Assembly (NCBI RefSeq): GCF_003001995.1
Contig: NZ_PVNB01000003.1
Location: forward strand, 62,001-126,000
Reading direction: 5' to 3'
Length of the DNA: 64,000 bases
DNA from: Orenia metallireducens
GTDB lineage: Bacteria; Bacillota; Halanaerobiia; Halobacteroidales; Halobacteroidaceae
Shown here: positions 1-64,000 of the stretch, piece after piece
Layout: each line of letters starts with the position of its first letter
Numbering within the stretch: the first letter of the stretch is position 1
Made by a program: the position numbers and the translations under genes
Notes under the pieces: model-generated
What the model saw: only the letters and a program-made list of their open reading frames with translations
Told to the model about the DNA's origin: nothing
Database searches by the model: none

Positions 1-20
1 AGTCCCTTTGATTTCTCCAT
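1..20 (-). CDS. 5' end of the gene downstream of fmt (partial)
   Basis: An ATG at 18-20 opens a frame reading MEKSKG that runs off the window. An AGGAG ribosome binding site lies about ten bases upstream, at the end of fmt, and only five bases separate it from the fmt stop codon, so it is probably co-transcribed with fmt. Clostridial relatives often have a DUF116 or rsmB gene here, but six codons are not enough to tell. Confidence 0.5.
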
Positions 21-25
21 AAGCT

Positions 26-970
26 TTATTCTCCTAACTTGCTTCCTACTTTAATATCATATCCCCTTAGATAATCGGTAGCATCTATTCTCTGCTTACT
101 GGCTGGTTGCACCTCTGTCAATAATAACTGACCTTTTCCAGTCTGTACTACAATCCCTAACTCATCATCTACCTTGACAACAGTACCAGGGTTTATTCCT
201 GCTTTAGAATTATCATCATAGACCTTAGAGTTCCATAGCTTTAGGCGACTCCCATCACAATATGTATAAGAACCTGGCCATGGATTTAGTCCCCTAATTA
301 GATTCCAGATACTCTTAGCATCCTTAGACCAATCGACCAATCCTTCTTGTTTAGATATCTTAGGTGCATAAGTAGCCTGTTTATCATCTTGCTCTTCTCT
401 AGGTGCACTACCCTCTTCAAGCTGCTTTAAGGTTTCTACTATTAAATTTGCCCCTAAATTAGAAAGCTTATCATGTAATGTCCCTACAGTATCTTCAGGA
501 GCAATATCTAACTCATCCTTTAAGATCATATCACCAGTATCCATTCCCTTATCCATATGCATAGTAGTAATTCCCGTCTTCTCTTCACCATCGATAATCG
601 CTCGATGGATTGGAGCTGCACCTCTATACCTTGGTAATAAAGAAGCATGGATATTGATACAACCATATTTAGGTAGATTCAATACCTCCTCTTTTAGAAT
701 CTGTCCATAAGCAACCACTACAATTGCTTCTGGATTCCATTCCTTAAGCTTGGCTATTCCCTTAGCAGTAGAGACCTTCTCTGGCTGAAATACCTCTATG
801 TTATGCTTTAAAGCTTCCTTCTTAACTGGAGTTGGCTTTACCTGCTGCCCTCTCCCCCTTTTGCGGTCTGGTTGACTGACCACACCAACTACATCTAGAA
901 ACTCGGCTTCAATCAATGCCTGTAAACAAGGAACTGCAAAATCTGGTGTTCCCATAAATGCAACTCTCAT
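26..970 (-). CDS. fmt: methionyl-tRNA formyltransferase
   Basis: Formylates the amino group of initiator Met-tRNA using 10-formyl-tetrahydrofolate, in the cytosol. The 314-residue product starts MRVAFMGTPDFAVP, the usual Fmt N-terminus, and carries the catalytic INIHASLLPRYRGAAP block near residue 105 and MDKGMDTGD near 140, followed by the C-terminal tRNA-binding domain. The start at 970 follows a GGAGGG site; an upstream in-frame extension to 1030 reads through a palindromic repeat and is not coding. It lies in the common Firmicute order priA-def-fmt. Length and motifs are normal. Confidence 0.96.
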   Translation of the reverse strand: MRVAFMGTPDFAVPCLQALIEAEFLDVVGVVSQPDRKRGRGQQVKPTPVKKEALKHNIEVFQPEKVSTAKGIAKLKEWNPEAIVVVAYGQILKEEVLNLPKYGCINIHASLLPRYRGAAPIHRAIIDGEEKTGITTMHMDKGMDTGDMILKDELDIAPEDTVGTLHDKLSNLGANLIVETLKQLEEGSAPREEQDDKQATYAPKISKQEGLVDWSKDAKSIWNLIRGLNPWPGSYTYCDGSRLKLWNSKVYDDNSKAGINPGTVVKVDDELGIVVQTGKGQLLLTEVQPASKQRIDATDYLRGYDIKVGSKLGE

Positions 971-1013
971 TCTATCCCTCCAATTTAAAAACAAAATAAA
1001 TTTCAAAAACTTA

Positions 1014-1112
1014 TTAGCCACGAATTTCACAAATCTTCACTAATTAATTCAAAATCATTTAAATTAATCTTTTTATTTTATTCGTGTCCTATTAGTGTTA
1101 ATTTGTGGCTAA
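1014..1112. repeat. GCCACGAAT palindromic repeat, copy 1
   Basis: Inverted repeat filling the def-fmt gap. The left end reads TTAGCCACGAATTTCAC and the right end GTTAATTTGTGGCTAA, with ATTCGTG and TTAGTGTT echoes inside. Two more copies lie at 17777-17922 and 55049-55140. It looks like a non-coding REP/MITE-type element. Confidence 0.75.
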
Positions 1113-1183
1113 ACATATTCATTTTTTCATCTTGTATTATGTAGAGTGTGAGTAGATTTTCACTCACACTCATCCTTTATATT

Positions 1184-1621
1184 TTAGAGATAATCAACAA
1201 ATAACTTACCATCTAAGTGATCTATCTCATGTTGTAAAGCACGAGCTAATAACCCTTTTCCCTTAACTATTATCTCTTTGCCATCTCTATCTAGAGCTTC
1301 AACCTTAACTTTATAAGCTCGCTCTACCTTGGCAGTTTTTTCTGGAATACTTAGACACCCCTCATTATCAATATAGGTCTTCTCAGAGCTTTCAATAATC
1401 TCTGGATTAATCAATTCAAGAATTCCAGAACCGACATCTATCACCACAATCCTTTTAGAGATACCCACTTGAGGAGCAGCTAGTCCTACTCCTGGTGCAT
1501 CATACATAGTCTCTGCCATATCATCAAGTAATTTTCTAGTTTTATCAGTTACCTCTTCTACTTCTTTACATTTAGTTCTTAAGACAGGATCCCCTATCTC
1601 TCTAATCTTTAATAACGCCAT
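1184..1621 (-). CDS. def: peptide deformylase
   Basis: Removes the formyl group from nascent protein N-termini; a metal-dependent cytosolic hydrolase. All three family motifs are present in the 145-residue product: [10 protein letters not shown] (near residue 44), EGCLS (near 88) and HEIDHLDG (near 131), giving the Cys and two His metal ligands. The start [14 protein letters not shown] at 1621 is preceded by GGAGGTG; the longer frame to 1645 has no ribosome binding site. It sits between priA and fmt, its functional partner, which adds the formyl group. Confidence 0.96.
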
Positions 1622-1636
1622 CTTTAAACACCTCCG

Positions 1637-1740
1637 AAAATTCAATTCACAATTTATAATTGACGATTTACAATTAAATTCTATAAATCAATCACTTGTA
1701 ATTGTAAATTGTACACTTTACATTATCAATTAGTAATTAT
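1637..1740. repeat. period-7 degenerate palindromic repeat
   Basis: The def-priA gap is filled by a palindrome whose arms drift around a seven-base unit (ATTCACA ATTTATA ATTGACG ATTTACA), with the complementary pattern (AATTGTA AATTGTA) in the other arm. It is non-coding. Other period-7 copies occur near 23343, 29119, 39113, 39290 and 43534. Confidence 0.6.
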
Positions 1741-1742
1741 TA

Positions 1743-3989
1743 TTATAACATTCCTAATGGGTCAACATCAACACTTACCTTAATTGTCTTTAAAGTAGAT
1801 AATTCATTTAGTTTCATCAAGCTCTCCTGATTGATACTTCTCATAGTATCTAAGTCTCCCCCTTTAAGTAATAACTGCCACCTATGTTGCCCTCTTACCT
1901 TACTTAAAGGAGCTTGCACAGGACCTAAGAGCATTATCCCTTCTTCATCTAGTTTATGCAATTTCTCTCTGATAATATCACTTAATAGATTTGAAACCTC
2001 AATTACTTTATCTTCCCGTTCATCACTGACAACTATACTGATAATATGGGTAAAAGGGGGATAAGAGGCAAATTTTCTCGTCTCTATCTCAAAATTATAA
2101 AACCCATTATAATCATGCATTTTAGAGAATTGAATACTATAATGCTCTGGAGTATAGCTTTGAATGATAACCTCTCCTGGCTTATCCCCTCTTCCAGTCC
2201 TTCCTGCTACCTGAGTTAAGAGCTGAAAGGTTCTCTCCCCTGCTCTAAAGTCAGGAAGATTGAGGGCTGTATCAGCAGTAATCACTCCAACTAAAGTAAC
2301 ATTAGAGAAGTCATGGCCTTTAGCTATCATCTGGGTCCCTACTAAAATATCTATCTTCCCAGCTTTAAAAGCCGATAATATTCTTTCATATTCCCCTTTA
2401 CGTCTAGTTGTATCGACATCCATTCTAGCTACTTTAGCCTCTGGAAAGAACTCCTTAAGACCCTCTTCTACCTTCTGGGTTCCCACTCCAAAATATTTAA
2501 TATAGATACTTTCACAGTTTGGGCAAATATTAGGAACCTGCTCTTGATGGTCACAGTAATGGCATTGTAAGATATTTGGGGTAGCATGGTAGGTTAATGA
2601 GACATCGCAGTCATTGCACTTCATTACATGCCCACATTCACGGCATTGGACAAAGGTAGAAAAACCCCGACGATTGAGAAAGATCATCGTCTGCTCACCC
2701 TTCTCTAAGCGATCAATGATCTCCTTTTGTAAGAGCTGGCTGAACATGGTCTTATTGCCTGCTTTAAGCTCTTCTCTCATATCAATAAGCTCCACTTTAG
2801 GTAAAGGTCTATCATCGATCCGCTTTTTAAGCTCTACTAACTTATATTCTCCAGTCTCTGTGCGATGGTAAGCCTCTAATGAAGGGGTAGCTGTTCCTAA
2901 TACAGTCACTGCCCCTGCCAGCTCTGCTCTCTTAACAGCCACCTCTCTAGCATGGTATTTAGGATGATCCTCCTGCTTATAGCTGGTCTCATGCTCTTCA
3001 TCGATAATAATTAATCCCAAATTATTAAAAGGAGCAAAGACAGCCGATCTAGCTCCTACTACAATTTTGACATCAGCAAATTTAATTCTACGCCATTCAT
3101 CAAAGCGTTCTCCTGCCGATAGCTGACTATGTAAGACTGCTACTTGATCACCAAAACGCCCTTTAAATCTGGCTATAGTCTGGGGAGTCAATGAAATCTC
3201 AGGAACTAAGACAATAGTGTCCTTTCCTGCCTCTAAGGCTTTGGCAATCACTTGAAGATATACCTCTGTCTTACCACTACCAGTAACCCCTTTTAAGAGA
3301 ATTGTAGAACTCTCTTGTTGCTCTAAAGCAGCACTGATCTCTTCTATCGCAACCTGCTGTTCAGATGTTGGTGCTAAGGGTTGAGTTGCCTTAAAATTAT
3401 GGTGGCTGTGAGGATTTCTTTTAACCTCTTTTTCTATATATTGCAGATAACCTTTATTAATCAATGTTCTGATCAGCCCTGAAGTGGTCTCCAACCTATC
3501 TGCCAACTCAGTATTGCTCAGATTACAGTTAGGATTATCTATCAAAAAAGAAAAAACCTCCTGCTGCTTATAAGCCCTATCACTGATCTGTTCAAGTAAC
3601 TTCTCACTCTCTGCTACCGATTGAGCCAACTTAACAACCTGCTTAGTCTTAATCTTGGTCTGACCACTAGGAACTATTGCCTTTAAAGAGCTAATTAGAT
3701 AAGACTGATAATACTCTGACATCCATTTAGCCAATTCTAAGAGCTCTTCATCAAAAAAGGTGAATTCTGTTAGAACCTTATTAATAGGCTTGATGGCAAA
3801 TTTAAAGTCCTCTTCATCGGCCTCAAGCTCTCCTATTATGTATCCCGCTACCCTCTGCCGTCCAAAGGGCACCACTACCTTTTTACCAACCTTGATTTGA
3901 CTCTCTAATCTCTCGGGTACCTTATAAGTAAAGGGTCTATCAACCTGGTCAACTGGTACATCAACCATTACTTCCACATATTTACTCAT
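1743..3989 (-). CDS. priA: primosomal protein N' (replication restart helicase)
   Basis: A 3'-to-5' helicase that recognises stalled forks and reloads the replisome. The 748-residue product has the N-terminal DNA-binding domain (MSKYVEVMVDVPV), a Walker A GVTGSGKTEVYLQ near residue 240, the DEEH Walker B, GSATPSLE-like motif III (GTATPSLE), a zinc-binding insert with CRECG and CNDCD pairs and CHYCD and CPNCES pairs, and the helicase motif QMIAKGHDF. The start at 3989 follows GAGGTGG; a TTG 15 bases upstream is less likely. Full length for the family. Confidence 0.96.
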   Translation of the reverse strand: MSKYVEVMVDVPVDQVDRPFTYKVPERLESQIKVGKKVVVPFGRQRVAGYIIGELEADEEDFKFAIKPINKVLTEFTFFDEELLELAKWMSEYYQSYLISSLKAIVPSGQTKIKTKQVVKLAQSVAESEKLLEQISDRAYKQQEVFSFLIDNPNCNLSNTELADRLETTSGLIRTLINKGYLQYIEKEVKRNPHSHHNFKATQPLAPTSEQQVAIEEISAALEQQESSTILLKGVTGSGKTEVYLQVIAKALEAGKDTIVLVPEISLTPQTIARFKGRFGDQVAVLHSQLSAGERFDEWRRIKFADVKIVVGARSAVFAPFNNLGLIIIDEEHETSYKQEDHPKYHAREVAVKRAELAGAVTVLGTATPSLEAYHRTETGEYKLVELKKRIDDRPLPKVELIDMREELKAGNKTMFSQLLQKEIIDRLEKGEQTMIFLNRRGFSTFVQCRECGHVMKCNDCDVSLTYHATPNILQCHYCDHQEQVPNICPNCESIYIKYFGVGTQKVEEGLKEFFPEAKVARMDVDTTRRKGEYERILSAFKAGKIDILVGTQMIAKGHDFSNVTLVGVITADTALNLPDFRAGERTFQLLTQVAGRTGRGDKPGEVIIQSYTPEHYSIQFSKMHDYNGFYNFEIETRKFASYPPFTHIISIVVSDEREDKVIEVSNLLSDIIREKLHKLDEEGIMLLGPVQAPLSKVRGQHRWQLLLKGGDLDTMRSINQESLMKLNELSTLKTIKVSVDVDPLGML

Positions 3990-4054
3990 TACATCCCACC
4001 TCAATAATGCCTATTGTGCTAGTTTAATTTTTTCTAATGTTTAGGACTATAGAT

Positions 4055-4164
4055 AGATTGCGACACTTTGGTTTGGGTAGTTAGGTCGTTAGATAGTTAG
4101 GTAGTTTGGTTTAACCTATCAACCCAACCACCTACCCTCCTAACATCCAAAGTATCGTATTATC
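4055..4164. repeat. short terminal-inverted-repeat element with period-8 core
   Basis: About 110 bp in the gap upstream of priA. The left end is GATTGCGACACTTTGG; the right end CCAAAGTATCGTATTATC is its inverted counterpart. The core is a degenerate tandem of TAGTTAGG octamers, with the complementary CCTACCCTCC pattern opposite, so the whole can fold into one long hairpin. It shares its ends with the larger elements at 8348 and 38441. Confidence 0.7.
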
Positions 4165-4204
4165 CTTTTATTCTATCAATTTTCATATTAACCTCAAACT
4201 AAAC

Positions 4205-5248
4205 TTAGCCTGTCCTCTTCAGCACTGACTTTGCTATCATTCTAAATAATATCACTCCACCAAAGATAATTACCAGATAAAAGGTTAAAAACCTCCAAAC
4301 TATTGCTAATAATCCTACTAAAGATGAAGGAACAAAGCTAGAAAAGAGGGTTGCAAAACCAAACTCTGCTGCTCCACTTGCCCCTGGAGTTGGCATATAA
4401 GGTATGATTAAATAGAATATAGTCTGTACAATAAATGATCTAAAAAAATATGGTTTGACCCCTAAACCTAACAATATTACTGGTGCAATAATAAAGAATA
4501 ACACCCAAAATATTATAGTAAAAAAAGCCGCTAAAAGCAAACTGCTCTTCTTGTATTTGGTCAATTGCCACAGACTTTCATGAAAATCTTCCATCTCTTG
4601 ATATAATCTATCTATCAATTGATTGGCCTTTTTACTCTTCATTAAACCTTGTAAAAACTTTAAATTTCTCAGCCGTTCTGTCAAAACTTTAACCTTATCA
4701 GGCTTCCATATAAAATAGATAATGATTGCTGAAATGGATAAGGAAAATATGATTAAAAGGTCGAAAATCTCCTCTGGAATCATCCCAGGGTCGATTAAAT
4801 CAGAGAATAGAAAGAAAAATAAGGGTGATAGTATACTAAAGAATAATAATCTCATTACAAATTGAACAATAATTACTGTTGACGATTTTCCTAAAGAAAG
4901 ACCCTTACGGTGTAATAACAGAACCTGTATGGGACCTCCTCCAGAAGCAAAAGGAGTAATATTTGAGATAAAAGCTCCTACCAAGAAGTTCTTGATAGCA
5001 AACTTCAATGATATCTTCTCTCCTAAAGCATTGCTAATCAACTTAATTCTCAAACCACCTACAACCCACATTAAAAAATTGATCACTATCGCTAACAGCA
5101 AATAAACTGAATTTACCCTCTTTATCTTCATAAGGGTCTCTTCATTTATAGTCAAAGAGAATAATAATCCTAAAGCTATCACACTGACTAATAGCGAGTA
5201 TTTCAATCCCTTCTTAATCTTCCTCTGGTCTATACTACCTTCATTCAT
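4205..5248 (-). CDS. lysylphosphatidylglycerol synthase TM-domain (flippase-like) membrane protein
   Basis: A 347-residue integral membrane protein with about eight hydrophobic segments, starting at SLLVSVIALGLLFSL and ending in FYLVIIFGGVILF. The layout, the SNITPFASGGGPIQ segment near residue 115 and the PTPGASGAAEFGF motif near residue 285 fit the UPF0104/YbhN family, related to the N-terminal flippase domain of MprF. Its substrate is not known; glycolipid or lysolipid handling is plausible. An AGGGGG site precedes the ATG. No synthase domain follows, so it would only be the membrane part. Confidence 0.8.
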   Translation of the reverse strand: MNEGSIDQRKIKKGLKYSLLVSVIALGLLFSLTINEETLMKIKRVNSVYLLLAIVINFLMWVVGGLRIKLISNALGEKISLKFAIKNFLVGAFISNITPFASGGGPIQVLLLHRKGLSLGKSSTVIIVQFVMRLLFFSILSPLFFFLFSDLIDPGMIPEEIFDLLIIFSLSISAIIIYFIWKPDKVKVLTERLRNLKFLQGLMKSKKANQLIDRLYQEMEDFHESLWQLTKYKKSSLLLAAFFTIIFWVLFFIIAPVILLGLGVKPYFFRSFIVQTIFYLIIPYMPTPGASGAAEFGFATLFSSFVPSSLVGLLAIVWRFLTFYLVIIFGGVILFRMIAKSVLKRTG

Positions 5249-5383
5249 TAATATAAGCCCCCTAAAATAATTATAACTTCTTCAAAGTCACTTTTATTAT
5301 TATTCAATATCTAGTGCTATATTCCTATCTTAAATTATATTTAATTCAATTAAACCCAACTCAAAACTTTATCATTTAATTTA

Positions 5384-5414
5384 CTAAGCCACAGACTAAA
5401 TGTCTGTGGCTCTT
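5384..5414. terminator. hairpin between two membrane-protein genes
   Basis: A 10-base perfect stem AGCCACAGAC/GTCTGTGGCT with a five-base loop. On the minus strand it lies after the start-proximal region of the flippase-like gene and before the end of the next one, so it could end upstream transcription, but the following T-run is weak. Confidence 0.4.
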
Positions 5415-5450
5415 AAGCTAAAGTATCGATTTATCAATATCATATTCAGC

Positions 5451-6794
5451 TTAAATATCCATTCCCTCTATCTTAGGATTGGCAAAGGTTCCATTTAAAT
5501 TAAGGAGAATATCCTCACCATCTCTAGGAAGCTTTTGCCCCATCCGCATCTCTAACATACTAACAAGTTCTGCTAAATTATCATTCAATTGGGCTACCCG
5601 TAGTGTCAAAGTAGTGATACTAGACTCACTGAATTTCTCTCTATTAATATCGAAATTTCCTGCTACTTCCATATCAAGAATCGAACTATTTAGCTTAGCA
5701 TTAGAGATATTAATATTATTATTATCAACTTTATAATCAACAGTTAGCTCATCCAAAGCTAGATTACTTAGATCTATACCACCCATAAAGACAAGAGGAT
5801 TATAGGATAGCTGCTCCTTTAGCCTACCTGCAAATTCTGCTTTAAATCCTTCTAAAGTAAAGTTATACTCTCCATCACCGATATTCTTGATTGATTCAAC
5901 CCAAACAGCTTTAGGATTAGTCATATCATCTCTAATTAATTTCTGCCTATGGCTACTATTGAATTTAGAGTCTGTAGTGATATTTCCTAGGGTATAACGA
6001 CCAGTTGTTTCAGGATTACCAAACTCTACTCCATCACCCTTAAATTCAAAAGTCCCTTCTCCAGAGATATCAGTTATCTCTAAATCCTCTAAGCTATTTC
6101 CATTATAATGGACTACTTCAGAAGCCTCAGCAAAGAATAATGGAGAATCCACCTTATAGTTGTTGAGCTTCACCTCTTTTTTAGCAGGGTTATAATCAAA
6201 GTCAAAAATAAATTCATCTATCTTAGTTAGCTTATTTTCTAATTCTGCAGACGAGAGTTTTTCTCTAATATTATCTGGCAATTCTACATTAAACCCACTA
6301 AAGGATATAGCTATTGCTTGCTTATCTTGAAGTAGAGGATTAAAGTCATCCTCTAATCTCTTTAAAGGTAACTGCCCTTTATAATCTATACTCAGCTGTT
6401 CAAATCCAATTGATAGATCCTCTAAGCTATCTTCAACCTTTAAATTATCTATCTTGGCAACCAAACCATGCAGCTCTTTGAGCTTATCTTCCTTAGCCAA
6501 CATAAAGGAATCTTGGTAAGGTAGCTTAACCACCATCTTATCAATACTTATAAAGCCATTGTTATAATCTTTATCCTTAATCATTATTTGATGATAAGTA
6601 ACTTGACTTAATAGAGGAGTTGCCACTACTCTGCTATACTCAACATCAAAAGGAATATCCCCCTTCTTTAATTCTAGTTCAAGGCTCTCTGTAAGCCTAT
6701 CTTCTACTATATTCCCTAGATACCAATTAGCACCTAGGACAATTACTACTAAAATCACAATAGTCCCAAGTAATACCTTGCTATTTTTATCCAT
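5451..6794 (-). CDS. membrane-anchored surface protein, DUF945/AsmA-like
   Basis: The 447-residue product begins with one N-terminal membrane anchor (VLLGTIVILVVIVLGANWYL) followed by a long extracellular region rich in beta-strand-like alternation and Asn/Asp. The layout and the N-terminal block (EYSRVVATPLLSQVTYHQI) resemble the DUF945/YdgA group and the AsmA-like proteins thought to bridge lipid layers. I do not recognise a specific function. It has its own terminator-bounded unit, and an AGGAGG site precedes the ATG. Confidence 0.65.
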   Translation of the reverse strand: MDKNSKVLLGTIVILVVIVLGANWYLGNIVEDRLTESLELELKKGDIPFDVEYSRVVATPLLSQVTYHQIMIKDKDYNNGFISIDKMVVKLPYQDSFMLAKEDKLKELHGLVAKIDNLKVEDSLEDLSIGFEQLSIDYKGQLPLKRLEDDFNPLLQDKQAIAISFSGFNVELPDNIREKLSSAELENKLTKIDEFIFDFDYNPAKKEVKLNNYKVDSPLFFAEASEVVHYNGNSLEDLEITDISGEGTFEFKGDGVEFGNPETTGRYTLGNITTDSKFNSSHRQKLIRDDMTNPKAVWVESIKNIGDGEYNFTLEGFKAEFAGRLKEQLSYNPLVFMGGIDLSNLALDELTVDYKVDNNNINISNAKLNSSILDMEVAGNFDINREKFSESSITTLTLRVAQLNDNLAELVSMLEMRMGQKLPRDGEDILLNLNGTFANPKIEGMDI

Positions 6795-6951
6795 TATATT
6801 CCTCCTAGTTTCAAGTTCTCCCTTGCTAAATAATTTCTTTCTAATCTCAAATCATACTATAATATTAATCAATTAAAAAAGTTAGCTTTTAATTCTATAT
6901 TCTTTAAGCAGACTTATTTTCCTTTTATCTTTAGTGAAATAAAATAAAAAT

Positions 6952-6984
6952 AAGCTGGATCATAATATTATGATCCAGCTTATT
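6952..6984 (-). terminator. terminator after thiC
   Basis: A perfect palindrome AAGCTGGATCATAAT/ATTATGATCCAGCTT, followed on the minus strand by ATTTTTATTTTATTT. It lies 12 bases after the thiC stop codon and closes the thiamine operon. Confidence 0.85.
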
Positions 6985-6995
6985 TTTCTCTCTTA

Positions 6996-8279
6996 CTATA
7001 AAGCCTCATCTACTATCTTCATGGCACAATAAGAACCACACATAGTGCAAGCCTCTTCATCTTTTAAGATTTGGTTATGAGCATCCCTTGACTCTCTAGC
7101 CTTTTTAGGATCAATAGATAATTCAATCTGTCGCTCCCAATCTAAGCTCTTTCTTGCTTTAGCCATCTCTAAATCTCTCTCTTTTGCCCCTGGCACTCCT
7201 TTTGCAATATCAGCAGCATGAGCTGCAATCTTACTGGCAATTACCCCTTCTCTAACATCCTCAATGGTAGGTAAACCGATATGCTCTGCAGGAGTTACAT
7301 AGCATAAAAAATCAGCCCCAGCACTAGCTGCTAAAGTTCCACCAATAGCAGCAGTGATATGGTCATATCCTAAGGCAATATCTGTTACCAATGGCCCTAA
7401 GACATAAAAAGGTGCATCTTTACATAACTCTTTTTGTATCTTAATATTTGTCTCTATCTGATCAAAAGGAACATGACCTGGTCCCTCTACCATTACCTGT
7501 ACCTCAGCATCTCTAGCTCTATCTACCAATTCAGCCAATACCAATAACTCATGGATTTGAGCTCGATCAGTAGCATCAGCTAAGGAGCCTGGTCTTAAAC
7601 CATCACCTAAACTCAAAGTTACATCATATTCATAGCAGATCTCTAATAGTCTATCATAGTACTCATACAATGGATTTTCAGCATTATTATGTAACATCCA
7701 ACCAGTCATAAAAGAGCCACCACGACTGACTATATCAGTTACTCTACCTTCATCCCTTAGATGACGGATTGTCTCCAAAGTTAGACCACAGTGGACAGTA
7801 ATAAAGTCTACACCATCTTTAGCCTGCTCTTCAATGACTCTAAATAGATCATCGACTGTCATATCTATAATTGCTTTTTCAGCTTGTAAAGTCTCTACTG
7901 TCGCTTGATAAATTGGTACAGTTCCTAAAGGGACAGTAGCTTTATCTAAAATTGCTCTTCTAGTTTCATTTATCTTCTCACCTGTAGATAAATCCATTAC
8001 TGCATCAGCACCTGCTTCTACAGATACCTCTAGCTTCTTTAGCTCCTTTTCTATCTCTGGATAGTCCTCAGAGGTACCAAAGTTGGCATTTACCTTAGTT
8101 GATAATCCTTTTCCAAAGCCATTTGGATCTAGGTTCTTGTGATTCTTATTAGCAGGAATAACGATTGTCCCTTCTGCTACCCCTTGGCGGATAAATTCTG
8201 CACTTAACCCTTCTTTTTCTGCAACTCTCTTCATTTCAGCAGTTATCTCCCCTGCTCTTGCTTTTGTCATCTGTGTCAT
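6996..8279 (-). CDS. thiC: phosphomethylpyrimidine synthase
   Basis: Radical-SAM enzyme that rearranges aminoimidazole ribotide into the hydroxymethylpyrimidine phosphate of thiamine. The 427-residue product (the short Firmicute/archaeal form) carries the [12 protein letters not shown] segment near 228, [14 protein letters not shown] near 265, [14 protein letters not shown] near 297, and the C-terminal CxxCxxxxC cluster ligand [11 protein letters not shown]. It is the last gene after thiW-thiD-thiM but is separated from thiM by a 350-bp repeat element, and no second TPP riboswitch is visible upstream. The start follows GGGAGGAATGTCAA. Confidence 0.96.
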
Positions 8280-8347
8280 TTGACATTCCTCCCTTATTTT
8301 GGTAACTAGTAATTACTAGTTGCATCTTTATTCATGTTGGTTAATGG

Positions 8348-8703
8348 GTATAGTGTGATACTTTTTTTATCTTTTGAGTATTATCTTAGATTGGCGTTTT
8401 TATTAAAAACTCTGCTTTAGGTTTCGCCTAAGGGCGAGTTACGTTTTCAGCCCAAGACTACTTCCTACGGGGCGTCCTTGATGAAAAAGTAACCAAAAAA
8501 TCAAGAAAAAAATTAAACTCACTACGCAATCAACCTTTTTTAGATTAACAAATATAGTACTTCTACTTCAAAAAACCATGCTGTTATCATTATTCTTTGA
8601 AAACATTTGCTTCATTCAAACAGTAATTTTCTTCAGTTTAAAATCTTTTTAATTCTTAATTTTTAACTCTTAATTTTTAACTAAAAAAGTGTCATAATAT
8701 CCT
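8348..8703. mobile_element. MITE-like terminal-inverted-repeat element, copy A
   Basis: About 355 bp between thiM and thiC. The left end is TAGTGTGATACTTTTTT and the right end AAAAAAGTGTCATAATATCC, an imperfect inverted pair. The core holds a segment (8418-8490) almost identical to 38484-38556, itself a hairpin with GTTACGTTTTC and GAAAAAGTAAC arms, and a second shared segment near 8600 (TTCAAACAGTAATTTTCTTC). No transposase frame is present, so this is a non-autonomous element. It fills an otherwise gene-free gap inside the thiamine operon. Confidence 0.75.
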
Positions 8704-8707
8704 TCTA

Positions 8708-9496
8708 TTACATCACTTGCTCCACTTGCTGCTCCCTAGCCAAATCCTCATCGCTCAATTCACTAATGCTATCCAAAAAAGCCACCTTATAGCTAGCAGG
8801 TTGAGTTGCCTTTTTACTAGCCTTCTCTCCTGCTATCCCATAAGCTGTTACAGCAGATAAAGTAGCTTCCAGATAATTACTACTTACTCCACAGAATACT
8901 CCTAAAGTACTACCTAACATGCAGCCTGTTCCTACTACCTGCCCCATCAAGTTATTACCATTACTGACCTGATAGACTTTATCTCCATCACTAATAATAT
9001 CTTTAACCCCAGAAACAACTACAACTGCTTTCTGTCCTTTGGCTAATTTTTGAGCAGTCTCTGCAATATTTTTATATTCACCAACAGCTTCTACTCCCTT
9101 GACTTCACCCTGCTGACCAGCCAAAATACTTATTTCACCTTGATTACCTTTAATAACAGCTATATCTAGTTCCCTTAGTATCTTTAGGGCAACCTCTGTT
9201 CTAAAAGTGGTAGCACCTACTCCTACTGGATCAAAGATAATTGGAATTCCTAACTTATTAGCCTCTTTGCCAGCTATCAGCATTGCTTCTACAGAGTCAG
9301 CAGTTAAGGTTCCAATATTTAAAACCAGAGCAGAAGCAGCTTCCACCATCTCTGCTACCTCTTCTTTGGCATAAGCCATTACAGGCAGTCCACCCCAATA
9401 AAGAGTAATATTAGCAGAATCATTGACAGTCACATTATTGGTTATATGATGGACCAAAGGTCTCTCTTCTTTAATCTTGGCTATTATCTTCTCCAT
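8708..9496 (-). CDS. thiM: hydroxyethylthiazole kinase
   Basis: Phosphorylates 4-methyl-5-hydroxyethylthiazole, the salvage route to the thiazole half of thiamine. The 262-residue product has the family start MEKIIAKIKEERPLVHHITN, the VHHITNNVTVNDSANI block, FDPVGVGATTFRT near residue 115, KGNQGEI, and the catalytic VVGTGCMLGSTLG near 190. The start at 9496 follows AGGGAG; an earlier in-frame ATG at 9514 has no ribosome binding site. It lies in the thiW-thiD-thiM order, 47 bases after thiD. Confidence 0.96.
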   Translation of the reverse strand: MEKIIAKIKEERPLVHHITNNVTVNDSANITLYWGGLPVMAYAKEEVAEMVEAASALVLNIGTLTADSVEAMLIAGKEANKLGIPIIFDPVGVGATTFRTEVALKILRELDIAVIKGNQGEISILAGQQGEVKGVEAVGEYKNIAETAQKLAKGQKAVVVVSGVKDIISDGDKVYQVSNGNNLMGQVVGTGCMLGSTLGVFCGVSSNYLEATLSAVTAYGIAGEKASKKATQPASYKVAFLDSISELSDEDLAREQQVEQVM

Positions 9497-9543
9497 TAGA
9501 AGCTCTCCCTTCATCTTTTAATTAGGGTAATAATTATCCAATT

Positions 9544-10338
9544 CTATTCAAAACTATATACCATAGCAAAATGATTGACAGGATTATTACCATTACCAAC
9601 ATTACAACCAGCCTTAATTGCCTCAGTAATATACTTCTTACTTCTCTTGACTGCCTCTTTGACATCATAACCTAAAGCTAAATTGCTAGCTATAGCTGAG
9701 GATAGAGTACATCCTGTCCCATGGGTATCCTTAGTATCAACCCTTTTGCTAGTATATTCAATAAACTCTACTCCATCATAAAGTAAGTCGATGGCATTCT
9801 CACCAACCTGATGACCGCCTTTAACTAAGACATACTCTGAACCTAACTTATGTAGTTCACTAGCTAAAAGCTCTAAAGATACCTCTTCAGCTATATCTCT
9901 ACCAATCAAGACCTTAGCCTCATTCAAATTTGGAGTAATTACCTTAGCTAGAGGAATCAATTCTTCCTTAATTGTAGCAATAGCCTCCTTAGCCAATAGA
10001 ATATCACCACTAGTAGCCACCATGACTGGATCAACTACTAAATTCTCAAGCTGATACTCTTTAACCTTCTTAGCTACTACCTTGATAATCTGACTAGTTG
10101 CTAACATTCCAGTCTTTGCAGCAGAAAAATTCAAATCACTCAATACTGAATCAAGTTGCTTGTCAACTAAATCTATACTCATCGTTTCAAAACCTTGGAC
10201 TCCTAGTGTATTTTGAGCAGTAACAGCAGTAATTACCGATGCCCCATAGACTCCAAAGGCTGTCATCGTCTTTAAATCAGCCTGAATCCCTGCTCCTCCA
10301 CCAGAGTCAGACCCTGCAATTGTTAAGGCTTGCTTCAT
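9544..10338 (-). CDS. thiD: hydroxymethylpyrimidine/phosphomethylpyrimidine kinase
   Basis: Phosphorylates HMP and HMP-phosphate for coupling to the thiazole. The 264-residue product begins MKQALTIAGSDSGGGAGIQADLK-like, the substrate-binding block, then VTAQNTLGVQ, VVDPVMVATSGD near 105, TPNLNEA near 137 and DTHGTGCTLSSAIASNLALG with the catalytic Cys near 213. The start at 10338 follows AAGGAGGTGG, one base beyond the thiW stop codon; longer frames run back into thiW. The tight junction indicates co-translation with thiW. Confidence 0.96.
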   Translation of the reverse strand: MKQALTIAGSDSGGGAGIQADLKTMTAFGVYGASVITAVTAQNTLGVQGFETMSIDLVDKQLDSVLSDLNFSAAKTGMLATSQIIKVVAKKVKEYQLENLVVDPVMVATSGDILLAKEAIATIKEELIPLAKVITPNLNEAKVLIGRDIAEEVSLELLASELHKLGSEYVLVKGGHQVGENAIDLLYDGVEFIEYTSKRVDTKDTHGTGCTLSSAIASNLALGYDVKEAVKRSKKYITEAIKAGCNVGNGNNPVNHFAMVYSFE

Positions 10339-10339
10339 T

Positions 10340-10849
10340 TTATCTATCCACCTCCTTAAGTTCTTTAAAGATTTTATTATTCTCAAATATTCTCACTAGC
10401 AGATACCCTATAAAGCTTCCTCCAATTGTACTTACTAAAAAAGGTATTACAAAGAAGAAAGCCATTATCTCCTTGCCCATTAGAAATTTTGCAATAGGAT
10501 ACGAAAACAATCCCCCTAAGATACCTGTTCCAAAAACCTCTCCACCAATAGTATAGAATCTATTAGCGGTCTTTTTGAATAAAACCCCTGCTAGAAAAGC
10601 ACCTATCATACTACCTGGAAAGGCCAATAAAGAACCAACCCCCAAAATATTTCTAAGCAAAGATATAACAAATGCATTTAATACAGCATATCTTGGACCT
10701 AAAAATATAGCTGATATGATATTAATAGCATGTTGAACAGGAAAACACTTTGCAATCCCGACAGGTATATAAATTAAGTGCCCTGTCATCGTCCCTATAG
10801 CCACCAATAATGCAGAAAAGGTAAGTCTTATTGTTTTAATGATATTCAC
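10340..10849 (-). CDS. thiW: thiazole-specific ECF transporter substrate-binding component ThiW
   Basis: A 169-residue membrane S component of an energy-coupling factor transporter, thought to import the thiazole precursor used by ThiM. It has about five hydrophobic segments and the ThiW/ThiT-like blocks PVGIAKCFPVQHAINII, LGPRYAVLNAFVISLLRNILG and LAFPGSMIGAFLAG. It is the first gene of the operon, directly under the TPP riboswitch, with thiD and thiM next, which supports thiazole uptake. The ATP-binding and T components must be encoded elsewhere. Confidence 0.9.
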   Translation of the reverse strand: MNIIKTIRLTFSALLVAIGTMTGHLIYIPVGIAKCFPVQHAINIISAIFLGPRYAVLNAFVISLLRNILGVGSLLAFPGSMIGAFLAGVLFKKTANRFYTIGGEVFGTGILGGLFSYPIAKFLMGKEIMAFFFVIPFLVSTIGGSFIGYLLVRIFENNKIFKELKEVDR

Positions 10850-10876
10850 CTCTGTTAATAATTTGATTGAATTGAA

Positions 10877-10910
10877 AAAAGCACAGCCCCTAATAGGAAC
10901 TGTGCTTTTG
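10877..10910 (-). terminator. intrinsic terminator of the TPP riboswitch
   Basis: Hairpin AAAAGCACAG/CTGTGCTTTT followed by T residues, between the riboswitch aptamer and the thiW start. Its position suggests control by premature termination: thiamine pyrophosphate binding favours this hairpin. The alternative antiterminator pairing was not modelled. Confidence 0.85.
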
Positions 10911-10949
10911 AATTTATAAACAAGAACAGGCAGATAAATACCCTCTCAA

Positions 10950-11046
10950 AAGCCCACTTCCCTACGCTAGTATTACCCAGATCAGGTTCAAGGGGTCAAG
11001 AAATCAAATTTCTTTCTCAGCTCTAACAGAGCTCCCCCAGTGGTAC
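10950..11046 (-). ncRNA. TPP riboswitch (THI element)
   Basis: On the minus strand the leader reads CTGGGGGAGCTC, then GCTGAGA, then ACCCCTTGAACCTGATCTGG and GTAATACTAGCGTAGGGAA. These are the conserved segments of the thiamine pyrophosphate aptamer: the P1 stem start, the pyrimidine-binding CUGAGA and the pyrophosphate-binding ACCUGAUCUGG helix. It sits 100 bases upstream of thiW and just downstream of a good promoter. It should shut off thiW-thiD-thiM(-thiC) when thiamine pyrophosphate is plentiful. Confidence 0.97.
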
Positions 11047-11074
11047 GAAAAATATTCAATTTTAGTATATCTTT

Positions 11075-11102
11075 ATTATACCACAAAGATTTAACTTTGC
11101 AA
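11075..11102 (-). promoter_or_regulatory. housekeeping promoter of the thiamine operon
   Basis: TTGCAA and a perfect TATAAT separated by 16 bases, about 30 bases before the riboswitch aptamer. Position and spacing fit a vegetative sigma factor promoter. Confidence 0.8.
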
Positions 11103-11131
11103 GGCTCTAAATCAAAGAATAATTCAATATC

Positions 11132-12463
11132 TTATCTATAAACTACTACTCCTTTGCCCTCTAACTTCTCTATCACTTGCTTATTATTCTTTCTTTGATA
11201 GACAGGATTAAACCTCAAATCCACTTGAGTCAATTTAGGAAGATCCAGTAATAACCCTATCTCACTAACCTGATTATTGGCTAAATTAAGAACCTCTAAA
11301 TCGTTCAATCCCTGCATAACCCCAATATCAACTATTATATTCTTAGCAAGTTTTAAAGTATTTATCTTCTTTAAACCTGCTAAAGGACTGATATCCTTAA
11401 TCAAATTATCAGTTAAATCAACCTTCTCTAAAGTCTTTAATTCCTTTAGCCCTTCTATCTTATTAATCTGATTACCTGTTAGATATAATTCCTTTAGCTC
11501 TATCAATTTGGCCAAAGCGAAAGTATCTGAGATCAGATTATACCTTAAATCAAGATAACTCAATCTAGTCATCGCTTCTAAAAAATCAACTTCAACTAAT
11601 CCTGTCCTTCTAATCTCTAACAGCTTCAAACTATCTAAGCTATTTAATAAAACTATATTCTCAATAGGATTGCTACTTAGCTCAAGCTCTATCAAATTAT
11701 CCAAATGAATAATTGGGCTTATATCAGTAATTTGATTTCGCTGTAAACGAAGAGTTTTTATCTTCTGTAATTCTGCTATAGATGCTATATTCTCAATAAA
11801 ATTATTACCTAAATCAAGATAAGTTAATTCCTGCAAAGCTGATAAGAAGCTTGTATCAATAATCCCATTTCTCCTTGCTATCAATCTAGCTAATCCTTCT
11901 GTTTTAGCTAAACTCCCTATATCCTCAATAGGATTATTACTGATATTAAGAATCCTCAATTTAGGTAGATTTACTATAGGAGCTATCTTTTCTAAACGAT
12001 TGACCCATAGATAGAGCTCTTCTAATTTATTCAAAGCTGCTAAAGGACTAATATTCTTAATTTGATTATCATCAAGGTGGAGTACCTCTAAATTCTCTAA
12101 TTGGGCTAATGCTCTTATATCAACAATTTGATTAGACCATAGGTTCAAATAAGTTAAACCTTTTAAATTAGACAACATACTTATATCACTTATATTATTC
12201 TTACTCAAATCCAGAACCTTTAAAGAGACCATAGCCTCTATCCCTGCGATAGACTCTATCCCTTTACCACCTAAATCAAGCTCTGTAACTTTTTTTAAAT
12301 CCTGTTTAGTAATCTTACCATTAGCTTTATTTATTATCTCTCTAATAGCACTCTCAAAGGAAGGATCCTCAATAACTACCTCATCCTGTAAAGTAAATAA
12401 ATATATAGCTAAAACTATTATTACTACACTTATAATAGTAATTATTATCTTATTCTTACCCAT
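11132..12463 (-). CDS. leucine-rich-repeat protein with N-terminal membrane anchor
   Basis: The 443-residue product starts MGKNKIIITIISVVIIVLAIYLF, a single membrane anchor, then a cap resembling that of internalins (DPSFESAIREIINK), then about 16 repeats of roughly 22 residues with the SDS22/internalin consensus (LxxLxLxxNxIxDISPL). Such domains bind proteins; the anchor places it outside the membrane. The start at 12463 is an ATG with GAGGTG six bases ahead; a GTG nine bases upstream is too close to that site. No LPXTG or other sorting signal is visible, and the partner is unknown. Confidence 0.9.
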   Translation of the reverse strand: MGKNKIIITIISVVIIVLAIYLFTLQDEVVIEDPSFESAIREIINKANGKITKQDLKKVTELDLGGKGIESIAGIEAMVSLKVLDLSKNNISDISMLSNLKGLTYLNLWSNQIVDIRALAQLENLEVLHLDDNQIKNISPLAALNKLEELYLWVNRLEKIAPIVNLPKLRILNISNNPIEDIGSLAKTEGLARLIARRNGIIDTSFLSALQELTYLDLGNNFIENIASIAELQKIKTLRLQRNQITDISPIIHLDNLIELELSSNPIENIVLLNSLDSLKLLEIRRTGLVEVDFLEAMTRLSYLDLRYNLISDTFALAKLIELKELYLTGNQINKIEGLKELKTLEKVDLTDNLIKDISPLAGLKKINTLKLAKNIIVDIGVMQGLNDLEVLNLANNQVSEIGLLLDLPKLTQVDLRFNPVYQRKNNKQVIEKLEGKGVVVYR

Positions 12464-12570
12464 CTCATTCACCTCTTTACCTTAAGAAACTTATATATTT
12501 ATTTTAAACAAAAAAAGCGAATTACCTGCAATAATTATAAATTAATCTTCTAGCTTTAACTAGAATCATT

Positions 12571-12600
12571 GTTAGGTAATGGTTTGTTAGGTAATGGTTT
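12571..12600. repeat. 15-bp exact tandem duplication
   Basis: GTTAGGTAATGGTTT occurs twice without a break, followed by a partial third copy. It belongs to the GTTAGG-rich octamer-type repeats seen at 4072 and 12645. Confidence 0.85.
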
Positions 12601-12619
12601 GTTTGCTGAAGGTATATGA

Positions 12620-12722
12620 ATATATTACAACACTTTCTAAATTAGGTGGGTAGGATTTAGAGGTTTAGGTAGTTAGGTACTTCCCAACCACCTACCCACC
12701 TACCGCCTAAATGTCGCTTTCT
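12620..12722. repeat. terminal-inverted-repeat element with period-8 core, second copy
   Basis: The left end ATTACAACACTTTC and the right end AAATGTCGCTTT are a weak inverted pair. The core repeats GTAGGTGGG/TTAGGTAG octamers and then their complement CCACCTACCC. The layout is the same as the element at 4055-4164, so the two are probably one family. It occupies the gap between the LRR gene and the ger operon. Confidence 0.6.
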
Positions 12723-12734
12723 CTCTCTAGCCTC

Positions 12735-12896
12735 TCACTTCATCATCTGCCACAGAGGAACTGCTACTATACTAATTGCCAAAATAGCTACAAAAAAAGC
12801 TCCTAGTTTATTATTCCTTTTTTCCGAGATCATTCTAGCATACATTAAAGTATAATAACTCACATACAAAATAGCTAGACTCCATATTAGTTTCAT
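12735..12896 (-). CDS. small two-helix membrane protein, fourth gene of the ger operon
   Basis: A 53-residue frame, shorter than most gene-calling cut-offs, starting seven bases after the gerC stop codon. It reads MKLIWSLAILYVSYYTLMYA, a charged turn RMISEKRNNK, then GAFFVAILAISIVAVPLW. Two membrane helices joined by a short basic loop match the shape of the small D subunits found in some Bacillus ger operons. AAGGA lies about eleven bases before the ATG. I infer a modulator of the A-B-C germinant receptor; sequence similarity to known D subunits was not tested. Confidence 0.75.
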   Translation of the reverse strand: MKLIWSLAILYVSYYTLMYARMISEKRNNKLGAFFVAILAISIVAVPLWQMMK

Positions 12897-12902
12897 CTAC
12901 AA

Positions 12903-14138
12903 TCAGTCCTTTATATCCTCTTTATTAAAGGGTCTAAACTGCCTTCCAAAGTTAGTAAGCTCTATATCGTACTTAACATTTGTCTCTGCTCTAGGATACT
13001 TCTTCATCCAATCGTAGTTCTTATACTCATCTAAAGTCCAAAACTGTTGACGAGCTATTAAATACCATTGAAAGGGGTCTCCTTTAAACTCCTGTTGGGT
13101 CTTCTTAATTACTTCCATTGATTTACGCTCTAAACTACTAGCAATTGAATCCTTCAATATCTTCTGCCGTTCTAAATCCTCTACATAATCAATTCCACTA
13201 TCTATAGCTAATATCATCATCTTTATTGGTACAACAACATCAATCTTTGGAATATCGGTAGACAAATTCATCTTTATTCTAGTCGGTTCAGTCTTCATCC
13301 ATCTAGCTGCAATTCTTTGCCCTTTAACTAGAGGATCAGCATAGCTAGCTAGCATCGACCTTCTAACTGTCTGGGGTCTTAATAACATAACAACCTTGGT
13401 TGCTTCACCATTTAAGGTTCCAATCATCCTACCTTCCTTGAGAACTGCTGAACCTATCATCTGAATCGGGTTTCCCCCTTCTTTCTTTACTTGACCTGCT
13501 AGATATTGATCCTCATACCCATAGATAGTCTCACCTTTTTTAGCTGTAGCATAGGTGCTCAAAAATAACCCAGCATCATCTAGGGTTCTGGGAATAAATC
13601 TTAAGAGAGTAGCATCAGGTACCAATCCTGTCTCTTCCCATCTTCTAGACATAAAATCATAGTGCTTATGGGGTCTAGTCTCTAATTCATGTTCATTTCC
13701 TCTTATAAACTCTGAAGCCTTCTCTTTAGAGACTATCAGCATTACCTCATGTTTAATAGCTTCATCACGCAAGACCGAATCAAATAATTTAAAAGCTTCT
13801 CCTGATCTAGCTAACTCTTCTCCTGTAATAATTACCTTTAAGTGGGAATAGGTAACCTCACGGCTAACGGAGATATTTGCTAAATCCCTCACTGTTACAA
13901 GGTCTGGGACAGTCAAGGTTATAATCTCAGAAGCAGGCTCCTTTCCAGCACTGACCCTGTCAGAAGACCCTACTTGGGGATTACCAATTTGATAAGTAAC
14001 CTCAAAACCATTTACTTCCCCTTTATCAATCCCAATAACTATTACATAAGCTAACTCCTCTAGTTCTGACTTATCAAAACAGCCTGTTAATAATATTATT
14101 AAAAAAAGAAGTATTAACAATAGCTTAACCCTTCTCAT
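12903..14138 (-). CDS. Ger(x)C family spore germination lipoprotein
   Basis: C subunit of a nutrient germinant receptor, lipid-anchored on the outer face of the spore inner membrane. The 411-residue product starts MRRVKLLLILLFLIILLTGC, a lipoprotein signal with lipobox LLTGC, then DKSELEELAYVIVIGIDKG, typical of the family. Its start overlaps the end of the gerB-type gene by 14 bases. The start at 14138 follows a GGGGG-type site. Length is normal for the family. The germinant cannot be told from the sequence. Confidence 0.93.
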   Translation of the reverse strand: MRRVKLLLILLFLIILLTGCFDKSELEELAYVIVIGIDKGEVNGFEVTYQIGNPQVGSSDRVSAGKEPASEIITLTVPDLVTVRDLANISVSREVTYSHLKVIITGEELARSGEAFKLFDSVLRDEAIKHEVMLIVSKEKASEFIRGNEHELETRPHKHYDFMSRRWEETGLVPDATLLRFIPRTLDDAGLFLSTYATAKKGETIYGYEDQYLAGQVKKEGGNPIQMIGSAVLKEGRMIGTLNGEATKVVMLLRPQTVRRSMLASYADPLVKGQRIAARWMKTEPTRIKMNLSTDIPKIDVVVPIKMMILAIDSGIDYVEDLERQKILKDSIASSLERKSMEVIKKTQQEFKGDPFQWYLIARQQFWTLDEYKNYDWMKKYPRAETNVKYDIELTNFGRQFRPFNKEDIKD

Positions 14139-15234
14139 GCTTAAATTCCCCCTTCCAGTATGCAATTGCCCACAATAGAAGTGGTAAAGCTAATAATAAC
14201 CACCATACATTATTCCAGAATATGTTCTGTTTAAAGATTCGAATATTTTTAATTAAGTTCTCTGGTATGAATCCTATAAGGATAGTTAAGGTAGCAAAGG
14301 GTAACAATAGAGGTTCAAACTCCTTTATCTTCAACAGATAAGCAAATAAAGCAGTATTTAGATAGAGATAAAAAGAAATTCTAAGGATCACCATCATCAA
14401 CCAAAAACCAAAAAAGAAGGCATCAAAGTTCATAAAAAACCTTGAAATTCCAGTAACCCTGATTAGTAAATTAAAGGGATGAGACACAACCTGTAATTCA
14501 TTATAGTCAAACATTACTATGTAAATCATTAAAAGTAGACTTATTGTTATAATAGAGACTGCCAGTCCTCCCCAAACCCCTCGCCTATAATCTTTGTAAT
14601 TATTTACAAAAGGAAAGAATGTAGCTACTAGAATAAACTCCATAAGCAAAGGAATATGAACAACACTAGACTTAATAATCTTCTCTATCCCAGGTCCTCC
14701 TAGTGGATAAAGGAATTGATATATAAAATCCACTCTAGCAAGAGCAACAAAGACGATGAAAACTGCCACCAAATAAGGAAAGAGTAAAGAACTGACCCGA
14801 CCAAGGGTCTCAAAACCATACTTAGCAATAAAATATGCTGCACCTACCAATAATAAGTATAGCTCTAGATCAGGGGTGGTATCTAAGAATATATCAGATG
14901 TCTCTTGTACAAAGTTATAACTCATTCTAATTAGCATATTAAAGACAATTAGAAATAATCCCCCACTCAAAATAAACCCTAAATAGTTTCCAGTTAAATC
15001 ATATATTATTTGTATCAACCCTTTATTCCGATATAGCTTGAGTAAGGAATGTAAAGCAAGCAAAGGCACTATAATTAACACTCCCCAGATTAGAGGAAAG
15101 GTCCAAGTGGCATTCTTTCCTAGCTTAAACAGAACTAATGGCATCATATCTGTTCCAACTATAACATTGACAATGATAAGCATGGTAATCAATTCACGCC
15201 AATCAATCCACCCATCGCTTGCTCTATTCATCAT
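14125..15234 (-). CDS. GerAB/GerBB-type spore germination permease
   Basis: B subunit of the germinant receptor, a 369-residue protein with about ten membrane helices of the APC amino-acid transporter fold; it forms the ligand-binding part of the receptor. The N-terminus (GWIDWRELITMLIIVNVIVGTDMMPL) and helices such as YIVMFDYNELQ fit the endospore germination permease family. The start codon overlaps the stop of the A subunit gene (TAATG), indicating translational coupling. AGAGGGGG precedes it. Confidence 0.93.
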   Translation of the reverse strand: MMNRASDGWIDWRELITMLIIVNVIVGTDMMPLVLFKLGKNATWTFPLIWGVLIIVPLLALHSLLKLYRNKGLIQIIYDLTGNYLGFILSGGLFLIVFNMLIRMSYNFVQETSDIFLDTTPDLELYLLLVGAAYFIAKYGFETLGRVSSLLFPYLVAVFIVFVALARVDFIYQFLYPLGGPGIEKIIKSSVVHIPLLMEFILVATFFPFVNNYKDYRRGVWGGLAVSIITISLLLMIYIVMFDYNELQVVSHPFNLLIRVTGISRFFMNFDAFFFGFWLMMVILRISFYLYLNTALFAYLLKIKEFEPLLLPFATLTILIGFIPENLIKNIRIFKQNIFWNNVWWLLLALPLLLWAIAYWKGEFKHEKG

Positions 15235-16769
15235 TATCTTTCCCCCTCTGGCTCTTTCTTTCTGATATCATCCTCTGGGTCAGTGTAGAAAGGTCGTAAC
15301 CACTGCTTCCAAATAGGTGGACGTAAGATTAAATCATTAGAGGATTTATAATAAGGAGCCATTGGCGATAGAAAAGGTACACCAAAAGACTTGAAATCTG
15401 ACATATAAGCCATAAAACAGATAAAGCTTACTACAATCCCCAAAGCCCCATATAGACTAGCAGCTCCTAAGATAACAAACTTCATAATCCGAATTAGAAA
15501 ACTTAAACTATTATCGGGAATTGTAAAAGACGCCAACCCAGTTAATGCCACTACAATCACTAAAATTGGACTAATCAGATTGGCTTCAACTGCTGCATTT
15601 CCTAAGATTAAAGCTCCAACAATACCAATAGTTGGACCAATAGCACTAGGAATCCTAATCCCTGCTTCTCGTAGTAGCTCAAAGGCGCTTTCCATAAAGA
15701 AAACCTCAACTACTGAAGGAAAAGGTACTCGCTCTCTAGTAGCAGCTATGGCAAATAATAGATCAGTCGGTATCATCTCAATATGATAGTTGGTAACAGC
15801 TATATAGATAGCTGGAGTTAATAAGGCTATAAAAAAAGAGAACAATCTAATTAGACGGATAAAATTCCCATAAGCCCAGCGTTCATAACTATCCTCTGGG
15901 GTATGAAATAGACTCCAAAAAGTCACAGGAACTATTAAACAACTTGAGGAGCTATCCATTAATAGGATAATATGACCCTCCTGTAAAAAAGATACTGCTC
16001 TATCAGGTCTCTCCGAATATAATACCGTCGGTATAAGAGAATAACTCCTCTCTTCAATATGCTGCTCTAACATAGGAATCTCCATCACTGTATCTGCCTT
16101 AATCTGTTTAATCCTCTTTCTAACTCTATCTACCAACTCTGGGTTGGCAATGTCTTTAATATAGAACATAGAGACTTTGCTTAAAGAACGTTCTCCTACG
16201 ACTATCTTTTCTGAAACTAAATTCTCATCTCTTAATCGCTTTCTGATTAAAGAGGTATTGACATCACCTGATTCTATAAAGGCTTCTTTTGGTCCTTTTA
16301 ATACTGTCTCCCTAGTTGATGGCTGAACACTACGATGAGAAAACTTAGTAGTAGCTATTGAAATTGCTTGATTATAATTTTCCATTAAGATTATAGTATT
16401 CCCAATTAAAATGTCATCAATAATCTTCCTCAAAGAGCTTACTTTACTAGCATTTTTAGAGGTAATTACCTTTTTTATTAAATCTACTTCTTCGGTCTCT
16501 TTAATATTAGTACCTTCTAACAAGGGATGGATAATATGCTGCTCAATTGCATCATTATCTACCATACCATTTAAGGATAATAAGACAGCCTTTCTGTGAA
16601 TATTCTCTATGTATAGTTCTCTAACCTTAAAATCTTCATTATTGGGATAAGAGAACGCTTCTTTTAATCTATTTAGGTTTTCATCTAAACTTTTGCTTAA
16701 TTTCTCTTCCTGCTCAATAGCAGTTTGACTATTAACTCTAGAAGAGAACATATTTTTTAAGAATTTCAT
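15234..16769 (-). CDS. GerA-type spore germination protein (A subunit)
   Basis: First gene of the A-B-C germinant receptor operon. The 511-residue product has a soluble N-terminal half (about 1-290), then four or five membrane helices including RLIRLFSFFIALLTPAIYIAVT, RVPFPSVVEVFFMESAFELLREAGIRIP and GPTIGIVGALILGNAAVEA, the hallmark block of GerABKA proteins. The start at 16769 follows GAGGTG; the frame upstream to 16796 has no ribosome binding site. This gene type forms the ion-conducting pentamer in current models of spore germination. Confidence 0.95.
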   Translation of the reverse strand: MKFLKNMFSSRVNSQTAIEQEEKLSKSLDENLNRLKEAFSYPNNEDFKVRELYIENIHRKAVLLSLNGMVDNDAIEQHIIHPLLEGTNIKETEEVDLIKKVITSKNASKVSSLRKIIDDILIGNTIILMENYNQAISIATTKFSHRSVQPSTRETVLKGPKEAFIESGDVNTSLIRKRLRDENLVSEKIVVGERSLSKVSMFYIKDIANPELVDRVRKRIKQIKADTVMEIPMLEQHIEERSYSLIPTVLYSERPDRAVSFLQEGHIILLMDSSSSCLIVPVTFWSLFHTPEDSYERWAYGNFIRLIRLFSFFIALLTPAIYIAVTNYHIEMIPTDLLFAIAATRERVPFPSVVEVFFMESAFELLREAGIRIPSAIGPTIGIVGALILGNAAVEANLISPILVIVVALTGLASFTIPDNSLSFLIRIMKFVILGAASLYGALGIVVSFICFMAYMSDFKSFGVPFLSPMAPYYKSSNDLILRPPIWKQWLRPFYTDPEDDIRKKEPEGER

Positions 16770-16799
16770 TGAATTCACCTCTTTTTCAGACCTCATCTC

Positions 16800-16935
16800 C
16801 CATCCCCTTCTACGAGTCTAAAAGACAAGACTCTTCGTGCAAGAACAGCTTCTCCTATCTTAGTAGAAGGGGAGTAAAAACTCTTTTATTCTCTCTCCTA
16901 ATACAGAAGAGGGTTAGGGTGAGGTATGAGGTTTT
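16800..16935. repeat. palindromic repeat upstream of the ger operon
   Basis: CATCCCCTTCTAC is answered by GTAGAAGGGGAG, and CCTCATCTCCC by GGTGAGGTATGAGG, so the region folds into a nested hairpin. Inside it, 16811-16839 holds the 29-bp module TACGAGTCT...AGACTCTTCGTG, which recurs with one mismatch at 38765-38793. The ger operon promoter must lie in or beyond this repeat; none is obvious. Confidence 0.65.
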
Positions 16936-16974
16936 AATTATTAAATCTTTTCCGTATACTATATAAATATCAAA

Positions 16975-17493
16975 TTAATTTTCAATCTGATAACCTCTCA
17001 TACTTAAAAACTTGATGTATCTTATAAAAGACCCAGAATAAAAACCAATCAGCCAAATAAGACCACCATAGAATCCAAGTAAAAAACGATGATTATATAA
17101 TTGCCCTAATGTTGGAAAAAAGAATGAATATATTGCTGCAGTAATTGGGCTTTTTAGTTCTAGATATTGAAGCTCACTAGAAGTAAAAATTATATTATCT
17201 AAACGTTCATTTTCAAACTCTGCAAGGTGACACATTTTATTCTGGATCAAGGGAGAACGGTAACTATCCCAAATGGTATAAAAGTAAATAATAATATATC
17301 CCAATGCCCAGTTAGGCTTTAAAATCGACTTAGCCAATTCGAATTGCCCACAATAAGTATATACTATAGCCTCATTAACATGAGCAAGAGTATTTATAAT
17401 TACTTCAACTATAGTTAATATAGTAGCCCGAAAATATTGATTTAACATATAATGACCAAACCCAGGAAAAGCAACAGACCACCAAGCTATCAT
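16975..17493 (-). CDS. polytopic membrane protein, N-terminus interrupted by a stop codon
   Basis: A 172-residue frame with about four membrane segments and the repeated motif PGFGHYMLNQY/PTLGQLYNHRF, found in a family of uncharacterised Firmicute membrane proteins that I recognise only by pattern. The frame continues upstream of the ATG without interruption for 17 codons (IHKYGITNLHRQNPY), which looks like the real N-terminus, then meets a TAA at 17548-17550. Beyond it, in the same frame, LKEHKRR begins at a TTG (17569-17571) with AGGTG upstream. The intact gene would be about 199 residues. It may be a nonsense-interrupted gene using an internal start. Confidence 0.6.
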   Translation of the reverse strand: MIAWWSVAFPGFGHYMLNQYFRATILTIVEVIINTLAHVNEAIVYTYCGQFELAKSILKPNWALGYIIIYFYTIWDSYRSPLIQNKMCHLAEFENERLDNIIFTSSELQYLELKSPITAAIYSFFFPTLGQLYNHRFLLGFYGGLIWLIGFYSGSFIRYIKFLSMRGYQIEN

Positions 17494-17776
17494 ATAAGGG
17501 TTCTGCCGATGTAAATTAGTAATCCCATATTTATGTATAATTGCCAGTTAACGACGCTTATGTTCTTTCAAGATTATAACACCTACTAGCTTAGTTTTTT
17601 CTAATTTATTGACTTTTATAAAAATCTCTCCAAGTATCATCTATGCTAACTAAAACTATCCAAAAATATTCAACTTATCTCTTCATAGATGTTATTCTTT
17701 AAGTTATATATAGAAACCGATAAAGATTTCATATTAGAAATTTTAAAAGAAAAAGAGCAAACAAGAATGATTTTTT

Positions 17777-17922
17777 GCCACGAATCACACGAATTTACAC
17801 GCTCCCTGAAGGAGGTAACGACTGAGGAAGTACTCTTGGGGTGAATAAGTTCAAAAGATTTATTCATTAAATTAATTTTTTACTCTTTTTATTCGTATTT
17901 GATTAGTGTTAATTCGTGGCTA
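17777..17922. repeat. GCCACGAAT palindromic repeat, copy 2, with an insert
   Basis: Ends GCCACGAATCACACGAATTTACAC and TAGTGTTAATTCGTGGC, the same palindrome as at 1014 and 55049. It is about 50 bp longer because of a segment beginning CTCCCTGAAGGAGG. The 17.5-18.0 kb gap otherwise holds only A+T-rich sequence with no convincing gene. Confidence 0.75.
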
Positions 17923-18031
17923 AAGAAATTTAAATTCTTTTTCGTGTTTTATATAGAATTATTTTCACCTTATTCATCTATAATTATTCTCTTATTATCA
18001 CACCTCATTAAATTCACATATCTATATAAAT

Positions 18032-18060
18032 TAAAGCCCCACTACTCTCATAGTGGGGAA
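18032..18060 (-). terminator. terminator after the coat protein pair
   Basis: CCCCACTA/TAGTGGGG stem with a six-base loop, followed on the minus strand by CTTTAATTT. It lies just beyond the coat gene stop codon. Confidence 0.75.
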
Positions 18061-18066
18061 AATAAA

Positions 18067-18384
18067 TCAAGCATCAGTTTTAACAAGATTCATCAGCTTT
18101 TCACTATGCTGCAAAGTTTCAGCTAGTTGGTGTTCAGCTAATTCATAAGGCTTATACCACTCCTTATTAATCGCTAAGGCAGTTAAGGCTGAATGTCCTC
18201 CTAATATCTGAGTTAAACTACTAGAATAAATTGCTCTCAACTCAGGAGTGGTAGCTCCTAAGATAGCAGTAAGATAGGCAGTTGCTCCAGCTTTAGCTTC
18301 TCCTAGCATATTACTGACTATTGTAGGGTCATTGAGCTGTTTAGTATCTTCTCCGCCTAATAATGATGTTATCATAGATGGCAT
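18067..18384 (-). CDS. CotF-like spore coat protein
   Basis: A 105-residue, helix-rich soluble protein with Coat F-type features: SMITSLLGGEDTKQLNDPTIVSNMLGEAKAGATAYL, and SLTQILGGHSALTALAINKEWYKP with the tyrosine near the C-terminus. Such proteins are added to the spore coat or sit at the forespore surface. The ATG at 18384 lies one base beyond the preceding coat gene's stop, with GGAGG nine bases ahead. The two genes together resemble the two halves of a CotF-type four-helix protein. Confidence 0.75.
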   Translation of the reverse strand: MPSMITSLLGGEDTKQLNDPTIVSNMLGEAKAGATAYLTAILGATTPELRAIYSSSLTQILGGHSALTALAINKEWYKPYELAEHQLAETLQHSEKLMNLVKTDA

Positions 18385-18385
18385 A

Positions 18386-18604
18386 TTAGTGAGCCTCCTC
18401 TTGATTTAGTATGTTATTTTCATGAATAAATTGCTGCAAACCTTTAATTCTACCCTCAGCTGCTAAAATACCCGATTGTGCTTCTTTTTTAAGGTCCTCA
18501 TCAGTAATTAGCATGTGTGCAGCTTTGGCTTTTAATAATCCATTGGTCTCCATTTGAACTAACCCTTGTAATGTGATTACTTCATTTTCAGTTAATGGTC
18601 TCAA
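18386..18604 (-). CDS. small CotF-like spore coat protein
   Basis: A 72-residue helical protein (MRPLTENEVITLQGLVQMETNGLLKAKAAHM...) that matches the N-terminal helix pair of CotF-like and related ferritin-fold coat proteins, including the conserved acidic stretch before LKKEAQSGI. It is followed at once by the second coat gene, and both are probably made in the mother cell. A ribosome binding site AAGGAGG precedes the ATG. Confidence 0.75.
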   Translation of the reverse strand: MRPLTENEVITLQGLVQMETNGLLKAKAAHMLITDEDLKKEAQSGILAAEGRIKGLQQFIHENNILNQEEAH

Positions 18605-18703
18605 CTTTATAACCTCCTTCTATAAATTCAAATCATTTATATTATTAGTTAAACCACTTTAAAATATTCTAAGTAATTTAAACAAATTCACAAGAACCAA
18701 TAA

Positions 18704-18735
18704 AAGGCATACTCAAAATTGAGTATGCCTTTCAC
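18704..18735 (-). terminator. terminator after mreB
   Basis: AAAGGCATACTCAA/TTGAGTATGCCTTT stem, followed by TTATTGG on the minus strand, 70 bases beyond the mreB stop. A U-run exists in both directions. Confidence 0.8.
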
Positions 18736-18804
18736 TTTATATATTAGATTGAAATAATATGTAATAATTTTAATTTATAAATCTCTAATAAAAAACTCCA
18801 TAAC

Positions 18805-19866
18805 TTAATTAAATTTAGAACCAACTAAAAAACTCTCAAATTTATCTAAGCTCTCTAAGACTTTACCTGCACCTAAAGCAATACAGTCCAAAGGATTATC
18901 ATCCAAATAAACAGGAACACCTAATTCTTGAGATAATAAATAATCTAAACCCTTCAATAGAGATCCTCCTCCAGCCATAATAATGCCTTTGTCCATAATA
19001 TCACCTGATAATTCAGCAGGAACTTCTGATAAAACATCTTTGACCCCCACAATAATTTGCTTAACTGTATTTTTTAAAGCATCTTGAATTTCTTTACAAT
19101 CAATCTCAATTACCTTAGGTAAACCATCAATTAAATCAACTCCCCGAACAACAACTTTAGTAACTTCTGTTATTTGGGAGCTATTAGGAAAACAAGCTGA
19201 TCCAAAATTCATCTTAATTTCTTCAGCCCTATTTTCCCCAATTAATATATTATAACTGTTTTTTAAATAACTTATAATCGCCTCATTCATTTCATCACCA
19301 GCAACTCTAATAGAATTACTAGTTACAATTCCACCTAAAGAAATTACTGCTATATCTGTTGTTCCACCACCGATATCAATAACCATACTCGCCGTCGGTT
19401 CATTAACTGGTAAATTAGCACCTATAGCTGCAGCTACAGGCTCTTCTATTAAGTAAATCTCTCTAGCTTTCGCCTCTAAAACCACATCAATTACTGATTT
19501 TTTTTCTACTTTAGTTATTCCAGAAGGAATAGATATAACAATTCTAGGACTAACCAATTTTTTTCTCTTATAGATTTTAGTAATAAAATATCTTAACATT
19601 TTTGCTGTCATTTCAAAGTCTGCAATCACACCATCTTTTATAGGTCTAACTGCTAAAATATTATTTGGTGTTCTACCTATCATTCTTTTAGCCTCATTGC
19701 CAATTGCTAACAAATCATTTTTTGATTTACTATTTTTTTGAATAGCAACAACAGAAGGTTCTCTAATAAATATTCCATCCTTTTTAGTATAAACTAATGT
19801 ATTAGCTGTTCCTAAATCTATAGCTAAATCTTTTCTAAATAAACTATTAAATAAATTTAGTAAAAT
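18805..19866 (-). CDS. mreB: MreB-family actin-like cell-shape protein, apparent AUU start
   Basis: Membrane-associated actin homologue guiding lateral wall synthesis. The frame codes for a normal 353-residue MreB only if it starts upstream of 19713: the phosphate-1 loop DLAIDLGTANTLVY and REPSVVAI lie at 19714-19850. The rest carries RMIGRTPNNI, VISIPSGITKVEKK, MVIDIGGGTTDIAVISLGGI and IIMAGGGSLLKG. No ATG, GTG or TTG is in frame before these; the best candidate is ATT at 19864-19866, five bases after GAGGGGGGG. The nearest conventional start (TTG at 19713) would delete the nucleotide-binding loop. It could be MreB, Mbl or MreBH; no mreC or mreD is nearby. Confidence 0.88.
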   Translation of the reverse strand: MLLNLFNSLFRKDLAIDLGTANTLVYTKKDGIFIREPSVVAIQKNSKSKNDLLAIGNEAKRMIGRTPNNILAVRPIKDGVIADFEMTAKMLRYFITKIYKRKKLVSPRIVISIPSGITKVEKKSVIDVVLEAKAREIYLIEEPVAAAIGANLPVNEPTASMVIDIGGGTTDIAVISLGGIVTSNSIRVAGDEMNEAIISYLKNSYNILIGENRAEEIKMNFGSACFPNSSQITEVTKVVVRGVDLIDGLPKVIEIDCKEIQDALKNTVKQIIVGVKDVLSEVPAELSGDIMDKGIIMAGGGSLLKGLDYLLSQELGVPVYLDDNPLDCIALGAGKVLESLDKFESFLVGSKFN

Positions 19867-19976
19867 ATTAACCCCCCCTCTTAGAAAAGTATTAATATTT
19901 TCTTATTAATGACTTATAAATTAATATAAGAAATTTACATAATTATAATAGCAAAGACCTTTATAGGTTCAGATAT

Positions 19977-21089
19977 CTATAACCCTATTCTATTAAAATT
20001 TATTAAATTAAGCTCACTCCTATCATCTAAATCTTGATGACCATAAAGCTCTTTAGCAGATTTAATCAAATCAGCTGCATTTATAGTATTTAAAAAATCA
20101 CTAATATCATTTGGATAATCGTCTTTTTCAGTAGCTAAAATAAGTTGCTTAATCCCTTCTTTACCTAACTTTAATAGTGCTTGACAGGTATTATTTCTAA
20201 CTACCACATTCTCGTCTCTAAGCATTTTATCTAAATAGAAAATAGCTTCTGTATTACCTAGATTTCCTAATAAACTAACTATTTCCGCTCTAACCTCATA
20301 ACTAGTATCATTAAGCTTGTCCACCAATACTTCAAACACTTCCACTGATTTAAACTTAGATAACCCTATAGCTGCTACTACTCTTATTTTTGCTTTTTTA
20401 TGATTATATAGCAAATCCATAAAGGGCTTAATTACTCGTTCATCAGATAACTTAGTCAATAACTTCACTGCCCATTTTACATGAATATCATTATCTGAAT
20501 CTAACAATCTTAATAATTCTGAGACTCCTCGATCTCCAATTCTCAAAAATGCTAATCTCAACTCCTCTAAAATTACCATATCATCACATTCTTCTAAATA
20601 ATTAATTAATATAGTTATAACTATATTATCTTTTATTTCTGATAAACCTTTTATTATTGTAATCTTAACCTCTTTATCTTCATCATAAAGTAAACAAGTT
20701 ACATAATTAATTGCTTGTGATGTACCAATATTTAATAGAGTAAGCCCAGCCTTTTTTCTATTTTTTATATCATTCTTACTTGATAACTCCATTAATAGTT
20801 TTTTTAGTAGTTTATCATCAACCAAATAATCTTTAACCGTTAGATAATCACTTATATATAAGTCTTTTTTACCATAATTAATCAAATCCTGTTTAATATC
20901 AAGGTTATCTAATTTATCCAATTCTTTTAAAGCTTTCTTTAAATCATTTTTTATTAACTTAGTAAAATAATTATAATTCTTAACTCGAAACCTTTTAATA
21001 ATTAAAATTATTACTATAATAAATATAATTATTAAAACATAGTCATAGAAATTACTTATATTTTGAATTAATGACTTTAAAGTTAGAAT
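19977..21089 (-). CDS. HEAT-repeat protein with N-terminal membrane anchor, apparent AUU start
   Basis: About 370 residues. The C-terminal two thirds hold six or more HEAT/PBS-type helical repeats (VRAEIVSLLGNLGNTEAIFYL, VVRNNTCQALLKLGKEGI), a protein-binding scaffold. Reading the frame upstream of the first conventional start (TTG at 20921) adds 56 residues with a membrane helix VLIIIFIIVIILIIK and a basic stretch, up to a TAA at 21108-21110. There is no ATG/GTG/TTG in this part; an ATT at 21087-21089 lies seven bases after AGGGAGGG. It precedes mreB on the same strand, so a role in wall synthesis or sporulation is possible. Confidence 0.75.
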   Translation of the reverse strand: MLTLKSLIQNISNFYDYVLIIIFIIVIILIIKRFRVKNYNYFTKLIKNDLKKALKELDKLDNLDIKQDLINYGKKDLYISDYLTVKDYLVDDKLLKKLLMELSSKNDIKNRKKAGLTLLNIGTSQAINYVTCLLYDEDKEVKITIIKGLSEIKDNIVITILINYLEECDDMVILEELRLAFLRIGDRGVSELLRLLDSDNDIHVKWAVKLLTKLSDERVIKPFMDLLYNHKKAKIRVVAAIGLSKFKSVEVFEVLVDKLNDTSYEVRAEIVSLLGNLGNTEAIFYLDKMLRDENVVVRNNTCQALLKLGKEGIKQLILATEKDDYPNDISDFLNTINAADLIKSAKELYGHQDLDDRSELNLINFNRIGL

Positions 21090-21268
21090 AATAACTCCCT
21101 CCCTTTTTTATGAAATTTATATTATATTATTAGCTAAAAGGACATTTAATCCTTTTTATAAGCAAAATTCTCATCTTTTTGATAAAAATATTAATAAAAC
21201 ACATTGAAACCAAAAATCACCATCACCCTAGCAACAAGATATAATTTAAAATTTGTATTAATTTATAG

Positions 21269-21301
21269 AAAAACCCCCACTAAATTTAGTAGGGGTTTTG
21301 G
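21269..21301 (-). terminator. terminator after the NusG-domain-II gene
   Basis: AAAACCCCCACTAAAT/TTTAGTAGGGGTTTT, a strong GC stem flanked by A and T runs, 65 bases after the stop codon. Confidence 0.85.
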
Positions 21302-21364
21302 TTCTTTACCAATCTTAGATCACAACTGTTAAAAATTCCAATTTAGCTTAAAACTATTAATTTT

Positions 21365-21811
21365 TTAAAAACTCATGATATCAATCTCTGCTTCCTTCTG
21401 ATTCTTAGTTTCTATAGTCACTGCCAATTTGATCGGTAGGCAGAGGATCATCTGATAAGGCTCACTAATCCATCCCATCTCAGCATGAATCGGTAGAGGT
21501 GATATATCCTGACTCAAACGCTCTAATTTCACCTTGCCATCCTTCATTCTCAGCCTTCCTTGATAGTCTTTACCTTCTATTTTAAAGGAGAAATTTATTC
21601 TCTCTAGCTTCTGACTATGCTCCAAATTATAACGATAAAGTTCTTTATTATCTAAGGTTATAACTACATCCTTCTGCCCAGCAGATTTAGAGATAAGAAC
21701 TGGAGTGAATCCTAGCATGGAAATGCTTATAATTAAGATAAAAAGAATCAATACTTTATCAGCAATAGTCATGATTTTATTCAATTCTTTTAGCCCCAAT
21801 GTTTTGAGCAT
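21365..21811 (-). CDS. membrane-anchored NusG domain II protein
   Basis: The 148-residue product has one membrane helix (VLILFILIISISMLGFTPVL) and then a small beta domain ending GWISEPYQMILCLPIKLAVTIE, the C-terminal signature of the NusG_II family, extracellular proteins of Firmicutes usually found beside RnfG/FMN or heptaprenyl synthase genes. Most family members have a CxxxxC pair just before the GWIS motif; here it reads SPLPIHAEMGWIS, so that pair is absent. GGTGG precedes the ATG at 21811. Function is unknown. Confidence 0.75.
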   Translation of the reverse strand: MLKTLGLKELNKIMTIADKVLILFILIISISMLGFTPVLISKSAGQKDVVITLDNKELYRYNLEHSQKLERINFSFKIEGKDYQGRLRMKDGKVKLERLSQDISPLPIHAEMGWISEPYQMILCLPIKLAVTIETKNQKEAEIDIMSF

Positions 21812-21837
21812 AAAAACCACCATTCTAAAATTAGTTT

Positions 21838-21898
21838 TAGCCTAAGTCTAAACTTGAACAATTATTTTTTCAGCCTTAAGCTTATTCTTAACCTCAAT
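21838..21898. repeat. period-6 hairpin repeat
   Basis: Arms of a degenerate six-base tandem, TAGCCT AAGTCT AAACTT in one direction and CAGCCT TAAGCT TATTCT TAACCT in the other. It belongs to a set with 22688, 33828, 36908, 46440, 50934 and 58985. Confidence 0.6.
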
Positions 21899-21905
21899 CT
21901 ATATA

Positions 21906-22649
21906 TTAGTTGCTCTTTAAAAACTTCAAAATTTGCTTATGGATAAGCTCTTTATCTCCATTGATAGTACAGACATGCCCACCTTCATCAAGCCATAATA
22001 GCTCCTTATCTTGACTTGACACACCTTGATAGATAATCTCTGCACTAATTGGCTTGACTGTCTGATCATCCCTAGAGTGGATAATCAAAATTGGTGCACT
22101 AATCTTAGCTAAATCACCTTTAGCCAACCTGATCAGCTTCAAAAGGTTAGGTACTGCTGCTAAGGGAGTTGCACTATAGTATATATCATACTCATCCTCC
22201 TTACTTTGTACCAACCCTTGATCATCACCTTTAAAACGCTTGAAATATTGCAAAATTGGAGTAAGATAGGCAAGTTTATCAAATATCTTAATTGGAGCTG
22301 CAATAGAGATAACTTTATCTAGATCATAATCTTCAGCCAAAATCAGCGATAAGATCCCTCCCATCGATAAGCCTATTACATAAACCTTCTCATAATTCTT
22401 AGCTAAGCTTTGATATTCCTGGCGAACAGAATTAAGCCAATCCTCCCAACCAAACTCCTCCATCTTTTCCTCAGAACTTCCATGTCCTGGCAATAAGATA
22501 CCACTAGCAGTATATCCACCTTCTTGATGCAAAAACTCACCTAAGTACCTCATCTGACCTGGTGAAGCCCTAAAACCATGTATCAATAAACACGCTTGAT
22601 CATTACCTTCAAAAAAGAAGGGCTGAGCATATTTAGGAATCTCTTTCAT
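21906..22649 (-). CDS. carboxylesterase / monoacylglycerol lipase-like hydrolase
   Basis: A 247-residue alpha/beta hydrolase of the Est30 type, probably cytosolic. It has the oxyanion-hole block CLLIHGFRASPGQMRYLG, the nucleophile elbow GLSMGG with Ser near residue 93, the acid in ILIIHSRDDQTV and the histidine in EGGHVCTI. The full triad and length suggest an active carboxylesterase acting on short or medium acyl esters. AAAGGAG precedes the ATG. It stands alone between two repeats; the physiological substrate is unknown. Confidence 0.88.
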   Translation of the reverse strand: MKEIPKYAQPFFFEGNDQACLLIHGFRASPGQMRYLGEFLHQEGGYTASGILLPGHGSSEEKMEEFGWEDWLNSVRQEYQSLAKNYEKVYVIGLSMGGILSLILAEDYDLDKVISIAAPIKIFDKLAYLTPILQYFKRFKGDDQGLVQSKEDEYDIYYSATPLAAVPNLLKLIRLAKGDLAKISAPILIIHSRDDQTVKPISAEIIYQGVSSQDKELLWLDEGGHVCTINGDKELIHKQILKFLKSN

Positions 22650-22687
22650 TTGTTATCACTCCTTTTTTCAAAGGGGTTAATGTAGGC

Positions 22688-22770
22688 GACAGTTTAAGAT
22701 TAAGACTAAGTATAACATTAAAATAATGTTTTTATGGTTTACTCAATCTTAACCTTAGGCTTAAATTCAA
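22688..22770. repeat. period-6 hairpin repeat
   Basis: AGTTTA AGATTA AGACTA AGTATA in one arm, ACTCAA TCTTAA CCTTAG GCTTAA in the other. It can form a long stem in the leader of the esterase gene or after the following small gene. Confidence 0.65.
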
Positions 22771-22793
22771 AGCATTGCATTATCTCTCCACTA

Positions 22794-22937
22794 TCAAAAT
22801 AAATCATTATAGTCATTAAATCCAATTAATTGATTATCAGCCTCAGTATCTGAATTTACAGATATATAATTATTAAAAAATGCCAGACCGATAATAATTA
22901 TAAAGAGAATTACTGTAAAGGTTTTACCTCGATTCAT
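22794..22937 (-). CDS. small single-pass membrane protein
   Basis: A 47-residue frame (MNRGKTFTVILFIIIIGLAF then NNYISVNSDTEADNQLIGFND...) below normal gene-calling length. It has a short basic start, one membrane helix and an acidic outward tail. GGGAGG lies six bases before the ATG, which is unusually good support for so short a gene. I do not recognise a family. Confidence 0.65.
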   Translation of the reverse strand: MNRGKTFTVILFIIIIGLAFFNNYISVNSDTEADNQLIGFNDYNDLF

Positions 22938-23063
22938 TATATTCCTCCCTATTATAAACCCTAGTTCTTATAATTAATATATTAAAAAAACAATTTAATC
23001 TTATTAAGGTATTTGTATTTAAGTTTAACATCTTAGAATTTACTTCTAAAGCAATTATTCTAT

Positions 23064-23250
23064 TTAACCAAGGTCTTTTAGAAATCCACTAAAATCAGCA
23101 AATCTCCAATTAACAATAATCTTTTTTGTAGCCAAGCCATCATTATCTAAGTATTCCATAGTTGCTGACAAAATATCCAGACCTGTTTTATTTGTCAAGT
23201 GATATACTCTGAATCTGCATCATCTCCTAAAGCTCTCTCAGATATTAGTC
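23064..23250 (-). pseudogene. frameshifted gene remnant
   Basis: On the minus strand the two frames join to a sensible peptide: SERALGDDADSEY, then after a one-base shift near 23205 HLTNKTGLDILSATMEYLD and on to VNWRFADFSGFLKDLG and a stop. No start codon or ribosome binding site fits. The family is not recognised. The rest of the gap (22938-23527) holds a short period-7 repeat at 23343-23371 and the next terminator. Confidence 0.45.
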
Positions 23251-23342
23251 AACTGCTCTTATATCAAAATTCTACTCTAACTTATTAATTTCCTCTTTTT
23301 TTGTAAATTAGCAGGATGTAAAAGTCATCCAACTTTAATAAC

Positions 23343-23371
23343 AGGAACGAGTGATGAGTAATGAGCAAGAA
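23343..23371. repeat. period-7 tandem
   Basis: AGGAACG AGTGATG AGTAATG AGCAAGA: a four-unit, seven-base degenerate tandem of the same type as at 29119 and 39113. Confidence 0.5.
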
Positions 23372-23446
23372 GATTCAATATATTTAAAATGAAAGTTTAT
23401 GGGATATTAAGACACAGTTAAATCACACTTTATATTAACATAAATA

Positions 23447-23493
23447 AAAGGTTTACATCAAGTCAAAAAGACCCAATGTAAACCTTTTATAAT
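23447..23493 (-). terminator. terminator after the antiporter gene
   Basis: AAAAGGTTTACAT/ATGTAAACCTTTT stem with a loop of about 18 bases, followed by TATTTATG on the minus strand. Confidence 0.75.
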
Positions 23494-23527
23494 ACCATTA
23501 TATAGAAAAAACACTCTTCACTGCCCT

Positions 23528-24856
23528 TTAATGTTCTCCTATCTCGCCAGCCTTAGTAATAGCATACTTAGTAGCTAATGGTCCAAAGACCTCTGTTAAG
23601 GCTGCAGTAAATAGTAAGGTATTAAATACGAGTAATCCCACATTATCTGATAATGGAATATTATTAAATACCGTTAAACTACTCTCTCCACCGATAAAGT
23701 GTTTCTGTACAGTATAGGCTAAGGCAATTGCTACTCCACTTTGTGGTAGCAGACCCAAACCAACATACTTCTTAATCTTCTCAGGGGCATCAGATAGATG
23801 AGCTCCTAAAGATGCTCCACCTACCTTTCCAATCACACGGGCAATCGTATAGACAAATGCCAAGATTAAGAAACCAGCAGATGCTATACTGTCTAATCTT
23901 ATCTCTGTTCCTGCTAAGATAAAAAACAGTGCATATAAAGGTACAGTTAAGGTCTCCATATACTCAGCAATACCTAAATTCTTTCTAGCAAAGTTACGAT
24001 ATGCAAAACCAATAAACATGTTTGTAATTAATGGTGATAGATGCAAGAAGATTGCAATCGCAGAACCACCAACAATTGTACTTACCAAAGTCAGTATCTT
24101 CTTCGTCTTATCCTCCATATTACTGATAAACTTCTGGGAGAAGTATCCTATTAAAAGTCCTGCTAAGATAGAACCACCTATTTCAATAGTTGGTGCAACT
24201 AAGGCATGAACTATAGAAATATCCCCTTGCCCTAAATATAAACCTAAGGCTAAAGGCTCTACCAGACTGAAGATAATTAAAGCGATTGCATCATCTATAC
24301 CAACAATAGCTAATATCATCGAAGTCAACAACCCTTCTGCATTATACTCCTTTAATACCATCACTGTTGCTGCTGGAGCTGTTGCTGAAGCTATCGCCCC
24401 TAATACTAAAGAGAGATACAAAGTCTTGGTTATAGCAAAAGTAGCTAGAGCAACTATAATAAAAGCCCCAGTTGCTTCTAAAATAGCAATATAAATAATC
24501 TTCTTCCCTAAGCTCCTTAAAATCTTAACTGAGAGCTCACTACCAATAGTAAAAGCTATAAAGGCCAAAGCGAAGGTAGCTATATAGTCAAAACTCTCTG
24601 TAGTAAAAGCATACCATTCCTTCGCTTCTTCTGAAAGAAAGGGTAACCATTCAATTATATTAACACTTAGAGCAATACCTAAAAAGACATATCCTACTAC
24701 AATAGGTACATGGAATCTTTTAGCTAAAAGTACAACTAATAACGACATAAATATCAAAAAACCTATGATATAAATTACCTTATCACTCGCCTGATGAATC
24801 AAGAACCATTCCCTCATTATCTGTAGTTTATGAACCAATTCTATATCTAAATTCAT
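23528..24856 (-). CDS. CPA2-type cation/proton antiporter
   Basis: A 442-residue integral membrane protein with about 12 helices of the Kef/NapA type. The motifs VGYVFLGIALS, AFIAFTIGSELS, GAIASATAPAATVMVLKEY and AIVGIDDAIALIIFS (the Asp-Asp ion-binding pair near residue 188) define the family. It probably exchanges Na+ or K+ for H+. It is the last gene of a set with a close paralogue upstream and a CBS protein. GAGGTGAC precedes the ATG. No RCK/TrkA regulatory domain is fused; the CBS gene may supply it. Confidence 0.92.
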   Translation of the reverse strand: MNLDIELVHKLQIMREWFLIHQASDKVIYIIGFLIFMSLLVVLLAKRFHVPIVVGYVFLGIALSVNIIEWLPFLSEEAKEWYAFTTESFDYIATFALAFIAFTIGSELSVKILRSLGKKIIYIAILEATGAFIIVALATFAITKTLYLSLVLGAIASATAPAATVMVLKEYNAEGLLTSMILAIVGIDDAIALIIFSLVEPLALGLYLGQGDISIVHALVAPTIEIGGSILAGLLIGYFSQKFISNMEDKTKKILTLVSTIVGGSAIAIFLHLSPLITNMFIGFAYRNFARKNLGIAEYMETLTVPLYALFFILAGTEIRLDSIASAGFLILAFVYTIARVIGKVGGASLGAHLSDAPEKIKKYVGLGLLPQSGVAIALAYTVQKHFIGGESSLTVFNNIPLSDNVGLLVFNTLLFTAALTEVFGPLATKYAITKAGEIGEH

Positions 24857-24947
24857 ACTGTCACCTCAAATAAAAAGATTTAAGCCAATAAGATAACTAT
24901 CTTATTATAACTCATAGCCCCAACATTGCTTCCATTATTATAAGATA

Positions 24948-26228
24948 CTAATTGTGAATTTCGCCTGCTTTAGTAACAGCGTACTTAGTTGATAATGGTC
25001 CAACAACCTCAGTAATAGCAGTGGTAAACAATAAAATATTAAAGACTAGGGTCCCTACTTCAGGTAAATCTACAAAATCTCTCTGTACCGTATAAGCCAA
25101 AGCCACTGCTACTCCAATTTGAGATAATAATCCCATACCTATATATTTTTTAATCTTAGGATCTGCTTTAGCCAAAGTAGCACCTAAAGAAGCACCACCA
25201 ACTTTACCTATCACCCTTGATAGAGTATAGACTAAAGCTATAATTACAAAGCTTCCTTTAGTTATCTGCATAATTTGAATCTTAGTACCTGCTAAAATAA
25301 AGAACATAGCATAAAGAGGAATGGTCATAGTCTCCATATCCTCAGCAACCCCAGGATTCTTTTTGGCAAAGTTCCGATAAGCAAAACCTACACACATATT
25401 GGTAATCAATGGTGATAAATGTAAAGCCACTGCCACAGCAGAAGCACCAATTACTGTAGCCACCAAAGTTAATACCTTCTTGGTCTTATCCTCTATTTTA
25501 ATAATAAATTTAACAGATATATAACCTAACAATATTCCAAATCCGATTGCTCCTACTATCTCTAGTAATGGTTCAAAAAAAGCATTCATAATCGACAACT
25601 CACCAGATCCTGATGCCTTAATCAATGAAATAGGTTCAGCAAAACTAAAGATAGCAAGAGCTACCGCATCATCAATCCCTATTACAGCTAATAGGGTAGA
25701 GGTCAAATTACCCTCTGCATTATACTCCTTAAGCACCATAACCGTTGCTGCTGGTGCAGTAGCAGAAGCAATTGACCCTAAAATTAAAGCCAGATAAAAG
25801 GGCTGTCCAAAAGCTAACATAGCCCCTGTAACCAATAAGAATGCTCCAACAGCCTCAAAGACAACAATTAAAGCAATCTTCTTTCCTAAACTCTTTAATA
25901 TTCTAATTGAAAGTTCACTTCCAATAGTAAAGGCTATAAAGGCCAAGGCCAAATCAGCCACATAATCAAAGCTTTCAACACTATAGCCATACCACTCTTT
26001 TAGCTCATCAGATAAAAAAGGAAGCTGTTCAATAATACTTACACTGAACAGTATCCCCAAAAAAACATAACCTACTACTATAGGTACCCTATATTTTTTA
26101 GTCAATAATACTACAAATAAAGCAAATACAATTAATAAACCAACTATATATAACTCTTTATTACTTGCTTGATTTAGCAATAACCATTGCTTCAACTCAT
26201 ATAACGTTTCAACAGATTTTAGATTCAT
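24948..26228 (-). CDS. CPA2-type cation/proton antiporter, paralogue
   Basis: The 426-residue product is colinear with the next antiporter gene: KQWLLLNQASNKELYIVG, VGYVFLGILFS, AFTIGSELSIRIL, GSIASATAPAATVMVLKEY and GIDDAVALAIFS with the same Asp pair. The two are clearly a tandem duplication. Its first codons overlap the end of the CBS protein gene, so the two are translated together. It probably adds monovalent cation extrusion capacity, fitting a salt environment. Confidence 0.92.
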   Translation of the reverse strand: MNLKSVETLYELKQWLLLNQASNKELYIVGLLIVFALFVVLLTKKYRVPIVVGYVFLGILFSVSIIEQLPFLSDELKEWYGYSVESFDYVADLALAFIAFTIGSELSIRILKSLGKKIALIVVFEAVGAFLLVTGAMLAFGQPFYLALILGSIASATAPAATVMVLKEYNAEGNLTSTLLAVIGIDDAVALAIFSFAEPISLIKASGSGELSIMNAFFEPLLEIVGAIGFGILLGYISVKFIIKIEDKTKKVLTLVATVIGASAVAVALHLSPLITNMCVGFAYRNFAKKNPGVAEDMETMTIPLYAMFFILAGTKIQIMQITKGSFVIIALVYTLSRVIGKVGGASLGATLAKADPKIKKYIGMGLLSQIGVAVALAYTVQRDFVDLPEVGTLVFNILLFTTAITEVVGPLSTKYAVTKAGEIHN

Positions 26229-26683
26229 TGTTGATCTTCCCCTACCTCTAATAGATAATAAAGTAGATCTGCTCTAGAAATATAACCTCTTAGCTTATTA
26301 TCATCATTTACAACATAGAGATAAGATTCCTTATTATCTAACATGATATCTGCTATATTATCCATCTTATCATTCTCCTTAACAGCAGTTGTATTAGTTG
26401 ACATATACTCCTTAACCTTTCTATCTTTAATTTCAGCTAAATTCTCTGCAGCCTGATTCACCTGATATAATAGACGATGGCTCTCTAAGAAACCATACTG
26501 TTCAGGGATGATATTCTTTAATAAATTTCTACTATAAATAGTTCCCAAAAATTTATTTTCATCATCCACAACTGGCAAGACCGACATCTCTATCTTATTC
26601 ATAACCCTAATAACATCTTCAATGCTATCCTCTTCACAAACAGAGTTCATAGTTCTCATCATATACTTTCTTACTGTGCTCAT
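26225..26683 (-). CDS. CBS-domain pair protein
   Basis: The 152-residue product contains two CBS domains (MMRTMNSVCEEDSIEDVIRVM... and YMSTNTTAVKENDKMDNIADIM...), a module that senses adenine nucleotides, ionic strength or other ligands. It lies directly between a sugar-kinase-like gene and two antiporters, overlapping the first antiporter gene by four bases. I infer that it gates those antiporters, as CBS or RCK domains do in related systems. Its ribosome binding site (GGAGGTG) lies inside the last codons of the upstream gene. Confidence 0.88.
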   Translation of the reverse strand: MSTVRKYMMRTMNSVCEEDSIEDVIRVMNKIEMSVLPVVDDENKFLGTIYSRNLLKNIIPEQYGFLESHRLLYQVNQAAENLAEIKDRKVKEYMSTNTTAVKENDKMDNIADIMLDNKESYLYVVNDDNKLRGYISRADLLYYLLEVGEDQQ

Positions 26684-26687
26684 TAAA

Positions 26688-27638
26688 CTACACCTCCAGC
26701 TTTTTAATTATAATATTATCGGACTTCTCCTTAATCATAGCTCGATCTGCTAAGAAGATATCCTTACTTTCAGCAATAGCTAAGGCTGCTCCTGCTGCAT
26801 ATTTATTGGCTTCTAAGAAATCAAAACCATGCTGATAAACATAGTCAAAAAAGGCAGCATTATAGGCTTCCCCTGCTCCTAACCAGTTTCTTAAACAGAA
26901 ATCACGAGGTGTTAGCTTATACACATCACCATCTTTATCAAATAATAGACGTGAACAATGAAAAGGCATCATTACATATTCAGCACCTTCTTCTTGTAAC
27001 TTCTTACCTGCCCATATGTAATCATCATCATTGACTATCTTCTTATCTAATATCTTATTGGTGTGTTTAAAATAAGGTACCACAACCTTAGGTCTCTCCT
27101 CCAAGGCTCGATTTAAAACCTCACCACTGGCATGTAAATAAACATCTTTTCCTGCTTCATGACAGATTTGAATCAATCTTTGATAGATACTGAAGTTAAC
27201 TCCTTCAGGAATTGACCCTGAAATCATAATAAAGTCACTATCCACAATTCCACGCCTAAAGCGTTTAATCAAGTTCTCAACATCACCAGGCTCCACCTTA
27301 TAACTATAATCATTATAATGGGTATAAGTTACTGGTTCTCTAGAAATAACGAAGATATTATTTCTAATTTCACTTTCAGTAAAGATATAATTTGTAGTAA
27401 TTCCATGCTCTTGTACCATCTTTTCAAAAAATAGGCCCTGTCTACCACCAACAAAACCAATATTCTGTACATCAGAATACCCTAGTTTTCTTAAATTGAT
27501 AGCACTTAAAAGCCCTTTTCCTCCAGGAGATACCTTGATATCCCTTTCAGTATAAAGATACTGGTGAGACTTTGGCTTATTCTCCTTAACAAAATATTCC
27601 CGGTCTATTGCCGGATTTAATGTTACTGTAGTAATCAT
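26688..27638 (-). CDS. PfkB-fold sugar-kinase-like protein with altered active site
   Basis: The 316-residue product has the PfkB/1-phosphofructokinase fold: MITTVTLNPAIDREYFV start, the VSPGGKGLLSAINLRKLGY nucleotide/sugar block and ISGSIPEGVNF. Two catalytic features differ from the family: the KPNxxE segment reads VVPYFKHTNK, and the anion-hole motif GAGD, whose Asp is the catalytic base, reads GAGEAYNAAF. It may be catalytically weak or a sensor. It is the first gene of the CBS-antiporter operon, which would fit a regulatory role. GGGAGG precedes the ATG. Confidence 0.8.
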   Translation of the reverse strand: MITTVTLNPAIDREYFVKENKPKSHQYLYTERDIKVSPGGKGLLSAINLRKLGYSDVQNIGFVGGRQGLFFEKMVQEHGITTNYIFTESEIRNNIFVISREPVTYTHYNDYSYKVEPGDVENLIKRFRRGIVDSDFIMISGSIPEGVNFSIYQRLIQICHEAGKDVYLHASGEVLNRALEERPKVVVPYFKHTNKILDKKIVNDDDYIWAGKKLQEEGAEYVMMPFHCSRLLFDKDGDVYKLTPRDFCLRNWLGAGEAYNAAFFDYVYQHGFDFLEANKYAAGAALAIAESKDIFLADRAMIKEKSDNIIIKKLEV

Positions 27639-27809
27639 CTTTCTACCTCCCAACATAAATTATTGTTACTTAATATATTTTTATTATATTATACTCCTTT
27701 AATGATACTTTTTAAAGCAATTGATAGAATAAATTAAGTTTAATTAAAAATAAACTATATAATTCTTAGAGCTAATCAAGATAAATTATTATTATCTCCC
27801 TATAAAATA

Positions 27810-27842
27810 TAAGATAGTATCAAAATTTTGATACTATCTTAA
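27810..27842 (-). terminator. terminator of the arg operon
   Basis: A 15-base perfect stem AAGATAGTATCAAAA/TTTTGATACTATCTT, 65 bases after the argD stop codon, ending in a T-rich tract. Confidence 0.85.
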
Positions 27843-27906
27843 TATTAATCATATCGATAGATTATAATATATGGATTTTATCATATTTTAATATATTTGT
27901 CTAATC

Positions 27907-29100
27907 TTAGTTGATTTGACTAAAAACCTCTTCTAAAACTCCAATAACCTGATCTACATCTTCAATATTAATAACTAATGGAGGTAAGAATCTCAGAACC
28001 TTCTTACCGGCAGTCAGCACCAAAATCCCATTGTCAAGCATTTTTTTTACAATCTCTTTAGCCTCCATATCTAGCTCCAACCCTAAGATCAAACCCATTC
28101 CTCTTAACTCTTTGATAAAGTCATACTTCTCTTTTAACTCTAATAATCTATTATAAAAATAGCTACCTACCTCTTTGGCATTATCTAAAACTCCTTGATT
28201 TAAAATGATACTTAAAGTAGTATAGGCTGCCTGACAAGCTAAAGGATTACCACCAAAGGTTGAACCATGGTCACCAGGCTTAAAGGCTTGAGCGACTCCA
28301 TCCTTAGCCAAAAATGCTCCAATTGGAACTCCATTACCTAAGGCTTTAGCCAAAGTTAGAATATCTGGCTCTATTCCATACTCCTCATAAGCAAATAAAC
28401 TTCCTGTTCTACCAATACCAGTCTGAATCTCATCAAAGATTAATAAGATCCCTTCTTGGTCACATAACTCTCTTACCCCTTCTATATACTCTTGAGTAGC
28501 TGGATTGACACCACCCTCTCCTTGAATTAACTCTAGCATAATAGCTGCTGTCTTATCATCTATAGCCTCTTTTATTGCTGCTAAATCATTATAGGGAACA
28601 TATTTAAACCCTTGAGGAATTGGTGTATAAGGCTTATGATACTTCTCTTGGCCTGTTGCTGCCAAAGTCTTTAAGGTTCTACCATGAAAAGAGTTTTTGG
28701 CTGTTATAATCTCATATCTTTCTTCACCCTTTTCTTTAAAATACTTTTTAGCCAACTTAATAGCACCCTCATTGGCCTCAGCACCACTATTACTATAAAA
28801 AATCTTATCAGCATAAGAGTTACTTATTAATAACTTAGATAACTTAGCTTGAATCTCATAATAATAAAGATTAGAAGCATGAATTAATTTGCTAACTTGC
28901 TCTTTTAAAGCCTCACTAAACTCTGGATAATTGTATCCTAAAGCATTTACAGCAATTCCAGCTGTGAAATCCAAATACTTATTACCTTCCTTATCATATA
29001 AGTATACCCCTTCTCCCTTCTCCAATACTATTGGAAAACGTGGACCAAAGACATTCATAAAATAATCTTGATCTGCCTGAATAATCTCTTGTTTATTCAT
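27907..29100 (-). CDS. argD: acetylornithine aminotransferase
   Basis: PLP enzyme that transaminates N-acetylglutamate semialdehyde to N-acetylornithine in arginine synthesis. The 397-residue product has the class-III signature LLIFDEIQTGIGRTGSLFAYEEYG near residue 215, the PLP lysine in TLAKALGNGVPIGA near 250, and the N-terminal YLYDKEGNKYLDFTAGIAVNALG. It is the last gene of argC-argJ-argB-argD. It may also act on succinyl-diaminopimelate. GGAGGAG precedes the ATG. A period-7 repeat separates it from argB. Confidence 0.95.
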   Translation of the reverse strand: MNKQEIIQADQDYFMNVFGPRFPIVLEKGEGVYLYDKEGNKYLDFTAGIAVNALGYNYPEFSEALKEQVSKLIHASNLYYYEIQAKLSKLLISNSYADKIFYSNSGAEANEGAIKLAKKYFKEKGEERYEIITAKNSFHGRTLKTLAATGQEKYHKPYTPIPQGFKYVPYNDLAAIKEAIDDKTAAIMLELIQGEGGVNPATQEYIEGVRELCDQEGILLIFDEIQTGIGRTGSLFAYEEYGIEPDILTLAKALGNGVPIGAFLAKDGVAQAFKPGDHGSTFGGNPLACQAAYTTLSIILNQGVLDNAKEVGSYFYNRLLELKEKYDFIKELRGMGLILGLELDMEAKEIVKKMLDNGILVLTAGKKVLRFLPPLVINIEDVDQVIGVLEEVFSQIN

Positions 29101-29116
29101 TCTCTACTCCTCCTTT

Positions 29117-29192
29117 AAGTACAGTAACAAGTGACAGGTAACTAGTAACGAGAAAAAGATTTTACCTATTACTTGTTACTCGTTACTGTTAT
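29117..29192. repeat. period-7 palindromic repeat between argB and argD
   Basis: AGTAACA AGTGACA GGTAACT AGTAACG AG, then after a short loop CTATTACTTGTTACTCGTTACTG. Each arm drifts around a seven-base unit and the arms are inverted copies, so it would form a hairpin in the arg transcript. Confidence 0.75.
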
Positions 29193-29196
29193 TATC

Positions 29197-30057
29197 CTAA
29201 TCTATCATCGTTCCAATTCCACTCTCAGTAAATATTTCTAATAAGAGTGCATGGGGAATTCGTCCATCTAAGATATGGGTTCTTTTAACCCCTTGATTTA
29301 AAGCTTTAATACAAGAACCTACTTTAGGAATCATCCCCCCTACTATCTTTCCGTCTTCAATCATCTCTTGGGCTTCTGCTACCTTTAGTCGAGAGATTAA
29401 AGAGTTCTTATCCTCAGGATTATCTAAGATACCTTCTACATTGGTCAATAAAATCAACTTCTCTGCCCCTAATGATGCGGCTAACTCTCCTGCTACTAAA
29501 TCGGCATTAATATTATAGCTCATTCCAGCTTCATCTACTCCAACTGGTGCTACTATCGGCAGGTAACCATTATCAATCATAGTTATTAATATCTCAGGAT
29601 TGATCTTCTTAATCTCACCTACATGACCCAAATCAAAACCATCCTCTAGCTCATATTTTTTAGCCTGAATCAAATTATTATCCTTACCTGATAAGCCCAC
29701 TGCTTTATTCCCTGCCAAGTTGGCTAAAGAGACTATCTGACTATTGACCTTACCTAATAGTGCCTGCTCAACAACCTCCATAATCTCCTTATTAGTCACC
29801 CTCAAACCTTGATAAAAGTCACTCTGTAGATTCAACTTCTTCAAATTTTCACTGATAACTGGTCCACCACCATGAACGATAACTGGATTAACCCCTACAT
29901 ACTTCAATAAAGTAATATCCTCTAAAACAGAGACCATCAAATCTTGATTAACCATAGCATTACCACCATATTTGATGACTACAGTCTTATTAGAATACTC
30001 CTTCATATATGGTAAAGATTCTATTAAAATATCTGCTTTCTTAATTAGTTCCTCCAC
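29197..30057 (-). CDS. argB: acetylglutamate kinase
   Basis: Phosphorylates N-acetylglutamate, the second step of arginine synthesis. The 286-residue product has the amino-acid-kinase blocks TVVIKYGGNAM, VNPVIVHGGGPVI near residue 60, NADLVAGELAASLGAEKLILLTNVEGIL near 180 and GGMIPKVGSCI near 240. Residues 60-90 (LKKLNLQSDFYQGLRVTNKEIM) are typical of the arginine-inhibited group, though inhibition cannot be read with certainty. It is preceded by argJ and followed by argD in the same operon. AGGAGGC precedes the ATG. Confidence 0.95.
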   Translation of the reverse strand: MEELIKKADILIESLPYMKEYSNKTVVIKYGGNAMVNQDLMVSVLEDITLLKYVGVNPVIVHGGGPVISENLKKLNLQSDFYQGLRVTNKEIMEVVEQALLGKVNSQIVSLANLAGNKAVGLSGKDNNLIQAKKYELEDGFDLGHVGEIKKINPEILITMIDNGYLPIVAPVGVDEAGMSYNINADLVAGELAASLGAEKLILLTNVEGILDNPEDKNSLISRLKVAEAQEMIEDGKIVGGMIPKVGSCIKALNQGVKRTHILDGRIPHALLLEIFTESGIGTMID

Positions 30058-30106
30058 TAAACTGCCTCCTTTATTATTGGCTAACAGCTACTAGCTATTA
30101 GCTAAA

Positions 30107-31324
30107 TTACGTATGATACTCTGCATTAATCTCTACATACTTATAAGAGAGGTCACAGGTCCAGACCTTATCACTATACTCTCCCAGGTTTAAGTTGACC
30201 TCTATTTTAATCTCCTCATCATTAAGTAGATTTGCTTTTGTCTCTGTTGAATGTTCAATCACTCTTTCTCCCTGCTCTAATAATACTGTATCATTAATCT
30301 TGATCTCTACCTTACTTAAATCAAGTTCTACTCCAGAAGCTCCAATCGCCATTATTATCCTACCCCAATTAGGATCTTGCCCAAACATAGCTGTCTTGAC
30401 TAGCTGAGAGTTGGCAATCTGTTTAGCTATTTTAGTAGCCTTTTTAAGAGATTGAGCACCTTTGACCTCTACTTCAATAAACTTGGTAGCCCCCTCTCCA
30501 TCACGAACAATCTGATGGGCTAAATAGGTACAGACATATTTTAAAGCATCTAAGAAGACATTATAATCTTCATCCTTATCCACAATAATATTATTTCCAG
30601 CCTTGCCATTGGCCAAAATAGTCACCATATCATTGGTACTCTGATCACCATCTACGGTAATTCTGTTAAAGCTCTGATTTATTGCTTCCACTAAGGCTTC
30701 CTGTAATAAATTACTATCAATTGCTATATCTGTAGTCAAAAATCCTAGCATCGTTGCCATATTGGGCTCAATCATCCCTGAACCTTTAGCAATTCCACCT
30801 AATTTGACTAGCTCATCTCCTACTTCAAACTCTATTGCTAGCTCTTTGGAATATGTATCTGTAGTCATAATAGCCTCTGCTGCCTCTTGACCACCAGATT
30901 GACTTAAATCTGCTACTGCTTTGTCAATTCCTGTTTTGATTTTATCCATTACCAAAAATTCACCGATAATCCCTGTAGAAGCAACTAGGACTTGCTCCTT
31001 CTCTAAGTCTAACTTCTTAGCAGTAAAGCTGACCATCTCTTGAGTGTCTTGATAACCTCTCTCTCCTGTACAAGCATTAGCATTACCACTATTAACAATT
31101 ATTGCTTGAGCTAGACCATCCTTGATATTCACTTTATTTAAAAGAACACAGCTAGCAGCACATTGATTGGTAGTAAACACTCCAGCAACCTTAGCAGGGC
31201 TCTGACTATAAATCAAAGCTGTATCCTTCTTACCACTCTTTTTAATCCCACCAGTAACTCCACTTGCTAAAAAACCTTGTGGTGCAGTAATGCCACCACT
31301 TATCTCTTTATATAAATTAGCCAT
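30107..31324 (-). CDS. argJ: glutamate N-acetyltransferase / ornithine acetyltransferase
   Basis: Bifunctional enzyme that moves the acetyl group between N-acetylornithine and glutamate, letting the pathway cycle. The 405-residue product has KKSGKKDTALIYSQSPAKVAGVFTTN, NANACTG near residue 65 and the self-cleavage site IEPNMATMLGFLTTD, in which the Thr becomes the nucleophile of the new beta subunit. The C-terminal TCDLSYKYVEINAEYHT is typical. The start at 31324 follows GGGGAGGAG. Because argJ is present, no separate argA or argE is expected. Long overlapping frames on the other strand are shadows. Confidence 0.95.
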   Translation of the reverse strand: MANLYKEISGGITAPQGFLASGVTGGIKKSGKKDTALIYSQSPAKVAGVFTTNQCAASCVLLNKVNIKDGLAQAIIVNSGNANACTGERGYQDTQEMVSFTAKKLDLEKEQVLVASTGIIGEFLVMDKIKTGIDKAVADLSQSGGQEAAEAIMTTDTYSKELAIEFEVGDELVKLGGIAKGSGMIEPNMATMLGFLTTDIAIDSNLLQEALVEAINQSFNRITVDGDQSTNDMVTILANGKAGNNIIVDKDEDYNVFLDALKYVCTYLAHQIVRDGEGATKFIEVEVKGAQSLKKATKIAKQIANSQLVKTAMFGQDPNWGRIIMAIGASGVELDLSKVEIKINDTVLLEQGERVIEHSTETKANLLNDEEIKIEVNLNLGEYSDKVWTCDLSYKYVEINAEYHT

Positions 31325-31396
31325 AATCTCCTCCCCTTTACTTCTCAATTGATAATTTAATAGCTTTATCCTTAATTATACACTATCAGCCATAAA

Positions 31397-32431
31397 TTAT
31401 AAATATAGCCCTACATTATCTAAACCTAAAGTCTCATCCCAACCAGCTAAGATATTTAGATTCTGCACTGCCTGCCCAGCAGCTCCTTTAAGTAGATTAT
31501 CTATAGTAGAGATCACTATTACACGCTTAGTCCTCTCATCTACTGTCAATCCAATATCACAGTAATTTGAACCAGCTACATGTTTAATCTCTGGAAGTTT
31601 TCCTTCATCCATAACTCTAACAAAGCTTTCATCCTGATAATAAGCTTGATAATGCTTTAGTAAAGATTTACTATCTATATTTTCTGTTAAATTGGCATAT
31701 ACTGTAGCTAAAATCCCTCTATTTATCGGTAAAAGATGTGGGGTAAAGGATAGACTAATATCTTTTTTAGCCAATATTCCCAATTTCTCTTCTATCTCTG
31801 ATGTATGTCGATGATTTGCCACTTTATAGGCTTTAAAGTTATTATTTACTTCACAGAAATGAGACCCTAAAGAGAGCTTTCTTCCTGCACCACTGGTTCC
31901 TGATTTGGCATCAATAATGATATTATTTAGATCGACTAAGCCCTTATCTACCAGGGGAGCTAAGGCCAAAATAGAAGCAGTTGGATAACAACCTGGATTG
32001 GCTACCAAACTACTACCTTTGATCTCTGCACGATTCAACTCAGGCAGACCATACACTGCATCCTTGAATAACTCAGGGCTATTATGAGCTTTATACCAGC
32101 TTTCATAGGTTTCTAAGTTATCATAGCGGTAATCCCCACTTAAATCTATTACCTTTAAACCTTTAGCTAGTAGTTGAGGTACAACCTCCATAGATACTCC
32201 ATGGGGTAATGCAGTAAAGACAAGCTCTGAACTTTCTGCTAGTTTATCGATATCTAAAGCTTCACATTTGATATCCGCTTCTCCTTTTAAATTTTGATAT
32301 ATATCTGATATTACTTCTCCATCAAAACTCCGAGAAGTCAATATCTCTAATTCTACCTTTGGGTGTTTATTAAGTAATCTGACCAATTCTAATCCGGTAT
32401 ATCCTGTAGAACCGACTATACTTACCTTCAT
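31397..32431 (-). CDS. argC: N-acetyl-gamma-glutamyl-phosphate reductase
   Basis: NADPH-dependent reduction of N-acetylglutamyl phosphate to the semialdehyde. The 344-residue product starts MKVSIVGSTGYTGLELVRLL, a Rossmann motif, then the catalytic VANPGCYPTASILALAPL with Cys near residue 145, and HRHTSEIEEKLG. The start at 32431 follows AAGGAGG; the longer frame to 32503 reads through the promoter region. It is the first gene of argCJBD and should carry the operon's control site; palindromes lie just upstream. Confidence 0.95.
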   Translation of the reverse strand: MKVSIVGSTGYTGLELVRLLNKHPKVELEILTSRSFDGEVISDIYQNLKGEADIKCEALDIDKLAESSELVFTALPHGVSMEVVPQLLAKGLKVIDLSGDYRYDNLETYESWYKAHNSPELFKDAVYGLPELNRAEIKGSSLVANPGCYPTASILALAPLVDKGLVDLNNIIIDAKSGTSGAGRKLSLGSHFCEVNNNFKAYKVANHRHTSEIEEKLGILAKKDISLSFTPHLLPINRGILATVYANLTENIDSKSLLKHYQAYYQDESFVRVMDEGKLPEIKHVAGSNYCDIGLTVDERTKRVIVISTIDNLLKGAAGQAVQNLNILAGWDETLGLDNVGLYL

Positions 32432-32442
32432 TCTTGATTCCT

Positions 32443-32502
32443 CCTTAAGTATAACTATACTTATTTTGTTTATAATTATACATCTTATAGTATAAAAATA
32501 CA
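32443..32502 (-). promoter_or_regulatory. candidate ArgR operators upstream of argC
   Basis: Three A+T-rich palindromes lie in the argC leader: TAAGTATAGTTATACTTA-type (perfect, near 32444-32462), TGTATAATTATAAACA (near 32467-32484) and GTATTTTTATAC (near 32490). ArgR boxes of Firmicutes are of this type (an 18-bp palindrome rich in A and T). This is a pattern match; binding was not tested. Confidence 0.4.
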
Positions 32503-32640
32503 AATGTTTTTTCTATTAAAATTATAAAAAACTTAATTACAAATAAAATCATTTTTTTACATAGTTATTCTTATTCATTTAAAATCCCTTTTTGCATACA
32601 ATTTTATTCTATAATGTTAAAGGAGAAAGGAGGGATTAAG

Positions 32641-32802
32641 ATGGTTGATAATAGTAAAAATTTAAAAGAAGAGTTAGAAGTTCTTCGTAAAAAACTAAGA
32701 GTATTATCTAGTAAAGAAGAACAGTTGACAGCTGAGGAATTAATTGAGCTAAGTCAAAAGCTAGACAGATTAATTATGAAGTTTTATAAGCAAAACTCAT
32801 AA
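32641..32802 (+). CDS. Spo0E-family aspartyl-phosphate phosphatase
   Basis: A 53-residue protein (MVDNSKNLKEELEVLRKKLR...) ending in EELIELSQKLDRLIMKFYKQ. The SQxLDxLI signature is that of Spo0E/Yisi/Ynzd phosphatases, which remove phosphate from Spo0A and so delay sporulation. The two-helix hairpin fits the length. The start at 32641 follows GGAGGGATTAAG; a longer frame to 32614 is not supported. It is one of the few genes on the plus strand and is a monocistron bounded by a terminator. Confidence 0.9.
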   Translation: MVDNSKNLKEELEVLRKKLRVLSSKEEQLTAEELIELSQKLDRLIMKFYKQNS

Positions 32803-32810
32803 TTAAAAGA

Positions 32811-32832
32811 GGAGCAGGAAAATTCCTGCTCC
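32811..32832 (+). terminator. terminator after the Spo0E-like gene
   Basis: GGAGCAGGAA/TTCCTGCTCC perfect stem nine bases after the stop codon, followed by TTAATAAAT. The downstream T-run is weak. Confidence 0.65.
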
Positions 32833-32919
32833 TTAATAAATCACATCATATTTTAAGTGCTCTTTTTTAATTATATATGCTAGTTAAAATTCTATAATAG
32901 TATAAATCAAATAGATATA

Positions 32920-33096
32920 TTAATCCATAAACAGCTTAACTCCATAAGATATTGTTACTCCACCTATTGCTAAGCCAAATATCCAGCTAGGTAATGTTTT
33001 AAGAACTATTATCCCACCAATTAAACATAAAAACATCCCTGCCCCACCCTTAATCTGCACCTTATTATTTAAGTAGAATCTCTTTAATTTATAAAT
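32920..33096 (-). CDS. small membrane protein, apparent AUU start
   Basis: The minus strand here is open for about 58 codons and reads YKLKRFYLNNKVQIKGGAG, then MFLCLIGGIIVLKTLPSWIFGLAIGGVTISYG and KLFMD. Two hydrophobic stretches follow a basic N-terminus. No ATG or TTG precedes the basic part; an ATT at 33094-33096 lies six bases after GGGAGGAG. A GTG (33055-33057) and an ATG (near 33034) inside the frame would cut it short. It resembles the small basic-plus-TM proteins common in Firmicutes, but I cannot name one. Confidence 0.6.
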   Translation of the reverse strand: MYKLKRFYLNNKVQIKGGAGMFLCLIGGIIVLKTLPSWIFGLAIGGVTISYGVKLFMD

Positions 33097-33103
33097 TATA
33101 ATC

Positions 33104-33374
33104 TCCTCCCTTTAAATAAATTAGACATATTAAACTTTAATAATCTATACTAGCAATTAATTAGGATATTGTGACACTTTCATCTTCTAGCAAAATAAAT
33201 TTAGATAATAACCTGTTAACAGACACACCCTTTAATCAAGGTATAGTCAGTATATGTCATTAAATATAAAAATGTGAGAAAGATTATAAAAGTTAATCTA
33301 TCATCTAATCAGAAGAAATAAAGCGAAAGAGAGAGATATTTAAAAATAAATCTCTATAATCATTCATTTAAAGT
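33104..33374. other. gap upstream of a tRNA cluster, lone element end
   Basis: No gene seen. GATATTGTGACACTTTC at 33170-33186 matches the terminal repeat of the elements at 4055 and 38441, but no partner end was found nearby, so this may be a decayed copy. Confidence 0.4.
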
Positions 33375-33403
33375 TTGACCTATATAAGAACATAAGTTAT
33401 AAT
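33375..33403 (+). promoter_or_regulatory. tRNA operon promoter
   Basis: TTGACC and a perfect TATAAT with a 17-base spacer, ending 15 bases before the tRNA-Trp gene. Confidence 0.85.
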
Positions 33404-33417
33404 TCTTATTGTGCCAT

Positions 33418-33493
33418 AGGGGAGTAGCTCAATTGGTAGAGCACCGGACTCCAAATCCGGGTGCTGTGGGTTCAAGTCCTATCTCCCCTGCCA
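33418..33493 (+). tRNA. tRNA-Trp (CCA)
   Basis: Cloverleaf with acceptor AGGGGAG/CTCCCCT, D arm AGCTC...GAGC, anticodon stem CCGGA/TCCGG around CTCCAAA (anticodon CCA), T loop TTCAAGT, and an encoded CCA end. First of a three-gene cluster. Confidence 0.93.
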
Positions 33494-33497
33494 CTAT

Positions 33498-33573
33498 GCT
33501 AACGTAGCTCAGCTGGCAGAGCAGCTGACTTGTAATCAGCAGGTCGTCGGTTCGACTCCGACCGTTAGCTCCA
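33498..33573 (+). tRNA. tRNA-Thr (TGT)
   Basis: Acceptor GCTAACG/CGTTAGC, anticodon stem GCTGA/TCAGC around CTTGTAA (anticodon TGT), T loop TTCGACT, and an encoded CCA end. Confidence 0.93.
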
Positions 33574-33599
33574 TTTTATTAGCCAATAGCTAAATGTAT

Positions 33600-33688
33600 G
33601 CCGAGGTGGCGGAATAGGCAGACGCACCGGACTTAAAATCCGGTGGGATTTAACTCCCGTGTCGGTTCGAGTCCGACCCTCGGTACCA
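33600..33688 (+). tRNA. tRNA-Leu (TAA)
   Basis: Acceptor GCCGAGG/CCTCGGT, anticodon stem CCGGA/TCCGG around CTTAAAA (anticodon TAA), a long variable arm (TGGGATTTAACTCCCGT) as required for class II tRNAs, T loop TTCGAGT, encoded CCA. Confidence 0.93.
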
Positions 33689-33745
33689 CTTAAATTCAAT
33701 TAACAATTAGCAATGAATAATTAAAGTTCAAAAGATTTAATAACA

Positions 33746-33776
33746 CTGAGCTAAAGCTCAGCTTTTTTGTTTTTTG
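33746..33776 (+). terminator. terminator of the tRNA cluster
   Basis: CTGAGCT/AGCTCAG stem with a two-base loop, then a run of T broken by single G residues. Confidence 0.85.
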
Positions 33777-33827
33777 ATAAGATAATTTATATTTTATAAA
33801 TTAGATGTTTATGGATATATTGCATAT

Positions 33828-33906
33828 TTTAAGATTAAGGGTAAGCCTAAGTAAAGCATTAAAATCATATGTTTTACTCAAGCTTAATCTTAGGCTTAAT
33901 TTGAAA
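33828..33906. repeat. period-6 hairpin repeat
   Basis: AAGATT AAGGGT AAGCCT AAGTAA in one arm and ACTCAA GCTTAA TCTTAG GCTTAA in the other, with an A+T-rich loop. Confidence 0.65.
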
Positions 33907-33932
33907 AATATAAAATTATTCTCATATACATT

Positions 33933-33962
33933 AAAAACATAGAGCAATTGCTCTATGTTTTT
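33933..33962 (-). terminator. terminator of the SNF2 gene
   Basis: AAAAACATAGAGCAA/TTGCTCTATGTTTTT perfect stem; it overlaps the last bases of the gene's stop region and would also work on the plus strand. Confidence 0.75.
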
Positions 33963-35508
33963 AATGTATAAACTTGTTGGCATAGCTATCTAACTCTTCA
34001 TCTAGCTTATCCTCTTCATTCTCTATCAATAAGTCTAAAATATCACTGCCAAAGCTTTTATCTACCCCTTCTCTAACAATCAAGTCTAAACCACCAATTA
34101 CACTTTCAAAGAGATTAATCTTCTTATCTAAAAGATGAATAATCTTCTCTTCAATTGTATTTTTGGTAGAAAGATTATAGATTAACACATCCTTCTCTTG
34201 TCCCAAGCGGTGTACTCTACCGATTCTCTGCTCTACCTTCATTGGATTCCAAGGTAGGTCATAGTTGATGATGGTATTACAAAACTGTAAGTTGATACCT
34301 TGACCACCTGCTTCAGTACTGATTAAGACATCACCATTTTTCATGAATTGGCGTTTAGCCCATTCCTTCTGATTATCCCGTAGTTTTCCACTAAAAATAA
34401 CAGGTTGATAACCCCGTTGATAAAGGTGATAACAGATATACTGCTGGGTTGCTCGATATTCAGTAAATATAATTGCTTTTCCATCAGTATCATCTAAAAT
34501 CTTCTCAACCACTTTCATCTTCTGATTCTCAGTAATCGAGATAGCCAATTCATAGAGCTCACATAACCTCTCCTTAATATTTTCATAGCTCTCTGACTTA
34601 CACATCTTCTCTAAGGTCTTAGAGACTGCAAAGGAGCTACTACAGACTTCTCGTTGCAATGTTAATAGATGGAAAATACTCTTATTGGCACTGATACATT
34701 TCTTATACTCTCTCTTTACCAAAGTGCTAATTCCCTCATAAAGCTCCTTCTCTTTTTCAGTTAGACTTAGAGGAATTAGTTTAACCTTCCTATCTGTATA
34801 ATATAAATCTATCTCCTCTCTTTGATTACGTATCATTACCTGTGATAAATCATCCTGCAAATCATCTAAATTCTGAGCTGAATGTTTATCCTTTACATAA
34901 TTATCTTTAAAATCAGAGTAGTTTCCAAAGAGATTAGGCTTCAATAAAGCTACTAGGTTATATAATTCCTTCAAATCATTTTGAATAGGAGTAGCTGTCA
35001 ATAATAAGAGATATTTTGCAGGAATCTTCTCAACAAATTTCCAGTTTTGAGTCTTAGAATTCTTCAAACGATGTGCTTCATCAACGATTACCATATCAAA
35101 GCCACGTTCATAAATATGATCACAATGGGGCTTTCTTTTAGCCTTATCAAGAGAGGAGATGATTACATCAAAGTAATGCCATCCCTTACCTTTACGGTTA
35201 TTGAAGCAATCAATTTGAAACTTATGGGTCAACTCTTGCCACCATTGAAAACCTAAAGAAGCAGGAGTTAAGACCAAACAGGTCTTAACATCACCTCGAA
35301 CCATATACTCCTTTAATATCATCCCTGCTTCAATCGTCTTACCCAAACCAACCTCATCAGCCAAAATAGCTCTACCATTCATCTGCTCAATTACCTTATT
35401 GACAGTCTCTACCTGATGAGGAAACAATCCCATCTCTTGCTCTTGCCAATAATCATTTAATGTATCTAAAGCCTTTAAATTATCAATATTTATTTGATTG
35501 GTTGCCAT
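33961..35508 (-). CDS. SNF2-family DEAD/DEAH-box helicase
   Basis: ATP-dependent DNA translocase, 515 residues. Motif I is ILADEVGLGKTIEAGMILKEY near residue 58, motif II MVIVDEAHRLKN near 150, motif III LLLTATPIQND, motif V-like STEAGGQGINLQ near 400 and motif VI RIGRVHRLGQ near 430. It lacks the extra domains of RapA, and is close to the compact bacterial SNF2 type whose target is unknown. A GAGGTGAGATAA site precedes the ATG. It is a single-gene unit; no methylase or nuclease neighbour suggests a defence role. Confidence 0.9.
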   Translation of the reverse strand: MATNQINIDNLKALDTLNDYWQEQEMGLFPHQVETVNKVIEQMNGRAILADEVGLGKTIEAGMILKEYMVRGDVKTCLVLTPASLGFQWWQELTHKFQIDCFNNRKGKGWHYFDVIISSLDKAKRKPHCDHIYERGFDMVIVDEAHRLKNSKTQNWKFVEKIPAKYLLLLTATPIQNDLKELYNLVALLKPNLFGNYSDFKDNYVKDKHSAQNLDDLQDDLSQVMIRNQREEIDLYYTDRKVKLIPLSLTEKEKELYEGISTLVKREYKKCISANKSIFHLLTLQREVCSSSFAVSKTLEKMCKSESYENIKERLCELYELAISITENQKMKVVEKILDDTDGKAIIFTEYRATQQYICYHLYQRGYQPVIFSGKLRDNQKEWAKRQFMKNGDVLISTEAGGQGINLQFCNTIINYDLPWNPMKVEQRIGRVHRLGQEKDVLIYNLSTKNTIEEKIIHLLDKKINLFESVIGGLDLIVREGVDKSFGSDILDLLIENEEDKLDEELDSYANKFIH

Positions 35509-35646
35509 TTATCTCACCTCGTATAAGTGCTGTATATTCTGTATCACTTCTTAGTTTAACCGAAGTAAATTAGTATAATTAAGATAACTTTATGAAAGAA
35601 AGGCTTAGACTGTTAAAATTTATAGTTTTTATCTTAATATAAAATT

Positions 35647-35675
35647 AAAAAATGCACCTCTAAAGATGCATTCTC
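35647..35675 (-). terminator. terminator of the TIGR04086 gene
   Basis: AATGCATC/GGTGCATT stem with a short loop and a following T-run on the minus strand. Confidence 0.6.
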
Positions 35676-35696
35676 AAACTAACAATCGATATTATG

Positions 35697-36083
35697 TTAA
35701 ATAATATTAACCCCAATCATACCTCCAAAAGCTGAGATTAAAAACCCAATTATAATTCTTGAAAGTAGACTAAAAGAAAAGATAACTGGATTCCAAAGAC
35801 TACCAAGAAGCACTATTACCAGCATATATATCAACCCCACAAAACCACCATTAACCCATCCTCTACCACCTGCTGAGTAGGCAGCAACAATTCCTCCAAT
35901 AAAGATAGCTAAATAGTTTACTATAAATAAAATTCTACTAGCAGACTGATTAGCAGCATTTGATAAACTAATAACCAAACCCAAACTAAAACTACCTATT
36001 AACAGTAAGATTAAACTGACTATCAATCCAAATAAAATACTACTCACTTTAATAACAGAACCTTCTTTTTCAGATTGTGCCAT
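35697..36083 (-). CDS. TIGR04086-type small membrane protein
   Basis: A 128-residue protein with four membrane helices and the pattern VSSILFGLIVSLILLLIGSF, AIFIGGIVAAYSAGGRGWVNGGFVGLIYMLVIVLLGSLW and FGGMIGVNI. These match the TIGR04086 family of Firmicute spore-formers, of unknown function, often near sporulation or protein export genes. The start at 36083 follows GGAGGAG. It lies 53 bases downstream of surE. Confidence 0.8.
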   Translation of the reverse strand: MAQSEKEGSVIKVSSILFGLIVSLILLLIGSFSLGLVISLSNAANQSASRILFIVNYLAIFIGGIVAAYSAGGRGWVNGGFVGLIYMLVIVLLGSLWNPVIFSFSLLSRIIIGFLISAFGGMIGVNII

Positions 36084-36142
36084 AAAAATCTCCTCCATAA
36101 ACCTTTTACTTTAAAATATTCATTTTAAAGTATTAAATATTA

Positions 36143-36889
36143 CTATAAGTTCCACTTTTTCAGCCTTTCTATTTCAGAATCTGCTGTTAAGGAGAACTTA
36201 ACAGGAGTAATAGATACAAATCCTTCTTTAACTGTTGATACATCGGTATCAGGAGAATTCCCTTCTTCTACTGCTTCTCCTGCTAACCAGTAGTATCTCT
36301 CTCCTCTAGGATCTATTCTCTGTTCAAAGGTATTTTTATAGCTTCTATTACCAAGCTTGGTGATTTTATGTCCACCACTACAATCAACTGGTACATTAAC
36401 ATTTAAGATAACATCCTCAGGAAACTCTTCTTTTTGATGCTCTTCTAATAACCTCAAGACAAACTCTGCAGCATAAGCAAAGTCCCATTTTTCATCAGTG
36501 ACTAAGGAAACTGCAATTGCTGGTATTCCCAATAATAATCCTTCTACAGCTGCTGATACAGTCCCAGAATAAAGGACATCATAACCCATATTTGGACCAG
36601 CATTAATCCCTGATATTACCACATCAGGCTTTTGATCTAATAAAGATTCTATCGCAATTTTAACACAATCAGCAGGAGTTCCATCTATAGCTATGCACTT
36701 TGAATTGATGTCAGTAAATGTCATCTCTTTAGCTCGCAGGGGATGATGAATCGTGATGGCATGACCTGTTGCACTCCTCTCTCTATCTGGTGCTACCACA
36801 ACCACCTCATGCTTCTGTTCTAATTCTTGGCATAATCTTTGAATTCCTGGCGCAAAAATACCATCATCATTTGTCAGTAATATCTTCAT
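36143..36889 (-). CDS. surE: 5'/3'-nucleotidase SurE
   Basis: Metal-dependent acid phosphatase acting on nucleoside monophosphates. The 248-residue product starts MKILLTNDDGIFAPGI with the DD metal pair, has APDRERSATGHAIT near residue 36, PDVVISGINAGPNMGYDVLYSGTVSAA near 88 and NVNVP near 170. All metal ligands are present (Asp-Asp, Ser, Asn). GGAGGAG precedes the start. Normal length. Confidence 0.95.
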   Translation of the reverse strand: MKILLTNDDGIFAPGIQRLCQELEQKHEVVVVAPDRERSATGHAITIHHPLRAKEMTFTDINSKCIAIDGTPADCVKIAIESLLDQKPDVVISGINAGPNMGYDVLYSGTVSAAVEGLLLGIPAIAVSLVTDEKWDFAYAAEFVLRLLEEHQKEEFPEDVILNVNVPVDCSGGHKITKLGNRSYKNTFEQRIDPRGERYYWLAGEAVEEGNSPDTDVSTVKEGFVSITPVKFSLTADSEIERLKKWNL

Positions 36890-36907
36890 TTTATCTCCTC
36901 CTATAAT

Positions 36908-36988
36908 ATATATAAGTTTAAGTATAAGTTTGAGTACAAGTCAAAGTTGAATTTATTTATACTTAAGCTCAACCTTAGACTTATACTG
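36908..36988. repeat. period-6 hairpin repeat
   Basis: AAGTTT AAGTAT AAGTTT GAGTAC AAGTCA AAGTTG in one arm, ACTTAA GCTCAA CCTTAG ACTTAT in the other, just upstream of surE. It is the most regular of the set. Confidence 0.7.
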
Positions 36989-36995
36989 TTATGTA

Positions 36996-38231
36996 TTATT
37001 CCTCTCCAATATATTTAAATACTGCTTTTGGTCTTCCAATCAAATAACCAATAATACTTCCAATAATGACTGGTAGACTCAAATTCAAATTAAAAATCTC
37101 ACTAACTATTATCATAGTAGCCAATGGAATATTAGCAATCGATGCTAAGGTAGCAGACAGACCTATGATTACTAAGATAGATAAGGGAATATTAGGAAAG
37201 ATATAATATAATAAGTTTCCTGTTAAAGCACCACTGATTAAAGCAGTATCAACAATAGCCGCACTACAGCCACCTCCAATAATAACCATAGCCAGCAATA
37301 TCTTTACTATAATTAATATAATCATTCTACCTTCCCTTAAAGGGCTAAAAACTAATTGATTGATATCTCCAATATCTATAAAAGAATCTACTTTTAATAA
37401 TTTCATTATCATTAGGACTATAACCCCTGTAATAATAGGTTTTAAAAAAGACTTGATCCTTAATCGACTAAAATAATCATCTATAGCCTCAAATATACTA
37501 ATAAAGCTCTGGCCAATTATTCCAGAGATTATTGCCACAAGGATTAGTAGAAATATCTCTTTTAAAGTTGCTTCAGGTAGAGCTAAATCAATATTCAAAC
37601 TATTCATGGGTAAAAAAGCATGATAGAAATAATAACCAAAACTACTCCCTAAAATAGCAGGAAATAAATCATTATAATCTAAAGAAGATTTATAGAGAAT
37701 CTCACTAGCAAAGATTCCTCCTCCTAAGGGAGCACCTAATAAAGGCCCTAAGGTAGCAGCAGCTCCACAGACACTTAATACTCTATAATCTAATTGTGAG
37801 TTGAATAGTTTGACCTTAAAATAATTAAAGACCTTATCAATTACTATTGCCATACTACTGCCAATTAATAATAGTGGTCCAACTAAACCCCCTATACCCA
37901 TCAACCCCAAAGTAGTACTAGTAGCTAAAAACTTGCTGATTAATAACCTAAAGGGACTCTTCAAAGGATATTTATTATTAGTATATCTTATATATATATC
38001 AGTCCCCAACCCCCTAGCTCTAAAATCAAGATAATAAATTATTATAGCTATTATCACCGAACCTATCAGTGGGGCAATATAGTATTTATTGTAGAAAAAC
38101 TGGTTTAAATAAAATATCCCTTTCTTTAATGCTAATACTAAGACTGCTCCAAGAAAGCCTAGCAACAGGTTAATTATCAACCATTTTATAATATAAAAAC
38201 CAATTTTTCTATAAAAATTATCTAGAAACAT
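36996..38231 (-). CDS. ClC-family chloride channel/antiporter-like protein
   Basis: A 411-residue membrane protein with about ten helices of the ClC type. The central block is GLMGIGGLVGPLLLIGSSMA and the next PLLGAPLGGGIFASEILYKSSLDY. In most ClC transporters the first reads GREGP, with an external gating Glu; here Leu-Val-Gly-Pro replaces Arg-Glu-Gly-Pro. The GSGIPE segment is also altered (RGLGTDIYI). The fold is clear, but the transport mode cannot be inferred. An AGGAG-like site is weak. Confidence 0.8.
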   Translation of the reverse strand: MFLDNFYRKIGFYIIKWLIINLLLGFLGAVLVLALKKGIFYLNQFFYNKYYIAPLIGSVIIAIIIYYLDFRARGLGTDIYIRYTNNKYPLKSPFRLLISKFLATSTTLGLMGIGGLVGPLLLIGSSMAIVIDKVFNYFKVKLFNSQLDYRVLSVCGAAATLGPLLGAPLGGGIFASEILYKSSLDYNDLFPAILGSSFGYYFYHAFLPMNSLNIDLALPEATLKEIFLLILVAIISGIIGQSFISIFEAIDDYFSRLRIKSFLKPIITGVIVLMIMKLLKVDSFIDIGDINQLVFSPLREGRMIILIIVKILLAMVIIGGGCSAAIVDTALISGALTGNLLYYIFPNIPLSILVIIGLSATLASIANIPLATMIIVSEIFNLNLSLPVIIGSIIGYLIGRPKAVFKYIGEE

Positions 38232-38563
38232 GAGATTAACTACACTCCTTAATCAGTAATATTAAAGAATCTTTTAGAAAATTAAAGAAATAACTAGTAT
38301 TATTACTTTAATTGTATTATTATTTTGAATTAATTACAATATGTAAATTCATTTAACCAGTTTTACTTGCTAGTCAATTGAAACTACTTTAATCAACAAT
38401 TGAAGATAGCTCAACAATCACAAAGTGGAACTTATTGGGGATATTGCGACACTTTTACTTTTTAAAAAGTAGACAAATTATTAGGTTCCGCCTAAGGGCG
38501 GGTTACGTTTTCAGCCCAAGACTACTTCCTACGGGGCGTCCTTGATGAAAAAGTAACCAAACC

Positions 38564-38591
38564 TACGGGTTCATTCTTAGAACCCTTCGTG
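38564..38591. repeat. 28-bp hairpin module inserted in copy B
   Basis: TACGGGTTC...GAACCCTTCGTG, an inverted repeat. Copy A at 8348 joins the flanks directly (AAGTAACCAAA to ATCAA), so the module and a few flanking bases were gained here or lost there. Confidence 0.7.
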
Positions 38592-38764
38592 ATAAATCCA
38601 ATCAAAAAGAAAATTAAACTCACTACGCAATCAAAATATTAATTATTATCATTAATCATATTCTTTATTTAAAATTTGATTAAACTCTAAATTCCAGCTC
38701 AATTTTTGCTTCGTTCAAACAGAAATTTTCTTCGGTTTTAAAGATTTTAACTGTCAACCGTCCC

Positions 38765-38793
38765 TACGAGTCTAGAAGACAAGACTCTTCGTG
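38765..38793. repeat. 29-bp hairpin module, second in copy B
   Basis: TACGAGTCT...AGACTCTTCGTG, identical but for one base to 16811-16839. A related form lies at 43594-43617. Confidence 0.8.
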
Positions 38794-38970
38794 TAAACCA
38801 CTGTACCCTGTAAACTGAAATAAAAGTGTCGCATTATCTATCTATAATCTCATAATTATAGCTCACTTTAAAGTTTGATAATAATAGTCTATAAAAGCTA
38901 TTAATCAGAAGAAAAATAGATTATTAACAATATAATTTTAAATAATCAATAAATATATCATTTTTAGCTA

Positions 38971-38999
38971 TTGACATTCATAACAAATTAATATAAAAT
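38971..38999 (+). promoter_or_regulatory. tRNA operon promoter
   Basis: A perfect TTGACA and TAAAAT with a 17-base spacer, 24 bases before tRNA-Pro. Confidence 0.85.
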
Positions 39000-39023
39000 T
39001 ATCTTCGTCGGCAAGGAAATTAT

Positions 39024-39100
39024 CGGAGCATGGCGCAGTTTGGTAGCGCACCTGGTTTGGGACCAGGGGGTCGCAGGTTCAAATCCTGCTGCTCCGACCA
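39024..39100 (+). tRNA. tRNA-Pro (TGG)
   Basis: Acceptor CGGAGCA/TGCTCCG, anticodon stem CCTGG/CCAGG around TTTGGGA (anticodon TGG), T loop TTCAAAT, encoded CCA. Confidence 0.94.
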
Positions 39101-39107
39101 TTTAAAT

Positions 39108-39200
39108 ACAGTGAAGAGTAACGAGTGAAAAGTAAGCAGTTAATATCTTAATGTTCTTAAACTAGTCACCGTTAACTACTAGCTGATCATTGATTTTACA
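39108..39200. repeat. period-7 palindromic repeat between tRNA genes
   Basis: GTGAAGA GTAACGA GTGAAAA GTAAGCA GTTAATA, with an inverted arm ACTAGTCACCGTTAACTAC. It fills the tRNA-Pro/tRNA-Gly spacer. A similar one lies at 39284-39360. Confidence 0.6.
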
Positions 39201-39201
39201 T

Positions 39202-39278
39202 GCGGGAGTAGCTCAGTTGGCTAGAGCACCAGCCTTCCAAGCTGGGTGTCGCCAGTTCGAATCTGGTTTCCCGCTCCA
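39202..39278 (+). tRNA. tRNA-Gly (TCC)
   Basis: Acceptor GCGGGAG with TTCCCGC (one G-U pair), anticodon stem CCAGC/GCTGG around CTTCCAA (anticodon TCC), T loop TTCGAAT, encoded CCA. Confidence 0.92.
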
Positions 39279-39283
39279 TTTTA

Positions 39284-39360
39284 TTTTACTAATTAGTAAC
39301 TTGTAACCAGTAATTAGATTAGTATAATTTTATTTTTGACTAATCACTATTCACCAAAAT
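39284..39360. repeat. period-7 repeat in tRNA spacer
   Basis: ACTAATT AGTAACT TGTAACC AGTAATT AGATTAG, then a short A+T-rich loop and GACTAATCACTATTCACC as inverted arm. Confidence 0.5.
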
Positions 39361-39365
39361 AGCAT

Positions 39366-39442
39366 GGACCTGTAGCTCAGTTGGTCAGAGCACTCGGCTC
39401 ATAACCGATAGGTCGGAGGTTCAAATCCTCCCAGGTCCACCA
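39366..39442 (+). tRNA. tRNA with CAT anticodon (Met or Ile2)
   Basis: Acceptor GGACCTG/CAGGTCC, anticodon stem TCGG/CCGA around CTCATAA (anticodon CAT), T loop TTCAAAT, encoded CCA. The initiator-specific GGG/CCC anticodon stem is absent. Its GGACCT acceptor and CGGCTCATAACCG arm resemble tRNA-Ile2 of Bacillus, whose C34 is changed to lysidine, more than elongator Met; I cannot decide from sequence. Confidence 0.85.
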
Positions 39443-39459
39443 AAAATATATAGATATTA

Positions 39460-39488
39460 AAAAAACCTGGTAAATGACCAGGATTTTT
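39460..39488. terminator. bidirectional terminator, tRNA cluster and CPBP gene
   Basis: CCTGGT/ACCAGG stem with A and T runs on both sides, between the convergent tRNA cluster and the CPBP-protease gene. Confidence 0.8.
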
Positions 39489-39493
39489 CTTTA

Positions 39494-40228
39494 TTATTGA
39501 ATAAAATTACCCTTCCAAATAAGGTAAAGTAAAGAGACAATTATCATATTCCAAACTCCATGAGCTAACATACAAGAATAAATAGATTTAGTCTTTTCAT
39601 AAATATTTGCTAAAATTATCCCCCCTAAAAAAGTAGGGAAAAAAAGCCAGATACTTGCATGTGCTAAAGCAAAAAATAAAGCACTTAATAAAATCCCCTT
39701 CCATTTTCCCAGTTTACTTTTACAGTAAGGATATATAAAACCCCTAAAAAAAATCTCCTCAGTAATAGGAGCTACTATTACAATTAAGAGACCATTTAAA
39801 AAAAATAATAAACTACTTTCTGATTCTAATAAATTCTTAATAACCTCTTGCGCAGGAGCTTCTATCCCCCAAAGGTTATCAATTATGAGATAGATAAAAT
39901 TATTTAAGAGGGTGATCAGCAAACAGATGAGGATTCCACCTATAATACCATATTTAAGTACATTCCCCAAATCATTCAAATTAAATCCTACATCCTTTAG
40001 AGCTAATCTATATTTTATCTTTAAAATTGATAAGGTTAATCCACCTAGTAATATAGCTTGAACAAAATTCAAAATTAAAACTCTAATAGATAATATAAAC
40101 TCATCAATCACCAGATAGCCAATCACCGACTCTATAATTAAGAAGATTAAAGATGTTAGTGTAAAGGTTAATATCAATACCAAAATAATATCATATAAAT
40201 TCCAAGCAGTACTCTCCCTTTCTACCAT
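39494..40228 (-). CDS. CPBP-family intramembrane metalloprotease
   Basis: A 244-residue membrane protein with about seven helices. The catalytic signatures are present: EEIFFRGFIY near residue 158 (the EExxxR motif), FALAHASIWLFF near 187 (FxxxH) and LAHGVWNMI near 220 (HxxxN). These are the zinc-binding residues of the CAAX-prenyl protease 2/bacteriocin-processing family (Abi). The N-terminal part (VLILTFTLTSLIFLI) is an extra anchor. It is a monocistron; the substrate is unknown. Confidence 0.88.
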   Translation of the reverse strand: MVERESTAWNLYDIILVLILTFTLTSLIFLIIESVIGYLVIDEFILSIRVLILNFVQAILLGGLTLSILKIKYRLALKDVGFNLNDLGNVLKYGIIGGILICLLITLLNNFIYLIIDNLWGIEAPAQEVIKNLLESESSLLFFLNGLLIVIVAPITEEIFFRGFIYPYCKSKLGKWKGILLSALFFALAHASIWLFFPTFLGGIILANIYEKTKSIYSCMLAHGVWNMIIVSLLYLIWKGNFIQ

Positions 40229-40453
40229 ACAATAACCGCCTTTCCTATAGTATATAATAGGTACTTAATAAAATATCTTATTATAGACAATTTAAAGACC
40301 ATAGTTAGTTAGCTTAGAAATAATTAATCCTTATTGAGATATTATTCTAGAAAATTACCTATTATTACTTAAAGAAAGTCAATAGTCAAAAGACACCACT
40401 TAAAATCTAATAAATTTAAACCATCTTACACTAAGATTATAATTACTCAGCTA

Positions 40454-41320
40454 TTAATCAATAGAGAACTCCTTAATTATAACTTCACCCTTAGAACCAA
40501 AAGGTCCCATAATCTTACCATCTTTAATCACCCTAATACCAGCAGCATTCCCAATCTTTACTCTAATTTTCTCACCAGAAAATGTTTTTTGCTTATTAGC
40601 AACAACAAGACCTTTAAAAAGAACATTACCATCTACCTCTACTGAATACCAGCTATCATCTATCGTTTCAACTTGAATAGTTATCTTTTCAGCTATGACC
40701 TCTTCATTAGCTAACTTATCATTATCTTCCTTATACATTGCAGTTTCTTGGACGTTATTCTCAACAGTATCCTTCTTAACCTCTGCTACTGTGTTTTCTT
40801 CCTTTACCTCCACTGCTTCATCCTCTTTTATCTCTTTATCATCTTTTGCTTGCATGATCTCTTCTTTCATCTGAGTAGTTTCAATAGAAGGAGAACCATT
40901 AGCCATATTACCAGACTCATCAATCAGACCATATAATTTAAATCCCACAACAGCAAGCAACCCAATAATCAGTAAAACAATTCCAATTAAACAACTCATC
41001 AGGACAACATTTTGGTGTTCATCAAAGGAACTTAATATTTTATCTTTAAAAGACTCTTTTTTTATTACCTCTTCTTCAATTATTTCAGGCTCTTTTAATT
41101 TCTTATAGTCTTCTAATACCTGCCTAGTATCTAAACCTAAATAAGCTGAATAGACCTTCAAGAAGCCTCTTAAATAAACCTCTGCTTCAATATAATCAAA
41201 GTCACCTTCCTCAATAGCCCTTAAATAATCTATTCTGATCCTAGTCTCTTCTTCAGCCTCTTTCAAACTAATACCTAACTCTTCTCTTCTTTCTTTAAAC
41301 CTTCTTAAATTTTCTACCAT
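40454..41320 (-). CDS. RodZ-like helix-turn-helix membrane protein
   Basis: The 288-residue product has an N-terminal HTH (LRRFKERREELGISLKEAEEETRIRIDYLRAIEEGDFDYI, ending YLRGFLKVYSAYLGLD), a membrane helix near 112-135, a Lys/Glu-rich linker, and a C-terminal DUF4115 beta domain (SWYSVEVDGNVLFKGLVVANKQKTFSGEKIRVKIGN). This is the RodZ architecture, a link between the actin-like MreB and the wall. AAAGGAGGG precedes the ATG. It is a monocistron here, 20 kb from the mreB gene. Confidence 0.88.
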   Translation of the reverse strand: MVENLRRFKERREELGISLKEAEEETRIRIDYLRAIEEGDFDYIEAEVYLRGFLKVYSAYLGLDTRQVLEDYKKLKEPEIIEEEVIKKESFKDKILSSFDEHQNVVLMSCLIGIVLLIIGLLAVVGFKLYGLIDESGNMANGSPSIETTQMKEEIMQAKDDKEIKEDEAVEVKEENTVAEVKKDTVENNVQETAMYKEDNDKLANEEVIAEKITIQVETIDDSWYSVEVDGNVLFKGLVVANKQKTFSGEKIRVKIGNAAGIRVIKDGKIMGPFGSKGEVIIKEFSID

Positions 41321-41506
41321 TATTAAAGTTCTCCCTCCTTTACAGTCATTTTAACATTTCGACATCTTAACCTTAAATTCCTTTAAATTAGTAAAATGAT
41401 AATATTAACTTTAAATAAAGTTTATAATTACCCATCTTATTATGTATTTTATATGAAATTTTCAAAAGAAAACCTAATCAATATTAATATTTTTTTATCC
41501 TCATTC

Positions 41507-41543
41507 AAAAAAAGAGCCAACATAGAAGTTGGCTCTAAAAAAA
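41507..41543 (-). terminator. terminator of the nucleoside ABC operon
   Basis: AGAGCCAAC/GTTGGCTCT stem with T-runs at both flanks, seven bases after the last gene's stop codon on the minus strand. Confidence 0.85.
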
Positions 41544-41548
41544 TATAC

Positions 41549-42445
41549 TTATCTTTTACCCTTTTCAAAAGGCTCTCCACTAGCTGCTGGAGGAGTTGCT
41601 CTACCAATAACTCCTGCTAAAGCAATTACCGTTAAGATATAAGGAATCATCTGTATAAATTCAGCAGGAATACCGATTGCTTCTATCCCCTGTAATCTAA
41701 TCTCAATGGCTTGGAAAAACCCGAATAATAAACTGGCTCCCATAGCTCCAAAAGGATACCATTTACCAAAAATCAAAGCTGCTAAAGCAATAAAACCACG
41801 TCCAGCAGTCATACCTTCCCTAAAAACACTTAATACTCCTATAGATAAGTGGGCACCAGCAAAACCTGCTAACATCCCACTTAGGATAACACAAACATAT
41901 CTGATCTTCTCTACATCAATCCCCACCGAATCAGCAGCATGAGGATGCTCCCCTACAGCCCTTACCCGTAAACCAAAGGGAGTGAAAAATAAGATATAAT
42001 GGGAGATAAGAACTATTAATAGTCCTAAATACACAGTAGGCTTAAAGGGTCCCCAATAAGGTAAAGCAGTTACAGAGGGTGAAGTTCCTGATGTATTGAA
42101 TAAAATATTCAATAAGAATACAGTTCCACCAGCAGCCAATAAGTTCAAAGCTACCCCACTAACCACCTGGTCAGCATGGTATCTGATACTGACTAAAGCA
42201 TGAATTAAAGCAAATACTCCTCCAAAGAATACTGCCCCTAACAGCCCTAACCAAGCACTTCCAGTAAAATAACTAACAACTACTGCTATAAAGGCTCCAG
42301 CTAACATCATTCCCTCTAGGGCAATATTAACTACACCTGACCTTTCAGAGAACATACCACCAATAGCAGCTACCATCAAAGGAATTGCCATTCTTAAGGT
42401 AGAGCTGAAGGTCTCTAAATTAAAAATCTGTTGAAAGATTTCCAT
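41549..42445 (-). CDS. BMP-type ABC transporter permease (NupQ-like)
   Basis: A 298-residue membrane protein of the branched-chain-permease fold. It has SGVVNIALEGMMLAGAFIAVV near residue 34, SIRYHADQVVSGVALNLLAAG near 90 and GRGFIALAALIFGKWYPFGAMGASLLFG near 215, the family's EAA-like loop. It is one of the paired permeases of a nucleoside ABC transporter and directly follows the other, overlapping by one base. The set corresponds to Bacillus nupNOPQ. The C-terminal GRATPPAASGEPFEKGKR is atypical but short. Confidence 0.93.
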   Translation of the reverse strand: MEIFQQIFNLETFSSTLRMAIPLMVAAIGGMFSERSGVVNIALEGMMLAGAFIAVVVSYFTGSAWLGLLGAVFFGGVFALIHALVSIRYHADQVVSGVALNLLAAGGTVFLLNILFNTSGTSPSVTALPYWGPFKPTVYLGLLIVLISHYILFFTPFGLRVRAVGEHPHAADSVGIDVEKIRYVCVILSGMLAGFAGAHLSIGVLSVFREGMTAGRGFIALAALIFGKWYPFGAMGASLLFGFFQAIEIRLQGIEAIGIPAEFIQMIPYILTVIALAGVIGRATPPAASGEPFEKGKR

Positions 42446-43509
42446 TATTCACCCTTCCTCCCTTCTGGTTTAAGTGCTAATACTCTTCTAAATAATAGAT
42501 CAGCAGCTACAAATAAGATGATAACAGCTTGTAAGATAGTTACTAAATCTACAGGAACCCCTGCTAACATATTCATATAATCCTGCCCATTAGACAAGGC
42601 CCCAAATAGTAAAGCCGCTAAGAATATACCTAAAGGATGATTCCGACCTAATAAAGCTACAGCAATACCAGTAAATCCATATTCAGCAGAGAATCCATTA
42701 CGATAATTATGGAATAATCCCATTGCTCTCTCTGCTCCTCCCAATCCTGCTAAAGCACCACTGATTAGCATAGCTAAAATAATATTACGAGCAGCACTGA
42801 TCCCACCGTATTCAGCAGCATCAGGACTGATACCAACTGCCCTAATCTCATATCCAATAGTAGTCTTCCATAATAAATAGTAAATTACAAATAAAACAAT
42901 TAATCCAATTAAAAATCCTATATTAAGATATGAATACATATCTAAAACATTAGAAAATCTCCACAAATAAGCACTTGGTTCTATATCAGGAGTTTGAATA
43001 CTACCTGGCTTAGCCAATACCTTCAAGCTAAAATATGCAACTAAACTATAAGAGATATAATTGAACATAATTGTTGTAATTACCTCATGTACACCTAACT
43101 TCGCCTTCAAAATAGCAGGAATAGCTACCCACAAAGCCCCTGCCACCATAGCCGCTAATAAGGTTAAGGGAAGATGGATAATCATTGGAACCCCTTTAAA
43201 GGTACCTATCCAAGCAGCAGTCAAGCCACCTACCAATAACTGTCCTTCTCCACCAATATTAAAGAGTCCACACCTATACGCAAAGGCTACAGTCAATCCT
43301 GTAAAGATCAGTGGTGTAGCTGCTAATAATGTATCTGCTATACTATTTAAGCCTCCAAAAGCACCTTGAAGTAAAGCTCCATAAGTGGCTATCGGGTCAT
43401 AGCCAGAAGCAATTACTATAAGTGTACCTATTATAAAAGATGATAAGATGGCTAATAGTGGAATTGATATCTCTTTTAATAATTCTTTGGAATTCATATC
43501 TCCTGCCAT
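42445..43509 (-). CDS. BMP-type ABC transporter permease (NupP-like)
   Basis: A 354-residue polytopic permease with the CGLFNIGGEGQLLVGGLTAAWIG motif near residue 85, AVGISPDAAEYGGISAAR near 225 and GFTGIAVALLGRNHPLG near 275. Its start follows AAGGAGGG. It pairs with the next gene to form the heterodimeric channel of a purine/pyrimidine nucleoside importer. Confidence 0.93.
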   Translation of the reverse strand: MAGDMNSKELLKEISIPLLAILSSFIIGTLIVIASGYDPIATYGALLQGAFGGLNSIADTLLAATPLIFTGLTVAFAYRCGLFNIGGEGQLLVGGLTAAWIGTFKGVPMIIHLPLTLLAAMVAGALWVAIPAILKAKLGVHEVITTIMFNYISYSLVAYFSLKVLAKPGSIQTPDIEPSAYLWRFSNVLDMYSYLNIGFLIGLIVLFVIYYLLWKTTIGYEIRAVGISPDAAEYGGISAARNIILAMLISGALAGLGGAERAMGLFHNYRNGFSAEYGFTGIAVALLGRNHPLGIFLAALLFGALSNGQDYMNMLAGVPVDLVTILQAVIILFVAADLLFRRVLALKPEGRKGE

Positions 43510-43530
43510 AACAAATCCCTCCTTCTAAGT

Positions 43531-43690
43531 TCAGTAATGAGTAACTAGTGACGAGTGAGCAGTAAAACAATAATCCTTGTCAAAATTTCTTCCTACAAGT
43601 CCCTTGGACTCTTCGTAAAGAGAAAATACCCAAACGAATTTTCCCACTCCACTCTTCACCCTTCACTACTTCTTATTGTTGATCCTGCCA
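43531..43690. repeat. period-7 repeat overlapping the ATPase gene's 3' end
   Basis: AGTAATG AGTAACT AGTGACG AGTGAGC AGTAAAA on one side and CACTCTTCACCCTTCACTAC on the other, with the 24-bp hairpin module TACAAGTCC...GGACTCTTCGTA (43594-43617) between. The right arm codes for the last five residues and stop of the ATPase gene. Confidence 0.65.
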
Positions 43691-45182
43691 TCAGAAGTCC
43701 TAGTTTCTCCTCTGTAGCTTCCTTAGCATCTAAAATATCTACAATTCTCCCCTCATACATCACAGCAATTCTATCACTTAAGGACATAATTTCTGATAAC
43801 TCAGCTGATACCAATAAAACTGCTTTTCCTTGATCTCTCTGCTCTATGATTCTTTTATGAATAAACTCAATTGCTCCAATATCTACCCCACGAGTTGGTT
43901 GGGAAGCAATTAAAAACTCTGGACCCATATCAAATTCTCGAGCAATGATTATCTTCTGCTGATTTCCTCCAGATAGAGAACGAGCTAATATCTCTTTATT
44001 CCTTGGACGAATATCATACTCTGGAATCAACCTATCTGCATGCTCTGCCATTGAATTAAAGTCTAAGTTAAGCCCTTTAGCAAAGGGTTGTTTATAATGA
44101 TAACCTAAGATTAAATTATCTTCGATTGAATAGTCTAATACCAATCCATGCTTATGTCTATCTTCTGGCACATGGGCAATTTTAGCCTCTTTGATCTTGC
44201 GGGCTGTTTCATTTAATAAATTCTGACCTTCTAACTTAAAAACACCTGAATTTGCAGCTCTTAATCCAGTTAATACCTCTACTAACTCAGTCTGTCCATT
44301 TCCTTCTACCCCAGCAACCCCTAGAATCTCGCCTTCTCTAATCTCAAAAGATACATTATCTAAAGCTAACATCCCTCTAGCATTACTTGCTTTCAAATTT
44401 TTAACCTCTACCTTGGTAGCACCAAATTTAGCAGGCTTTTTCTCTACCTTTAAAATAACCTTACGCCCTACCATCATCTCAGCCAGCTCAGTCTCAGAAG
44501 TTTCAGCAGTATTTACTGTACCAATAGATTTACCCTTTCTTAAAACAGTTATTCTATCAGATACTGTTAAGACCTCTTTTAACTTGTGGGTAATAAAGAT
44601 AATTGATTTACCCTGTTCTGTTAAGGTATTCATAATCTTATATAACCCCTTTACCTCTTGGGGAGTCAATACTGCTGTAGGCTCGTCCAAAATCAAAATC
44701 TCAGCATCTCGATATAATGCCTTTAAAATCTCAACCCTCTGCTGCATCCCTACTGGAATATCTTTAACCTTAGCATTAGGATCTACATCCAAGCCATACT
44801 CATCTGATAAGCTTTTAATCTTATCGATAGCTTTAGATAAAGTCAACCTCCCCCTACCATTACTAGGCTCAGAGCCTAAAACGATATTTTCAGCAACAGT
44901 CAATGTATGAACTAGCATAAAGTGCTGATGTACCATGCCAATTCCTAAATCAATAGCATCATTGGGACCCCCAATCCTTAGCTCTTCTCCTTTATAAAGT
45001 ATCTTACCCTTAGTAGGTTGATAGATTCCAAATAAAACACTCATCAAAGTAGATTTACCAGCACCATTCTCTCCAACTAGAGCATGAATCTCTCCTTTTC
45101 TTAGATCTAAATTGACATTATCATTGGCTAATACTCCAGGAAACTCTTTAGTTATGTTCTTCATCTCTAAGACTGCATCCAT
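43656..45182 (-). CDS. nucleoside ABC transporter ATP-binding protein (NupO-like)
   Basis: A 508-residue protein of two fused ABC domains. Domain 1 has Walker A GENGAGKSTLM, signature PVGMQQRVEILKALYRDAEI and DEPTAVLTP. Domain 2 has the degenerate Walker A GVEGNGQTELV, then LSGGNQQKIIIAREF and an altered Walker B region (FLIASQPTRGVD). This asymmetry is usual for the sugar/nucleoside CUT2-BMP type. The start at 45182 follows GAGGAGG. Its last residues come from an intergenic repeat. Confidence 0.94.
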   Translation of the reverse strand: MDAVLEMKNITKEFPGVLANDNVNLDLRKGEIHALVGENGAGKSTLMSVLFGIYQPTKGKILYKGEELRIGGPNDAIDLGIGMVHQHFMLVHTLTVAENIVLGSEPSNGRGRLTLSKAIDKIKSLSDEYGLDVDPNAKVKDIPVGMQQRVEILKALYRDAEILILDEPTAVLTPQEVKGLYKIMNTLTEQGKSIIFITHKLKEVLTVSDRITVLRKGKSIGTVNTAETSETELAEMMVGRKVILKVEKKPAKFGATKVEVKNLKASNARGMLALDNVSFEIREGEILGVAGVEGNGQTELVEVLTGLRAANSGVFKLEGQNLLNETARKIKEAKIAHVPEDRHKHGLVLDYSIEDNLILGYHYKQPFAKGLNLDFNSMAEHADRLIPEYDIRPRNKEILARSLSGGNQQKIIIAREFDMGPEFLIASQPTRGVDIGAIEFIHKRIIEQRDQGKAVLLVSAELSEIMSLSDRIAVMYEGRIVDILDAKEATEEKLGLLMAGSTIRSSEG

Positions 45183-45208
45183 TAAAATCCTCCTCTCATA
45201 ATTAGAAT

Positions 45209-45236
45209 AATTGCTAGGTGAAATCACCTAGCAATT
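45209..45236 (-). promoter_or_regulatory. intercistronic hairpin between the binding protein and ATPase genes
   Basis: AATTGCTAGGTG/CACCTAGCAATT, a 12-base perfect stem with a four-base loop and no long T-run. Hairpins here commonly slow transcript decay or trim read-through, so more binding protein is made than transporter. Confidence 0.7.
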
Positions 45237-45256
45237 ATCCTTATACTGATTTTTTA

Positions 45257-46417
45257 TTATTGAGCTTGTTCTAAATAATTAGGAACTTCAATTTCACCAG
45301 CAATAATTTTGGATTTAATATCTTCAATCTTATCTTTAATCTCTGCTGGAATCTTAGCCTTTAACCCTTCAATCTTAGCTACATCTTCAGCTGTAATATC
45401 TCCTGCTTCTTGAGCAGCTTTAACAGTAACTCCTGCTTCTGTTAGAGGAGTTAAGGCAACACCTTTCTCTTCTAAACCATATTCTTTTAGTCCAGCTTCA
45501 AAGTTTCCTTCTTTTACAGCTTTAACTGTTGCAAATACAGCATTATCTACCTTCTTTAAAACACTGGTCAAAATATAACCTGGCTGATTCCAATCTTGAT
45601 CAGAATCAACACCAATTGCATAGTTCCCAGTTTGGGCAGCAGCTTCAAAAAGTCCTATACCTGTTCCCCCTGAAGCATGATAGATAATATCTGCTCCTGC
45701 ATTATATTGAGCTAATGCAATCTCTTTTCCTTTTGCAGGATCATTAAATGCTGAAGGATCACTACCAGTATAGTTAATCTTAACCTTTACATCAGTCCCC
45801 TCAGTTTCATTAATATAATCTACTCCAGAAGTATAACCCAATTCAAACTTATGAATTAAAGGAGAATCCATTCCTCCTAAGAACCCAACAACTTCCTCAG
45901 CATTGATTCCTTCAATCTCTTCATGAGTAGTCAATAAGGCAGCTAAAGCCCCTGCTAAAAATGAACCTTCATGCTCTTTAAAAGTTAACGATGCTACATT
46001 AGGATTATCGACAACATCATCGATGATAGCAAACTTTGTATCAGCAAACTCTTTAGATACAGTATCTACAGCATCCTTTTGCATAAATCCTACACCAATA
46101 ACTAAATCATATCCCTGTTGAGCTAAAAATCTTAACCCTTTCTCAGCAGCAGCTACCTCCTTAGGCTCAATGTACTTATATTCAGCAATTAGACCTTCCT
46201 CTTTAGCCCTATCTAACCCACGTAAAGAAGAGTCGTTAAAAGACTTATCCCCTTTACCACCACTAGATAGTACAATTCCAACCTTTAAATCACTTGCAGC
46301 TTTTTGACCATCCTCTTGTGGAGTATCTTGTGGGGGCTGTTCTCCACCACCAGCACATCCAACGAGTAAAGTTAGTGCTAATATTAATGATAAGAATATT
46401 AAATTTCTCTTAGACAT
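45257..46417 (-). CDS. BMP-family nucleoside-binding lipoprotein (NupN-like)
   Basis: The 386-residue product has a lipoprotein signal (NLIFLSLILALTLLVGCAGG, lipobox LVGC) and an acidic linker, followed by the BMP/Med fold: KVGIVLSSGGKGDKSFNDSS, VIGVGFMQKDAV, FLGGMDSPLIHKFELGYTSGV, YHASGGTGIGLFEAAAQ and AIGVDSDQDW. It binds a nucleoside outside the membrane for the ABC transporter encoded downstream. It is the first gene of the transporter set. GGAGGGACATTTA precedes the start. Confidence 0.94.
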   Translation of the reverse strand: MSKRNLIFLSLILALTLLVGCAGGGEQPPQDTPQEDGQKAASDLKVGIVLSSGGKGDKSFNDSSLRGLDRAKEEGLIAEYKYIEPKEVAAAEKGLRFLAQQGYDLVIGVGFMQKDAVDTVSKEFADTKFAIIDDVVDNPNVASLTFKEHEGSFLAGALAALLTTHEEIEGINAEEVVGFLGGMDSPLIHKFELGYTSGVDYINETEGTDVKVKINYTGSDPSAFNDPAKGKEIALAQYNAGADIIYHASGGTGIGLFEAAAQTGNYAIGVDSDQDWNQPGYILTSVLKKVDNAVFATVKAVKEGNFEAGLKEYGLEEKGVALTPLTEAGVTVKAAQEAGDITAEDVAKIEGLKAKIPAEIKDKIEDIKSKIIAGEIEVPNYLEQAQ

Positions 46418-46439
46418 TAAATGTCCCTCCCTAAAATTT

Positions 46440-46520
46440 TAATTTATAGTTAAGTCCAAATTCAAGTATTAAGTTTGAAAACAATACTATCAGGCTTAAA
46501 CTAAAATTTAGACCTAAGCT
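46440..46520. repeat. period-6 hairpin repeat
   Basis: TTAAGT CCAAAT TCAAGT ATTAAG TTTGAA in one arm, CAGGCT TAAACT AAAATT TAGACC TAAGCT in the other, between gntR and the binding protein gene. Confidence 0.6.
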
Positions 46521-46522
46521 CA

Positions 46523-47260
46523 TTAGCCTCTATTTCTTAAAACATGAAATTCAAACTTATCACTTCTAAAATAGTTCTTGGAATATAAGACCGGATTATC
46601 CCTATCATCATAATGCATCTGCTTTAATAATAATACTGGATCTCCAATATTTAAATCCAACCTTTTGGCTAAGAATTCATCGGTTATTACTGGCAGAATA
46701 TCAGCCACTGCATAACTGATATATATATTGGACTCCTCTTGTAAGAAGCTAAGTAAAGAGATATTAATATCACTCTCACTTAGACTATTAGGTAGTAAAC
46801 TTTGTGGCAAATAATCTTCACAGTACGCTACTGGCTTATCATCTGCTGTTCTAGTTCTATGTAAAATAACCATCTTATCATTTTTATTCAACTCAAATTC
46901 CTTAATCAAATCTTCAACCTGTTGATTCATCTTCAGCTTCAAATCAACTGTCCCTGCTTTAAGCCCCATAGCCTCAATGGTTTGAGTAATACTATTAAGC
47001 TCTTCAATCCCACTTTTAAACAAAGCCAATTTCTCGGTGATAAAAGTACCTATCCCCTGTTGTCGATTTACCTTACCTTCCTTTTCCAAAACCCTTAATG
47101 CCTCTCTTAAGGTAGCACGACTAACCCCAAAGTTCTCTGATAACTTAGCTTCTGAAGGTAAGCGATCTCCTGGTTTATATTCCCCATTTTCAATCTTTTC
47201 ATCAATTTTCTCTTTAACTAACATATATAAAGGTCTAGAATCTTTCTTAATTAGGCTCAT
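46523..47260 (-). CDS. GntR/HutC-type transcription regulator
   Basis: A 245-residue regulator: winged HTH (YKPGDRLPSEAKLSENFGVSRATLREALRVLEKEGKVNRQQGIGTFI) at 30-80, then a UTRA sensor domain (MVILHRTRTADDKPVAYCEDYLP...). It is directly upstream of the nucleoside ABC transporter operon in the same direction and probably represses it until a nucleoside or sugar binds. Its promoter carries a TAGACGTCTA palindrome. AAGGAG precedes the ATG. Confidence 0.92.
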   Translation of the reverse strand: MSLIKKDSRPLYMLVKEKIDEKIENGEYKPGDRLPSEAKLSENFGVSRATLREALRVLEKEGKVNRQQGIGTFITEKLALFKSGIEELNSITQTIEAMGLKAGTVDLKLKMNQQVEDLIKEFELNKNDKMVILHRTRTADDKPVAYCEDYLPQSLLPNSLSESDINISLLSFLQEESNIYISYAVADILPVITDEFLAKRLDLNIGDPVLLLKQMHYDDRDNPVLYSKNYFRSDKFEFHVLRNRG

Positions 47261-47312
47261 TTCATCAACTCCTTAAGCTAGAATAACCTCAAATCATCAG
47301 TTACCAGAAGAT

Positions 47313-47330
47313 GGATAGACGTCTAACAAC
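47313..47330 (-). promoter_or_regulatory. candidate GntR operator
   Basis: GTTAGACGTCTATCC around the perfect TAGACGTCTA palindrome. It lies just downstream of the predicted transcription start, which suits autorepression. HutC-type regulators bind GT-N-TA-N-AC type sites; this one is related. Confidence 0.5.
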
Positions 47331-47337
47331 CTCATCT

Positions 47338-47366
47338 ATTCTAACATCATTTTAACATAGATTCAA
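47338..47366 (-). promoter_or_regulatory. promoter of gntR and probably the ABC operon
   Basis: TTGAAT, a 17-base spacer and TAGAAT upstream of the operator. About 75 bases of leader precede the gntR start codon. Confidence 0.65.
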
Positions 47367-47369
47367 TTA

Positions 47370-47558
47370 AAAGTTCTACTAAATCCTAGAATTTTATTTG
47401 ATAAAAATAAATTAATAGACTAACTACTTATATAATTTTACAATAAAAGAAAAAAACCTTTTTCAAAGTTTAAATTTATCATATTGAACTTAACATATAT
47501 TATACCTTCTTTAATCCAATTATATTATCAAACTAGATGATTTAAAAATAATAAAATA
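47370..47558. other. A+T-rich gap between gntR promoter and ftsK
   Basis: No gene, repeat or clear control site is seen in this part of the 393-base gap, other than the ftsK terminator at its end. Confidence 0.5.
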
Positions 47559-47559
47559 A

Positions 47560-47606
47560 GAACCTACTCTTAAAGAAAATATTCCTTAAATAATGTAGGT
47601 TCTTAG
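47560..47606 (-). terminator. terminator of ftsK
   Basis: AAGAACCTAC/GTAGGTTCTT with a large 27-base loop, followed by ATTTTATT on the minus strand, 50 bases after the ftsK stop. Confidence 0.6.
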
Positions 47607-47653
47607 AATGTATTTAAATCATTTATAGTCATTAACAAGAATTAAATTATAAT

Positions 47654-50089
47654 TTAATTCTTATTAAGTATCTCTTCTAAATCTTCCTCTTCAACTAGGA
47701 CTTCCCTAGCCTTACTTCCTTGATACTCCCCTACTATATTATCCTTTTCCATTCTATCAATCATTCTAGCTGCTCGATTATAACCAATTCTTAGCTTTCT
47801 TTGTAACATTGAAATGGAAGCTCGATGCTTAACTACCAGTTCAACAGCCTTTTCATATAACTCATCTCTCTCATCATCAAGCTGAATCTCTACATTCTTT
47901 TCCTTGATCTTGGCTATCTTTTCAGCATACTCTGGTCTCTTTTGCTCTCTAACAAAATTAACAACTTGTTGCAATTCTTTATCAGAGATAAAAGCACCTT
48001 GTAACCTCTTAGGTTGATTAGAACCTACTGGAGAGAACAACATATCACCTTTACCCAACAATTTCTCAGCTCCACCTGTATCTAAGATAGTTCTAGAATC
48101 AGCTTGTGATGATAAAGAGAAGGAGACCCTTGTTGGGATATTAGCTTTAATCAAACCAGTGATTACATCCACTGAAGGCCTTTGAGTAGCAAGAATTAAG
48201 TGAATACCTGCTGCTCTAGCTTTCTGAGCTAAACGGCAGATTGCTTCTTCTACCTCTTTAGCTGCAACCATCATCAAGTCAGCTAACTCATCAATAATTA
48301 CTACTACATAAGGTAAAGGATCACTTCCTTCTAAGCTTATCTTTCTATTATAACTATCAAGCCCTCTAGCCCCACTACCTGCAAATAACTCATAACGATT
48401 CTCCATCTCTTGTACCACCCAGCGTAAGGCTGTAGCAGCCTTCTTAGAATCATTGATTACTGGAGCCACCAGATGTGGTATCTGTTGATAAGCAGCAAAC
48501 TCTACCATCTTGGGGTCTATTAGCATGAACTTAACCTCATCAGGTGTGGACTTATAGAGAATACTATTAATAACACAGTTCACAAAGACACTCTTACCAG
48601 ATCCTGTGGAACCAGCAACTAACATATGGGGCATATCCCCTAAGTCTGCCACTAAGGTTCTCCCACTGATATCCTTACCTAAAGCCATTGTCAGCTTAGA
48701 TTCTGCATTTTGAAACTCTTCAGACTCTAACATCTCCCGAATAGATACCATAGCTTTACTCTCATTGGGAATCTCAATCCCTATAGCAGCTTTTCCTGGA
48801 ATAGGAGCTTCTATCCTAACATCAGGCGCTGCTAAGGATAAAGCAATATCATCAGCCAAACCTAATATCTTACTGACCTTAACCCCTGGAGCAGGCTGAA
48901 GTTCATAACGGGTAATAGTTGGCCCATAGCTGACATTCTTGATCTGAGCTCTAACACCAAAACTATCCAAAGTTTCCTGTAAGATATCTGCTTTATTGTT
49001 AAATTGAACAGCACTATTATCTACCTCATTTAGTAGATCTAGAGGTGGTAGAGAATAAGCAGCTGAATCTAAATTCTGTTCTTGTTGATTATTACTTTCT
49101 AGCTTCTTATTAATCCTCTTACGTGCTTGCTTATTCTCATCTATAACAACTTGCTCTTTACTACTATCCTCTTTTTTAGCACCAACAGTAGCTGCTACCT
49201 CTTTAGTAGCTGCTTTAAGCTCTTCTGCTGCTTTATCTTTGACCTCTTCTTTAACTTTAGCCTTCTGCTTAAAGACTTCTGGCTGATTAATTACCTTATC
49301 AGTACTCTTATGTTGAATCACTATATCCTCTTTAATAGATTTATCTTTAATGCCATTATTCTCTTTTTCTTCTTTAGCCTTTTTCTTCTTCTTAAATTTC
49401 AAGAAACTAAAGACCTTCTTAAGAGAGAACTTATCTTTATTAGACTTGTCCTTATTCTTAGCTGCTTCTCTCTTCTTAGCTTTCTGTTGCTCTTTTGCCT
49501 TCCTTGCAGCTTCCTTCTTAGCCTTCTTTTGGGCTTTAGCTTGAGCCTTATCTTTATTTTTAGCAAAAAATCCAATAAAACTCTTGTATAAGCTTTTAAC
49601 CTTAAGTAGAATATTAACTAAGAATATATCTGAGATTAATAATACCCCAATTAAGGTCAAAGCTGCTAAGATAACATATGTACCATACTCTGCAAAGCAC
49701 TTTCTGAAAATATATAGGATTACCCCACCTATTAATCCTCCACCTTTACCTTCCAAAGCTGCTTCAAACTCTAAAGGATGTTCTACTTGTATATGGAGCA
49801 GTGTCTGAACAACTAATAAGATAATTATAATCCCGATGGTCCTAGAAGTAAATCTGATCTTAGCCTTACTGCGATAAATCATAGTTATCCCCAACAGGAT
49901 TAAAAGTAGAGGAAAACCATAAATCCCCTTTCCAATAATATATCTCAACCCTCTATTGAATAAATTACCAATTAATCCTGTATCCTTAGAAGAGAAACTA
50001 ATCCAATTAAAAAAAGCCATTGCAATTAAGAATATTCCAATAAATTCATATTTTCTTTTAGATAAAATCTCCTTTAAAGTATCCTTCAT
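47654..50089 (-). CDS. ftsK: DNA translocase FtsK/SpoIIIE
   Basis: Pumps chromosomal DNA through the septum in division or sporulation. The 811-residue product has four N-terminal membrane helices (to about residue 165), a long Lys/Ala-rich linker (170-330) with low complexity, and the motor domain: LVAGSTGSGKSVFVN (Walker A near 495), VVVIIDELADLMM (Walker B), LILATQRPSVDVITGLIKANIPTR and the C-terminal gamma winged helix SISMLQRKLRIGYNRAARMID, which reads KOPS/SRS sites. It may serve as SpoIIIE; no second copy is in this window. Confidence 0.95.
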   Translation of the reverse strand: MKDTLKEILSKRKYEFIGIFLIAMAFFNWISFSSKDTGLIGNLFNRGLRYIIGKGIYGFPLLLILLGITMIYRSKAKIRFTSRTIGIIIILLVVQTLLHIQVEHPLEFEAALEGKGGGLIGGVILYIFRKCFAEYGTYVILAALTLIGVLLISDIFLVNILLKVKSLYKSFIGFFAKNKDKAQAKAQKKAKKEAARKAKEQQKAKKREAAKNKDKSNKDKFSLKKVFSFLKFKKKKKAKEEKENNGIKDKSIKEDIVIQHKSTDKVINQPEVFKQKAKVKEEVKDKAAEELKAATKEVAATVGAKKEDSSKEQVVIDENKQARKRINKKLESNNQQEQNLDSAAYSLPPLDLLNEVDNSAVQFNNKADILQETLDSFGVRAQIKNVSYGPTITRYELQPAPGVKVSKILGLADDIALSLAAPDVRIEAPIPGKAAIGIEIPNESKAMVSIREMLESEEFQNAESKLTMALGKDISGRTLVADLGDMPHMLVAGSTGSGKSVFVNCVINSILYKSTPDEVKFMLIDPKMVEFAAYQQIPHLVAPVINDSKKAATALRWVVQEMENRYELFAGSGARGLDSYNRKISLEGSDPLPYVVVIIDELADLMMVAAKEVEEAICRLAQKARAAGIHLILATQRPSVDVITGLIKANIPTRVSFSLSSQADSRTILDTGGAEKLLGKGDMLFSPVGSNQPKRLQGAFISDKELQQVVNFVREQKRPEYAEKIAKIKEKNVEIQLDDERDELYEKAVELVVKHRASISMLQRKLRIGYNRAARMIDRMEKDNIVGEYQGSKAREVLVEEEDLEEILNKN

Positions 50090-50147
50090 TACTCTTCACC
50101 TCTGCTAATTAATTCTCTCTTCTTTAGGAATCTCCTCCTTGATCTTA

Positions 50148-50915
50148 TTAGAAAAATAAGATTATACTAACTCCTAAAATCCAGCAATAATAGGCAAAGA
50201 TACTTAACTTCTCTTGGTTAATCAATTTCAATAATAATTTAATTGAAAAATATCCAGCTATAGCAGAGGATACTGTCCCAAAGACCAATTGCATTATTGT
50301 CACATTAACTAAACCTACAGTAGCCAAGTCCTTTAACTGTAATAAAGTAGCTCCACCAATCACTGGTACCGACAATAAGAAGGAGTATTTAGCAGCTAAC
50401 TTTCTATCTAGACCCTTAAATAATCCTGCAACTATAGTCGAGCCTGAGCGCGAGACCCCTGGAATAATAGCAAAGGCTTGTGCAAAACCTACAACCCAAG
50501 CATCACTCATCTTCAAATCCTTTAAATACCTTGTCTGTTTACCAATTCTATCAGAGAGCCATAACAATGTACCTGTTACTAACAACGTAAAGCCTACAAC
50601 CCTCAAAGTAGCAAATAACTGCTCAAAAATGTCTTCAAATAATATACCAATTACCCCAGCAGGAATTGAACCCAAGATTACATAAAGGGTTAACTTCCTA
50701 TACTCAGGCTTTAAGGTAATCATCCCCTTGATATCATCCCAATAGACGATAGCTACTGCCAATAGAGTCCCAAAATGTAAGAAGACATCAAGGGTCAATC
50801 CCTCTTGAATATCTAAAAAATGCTGAAAGATAACTAAATGACCTGAACTACTAATAGGCAGAAATTCTGTTATTCCTTGTACTATACCTAGAATAATAAC
50901 TTTAAATAAATTCAT
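50148..50915 (-). CDS. uppP: undecaprenyl-diphosphatase (bacitracin resistance)
   Basis: Recycles the lipid carrier of cell-wall synthesis. The 255-residue protein has eight or so helices and both family motifs: GIVQGITEFLPISSSGHLVI near residue 12 and IPGVSRSGSTIVAG near 155, with catalytic Glu and Ser/Arg. A normal-length member of the BacA/UppP family. AGGAGGAAG precedes the start. It sits just upstream of ftsK on the same strand. Confidence 0.94.
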   Translation of the reverse strand: MNLFKVIILGIVQGITEFLPISSSGHLVIFQHFLDIQEGLTLDVFLHFGTLLAVAIVYWDDIKGMITLKPEYRKLTLYVILGSIPAGVIGILFEDIFEQLFATLRVVGFTLLVTGTLLWLSDRIGKQTRYLKDLKMSDAWVVGFAQAFAIIPGVSRSGSTIVAGLFKGLDRKLAAKYSFLLSVPVIGGATLLQLKDLATVGLVNVTIMQLVFGTVSSAIAGYFSIKLLLKLINQEKLSIFAYYCWILGVSIILFF

Positions 50916-50933
50916 TAATCTTCCTCCTTATTA

Positions 50934-51006
50934 AATTTGAGTTTAAGCTTGAGCCTAAGTTTAAATCTAAACTGATATCTGGCAATTACTAAAACTTAAC
51001 CTTAGA
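50934..51006. repeat. period-6 hairpin repeat
   Basis: TTTGAG TTTAAG CTTGAG CCTAAG TTTAAA TCTAAA in one arm and AAACTT AACCTT AGAC in the other; it ends next to the stop of the Na/Pi gene. Confidence 0.65.
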
Positions 51007-51945
51007 CTATTTATCACTTACTGTTTTGATAAATTTGACAAATACCCCTCTAAATGGTAAGACAATGAGAGTATTAAATAGATTAAACACTGTGTGGGCA
51101 TTGGCAATCTGCCTAGTCAACTCTTTGCTGGTCAAAGATATTAATTCTATAAAAAGTGATAATATTGGTAGGACTGCAATCACCCCAAAGATATTAAATA
51201 AGATATGTGCCCATGCTGTCTGCTTAGCTGCCTTAGAACTTCCTATAGCTGCTATAAAGGCAGTAATACATGTACCAATATTACTCCCCAAGGCTAAGGC
51301 TATCGCCAAAGTCAAATCGACCATCCCCGCTTTAGCCAAAACTACAATAATCCCTGTCAAGGCACTACTACTTTGGATGATAGCTGTTACAATAATACCG
51401 ATTAGAATACCCAATAAGGGCTTAGCACCTAAATAAGTCATCGTTTTGATAAATATATCTAGATCCTGGATATTGACTATCATATTACTTAAAACCTCTA
51501 GCCCAATAAATAGAATACTAAAACCAATTAGTCCTCTACCTATATACATTAACCTCTTATCCTTGTTCAAATAATAGAATAAATAAAATATTATTCCTAA
51601 AATTATAATAAGCCACAAGTACTCTTCTAATCTAAAAGAGATTAGTTGTACAGTAACAGTGGTTCCAATATTAGCTCCCATAATCACTCCAAAGGCTTGC
51701 TCAAGGGTCATGAGGTTAGCATTTACTAAACTAATAATAATTACCGTAGTAGCACTACTACTTTGGATAATCATAGTAACCACAATACCTGTTAAGATAC
51801 TACTAATAATATTATTAGTTAAAGTCTTTAGAAGATACTCTAACCTCTGTCCTGAAGCTTTATAAAAGCTATCCTTAACCCCTTCCATCCCTAACAGAAA
51901 CAGAGCTAAACCCAACACCAGCTTTCCAAGTAGGATAATTATCAT
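51007..51945 (-). CDS. Na/Pi-cotransporter family protein
   Basis: A 312-residue membrane protein with two inverted repeats, each holding the QSSSATTVI/QSSSALTGI motif (near residues 61 and 190) and the GANIGTTVT/GSNIGTCIT motif. These are the ion/phosphate-binding halves of the NptA/SLC34 family. The C-terminal PhoU-like domain often fused in bacteria is absent. AAAGGAGAG precedes the start. It could import phosphate or, in spore-formers, another anion. Confidence 0.9.
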   Translation of the reverse strand: MIIILLGKLVLGLALFLLGMEGVKDSFYKASGQRLEYLLKTLTNNIISSILTGIVVTMIIQSSSATTVIIISLVNANLMTLEQAFGVIMGANIGTTVTVQLISFRLEEYLWLIIILGIIFYLFYYLNKDKRLMYIGRGLIGFSILFIGLEVLSNMIVNIQDLDIFIKTMTYLGAKPLLGILIGIIVTAIIQSSSALTGIIVVLAKAGMVDLTLAIALALGSNIGTCITAFIAAIGSSKAAKQTAWAHILFNIFGVIAVLPILSLFIELISLTSKELTRQIANAHTVFNLFNTLIVLPFRGVFVKFIKTVSDK

Positions 51946-52136
51946 TTATATTTACTCTCCTTTCTTTATCACTCCTTTCTAAATTAATATACATTTCAAT
52001 CTTATATTATAACATAGATTAAATAGCAAGGACAGTAAATTACTTAAGATAAAAAATTTGGTATTCTCTTTGAATACTCTATTAGAAATAAGGTAATAAT
52101 AATTTTTGAACTAATATGAATCAGAAAGGTTGTCTT

Positions 52137-53258
52137 ATGAATAAAGCATCGACTTTTAATCAATTACTAGAAAAAGGACGAGTCTCAAATTTTCAGATAA
52201 CATTACTTGTTATTACCCTTGTTATAGCTACAGCCGATGTCTTACTTCCTTCCTTTGTAGCTCAACAAGCACAGCAGGATTCTTGGATTTCTGTGATCAT
52301 AGGAACTATTAGCGGGTTAGTATTTATTAACTTATATTTGATATTAGGACTTAAGCACTCTGATAAAACCATAGTCCAATATGCTTGTGATATCTTAGGA
52401 AAACCCTTAGGTAAGATAGTTGGCTTTATGTACATATATTTCTTCTTTTTTAATACTGCCATAACCGCAAGAGAGTTACAAGAAATTCTAGGTCTATTCT
52501 TCAATATTGAGACCTCTATCTTCAACCTTCTCATTATAGCAGTAGCAGCTTATAGTATCTATGGTGGCTTAGAGGTTATAGCAAGATTAAATAATATGCT
52601 TTTACCTCTAGGTATGTTAACTCTAGTATTTATAGGTGTTCTTAATATCCCTAAAATGGATTTTAATTATTTTCTACCAGTATTATTTAAAGGTATAGTT
52701 CCTCCTTTAAGAGGGGCTTTATTAATTCAAACCTGGCTTTTAAAATCAATTGTCCTTCTTCAACTGATTCCTTTTATAACAAAGAAAGAAAAACTACATA
52801 GAAACATCTCTATAGCAACAGTCCTGTTAGGAAATGCTTTAATGGTAGGAGTACTGCTTATTGCTATTTTTGGACCTCTAACAGAACACATGATCTTTCC
52901 TGCTCTAGGGTATGTTCGAGTAATCCGCTTTGGTCAATATATTGAACATATTGATGCTATTATTATGCTAATTTGGCTCACAGGAATCTTTATTAATATC
53001 GCTATCTATTATTATGCTGCTATATTAGGTCTAGCTCAGCTATTCTCTTTAAAATCATATAAACCTTTGATCACCCCAGGAGGTATCTTAATTATCTGTT
53101 TTTCAATAATAGTTGCTAAAAATCAAACAGCACTTCTTGACTTTATTCATTATATATATCCCTTTTACGTCTCTACTATAGCAATTATTATACCAGCTAT
53201 ACTACTTTTAATATCTACAATCAAAAATAAAAATAGAGAAGATGAGGTGATTGATTAA
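52137..53258 (+). CDS. orphan GerB-type spore germination permease
   Basis: A 373-residue protein with about ten helices and the endospore-permease layout (FQITLLVITLVIATADVLLPSFVAQQAQQDSW, ... YVRVIRFGQYIEHIDAIIMLIW). No A or C subunit genes are adjacent. It is on the plus strand and its stop codon touches the next start. The start at 52137 has AAAGG ahead; an upstream in-frame ATG lacks a site. It may have diverged to a new role, or be paired with other receptors. Confidence 0.85.
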   Translation: MNKASTFNQLLEKGRVSNFQITLLVITLVIATADVLLPSFVAQQAQQDSWISVIIGTISGLVFINLYLILGLKHSDKTIVQYACDILGKPLGKIVGFMYIYFFFFNTAITARELQEILGLFFNIETSIFNLLIIAVAAYSIYGGLEVIARLNNMLLPLGMLTLVFIGVLNIPKMDFNYFLPVLFKGIVPPLRGALLIQTWLLKSIVLLQLIPFITKKEKLHRNISIATVLLGNALMVGVLLIAIFGPLTEHMIFPALGYVRVIRFGQYIEHIDAIIMLIWLTGIFINIAIYYYAAILGLAQLFSLKSYKPLITPGGILIICFSIIVAKNQTALLDFIHYIYPFYVSTIAIIIPAILLLISTIKNKNREDEVID

Positions 53259-53716
53259 TGGAATATGGATTCTTTTATGGCTCTATTATTATACTCTGGA
53301 TAATTTTCATCATCTGCATGCGCTTTAAGCCTGTTACACTAGCCAATATAATTATCGGTATAACTACTATAGCTTATTCCCTGCTCTACGAAATACTTTT
53401 AGGAGAGTATTTCGACCTGTATTATTATATTAAGAACAACCAATCAATTTTGTATATACTTTTAGCAGGCATTTTCGTTTACCCTATATTAAATATTATC
53501 TATACTCTCTTTCTACCAAAAAAAATAAAGCCAATATTGATTTACACAGGTCTATGGATTATAGCAATGCTTATCTTTGAATATTTAAGTTTACTAACCA
53601 AAACAGTTGTCTTTACAGGATGGAGAATGTTCCCTTGGTCACCACTAACCTATGTTTTAACTTATCTATGGGTATATTTATTCTATAGATATCTAGAAAA
53701 AAGAATAACAGATTAA
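53258..53716 (+). CDS. CBO0543-like four-helix membrane protein
   Basis: The 152-residue protein has five hydrophobic stretches and the motif KTVVFTGWRMFPWSPLTYVLTYLW near the C-terminus. This matches the Firmicute CBO0543 family of uncharacterised membrane proteins of spore-formers. It is coupled to the GerB-like gene (ATG shared at 53258). A second CBO0543-like gene lies at 56365-56814. Function is unknown, and coupling to a GerB protein suggests a role in the spore membrane. Confidence 0.7.
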   Translation: MEYGFFYGSIIILWIIFIICMRFKPVTLANIIIGITTIAYSLLYEILLGEYFDLYYYIKNNQSILYILLAGIFVYPILNIIYTLFLPKKIKPILIYTGLWIIAMLIFEYLSLLTKTVVFTGWRMFPWSPLTYVLTYLWVYLFYRYLEKRITD

Positions 53717-53725
53717 TCTGTTATT
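53704..53725 (+). terminator. hairpin at the end of the gerB-CBO0543 pair
   Basis: AATAACAGAT/ATCTGTTATT, a perfect ten-base stem that contains the stop codon; the T-run after it is weak. Confidence 0.5.
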
Positions 53726-53801
53726 CTGATTAGATATCCATAAAATTATGAGCCCACTATCTCATTTATTTTATCAGCCCAATAGGGAGCATTAGTTCAT
53801 A

Positions 53802-54887
53802 TCATTTCTTCTCATTAATAGACTTTATCTTCTCCATCAATTTTATAGCCAAAGACCCTATTTGAGTAATGTTAAGAGGGCTATAATAAGTTAAGTGTCT
53901 GATGCCTGGTAAACCAATTACAGAGATAAGGTTATCCAAATCTTTATTATCCAACTTATTATAAGCTTCTCTAAATTTCTTTAATTCAAAATTTCTCTTA
54001 ATAATATCTTTTATCTGCTTCTCATAACTCCACCCCTTAATAATGGTTCTAGCAGCTGCTACCCCCATATCTATAGCATTTATCAGTCCAAAACCAAGGA
54101 AAGGATCCAAGCCTCCTGCTGAAGCACCAGCAAAGATCATATTTTTATAAACCTTAGGATAGGCTATTCCTAAATTATGCTTTAATTTATACTCCTCGAT
54201 TATCTTGTAATTTATATTCGCCCTATCTAGAAAAATCTCCCAGTAGTGGTCAATCTCCTTCTCATTAACATCTGTAGTTATAAGTGTTAAAGAAGCCTTT
54301 TTATCATTAAAGGGCGTTAAGTAAGCATATCCATTTTTACAATATTCTTTATCTAACCATACTATTAGGGCTCTTGGATCAAACTCTCCTATAACAGTAG
54401 CTCCTCTTACATAAGAATTAACCAACTCTTGCCAGCATCCAAGTTGTTTAGTATAGTTAGGGTTTCCTGTACTTATAACAACATGATCGTATTTCTTAGC
54501 AAGAAGTTCATAATCTCCAACTTGATTAAATACTACTTTGGTATTCTTTAACTGTGAATACAATTGATATTTTACAGAATCTTCATCTCGGTCAGACTTA
54601 TAAAGATAACCTAAACTACCTTTAATAGTTGTTGTCTTGTGTGGTGCTTTATGCACTACTTTAGTAAGTTTATTTAAAGGCTTAATCTTAATACCGAAAT
54701 TATTTTTTAAATAAAGCATAGGGTTTTTTATAGGGCGGTTTCCATTATTTCCATACTTGCAATAACATGGGCCCAGCTCTCCAATATAACCGTTTTTCTC
54801 ATAAATTACAGGTTTTATACCATATTGTTCTAATTCATGGGCACAAGAAAGTCCTGCTTTACCTGCTCCAATAATGGCAACCTTCAT
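53802..54887 (-). CDS. FAD-dependent oxidoreductase, paralogue 1 (with compensated frameshift)
   Basis: A 361-residue flavoprotein of the geranylgeranyl-reductase-like type. GxGxxG motif VAIIGAGKAGLSCAHELE, then ISTGNPNY near residue 140, and the second FAD-binding block IFAGASAGGLDPFLGFGLINAIDMG near 265. It is most like paralogue 2 (55196-56272). Residues 37-51 (ELGPCYCKYGNNGN) match nothing in paralogue 2, whose bases match in another frame: two small shifts that cancel. The mRNA leader matches that of paralogue 2 for about 35 bases. The substrate is unknown. Confidence 0.85.
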   Translation of the reverse strand: MKVAIIGAGKAGLSCAHELEQYGIKPVIYEKNGYIGELGPCYCKYGNNGNRPIKNPMLYLKNNFGIKIKPLNKLTKVVHKAPHKTTTIKGSLGYLYKSDRDEDSVKYQLYSQLKNTKVVFNQVGDYELLAKKYDHVVISTGNPNYTKQLGCWQELVNSYVRGATVIGEFDPRALIVWLDKEYCKNGYAYLTPFNDKKASLTLITTDVNEKEIDHYWEIFLDRANINYKIIEEYKLKHNLGIAYPKVYKNMIFAGASAGGLDPFLGFGLINAIDMGVAAARTIIKGWSYEKQIKDIIKRNFELKKFREAYNKLDNKDLDNLISVIGLPGIRHLTYYSPLNITQIGSLAIKLMEKIKSINEKK

Positions 54888-55048
54888 CTTTTAGCCCCCA
54901 AATTTATCTAGTATTTTAAGTTATATAAACTAAAGGATTAGTAAGCAACAGATCATATACTTAATTTGATTTTGATTATATTTAATTAGCTAAAAACTAT
55001 AGTAGCTATAGATAAACAACTCTAGAATGGAATTTAAAAATTATTTTT

Positions 55049-55140
55049 GCCACGAATCTCACTAATCTTCACGAATTAAAAACTTGTTTGATTTATTAAG
55101 TTACCTATTATTCGTGACTATTCGTGTAATTAGTGGCTAA
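55049..55140. repeat. GCCACGAAT palindromic repeat, copy 3
   Basis: GCCACGAATCTCACTAATC at the left and TATTCGTGTAATTAGTGGC at the right, in the gap between the first two FAD genes. The gap of 308 bases otherwise holds only A+T-rich sequence and the leader remnant upstream of paralogue 1. Confidence 0.75.
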
Positions 55141-55195
55141 CTATCTTTTGATTTTGTTTTTATTTCACTTTAATGTTGGACATCTATATACTAGC

Positions 55196-56272
55196 TTAAG
55201 GATTAGATTTTAATTTTGCTATTAATCTTACAGCCATAGATCCTACTTTAGTAATATTAAGAGGACTATAATAGAGTAATTGCTTAATGACTGGCATCCC
55301 TATAATCGAGATAATATTATCATAATCTTTATTATCTAATTTATTGAAAGCCTCTCTAAATTTTTTTAGTTCAAAATTTCTCTGGATAACAGACTTTATC
55401 TGTTCTTCATAATCCCACCCTTTGGCAATTGTTCTGGCTGCTGACACCCCCATAATTATAGCATTTAACATTCCAAAGCCCAAAAAAGGATCTGCTCCTC
55501 CTGCTGAATTACCAGCTAAAATGATATTTTTATAAATTCTAGGATAAGCCACTCCTAAATTGTGCTTCAATTTATACTCCTCAAGAATCTTATACTTTAT
55601 ATTTGCCCTAGCTAAAAAAACTTGCCAGTAATGGTCAACCTCTTCTTCATTCACATCTGTAGTTATGAGATTCAAGGAAGCCTTTTTTTCACTAAAAGGA
55701 GTCAGATAAGCATAACCATTTTTACAATAGTCTGTATTCAGCCATGCAATTAAAGTATTTGAATCAAAATCCCCTACTATCGTAGCTCCTCTAACATAAG
55801 CATTGATCCACTCCTGCCAGCAGCCTAGCTCTTTAGTGTAATTAGGGTTTCCTGTACATATGACAACATAATCATACTCCTTAGAAAGGCGTTCATAATC
55901 TCCTACTTCATTAAATAATACTTTAGTACTTTTTAACTGTGAGTATAATTGATATAATACAGAGTCCTTATCAGCATCTGACTTATGAAAATAACCTAAA
56001 TTTCCTGTTATAGTTGTTCTCTTATTAGGGGCTATATGAACTACATTATTAAGGGTATTTAAGGGCTTAAGCTTGATCCCAAAGCTATTATCTAAATAAG
56101 CTATAGTATCTTTTATAGGGCGATCCACTATTTCCATATTAGCAATTACATGAGCCCATTGTTCTCCAATATGACTACTTCTTTCATAGATTATAGGTTT
56201 TATATTATATCTTTCCAGTTCATGGGCGCAGGCAAGACCTGCTTTACCTGCCCCAATAATAGCAACCCTCAT
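55196..56272 (-). CDS. FAD-dependent oxidoreductase, paralogue 2
   Basis: The 358-residue flavoprotein has the dinucleotide motif VAIIGAGKAGLACAHELE, CTGNPNYTKELGCWQEWINAYVRGATIVGDFD and the second FAD block ILAGNSAGGADPFLGFGMLNAIIMG. It is clearly homologous over its full length to paralogue 1 and less so to paralogue 3. Between the first strand and the FAD block runs a 40-residue section (EQWAHVIANMEIVDRPIKD) that is probably the ancestral form. It is preceded by a 29-residue membrane ORF. Function unknown; a role in reducing a polyunsaturated or prenyl lipid is possible. Confidence 0.87.
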   Translation of the reverse strand: MRVAIIGAGKAGLACAHELERYNIKPIIYERSSHIGEQWAHVIANMEIVDRPIKDTIAYLDNSFGIKLKPLNTLNNVVHIAPNKRTTITGNLGYFHKSDADKDSVLYQLYSQLKSTKVLFNEVGDYERLSKEYDYVVICTGNPNYTKELGCWQEWINAYVRGATIVGDFDSNTLIAWLNTDYCKNGYAYLTPFSEKKASLNLITTDVNEEEVDHYWQVFLARANIKYKILEEYKLKHNLGVAYPRIYKNIILAGNSAGGADPFLGFGMLNAIIMGVSAARTIAKGWDYEEQIKSVIQRNFELKKFREAFNKLDNKDYDNIISIIGMPVIKQLLYYSPLNITKVGSMAVRLIAKLKSNP

Positions 56273-56275
56273 CCT

Positions 56276-56365
56276 CTATCCCCCAAATTTATCTAATATT
56301 TTAAACCATATTAATACAAATATACCAACTATAATAACTAAAAAGATATAGAAAATTATACTCAT
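56276..56365 (-). CDS. 29-residue single-helix membrane peptide
   Basis: The reading frame MSIIFYIFLVIIVGIFVLIW then FKILDKFGG stops three bases before the paralogue 2 start. Its ATG overlaps the stop of the CBO0543-like gene (TGATG), and an AAGGAG site is nearby. A short peptide with one membrane helix, placed between two conserved genes. The last ten codons and stop recur upstream of paralogue 1 (54888-54925) without the start, as a remnant. Confidence 0.6.
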   Translation of the reverse strand: MSIIFYIFLVIIVGIFVLIWFKILDKFGG

Positions 56366-56814
56366 CAATTGGACTCTCCTTTTTTATCTAGTACTACAAT
56401 GCTAAACCAACTCAAAATAATCATAGCAGAAAGATTCACAACTAGACTCTCAGGATGATGCCAATCAGTATAGACAAGAGCCTTTCTTGCTAAAACTAAT
56501 AGCTCATAGATAGAAAATAAAGCAGCAAGTACAAATACATTTACTATTCGCATCCATCGCTTTATAGGATGATATTGAGCTAGAAGAACTCCAATGACTA
56601 GTACCGGTCCCATAACAAAGAAGAGCGAGGAACCAAATATCCATAAGACTCCACGATTAATTTTATACCAACTATGGCTAATAGCTTGAGCATCTATGGC
56701 TAGCTGTAAAACAACCGCCATTATTCCAGACCAAATATTCACCTTTAGCTCTGTCCAATCAATAAGTAGTAGAAATAATATCCAGCTAGCAATAAAGATA
56801 ATAATCCATTCCAT
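56365..56814 (-). CDS. CBO0543-like membrane protein
   Basis: A 149-residue protein with about five membrane stretches. It ends with KALVYTDWHHPESLVVNLSAMIILSWFSI, corresponding to the FTGWR...SP segment of the gene at 53258. The two are distant paralogues. The start at 56814 follows GGGAGG; an upstream in-frame ATG is too close to that site. It is the first gene of a unit leading to FAD paralogue 2 through the 29-residue ORF. Confidence 0.7.
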   Translation of the reverse strand: MEWIIIFIASWILFLLLIDWTELKVNIWSGIMAVVLQLAIDAQAISHSWYKINRGVLWIFGSSLFFVMGPVLVIGVLLAQYHPIKRWMRIVNVFVLAALFSIYELLVLARKALVYTDWHHPESLVVNLSAMIILSWFSIVVLDKKGESN

Positions 56815-56889
56815 ATAAGTTCCTCCCAATTACTAAACTTAGCATCTAAACTCATATCATCTGTAATTTTATATTTAACCTGGATCTAC

Positions 56890-57117
56890 TCAAAAGTTAG
56901 GCTGACTAGGAAAGACCTTTGAAATGATGCCTGAAGGTGCTTCAAGCTTCTCTATCTTCTGTTGTAGCTTTACAATAGACCTCATCTCATCATCCCTTAA
57001 CTGGGTAAGCACTGCTCTTACCTCTGGATTTCTAATATCAATAATATTTCTATTATAAAAAATTTGATTATTAATCCTATATTGGAGTATGTCCTTTAGC
57101 ATATCTGCTTCTTTCAT
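56890..57117 (-). CDS. small coiled ferritin-like/coat-like protein
   Basis: A 75-residue helical protein (MKEADMLKDILQYRINNQIFYNRNIIDIRNPEVRAVL...) with the pattern of four-helix coat (CotF) or ferritin-like proteins, ending in a loose SGIISKVFPSQPNF tail. Tyr and Phe at helix positions (QYRINNQIFYNR) and paired acidic positions are typical. The start at 57117 follows GAGGTG; the GTG upstream is unlikely. It follows the next gene by only 17 bases. Confidence 0.6.
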   Translation of the reverse strand: MKEADMLKDILQYRINNQIFYNRNIIDIRNPEVRAVLTQLRDDEMRSIVKLQQKIEKLEAPSGIISKVFPSQPNF

Positions 57118-57134
57118 TGAAATCACCTCATATT

Positions 57135-57341
57135 TTACTTAATACCTAGCTTAATCATCTTGTCTTTCATAATATTTACATGTTTTTGAGCACTTTTATT
57201 AAATTCCTTTAACATATCTTTTGTCTCTTGATCTTTAAAGTTTGGGTAGTAAGCCTTATATTTCTCTATAAGCAGCTTCTCTTTATTCAATGCTTTCGTA
57301 AAGAAAATAGCTAAAACATATTCTTGAGAAATCTTTTGCAT
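57135..57341 (-). CDS. small helical coat-like protein
   Basis: A 68-residue two-helix protein (MQKISQEYVLAIFFTKALNKEKLLIEKYKAYYPNFKDQ...) with many Lys and Tyr residues, like the CotF-type partner above. Together the pair looks like the two halves of a four-helix protein of the spore. AGAGGTGAGATC precedes the ATG. It is transcribed away from FAD paralogue 3, whose promoter shares the gap. Confidence 0.6.
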   Translation of the reverse strand: MQKISQEYVLAIFFTKALNKEKLLIEKYKAYYPNFKDQETKDMLKEFNKSAQKHVNIMKDKMIKLGIK

Positions 57342-57438
57342 GATCTCACCTCTGAATTTTTAGTGTGATTAATAAATATTTTCCCTCAAATATGCAAATA
57401 TTATTCCTATAACCCTTTTAAAGGAGGATGATATTAAG

Positions 57439-58509
57439 ATGAAGGTTGCAATTATTGGTGCTGGCATTTCTGGTCTAGCTGCCGCCTTTGAATTTAAGCG
57501 GCATAATATTACCCCTGTTATCTTCGAGAAAAAATCACATATTGGAAATCCTGTCTTATTTACCTCTGCAACTCTTCATATCTTTAATCACTTTATGTCA
57601 GATCCTTTTTGCTATCTTAAAAAGAACTATGGTTTGAATATATCACCAACCTTTCAATTAAAAAAACTTATTATGTCTAGTCCGCAAAACAAAGCAGTTA
57701 TCAAGGGTAATTTAGGCTATATTGTAAATCGAATGAGAGAAGAAGGATCACTTGCCAATCAACTCTTTTCTAAAGTTGCTCTTCCCATTGAATTTAATAG
57801 CTTTGTTGACATCAATGATATAAAAGAAGCTTTTGATTATATTATAGTAGCTACAGGTAGTAATCTCATAGCTAAAGATTTAAATTTATGGACAAATACC
57901 TTCTCTGCACAGATCAGATCTGCCACAATTGTAGGTAACTTTGATACTCAATCTGTCTTAATGTGGCTAAACAAAGACTATGCCAAAGATGGATTTGGAT
58001 ACCTTATCCCTACTCGCCCAAAAGAAGCAACCTTAAACCTTGCAGTTAATAACATCACCTTCCATGAAATAGACTATTATTGGGAGAATTTCTTATATAG
58101 AGAAGACCTCAATTATAAAATAATTGAGACTAGAGATGCTAGCTTTGAATGTGGCTTTCTTTCTACTCATCAACTAGATAATCTTTATTTTACAGGAAAT
58201 ACAGCAGGATTTACCGATAGCTTAATAGGCTTTGGACAGATTAAAGCTATTGAAAGTGGTATTTTAGCTGCTCGAGCTATTGTCAATAATCTCGACTATA
58301 ATAAATTAGTAGCACCTATTGCTAGGGATATGTTAAAAATCAATGAATTTAGAAAAATACTAAATAGCTTTTCCAATAAAGATTTAGACAAATTATTGTC
58401 CTTCTTAAAGCTACCAGTCATTAAACAATTAATTTACAATAATCCTTTTTTCAAAATCAAATATGGGACCTTTATAGCAAAACTTTATAATAAATTTATA
58501 AATAACTGA
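57439..58509 (+). CDS. FAD-dependent oxidoreductase, paralogue 3
   Basis: A 356-residue flavoprotein on the plus strand, divergent from the coat-like genes. VAIIGAGISGLAAAFEFKRH at the N-terminus, VATGSNLIAKDLNLW in the middle and YFTGNTAGFTDSLIGFGQIKAIESG near the C-terminus give the FAD-binding sites. Its alignment to paralogues 1 and 2 is full length but more divergent; the segment HIGNPVLFTSATLHIFNHFM matches paralogue 2 without gaps. AAAGGAGGATG precedes the start. Same unknown reaction expected. Confidence 0.85.
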   Translation: MKVAIIGAGISGLAAAFEFKRHNITPVIFEKKSHIGNPVLFTSATLHIFNHFMSDPFCYLKKNYGLNISPTFQLKKLIMSSPQNKAVIKGNLGYIVNRMREEGSLANQLFSKVALPIEFNSFVDINDIKEAFDYIIVATGSNLIAKDLNLWTNTFSAQIRSATIVGNFDTQSVLMWLNKDYAKDGFGYLIPTRPKEATLNLAVNNITFHEIDYYWENFLYREDLNYKIIETRDASFECGFLSTHQLDNLYFTGNTAGFTDSLIGFGQIKAIESGILAARAIVNNLDYNKLVAPIARDMLKINEFRKILNSFSNKDLDKLLSFLKLPVIKQLIYNNPFFKIKYGTFIAKLYNKFINN

Positions 58510-58611
58510 ATCTATTTTAGAAACCTTCAAAACTTAAAGCAGATTTTTAATATTAAAACAACTATAAGTCATCTAATTTCCTATGTATAATTTCACTCAT
58601 CCAAACTGCTG

Positions 58612-58839
58612 TTATTTTTGTTTGATAAAGATATAATTTGAAATAGGTTGATATATTTTTGTGATTATGCTCCCAGGTCTAGGCAGATTCCACTCTAATA
58701 AAGTTCCATAACTATAAAGAATTGCTATAGCCATAATAATTAAATAGAACTTCAGTTCTCTTAGCTCTTCCTGCTCAATCAATTTATTCACCTGTAAATA
58801 GACTGTTATAATCAAAAGAAAGGTTATCCCATAAATCAT
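58612..58839 (-). CDS. small two-helix membrane protein
   Basis: A 75-residue protein with MIYGITFLLIITVYLQVNKLIEQEELREL, then KFYLIIMAIAILYSYGTLLEWNLP and a basic tail. Two membrane helices with a charged linker, resembling the small proteins found with ger operons in Bacillus. It lies beyond FAD paralogue 3 in the opposite direction. Function not known; related in shape to the 53-residue gene at 12735. Confidence 0.5.
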   Translation of the reverse strand: MIYGITFLLIITVYLQVNKLIEQEELRELKFYLIIMAIAILYSYGTLLEWNLPRPGSIITKIYQPISNYIFIKQK

Positions 58840-58984
58840 TTTACCACCACTTCTTCTATATTTAAAAATTCTCCTACTCCATACACTATATTATCTCTTT
58901 CTTTTAACCTTTTATTCCTTAACTCGCCCTAAGCTCCGTTATTTTCAACTTGATATTATAATTTCAAGCATATAATCGACCTTA

Positions 58985-59068
58985 AATTAAGCCATTTTGA
59001 GCCCAAGGTTAGAGTTAAGATTGAGTAAACTATACTTTCACTCAGACTTATACTTAGTCTTAAACTAC
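58985..59068. repeat. period-6 hairpin repeat
   Basis: GAGCCC AAGGTT AGAGTT AAGATT in one arm and ACTCAG ACTTAT ACTTAG TCTTAA in the other. This fills most of the gap between the small membrane protein gene and the YlzJ-like gene. Confidence 0.6.
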
Positions 59069-59125
59069 CGCTTTACATCTATTAAATTCCATTTTGTAAT
59101 TAAATATCTATAGCTTAATGTTAAA

Positions 59126-59164
59126 TAAGAAGATTAAGAGGATTTAAGCCCTCCTTAATCTTCT
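59126..59164 (-). terminator. terminator of the tepA-ylzJ unit
   Basis: GAAGATTAAG/CTTAATCTTC stem (with a nearby AGG/CCT extension) and TTATTTAAC after it, 55 bases beyond the stop codon. Confidence 0.7.
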
Positions 59165-59219
59165 CTGAAATAAAAATAATCTAAAGGGTTGCTAGATGAT
59201 AATATTATATACTGTTATC

Positions 59220-59441
59220 TTAACCAAAGGTTGGATGGAATTCGATTTTAGTCCCTGGTTGATATTGAGTATTAAGATAATCATTAGGGTTTGAACTGAT
59301 AACTCTAACTATCTCACCTGCATTAATATCGGTAACCTTAATCTCCATAGTGACTCCATTATAATCTAACTCCATAGTCTCTGCCATCTCTTCAGTGTCT
59401 TCATCAAGCCATAAGCCATCTACAAAGATCGAATAATGCAT
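59220..59441 (-). CDS. YlzJ-like protein
   Basis: The 73-residue product ends in VISSNPNDYLNTQYQPGTKIEFHP, matching the conserved C-terminus of Bacillus YlzJ (DxYLxxxYQPGTxI). In Bacillus ylzJ likewise follows tepA. Its start codon overlaps the stop of the TepA gene by one base, so the two are co-translated. Role unknown. Confidence 0.85.
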   Translation of the reverse strand: MHYSIFVDGLWLDEDTEEMAETMELDYNGVTMEIKVTDINAGEIVRVISSNPNDYLNTQYQPGTKIEFHPTFG

Positions 59442-60340
59442 TAGTCATCATCCCCTTCTAATGCTTCAATAACGCTCTGTCTAGGTTGAAATTCTGCTTG
59501 TGAAGAGTAGCAACCACAGTTACCTTCAGCTATCTCTTCAGAACTACATTCACAGTCATCCTCTTGCTCTTCTTGTGGGAATTGTTCATTGATTAGCGTA
59601 CGTAGTTTCTGCATAGCATGACCTAAACCGCCTACTTCATTGATAATTCCTTCTTTAACAGCCTGATCACCTACTAAAACGGTACCTACATCCCTTACAA
59701 GCTCTCCAGTCTCAAACATTAACTCTTTAAAACGCTCTTGACCAATAGTAGAATGGCTAGCTACAAATCTAATGATTCTCTCTTGCATCTTATCTAAATA
59801 ATCATAGGTTTGAGGTACACCAATCACCATTCCTGTCAGACGAATTGGATGAACAATCATCGTTGCAGTCTCAGCAATAAATGAGTAATCGGCGGCAGCT
59901 GCAATTGGCACTCCAATACTATGCCCTCCACCTAATACTAAAGATACTACAGGCTTAGACATACTTGATAGCATCTCAGAGATAGCTAATCCAGCCTCGA
60001 TATCTCCACCTACAGTATTTAAAATTACTAGTAAACCTTTAATCTCCTTAGCCTGTTCAATAGCTACCAATTGAGGAATCAAATGTTCATATTTAGTGGT
60101 CTTATTCTTAGGTGATAAGACAGCATGACCCTCAATTTGCCCTACAATAGTCAAGGTATGGATATCACTTTTTACCTTAGGCGGCATATTATTTTGACCA
60201 AATTGCTTCAAGGCTTGCATCTGATTCTTGACTTTTCCTGCTTTATTAGGTGATTTTTGTGGTAAGTTAGGATTTATTTTTGGCATTCCATCAGGAATTT
60301 TAGGTTGAGGCATTCCTTGATTTGTTATTATTTTACCCAA
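59441..60340 (-). CDS. tepA: ClpP-class translocation-enhancing protein TepA
   Basis: A 299-residue member of the ClpP-like peptidase class linked to protein export in Bacillus. [11 protein letters not shown] (here [11 protein letters not shown]) near residue 68, [21 protein letters not shown] near 105, the nucleophile block [22 protein letters not shown] with Ser near 143, and [14 protein letters not shown] with the His. The start at 60340 is a TTG with GAGGAG eleven bases ahead. A short Cys-rich tail ([23 protein letters not shown]) is unusual: five cysteines in a region that is often charged but Cys-free. Confidence 0.9.
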
Positions 60341-60651
60341 ACTTTTTCACACTCCTCTTCTTACATAGATTTTTGGTTATCTATCAATTCTTATTAGTTA
60401 GTATGATTCAATTTACTTTTTGTATACTTGTTCTCATTCTTTAAAAAATGGTATTTATTTTTAGCTGTCTATTTCTATACATATCAGAATTAATATATTC
60501 TAATATCAAACTTTAGAATATAACTTAAAAATATCTATTCCCATTCAATCTTAAAAATTAAATCTAATTCTAGTTAAGAATAAATTGATATTAATTTTTA
60601 CATATTATCTTTAGGTAATTTATTGTTTTTTTAAACATTATTATGTAAAAT
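60341..60651. other. gap upstream of tepA
   Basis: A+T-rich sequence of about 310 bases with no gene, repeat or clear regulatory element seen. The tepA promoter should lie in it. Confidence 0.5.
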
Positions 60652-60930
60652 AGTCAATATGAGAAGAAAGCAATAGAATATCTAAATAAAAATGAAGAAG
60701 AATCAGCCTTAAAAACATCTGAAAAAATTGCTGACCTAGAAGATAAATTAAAACTAGAAGAAACAGAGTTAAAAAATATTACAGAAGCCTTCAATCTCCT
60801 TAAAAAAATATTGATGAAGCCAAAAGAAATATCTCAAGAATAGAACATAAGTTAAATCAGATAAAAGTAACTAATAAACTAAATAATATCAAATCCCTTA
60901 CAGCAGACCTAACTGATATAAGTGGAAATG
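60652..60930 (+). pseudogene. PspA/IM30-like coiled-coil remnant, frameshifted
   Basis: On the plus strand NSQYEKKAIEYLNKNEEESAL leads into a charged heptad pattern (KTSEKIADLEDKLKLEETEL, KNITEAFNLLKK). An A7 run at 60802-60808 then breaks the frame; one extra A restores IDEAKRNISRIEHKLNQIK and NKLNNIKS. This is typical of the helical core of PspA/IM30-type phage shock proteins. The N-terminal membrane-binding part is missing and no start codon is present. It runs into the end of the next gene from the other side. Confidence 0.55.
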
Positions 60931-61290
60931 AATATAAAATAATCTTGGGTTATCGAATAACCAATGATTATGCAGTGCTGTAACTTGAAGTCCTAAAGCT
61001 CTAAGGACACTTATAAAGGGATTAATCTCTTCTTGCAAAATTACAGTTTCCCCTAAGTTAAGTGCCTCATCTCCTCCCTCAATTAATTCAAAGGAGAATA
61101 ATGCATTAATTACAAGAGGACTTCTAGTTGGAATACCTAAAATTGTAGGACTAATATCTCGTACACGTGTTACAACACATAAATCTGCTTGTGAGGTAAT
61201 AATTGAACTATCAAGTATATTTGCAAATTTATTACACAACTTTCTTGGACAGTGTGGGTCATTACATTGACAATGGAGATCTTTACTCAT
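60898..61290 (-). CDS. DUF1259 protein, C-terminus shortened
   Basis: The 130-residue protein matches DUF1259 (LpqO/LppY type): SPTILGIPTRSPLVINALFSFELIEGG, NLGETVILQEEINPFISVLRALGLQVTALHNHWLFDNPRLFYIHF. A normal DUF1259 domain goes on for another 20-30 residues after YIHF; here HLYQLGLL and a stop follow, at the point where the PspA-like remnant begins. The N-terminus has an unusual Cys-rich head (CQCNDPHCPRKLC), typical of metal sites. GGAGGG precedes the ATG. A 14-bp inverted repeat lies upstream. Confidence 0.75.
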   Translation of the reverse strand: MSKDLHCQCNDPHCPRKLCNKFANILDSSIITSQADLCVVTRVRDISPTILGIPTRSPLVINALFSFELIEGGDEALNLGETVILQEEINPFISVLRALGLQVTALHNHWLFDNPRLFYIHFHLYQLGLL

Positions 61291-61312
61291 ACTTTGCCCC
61301 TCCTTTCAGTAT

Positions 61313-61364
61313 ATAATCAATATATTCCATATCATGGGAAAATGTTACATAATATATTGATTAT
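61313..61364. promoter_or_regulatory. 14-bp inverted repeat upstream of the DUF1259 gene
   Basis: ATAATCAATATATT and its exact complement AATATATTGATTAT, 24 bases apart. It could be two operator half-sites for a repressor or a long-loop RNA hairpin. It lies 23 bases upstream of the start codon. Confidence 0.5.
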
Positions 61365-61392
61365 TGACTTTCTAGTTAATGGACAAAAATAT

Positions 61393-61425
61393 AAAAAGAG
61401 CTAGCTTAAAAAGCTAGCTCTTTTT
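61393..61425 (-). terminator. terminator of the RNase J gene
   Basis: AAAAAGAGCTAGCTT/AAGCTAGCTCTTTTT perfect stem, followed by a T-run, eight bases after the stop codon; strong in both directions. Confidence 0.88.
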
Positions 61426-61432
61426 ATATAAA

Positions 61433-63100
61433 TTATACTTCCATAATAATCGGTAATATCATCGGTCTTCTTCTAGTTCTACTATATAAGAAATCATCTA
61501 AAGAACTTCTAATCTTAGATTTTAAAACTGACCATTCAGTAATATTGTGCTCTTCACACTCTGATAAGGCACATTCTACTTGGCGGGTAGCTTCATTAAT
61601 TAGATCTCCTGACTCTCTAATATAAACAAAACCACGGGAAATAATATCAGGACCAGCCATTATTTTACCTCTTTTATTGATCGTTACAACTACCATTAGT
61701 ACACCATTTTCAGAGAGTAACTTTCTATCACGTAGCACTACACTACCTACATCACCAACTCCTAAACCATCTATTAGAACTCTTCCTGACTCTACACTAC
61801 CACTTTGATAGCCTTTTTCAGGAGTCAAGGTAATCTTGTCACCTAAATCAGGAATAAAGATATTCTCCTTAGGGATTCCTACACGTTGAGCAAGTTTTGC
61901 ATGTAAATGTAGGTGGCGATACTCTCCATGAACTGGGAAGAAGTATCTTGGCTTAGTTAGATTTAACATCAACTTCAGCTCTTCTTGACTAGCATGACCA
62001 GAGACATGAACCCCTGATAGAGCCTCATAGATAACATTGGCTCCACGTTTAAATAATTGATTAATCGTTCTACCAACAGCTCTGGCATTACCAGGAATAG
62101 CTGTAGCAGAGACAACGATAGTGTCGCCATCCTCTACACTAATCTGGTGATGGTCTCCTCTTGCCATTCTAGTCAAAGCAGCCATACGTTCCCCTTGACT
62201 TCCAGTCATCAATAGTACTACCTTATCCTCAGGAAGACTACTAACATCTTTTAAATCTATTATTAGCCCTTCAGGAACCTGCAAATAACCTAAGTCCAAG
62301 GCTATGTGAACATTATTAACCATACTACGCCCACTTAAGGCAACCTTACGTCCATATTTTACAGCTGAATCAAAAACCTGCTGAATACGATGGATATTTG
62401 AAGCAAAACTAGCGATAAATAGCTTCTTCTCAGCTTCACTAAAGCTCTCATCGATCGTCTTACCGACTTCCTTCTCAGACATAGTAAAGCCTTCACGCTC
62501 TACATTGGTACTATCAGAAAATAGTGCCAATACCCCTTTACTGCCTAAGTCAGCCAACTTATGAATATCAGCCATCTTTCCATCAATTGGGGTCTGGTCA
62601 AATTTAAAGTCACTTGCATAGACCAAAGGTCCAGCAGGAGTATGGATAGCCAATGCACAAGAATCAGCAATACTATGGTTTACCCTAATAAATTCAACCT
62701 TAAATGAAGCAACTTGTACCGAATGACCAGGATATACATGCCTTAAATAAGTATTTCCTAACATGTTGTGGGATTTTAACTTTCCACTTAACAATCCTAA
62801 GGTCAGTTTAGTTCCATAAACTGGAACATTTAACTCCTTTAATACATACGGTAAAGCCCCTATATGATCTTCATGACCATGAGTCAGTACTATCCCCTTA
62901 ACTCTATCCTTATTTCTAATCAGATAAGAGATATCTGGGATTACCAAATCGACTCCATAAAGTTCATCCTCAGGAAACTTTACACCAGCATCTACTATCA
63001 AAATCTCACCATTGGCTTCAACCACCATCATATTTTTACCGATTTCCCCTAGTCCCCCTAAAGGAATTACTGTAACTTCTCCTATTCTATTGTTTGACAT
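61433..63100 (-). CDS. rnj: ribonuclease J
   Basis: Exo- and endoribonuclease of RNA decay and 5' processing. The 555-residue protein has a metallo-beta-lactamase core (LTHGHEDHIGALPYV near residue 70), the beta-CASP domain (LFSDSTNVEREGFT, YASDFKFDQTPI) and the C-terminal part ending TRRRPMILPIIMEV. The start at 63100 (MSNNRIGEVTVIPLGGLGEIGKNM) is the family's usual N-terminus; its best Shine-Dalgarno, GGAGGTG, lies 12-14 bases upstream, longer than normal, and a start 12 codons upstream has none. One copy only is seen here. Confidence 0.93.
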   Translation of the reverse strand: MSNNRIGEVTVIPLGGLGEIGKNMMVVEANGEILIVDAGVKFPEDELYGVDLVIPDISYLIRNKDRVKGIVLTHGHEDHIGALPYVLKELNVPVYGTKLTLGLLSGKLKSHNMLGNTYLRHVYPGHSVQVASFKVEFIRVNHSIADSCALAIHTPAGPLVYASDFKFDQTPIDGKMADIHKLADLGSKGVLALFSDSTNVEREGFTMSEKEVGKTIDESFSEAEKKLFIASFASNIHRIQQVFDSAVKYGRKVALSGRSMVNNVHIALDLGYLQVPEGLIIDLKDVSSLPEDKVVLLMTGSQGERMAALTRMARGDHHQISVEDGDTIVVSATAIPGNARAVGRTINQLFKRGANVIYEALSGVHVSGHASQEELKLMLNLTKPRYFFPVHGEYRHLHLHAKLAQRVGIPKENIFIPDLGDKITLTPEKGYQSGSVESGRVLIDGLGVGDVGSVVLRDRKLLSENGVLMVVVTINKRGKIMAGPDIISRGFVYIRESGDLINEATRQVECALSECEEHNITEWSVLKSKIRSSLDDFLYSRTRRRPMILPIIMEV

Positions 63101-63136
63101 TCCTTTAACAAACACCTCCGCAATATTAACTTTCAT

Positions 63137-63493
63137 TCATTTTCTTTTTCTCTTATATTCACTTATCCCGTCTTCGCATCTTATAAATAAGAAAATATAG
63201 ATTACATATGAATATTTATTTATTAATTAAATTTTAATCAGTCAATTCCATATAATCATGAATAACAAGTGATCAGTGCTCAATAAAAATTAAAAAACTT
63301 TAAATAATCATCTCGTTATTCCTTCTTTAAATTATGAAATCCCCTGAAATTAATAATCAGAATTAAATTACCTATAAAGCAACCCGATGATAAAATTATA
63401 AAGTAAAATACAGTTAATGCTAGTCCGCTTTCTTCTTTTTCCTAACCAAATAAAAAAGAAAATATAAATCCCGTTCTAATTACTCTACTTTTT
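63137..63493. other. long leader of the rnj gene
   Basis: About 360 bases of A+T-rich sequence between the predicted promoter and the rnj start. A short period-7-like tract (AACAAGTGATCAGTGCTCAA) lies at 63262-63281. Nothing else is recognised; a long leader could hold a self-control site, as RNase genes often have one. Confidence 0.4.
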
Positions 63494-63522
63494 ATTATAA
63501 ATTATTTCACTTACAAATACAA
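63494..63522 (-). promoter_or_regulatory. promoter for the rnj unit
   Basis: TTGTAT and a perfect TATAAT 17 bases apart. This is 390 bases upstream of rnj, between it and the dapA terminator. Confidence 0.7.
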
Positions 63523-63543
63523 GTAAAGTTTGGGTTTTTCAAT

Positions 63544-63583
63544 AAAAAAAGAGAAATGGTTGATTTCAACCATTTCTCTTTTC
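63544..63583 (-). terminator. terminator of dapA
   Basis: AAAAGAGAAATGGTTG/CAACCATTTCTCTTTT perfect stem with a short loop and T-rich ends, 18 bases after the dapA stop. Confidence 0.88.
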
Positions 63584-63601
63584 TTTAATTTATATATTCT
63601 A

Positions 63602-64000
63602 TTAATCTAGTAAATTGTACTCCGCTAAAACACTTTTTAGTCTCTTTTCTAAATCATCATTAAGACCTACTAATGGTGGTCTTAAGCCCCCAACCTCTTT
63701 ACCTACTAAATTTAAAGCCACTTTGACAGGAATAGGATTTGTACTGATAAACATAGTACTGAATAATTTATTTAACCTGGCATTCTGCTGTGCTGCTTCT
63801 TTGATCTTACCAGCTTTAAAATCAGCAATCATCGCTTTAAGCTCATTACCAACTAAATGAGATGCTACACTTACCACACCCTCTCCTCCGATAGAGAGAA
63901 TAGGTAAGGTCAAACTATCATCACCACTATAGATTTTGAAGCTATCATCAGTTAGACTCCTAATCTTAATTGCTTGGTCAAGGTTACCACTTGCTTCCTT
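63602..64000 (-). CDS. dapA: 4-hydroxy-tetrahydrodipicolinate synthase (partial, 5' end cut by the window)
   Basis: Condenses pyruvate with aspartate semialdehyde in lysine and dipicolinate synthesis, the latter needed for spores. The visible 132 residues begin KEASGNLDQAIKIRSL, so the catalytic Schiff-base Lys is the first codon at the window edge. Next come IYSGDDSLTLPILSIGGEGVVSVASHLVGNE, the C-terminal helix block and NPIPVKVALNLVGKEVGGLRPPLVGLN. The first 150 or so residues lie outside. It is the last gene of its operon, ended by a strong terminator. Confidence 0.95.
   Translation of the reverse strand, partial: KEASGNLDQAIKIRSLTDDSFKIYSGDDSLTLPILSIGGEGVVSVASHLVGNELKAMIADFKAGKIKEAAQQNARLNKLFSTMFISTNPIPVKVALNLVGKEVGGLRPPLVGLNDDLEKRLKSVLAEYNLLD

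Follow-up and report, generated by a model that had tools for sequence, protein, structure and literature searches.

Probable AUU start codons in a second mreB copy and a HEAT-repeat gene of Orenia metallireducens, and candidates for a wider set of AUU, AUC and AUA starts

Two adjacent genes on the minus strand of the Orenia metallireducens stretch analysed here (64,000 nucleotides, called the window in the following) raise the question where translation starts when conserved N-terminal codons precede every canonical start codon. Gene finders exclude AUU starts, and to our knowledge these have been regarded as an oddity that a genome shows in one or two genes. The first-pass annotation had proposed that both genes, a second mreB copy (mreB2) and a gene for a HEAT-repeat membrane protein (HEAT-A), start at AUU, and all coordinates and sequences on which this proposal was built turned out to be correct. 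The relevant features are:

18805 to 19866, minus strand: mreB2, second MreB copy, 353 codons read from ATT, recognized by NCBIfam MreB models
19864 to 19866, minus strand: putative AUU start codon of mreB2, the sole in-frame codon linked to a Shine-Dalgarno sequence (SD) that precedes the phosphate-1 loop
19872 to 19880, minus strand: SD GAGGGGGGG of mreB2, stacking energy -14.0 versus the anti-SD
19977 to 21089, minus strand: HEAT-A, HEAT-repeat membrane protein, 370 codons read from ATT, Pfam HEAT_2 91 bits
21087 to 21089, minus strand: putative AUU start codon of HEAT-A, with an alternative ATT at 21090 to 21092; ATT also in the relatives G005, G006 and G007
21095 to 21104, minus strand: SD AGGGAGGGAG of HEAT-A, stacking energy -13.6, aligned spacing 5 nt

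The mreB2 frame opens after a TAA at 19903-19905 on the minus strand, and its first ATG, GTG or TTG is the TTG at 19711-19713, 51 codons past the ATT at 19864-19866. The phosphate-1 loop DLAIDLGTANTLVY is encoded within these 51 codons, as had been claimed, and the ATT is indeed found five bases past GAGGGGGGG. The best register of this SD has a spacing of 2, and the G7 run makes other registers possible. The product is a full-length MreB including the phosphate-1 motif, and the NCBIfam MreB models score 476 and 472 bits on residues 8-345, above the cut-off. The canonical mreB of the same genome is encoded on another contig (C11) and starts with ATG; by eye, the start typical of canonical MreB, ATG GTA ATG AAT, matches ATT TTA CTA AAT of mreB2. 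A scan of genome contigs for MreB yielded distant MreBs only. The sole mreB2 orthologue (67%) is present in G001, a genome of the same genus. Its start is a GTG, which in the alignment follows the ATT of the window by one codon. Conservation of the ATT is therefore lacking in this orthologue, which counts against an AUU start. The stretch before the TTG is 69% identical between the copies of the two genomes, compared to 67% elsewhere, and its third positions change about 2.8 times as often as the first and second positions.

The HEAT-A frame opens after a TAA at 21106-21108, also on the minus strand, and the first canonical codon, the TTG at 20919-20921, follows 56 codons past the ATT at 21087-21089. 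The assertion that these 56 open codons encode a membrane helix and are not preceded by a usual start was verified, the N-terminus being a hydrophobic helix, and the ATT lies seven bases past AGGGAGGG as described. Since another ATT (21090-21092) stands immediately before it, the exact start codon is ambiguous by one; the usual spacing is obtained with the downstream ATT of the tandem at 21087-21092.

HEAT-A orthologues are found in the congener G001 and in G005, G006 and G007, three further genomes of the same family. The gene begins with ATT TCA TAT in G005, with ATT TCT TTT in both G006 and G007, and with ATG TCA TAC in G001, so that four of the five genomes have an AUU start. In G005 the frame contains zero canonical codons from the upstream stop to residue 24. 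The protein segments before the first TTG are less similar than the remainder (46% versus 55% identity), and the membrane helix is kept. Two observations count against the AUU start. In G006 and G007 an in-frame GTG is located inside the SD (AAGGGGTG) and would be chosen by a gene caller, and in the five-way alignment the ATT of the window lies about four residues upstream of the start position of the relatives. Therefore, the codon type is shared, while its position has slightly moved. The alignment of both starts in relatives, which the first-pass annotation had suggested as a check, thus favors the AUU for HEAT-A, with ATT in three relatives and ATG in G001. For mreB2 it gives a mixed picture, as the ATT matches the first ATG of canonical MreB by eye and the orthologue has its GTG one codon later. 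An ordinary ATG at the aligned codon of a relative had been named as an argument against AUU. The G001 HEAT gene has such an ATG, yet the AUU start stands, because ATT occupies this codon in three other genomes, because SD-linked AUU, AUC or AUA (AUH) codons show a strong in-frame enrichment, and because the exchange of ATG and ATT recurs in other genes of the same genome.

All ATG, GTG and TTG codons within 130 nt upstream of both genes, irrespective of the frame, meet a stop before the ATT is reached, and therefore the two frames are explained neither by an indel in the G7 run nor by frameshifting from a start located shortly upstream. The codons ahead of the first TTGs are coding, and the pattern is not a chance effect. 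The presence of a canonical mreB paralogue and of a G7 run within the mreB2 SD would be compatible with a sequencing error, a frameshift or pseudogenes, i.e., with a normal start lost by an indel or with genes in decay. However, the frames are intact across 353 and 370 codons, the changes are concentrated in third positions, and the AUU of HEAT-A recurs in independent genomes, so that this explanation is largely refuted and in our view very improbable. Translation might also start at a downstream TTG or ATG and yield shorter proteins, and the TTGs at 19713 and 20921 are what standard gene finders would call. Such an MreB would be devoid of its first nucleotide-binding motif and such a HEAT-A of its membrane helix, the residues upstream of these codons are conserved, and the best SD energies of the downstream codons are only -5.6 and -2.9, while the ATTs reach -10.9 and -11.7 on the same scale; we thus regard internal starts as highly unlikely as well. 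In contrast to both alternatives, an AUU start is in agreement with the conservation of the coding sequence that precedes all canonical starts and with the SD at normal spacing to the AUU, which were found for both mreB2 and HEAT-A. The SD energies of -14.0 (mreB2) and -13.6 (HEAT-A) compare with a median of -12.1 for the ATG genes of these genomes. The presence of AUU starts is well supported by the sequence and by the relatives, which carry the same AUU for the HEAT gene. It is thus very probable that HEAT-A and mreB2 are intact genes that are translated from AUU and belong to a broader set of genes with AUH starts.

The first-pass annotation had also considered it striking that two such starts occur in a row in possible partners. 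The two genes are flanked by intrinsic terminators:

21270 to 21299, minus strand: intrinsic terminator between a NusG_II gene and HEAT-A, a hairpin of 13 pairs with a T run behind it, -20.5 kcal/mol including flanks
18699 to 18736, minus strand: intrinsic terminator after mreB2

This arrangement suggests that HEAT-A and mreB2 may form one transcription unit. A partnership is not supported by the gene order in the relatives, and the two genes are adjacent in none of them. G001 has kept the order hydrolase, NusG_II, mreB2 and coat proteins without HEAT-A, which is located on another contig, and in G005, G006 and G007 HEAT-A resides near glycogen-metabolism genes. With AUH starts in about 1.5% of the genes, one adjacent pair per genome is close to the chance expectation. 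In G006 and G007, HEAT-A follows closely after a cluster of tRNA genes, the initiator tRNA among them (L142 6907-7553; L144 872-1479).

A third gene with a putative AUU start was found in the window:

10340 to 10840, minus strand: thiW, ATT at 10838 to 10840, TIGR02359 167 bits
10846 to 10853, minus strand: SD AGAGGTGA of thiW, energy -14.4, aligned spacing 5

In an alignment free of gaps, 12 relatives have ATG at this codon, and G007 has ATC. The thiW SD contains an in-frame GTG, which standard gene finders would call as the start.

The scan for AUH starts comprised 888 kb of the 4.1 Mb of this genome, 424 kb of G001, 425 kb of G005, and 200 kb each of G011 and G019, and it selected genes in which the SD-linked start is AUU, AUC or AUA and the canonical starts have a much weaker SD. 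In this genome, 12 candidates were obtained among the 647 genes sampled, and the number of AUH starts is put at about 10-12. Nine of them are supported by homology (infC, yycJ, ybjQ, a PHP hydrolase gene, thiW, genes for a DeoR and a PadR regulator, HEAT-A and mreB2), and in others signal peptides or membrane segments begin at the AUH codon. G001 adds kptA, with a likely AUA start after a strong SD (L197, plus strand, 2608), a TetR regulator gene, with a likely AUC start after a strong SD (L208, plus strand, 6913), and a gene for a DUF58 protein, while G005 adds infC, a gene for a PilC-type protein, spoIIIAF and HEAT-A. A further likely AUC start after a strong SD belongs to a lipoprotein gene (L186, minus strand, 9992). 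The frame specificity was controlled with strong SDs of genes that have no good canonical start: at the allowed spacing, 26 of 61 in-frame codons were ATH, while the two remaining frames gave 7 of 65 and 3 of 59. A looser scan that included internal AUH codons was uninformative, as its out-of-frame counts nearly equalled the in-frame counts. The aligned spacing is 5 nt in 10 of 17 curated AUH cases; the genomic peak for ATG genes is 4. Judged from the sampled stretches, about 1-2% of the genes of this organism probably use AUH starts.

In thiW, yycJ, ybjQ and infC of this genome the use of AUH is unambiguous, and their orthologue series differ in how constantly the codon is kept. The metallohydrolase gene yycJ has an AUH start in all 15 genomes examined of three families of this class (f1, f2 and f4; L301-L321), its third base being T, C or A, and never G, and the codon is usually preceded by AAGGAGATGATT or a closely similar sequence. 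In this genome (ATT) and in G001 (ATC) a TAA separates the ATG inside the SD from the AUH codon, so that only the latter is left as a start. In three other families the yycJ codon is ATG or TTG. The infC gene starts with ATT in this genome and with AUH throughout the genomes compared; ATT is likewise the start of infC in Bacillus subtilis (PMC6097659). Three congeners have ATT or ATA in ybjQ, where other genomes have ATG or TTG, and the PHP hydrolase gene has ATT in two congeners and ATG in G004. In several full-length NCBIfam models the family methionine is at the AUH codon or one to two residues from it.

Mechanistically, the initiator tRNA would decode the AUU codons at 21087-21089 and 19864-19866 by imperfect pairing, and a strong, normally spaced SD helix would keep the codon in the P site. 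The outcome would be a low level of translation, which, by analogy with other bacteria, might be restrained by IF3. AUU and AUA starts with an extended SD yield about 10-30% of the AUG output in Staphylococcus aureus (PMC13009471), and in Streptomyces IF3 represses sigR at its GTC start (PMC5472188). Based on these outputs and on the repression of non-canonical starts by IF3, a low and possibly IF3-sensitive expression of the AUH genes is likely, and control by IF3 can reasonably be inferred from infC and sigR. An altered initiator tRNA was considered as the cause of the AUH starts and rejected, because the initiator tRNA of this genome is ordinary; its IF3, judged by eye, is ordinary-looking, too.

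The weak starts might even have been selected as regulatory elements, with a low output tied to free IF3 as for infC and sigR. In yycJ and infC the AUH codon is kept although its third base drifts, which argues for such a selection in some genes, and the AUU of HEAT-A in four of five genomes, the repression of sigR and the presence of regulators among the AUH genes (IF3, DeoR, PadR, TetR) point in the same direction. In contrast, the exchange of AUH with ATG in other genes argues for tolerance, as the ybjQ, PHP hydrolase and thiW codons are ATG or TTG in near relatives and look like tolerated drift, and the ordinary appearance of IF3 and initiator tRNA also speaks against selection. On balance, we assign selection slightly less than an even chance. 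The chances are about even for the wider proposal that the lineage routinely starts 1-2% of its genes at AUU, AUC or AUA, that yycJ, infC and HEAT-A have kept such starts for long, and that they belong to a lowly expressed, possibly IF3-tuned set hidden from standard annotation, in part through the calling of an in-frame GTG or ATG that lies within the SD.

Individual AUU starts with a strong SD are already known. The infC genes of Escherichia coli and B. subtilis have AUU after a strong SD, as has infC of this genome, but they represent one autoregulated gene, in contrast to the many unrelated genes found here. The S. aureus genes cvfC1, ccpN, citZ and infC (PMC13009471) resemble the present set in having AUH, a strong or extended SD near the start and conservation in relatives; these are four cases, mapped in S. 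aureus, compared to about 1-2% of the sampled genes here, which are predicted from sequence. Borrelia pncA (PMC13398362) also encodes functional N-terminal residues upstream of its annotated start, and for this single gene the AUU was proven by biochemistry and structure. For Streptomyces sigR (PMC5472188) a weak start has likewise been proposed to set expression; there, IF3 dependence was shown for a GTC codon, which differs from the codons discussed here. An AUH-start set of such a size was not found in the literature searched, and extensive, gene-conserved use of AUH appears to be unreported. If 1-2% of the genes indeed start in this way, many database proteins of the lineage would be truncated, such as an MreB that lacks its first nucleotide-binding motif, and others would have been given a false start inside the SD. 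In addition, yycJ, thiW and HEAT-A would then offer ready test cases for a direct test of whether IF3 controls a set of genes and not only itself.

Acetoanaerobium noterae and a Lachnospira eligens replicon served as control genomes from other Firmicutes. AUH starts were assigned to 16 of 1230 genes in the lineage and to 4 of 821 genes in the two controls (Fisher p 0.05; mean out-of-frame count 5.0), and an enrichment in the lineage is thus only suggestive. Some of the control matches look like artefacts and others like real AUU starts. By eye, a normal ATG closely precedes three of the four Acetoanaerobium matches listed; the match in Lachnospira is infC. Likely AUU starts were also found for a topoisomerase gene (L400, plus strand, 36035) and a peptidase gene (L413, plus strand, 12061) of A. 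noterae, a member of the Clostridia, which suggests that AUU starts may have been overlooked beyond this class. A trait specific to the lineage is no more likely than a general under-annotation of AUH starts in SD-rich low-GC bacteria. The A. noterae sequence (NZ_CP154629.1, 2.63 Mb) is filed as a plasmid, but it is chromosome-like in size and content, with infC and hundreds of genes.
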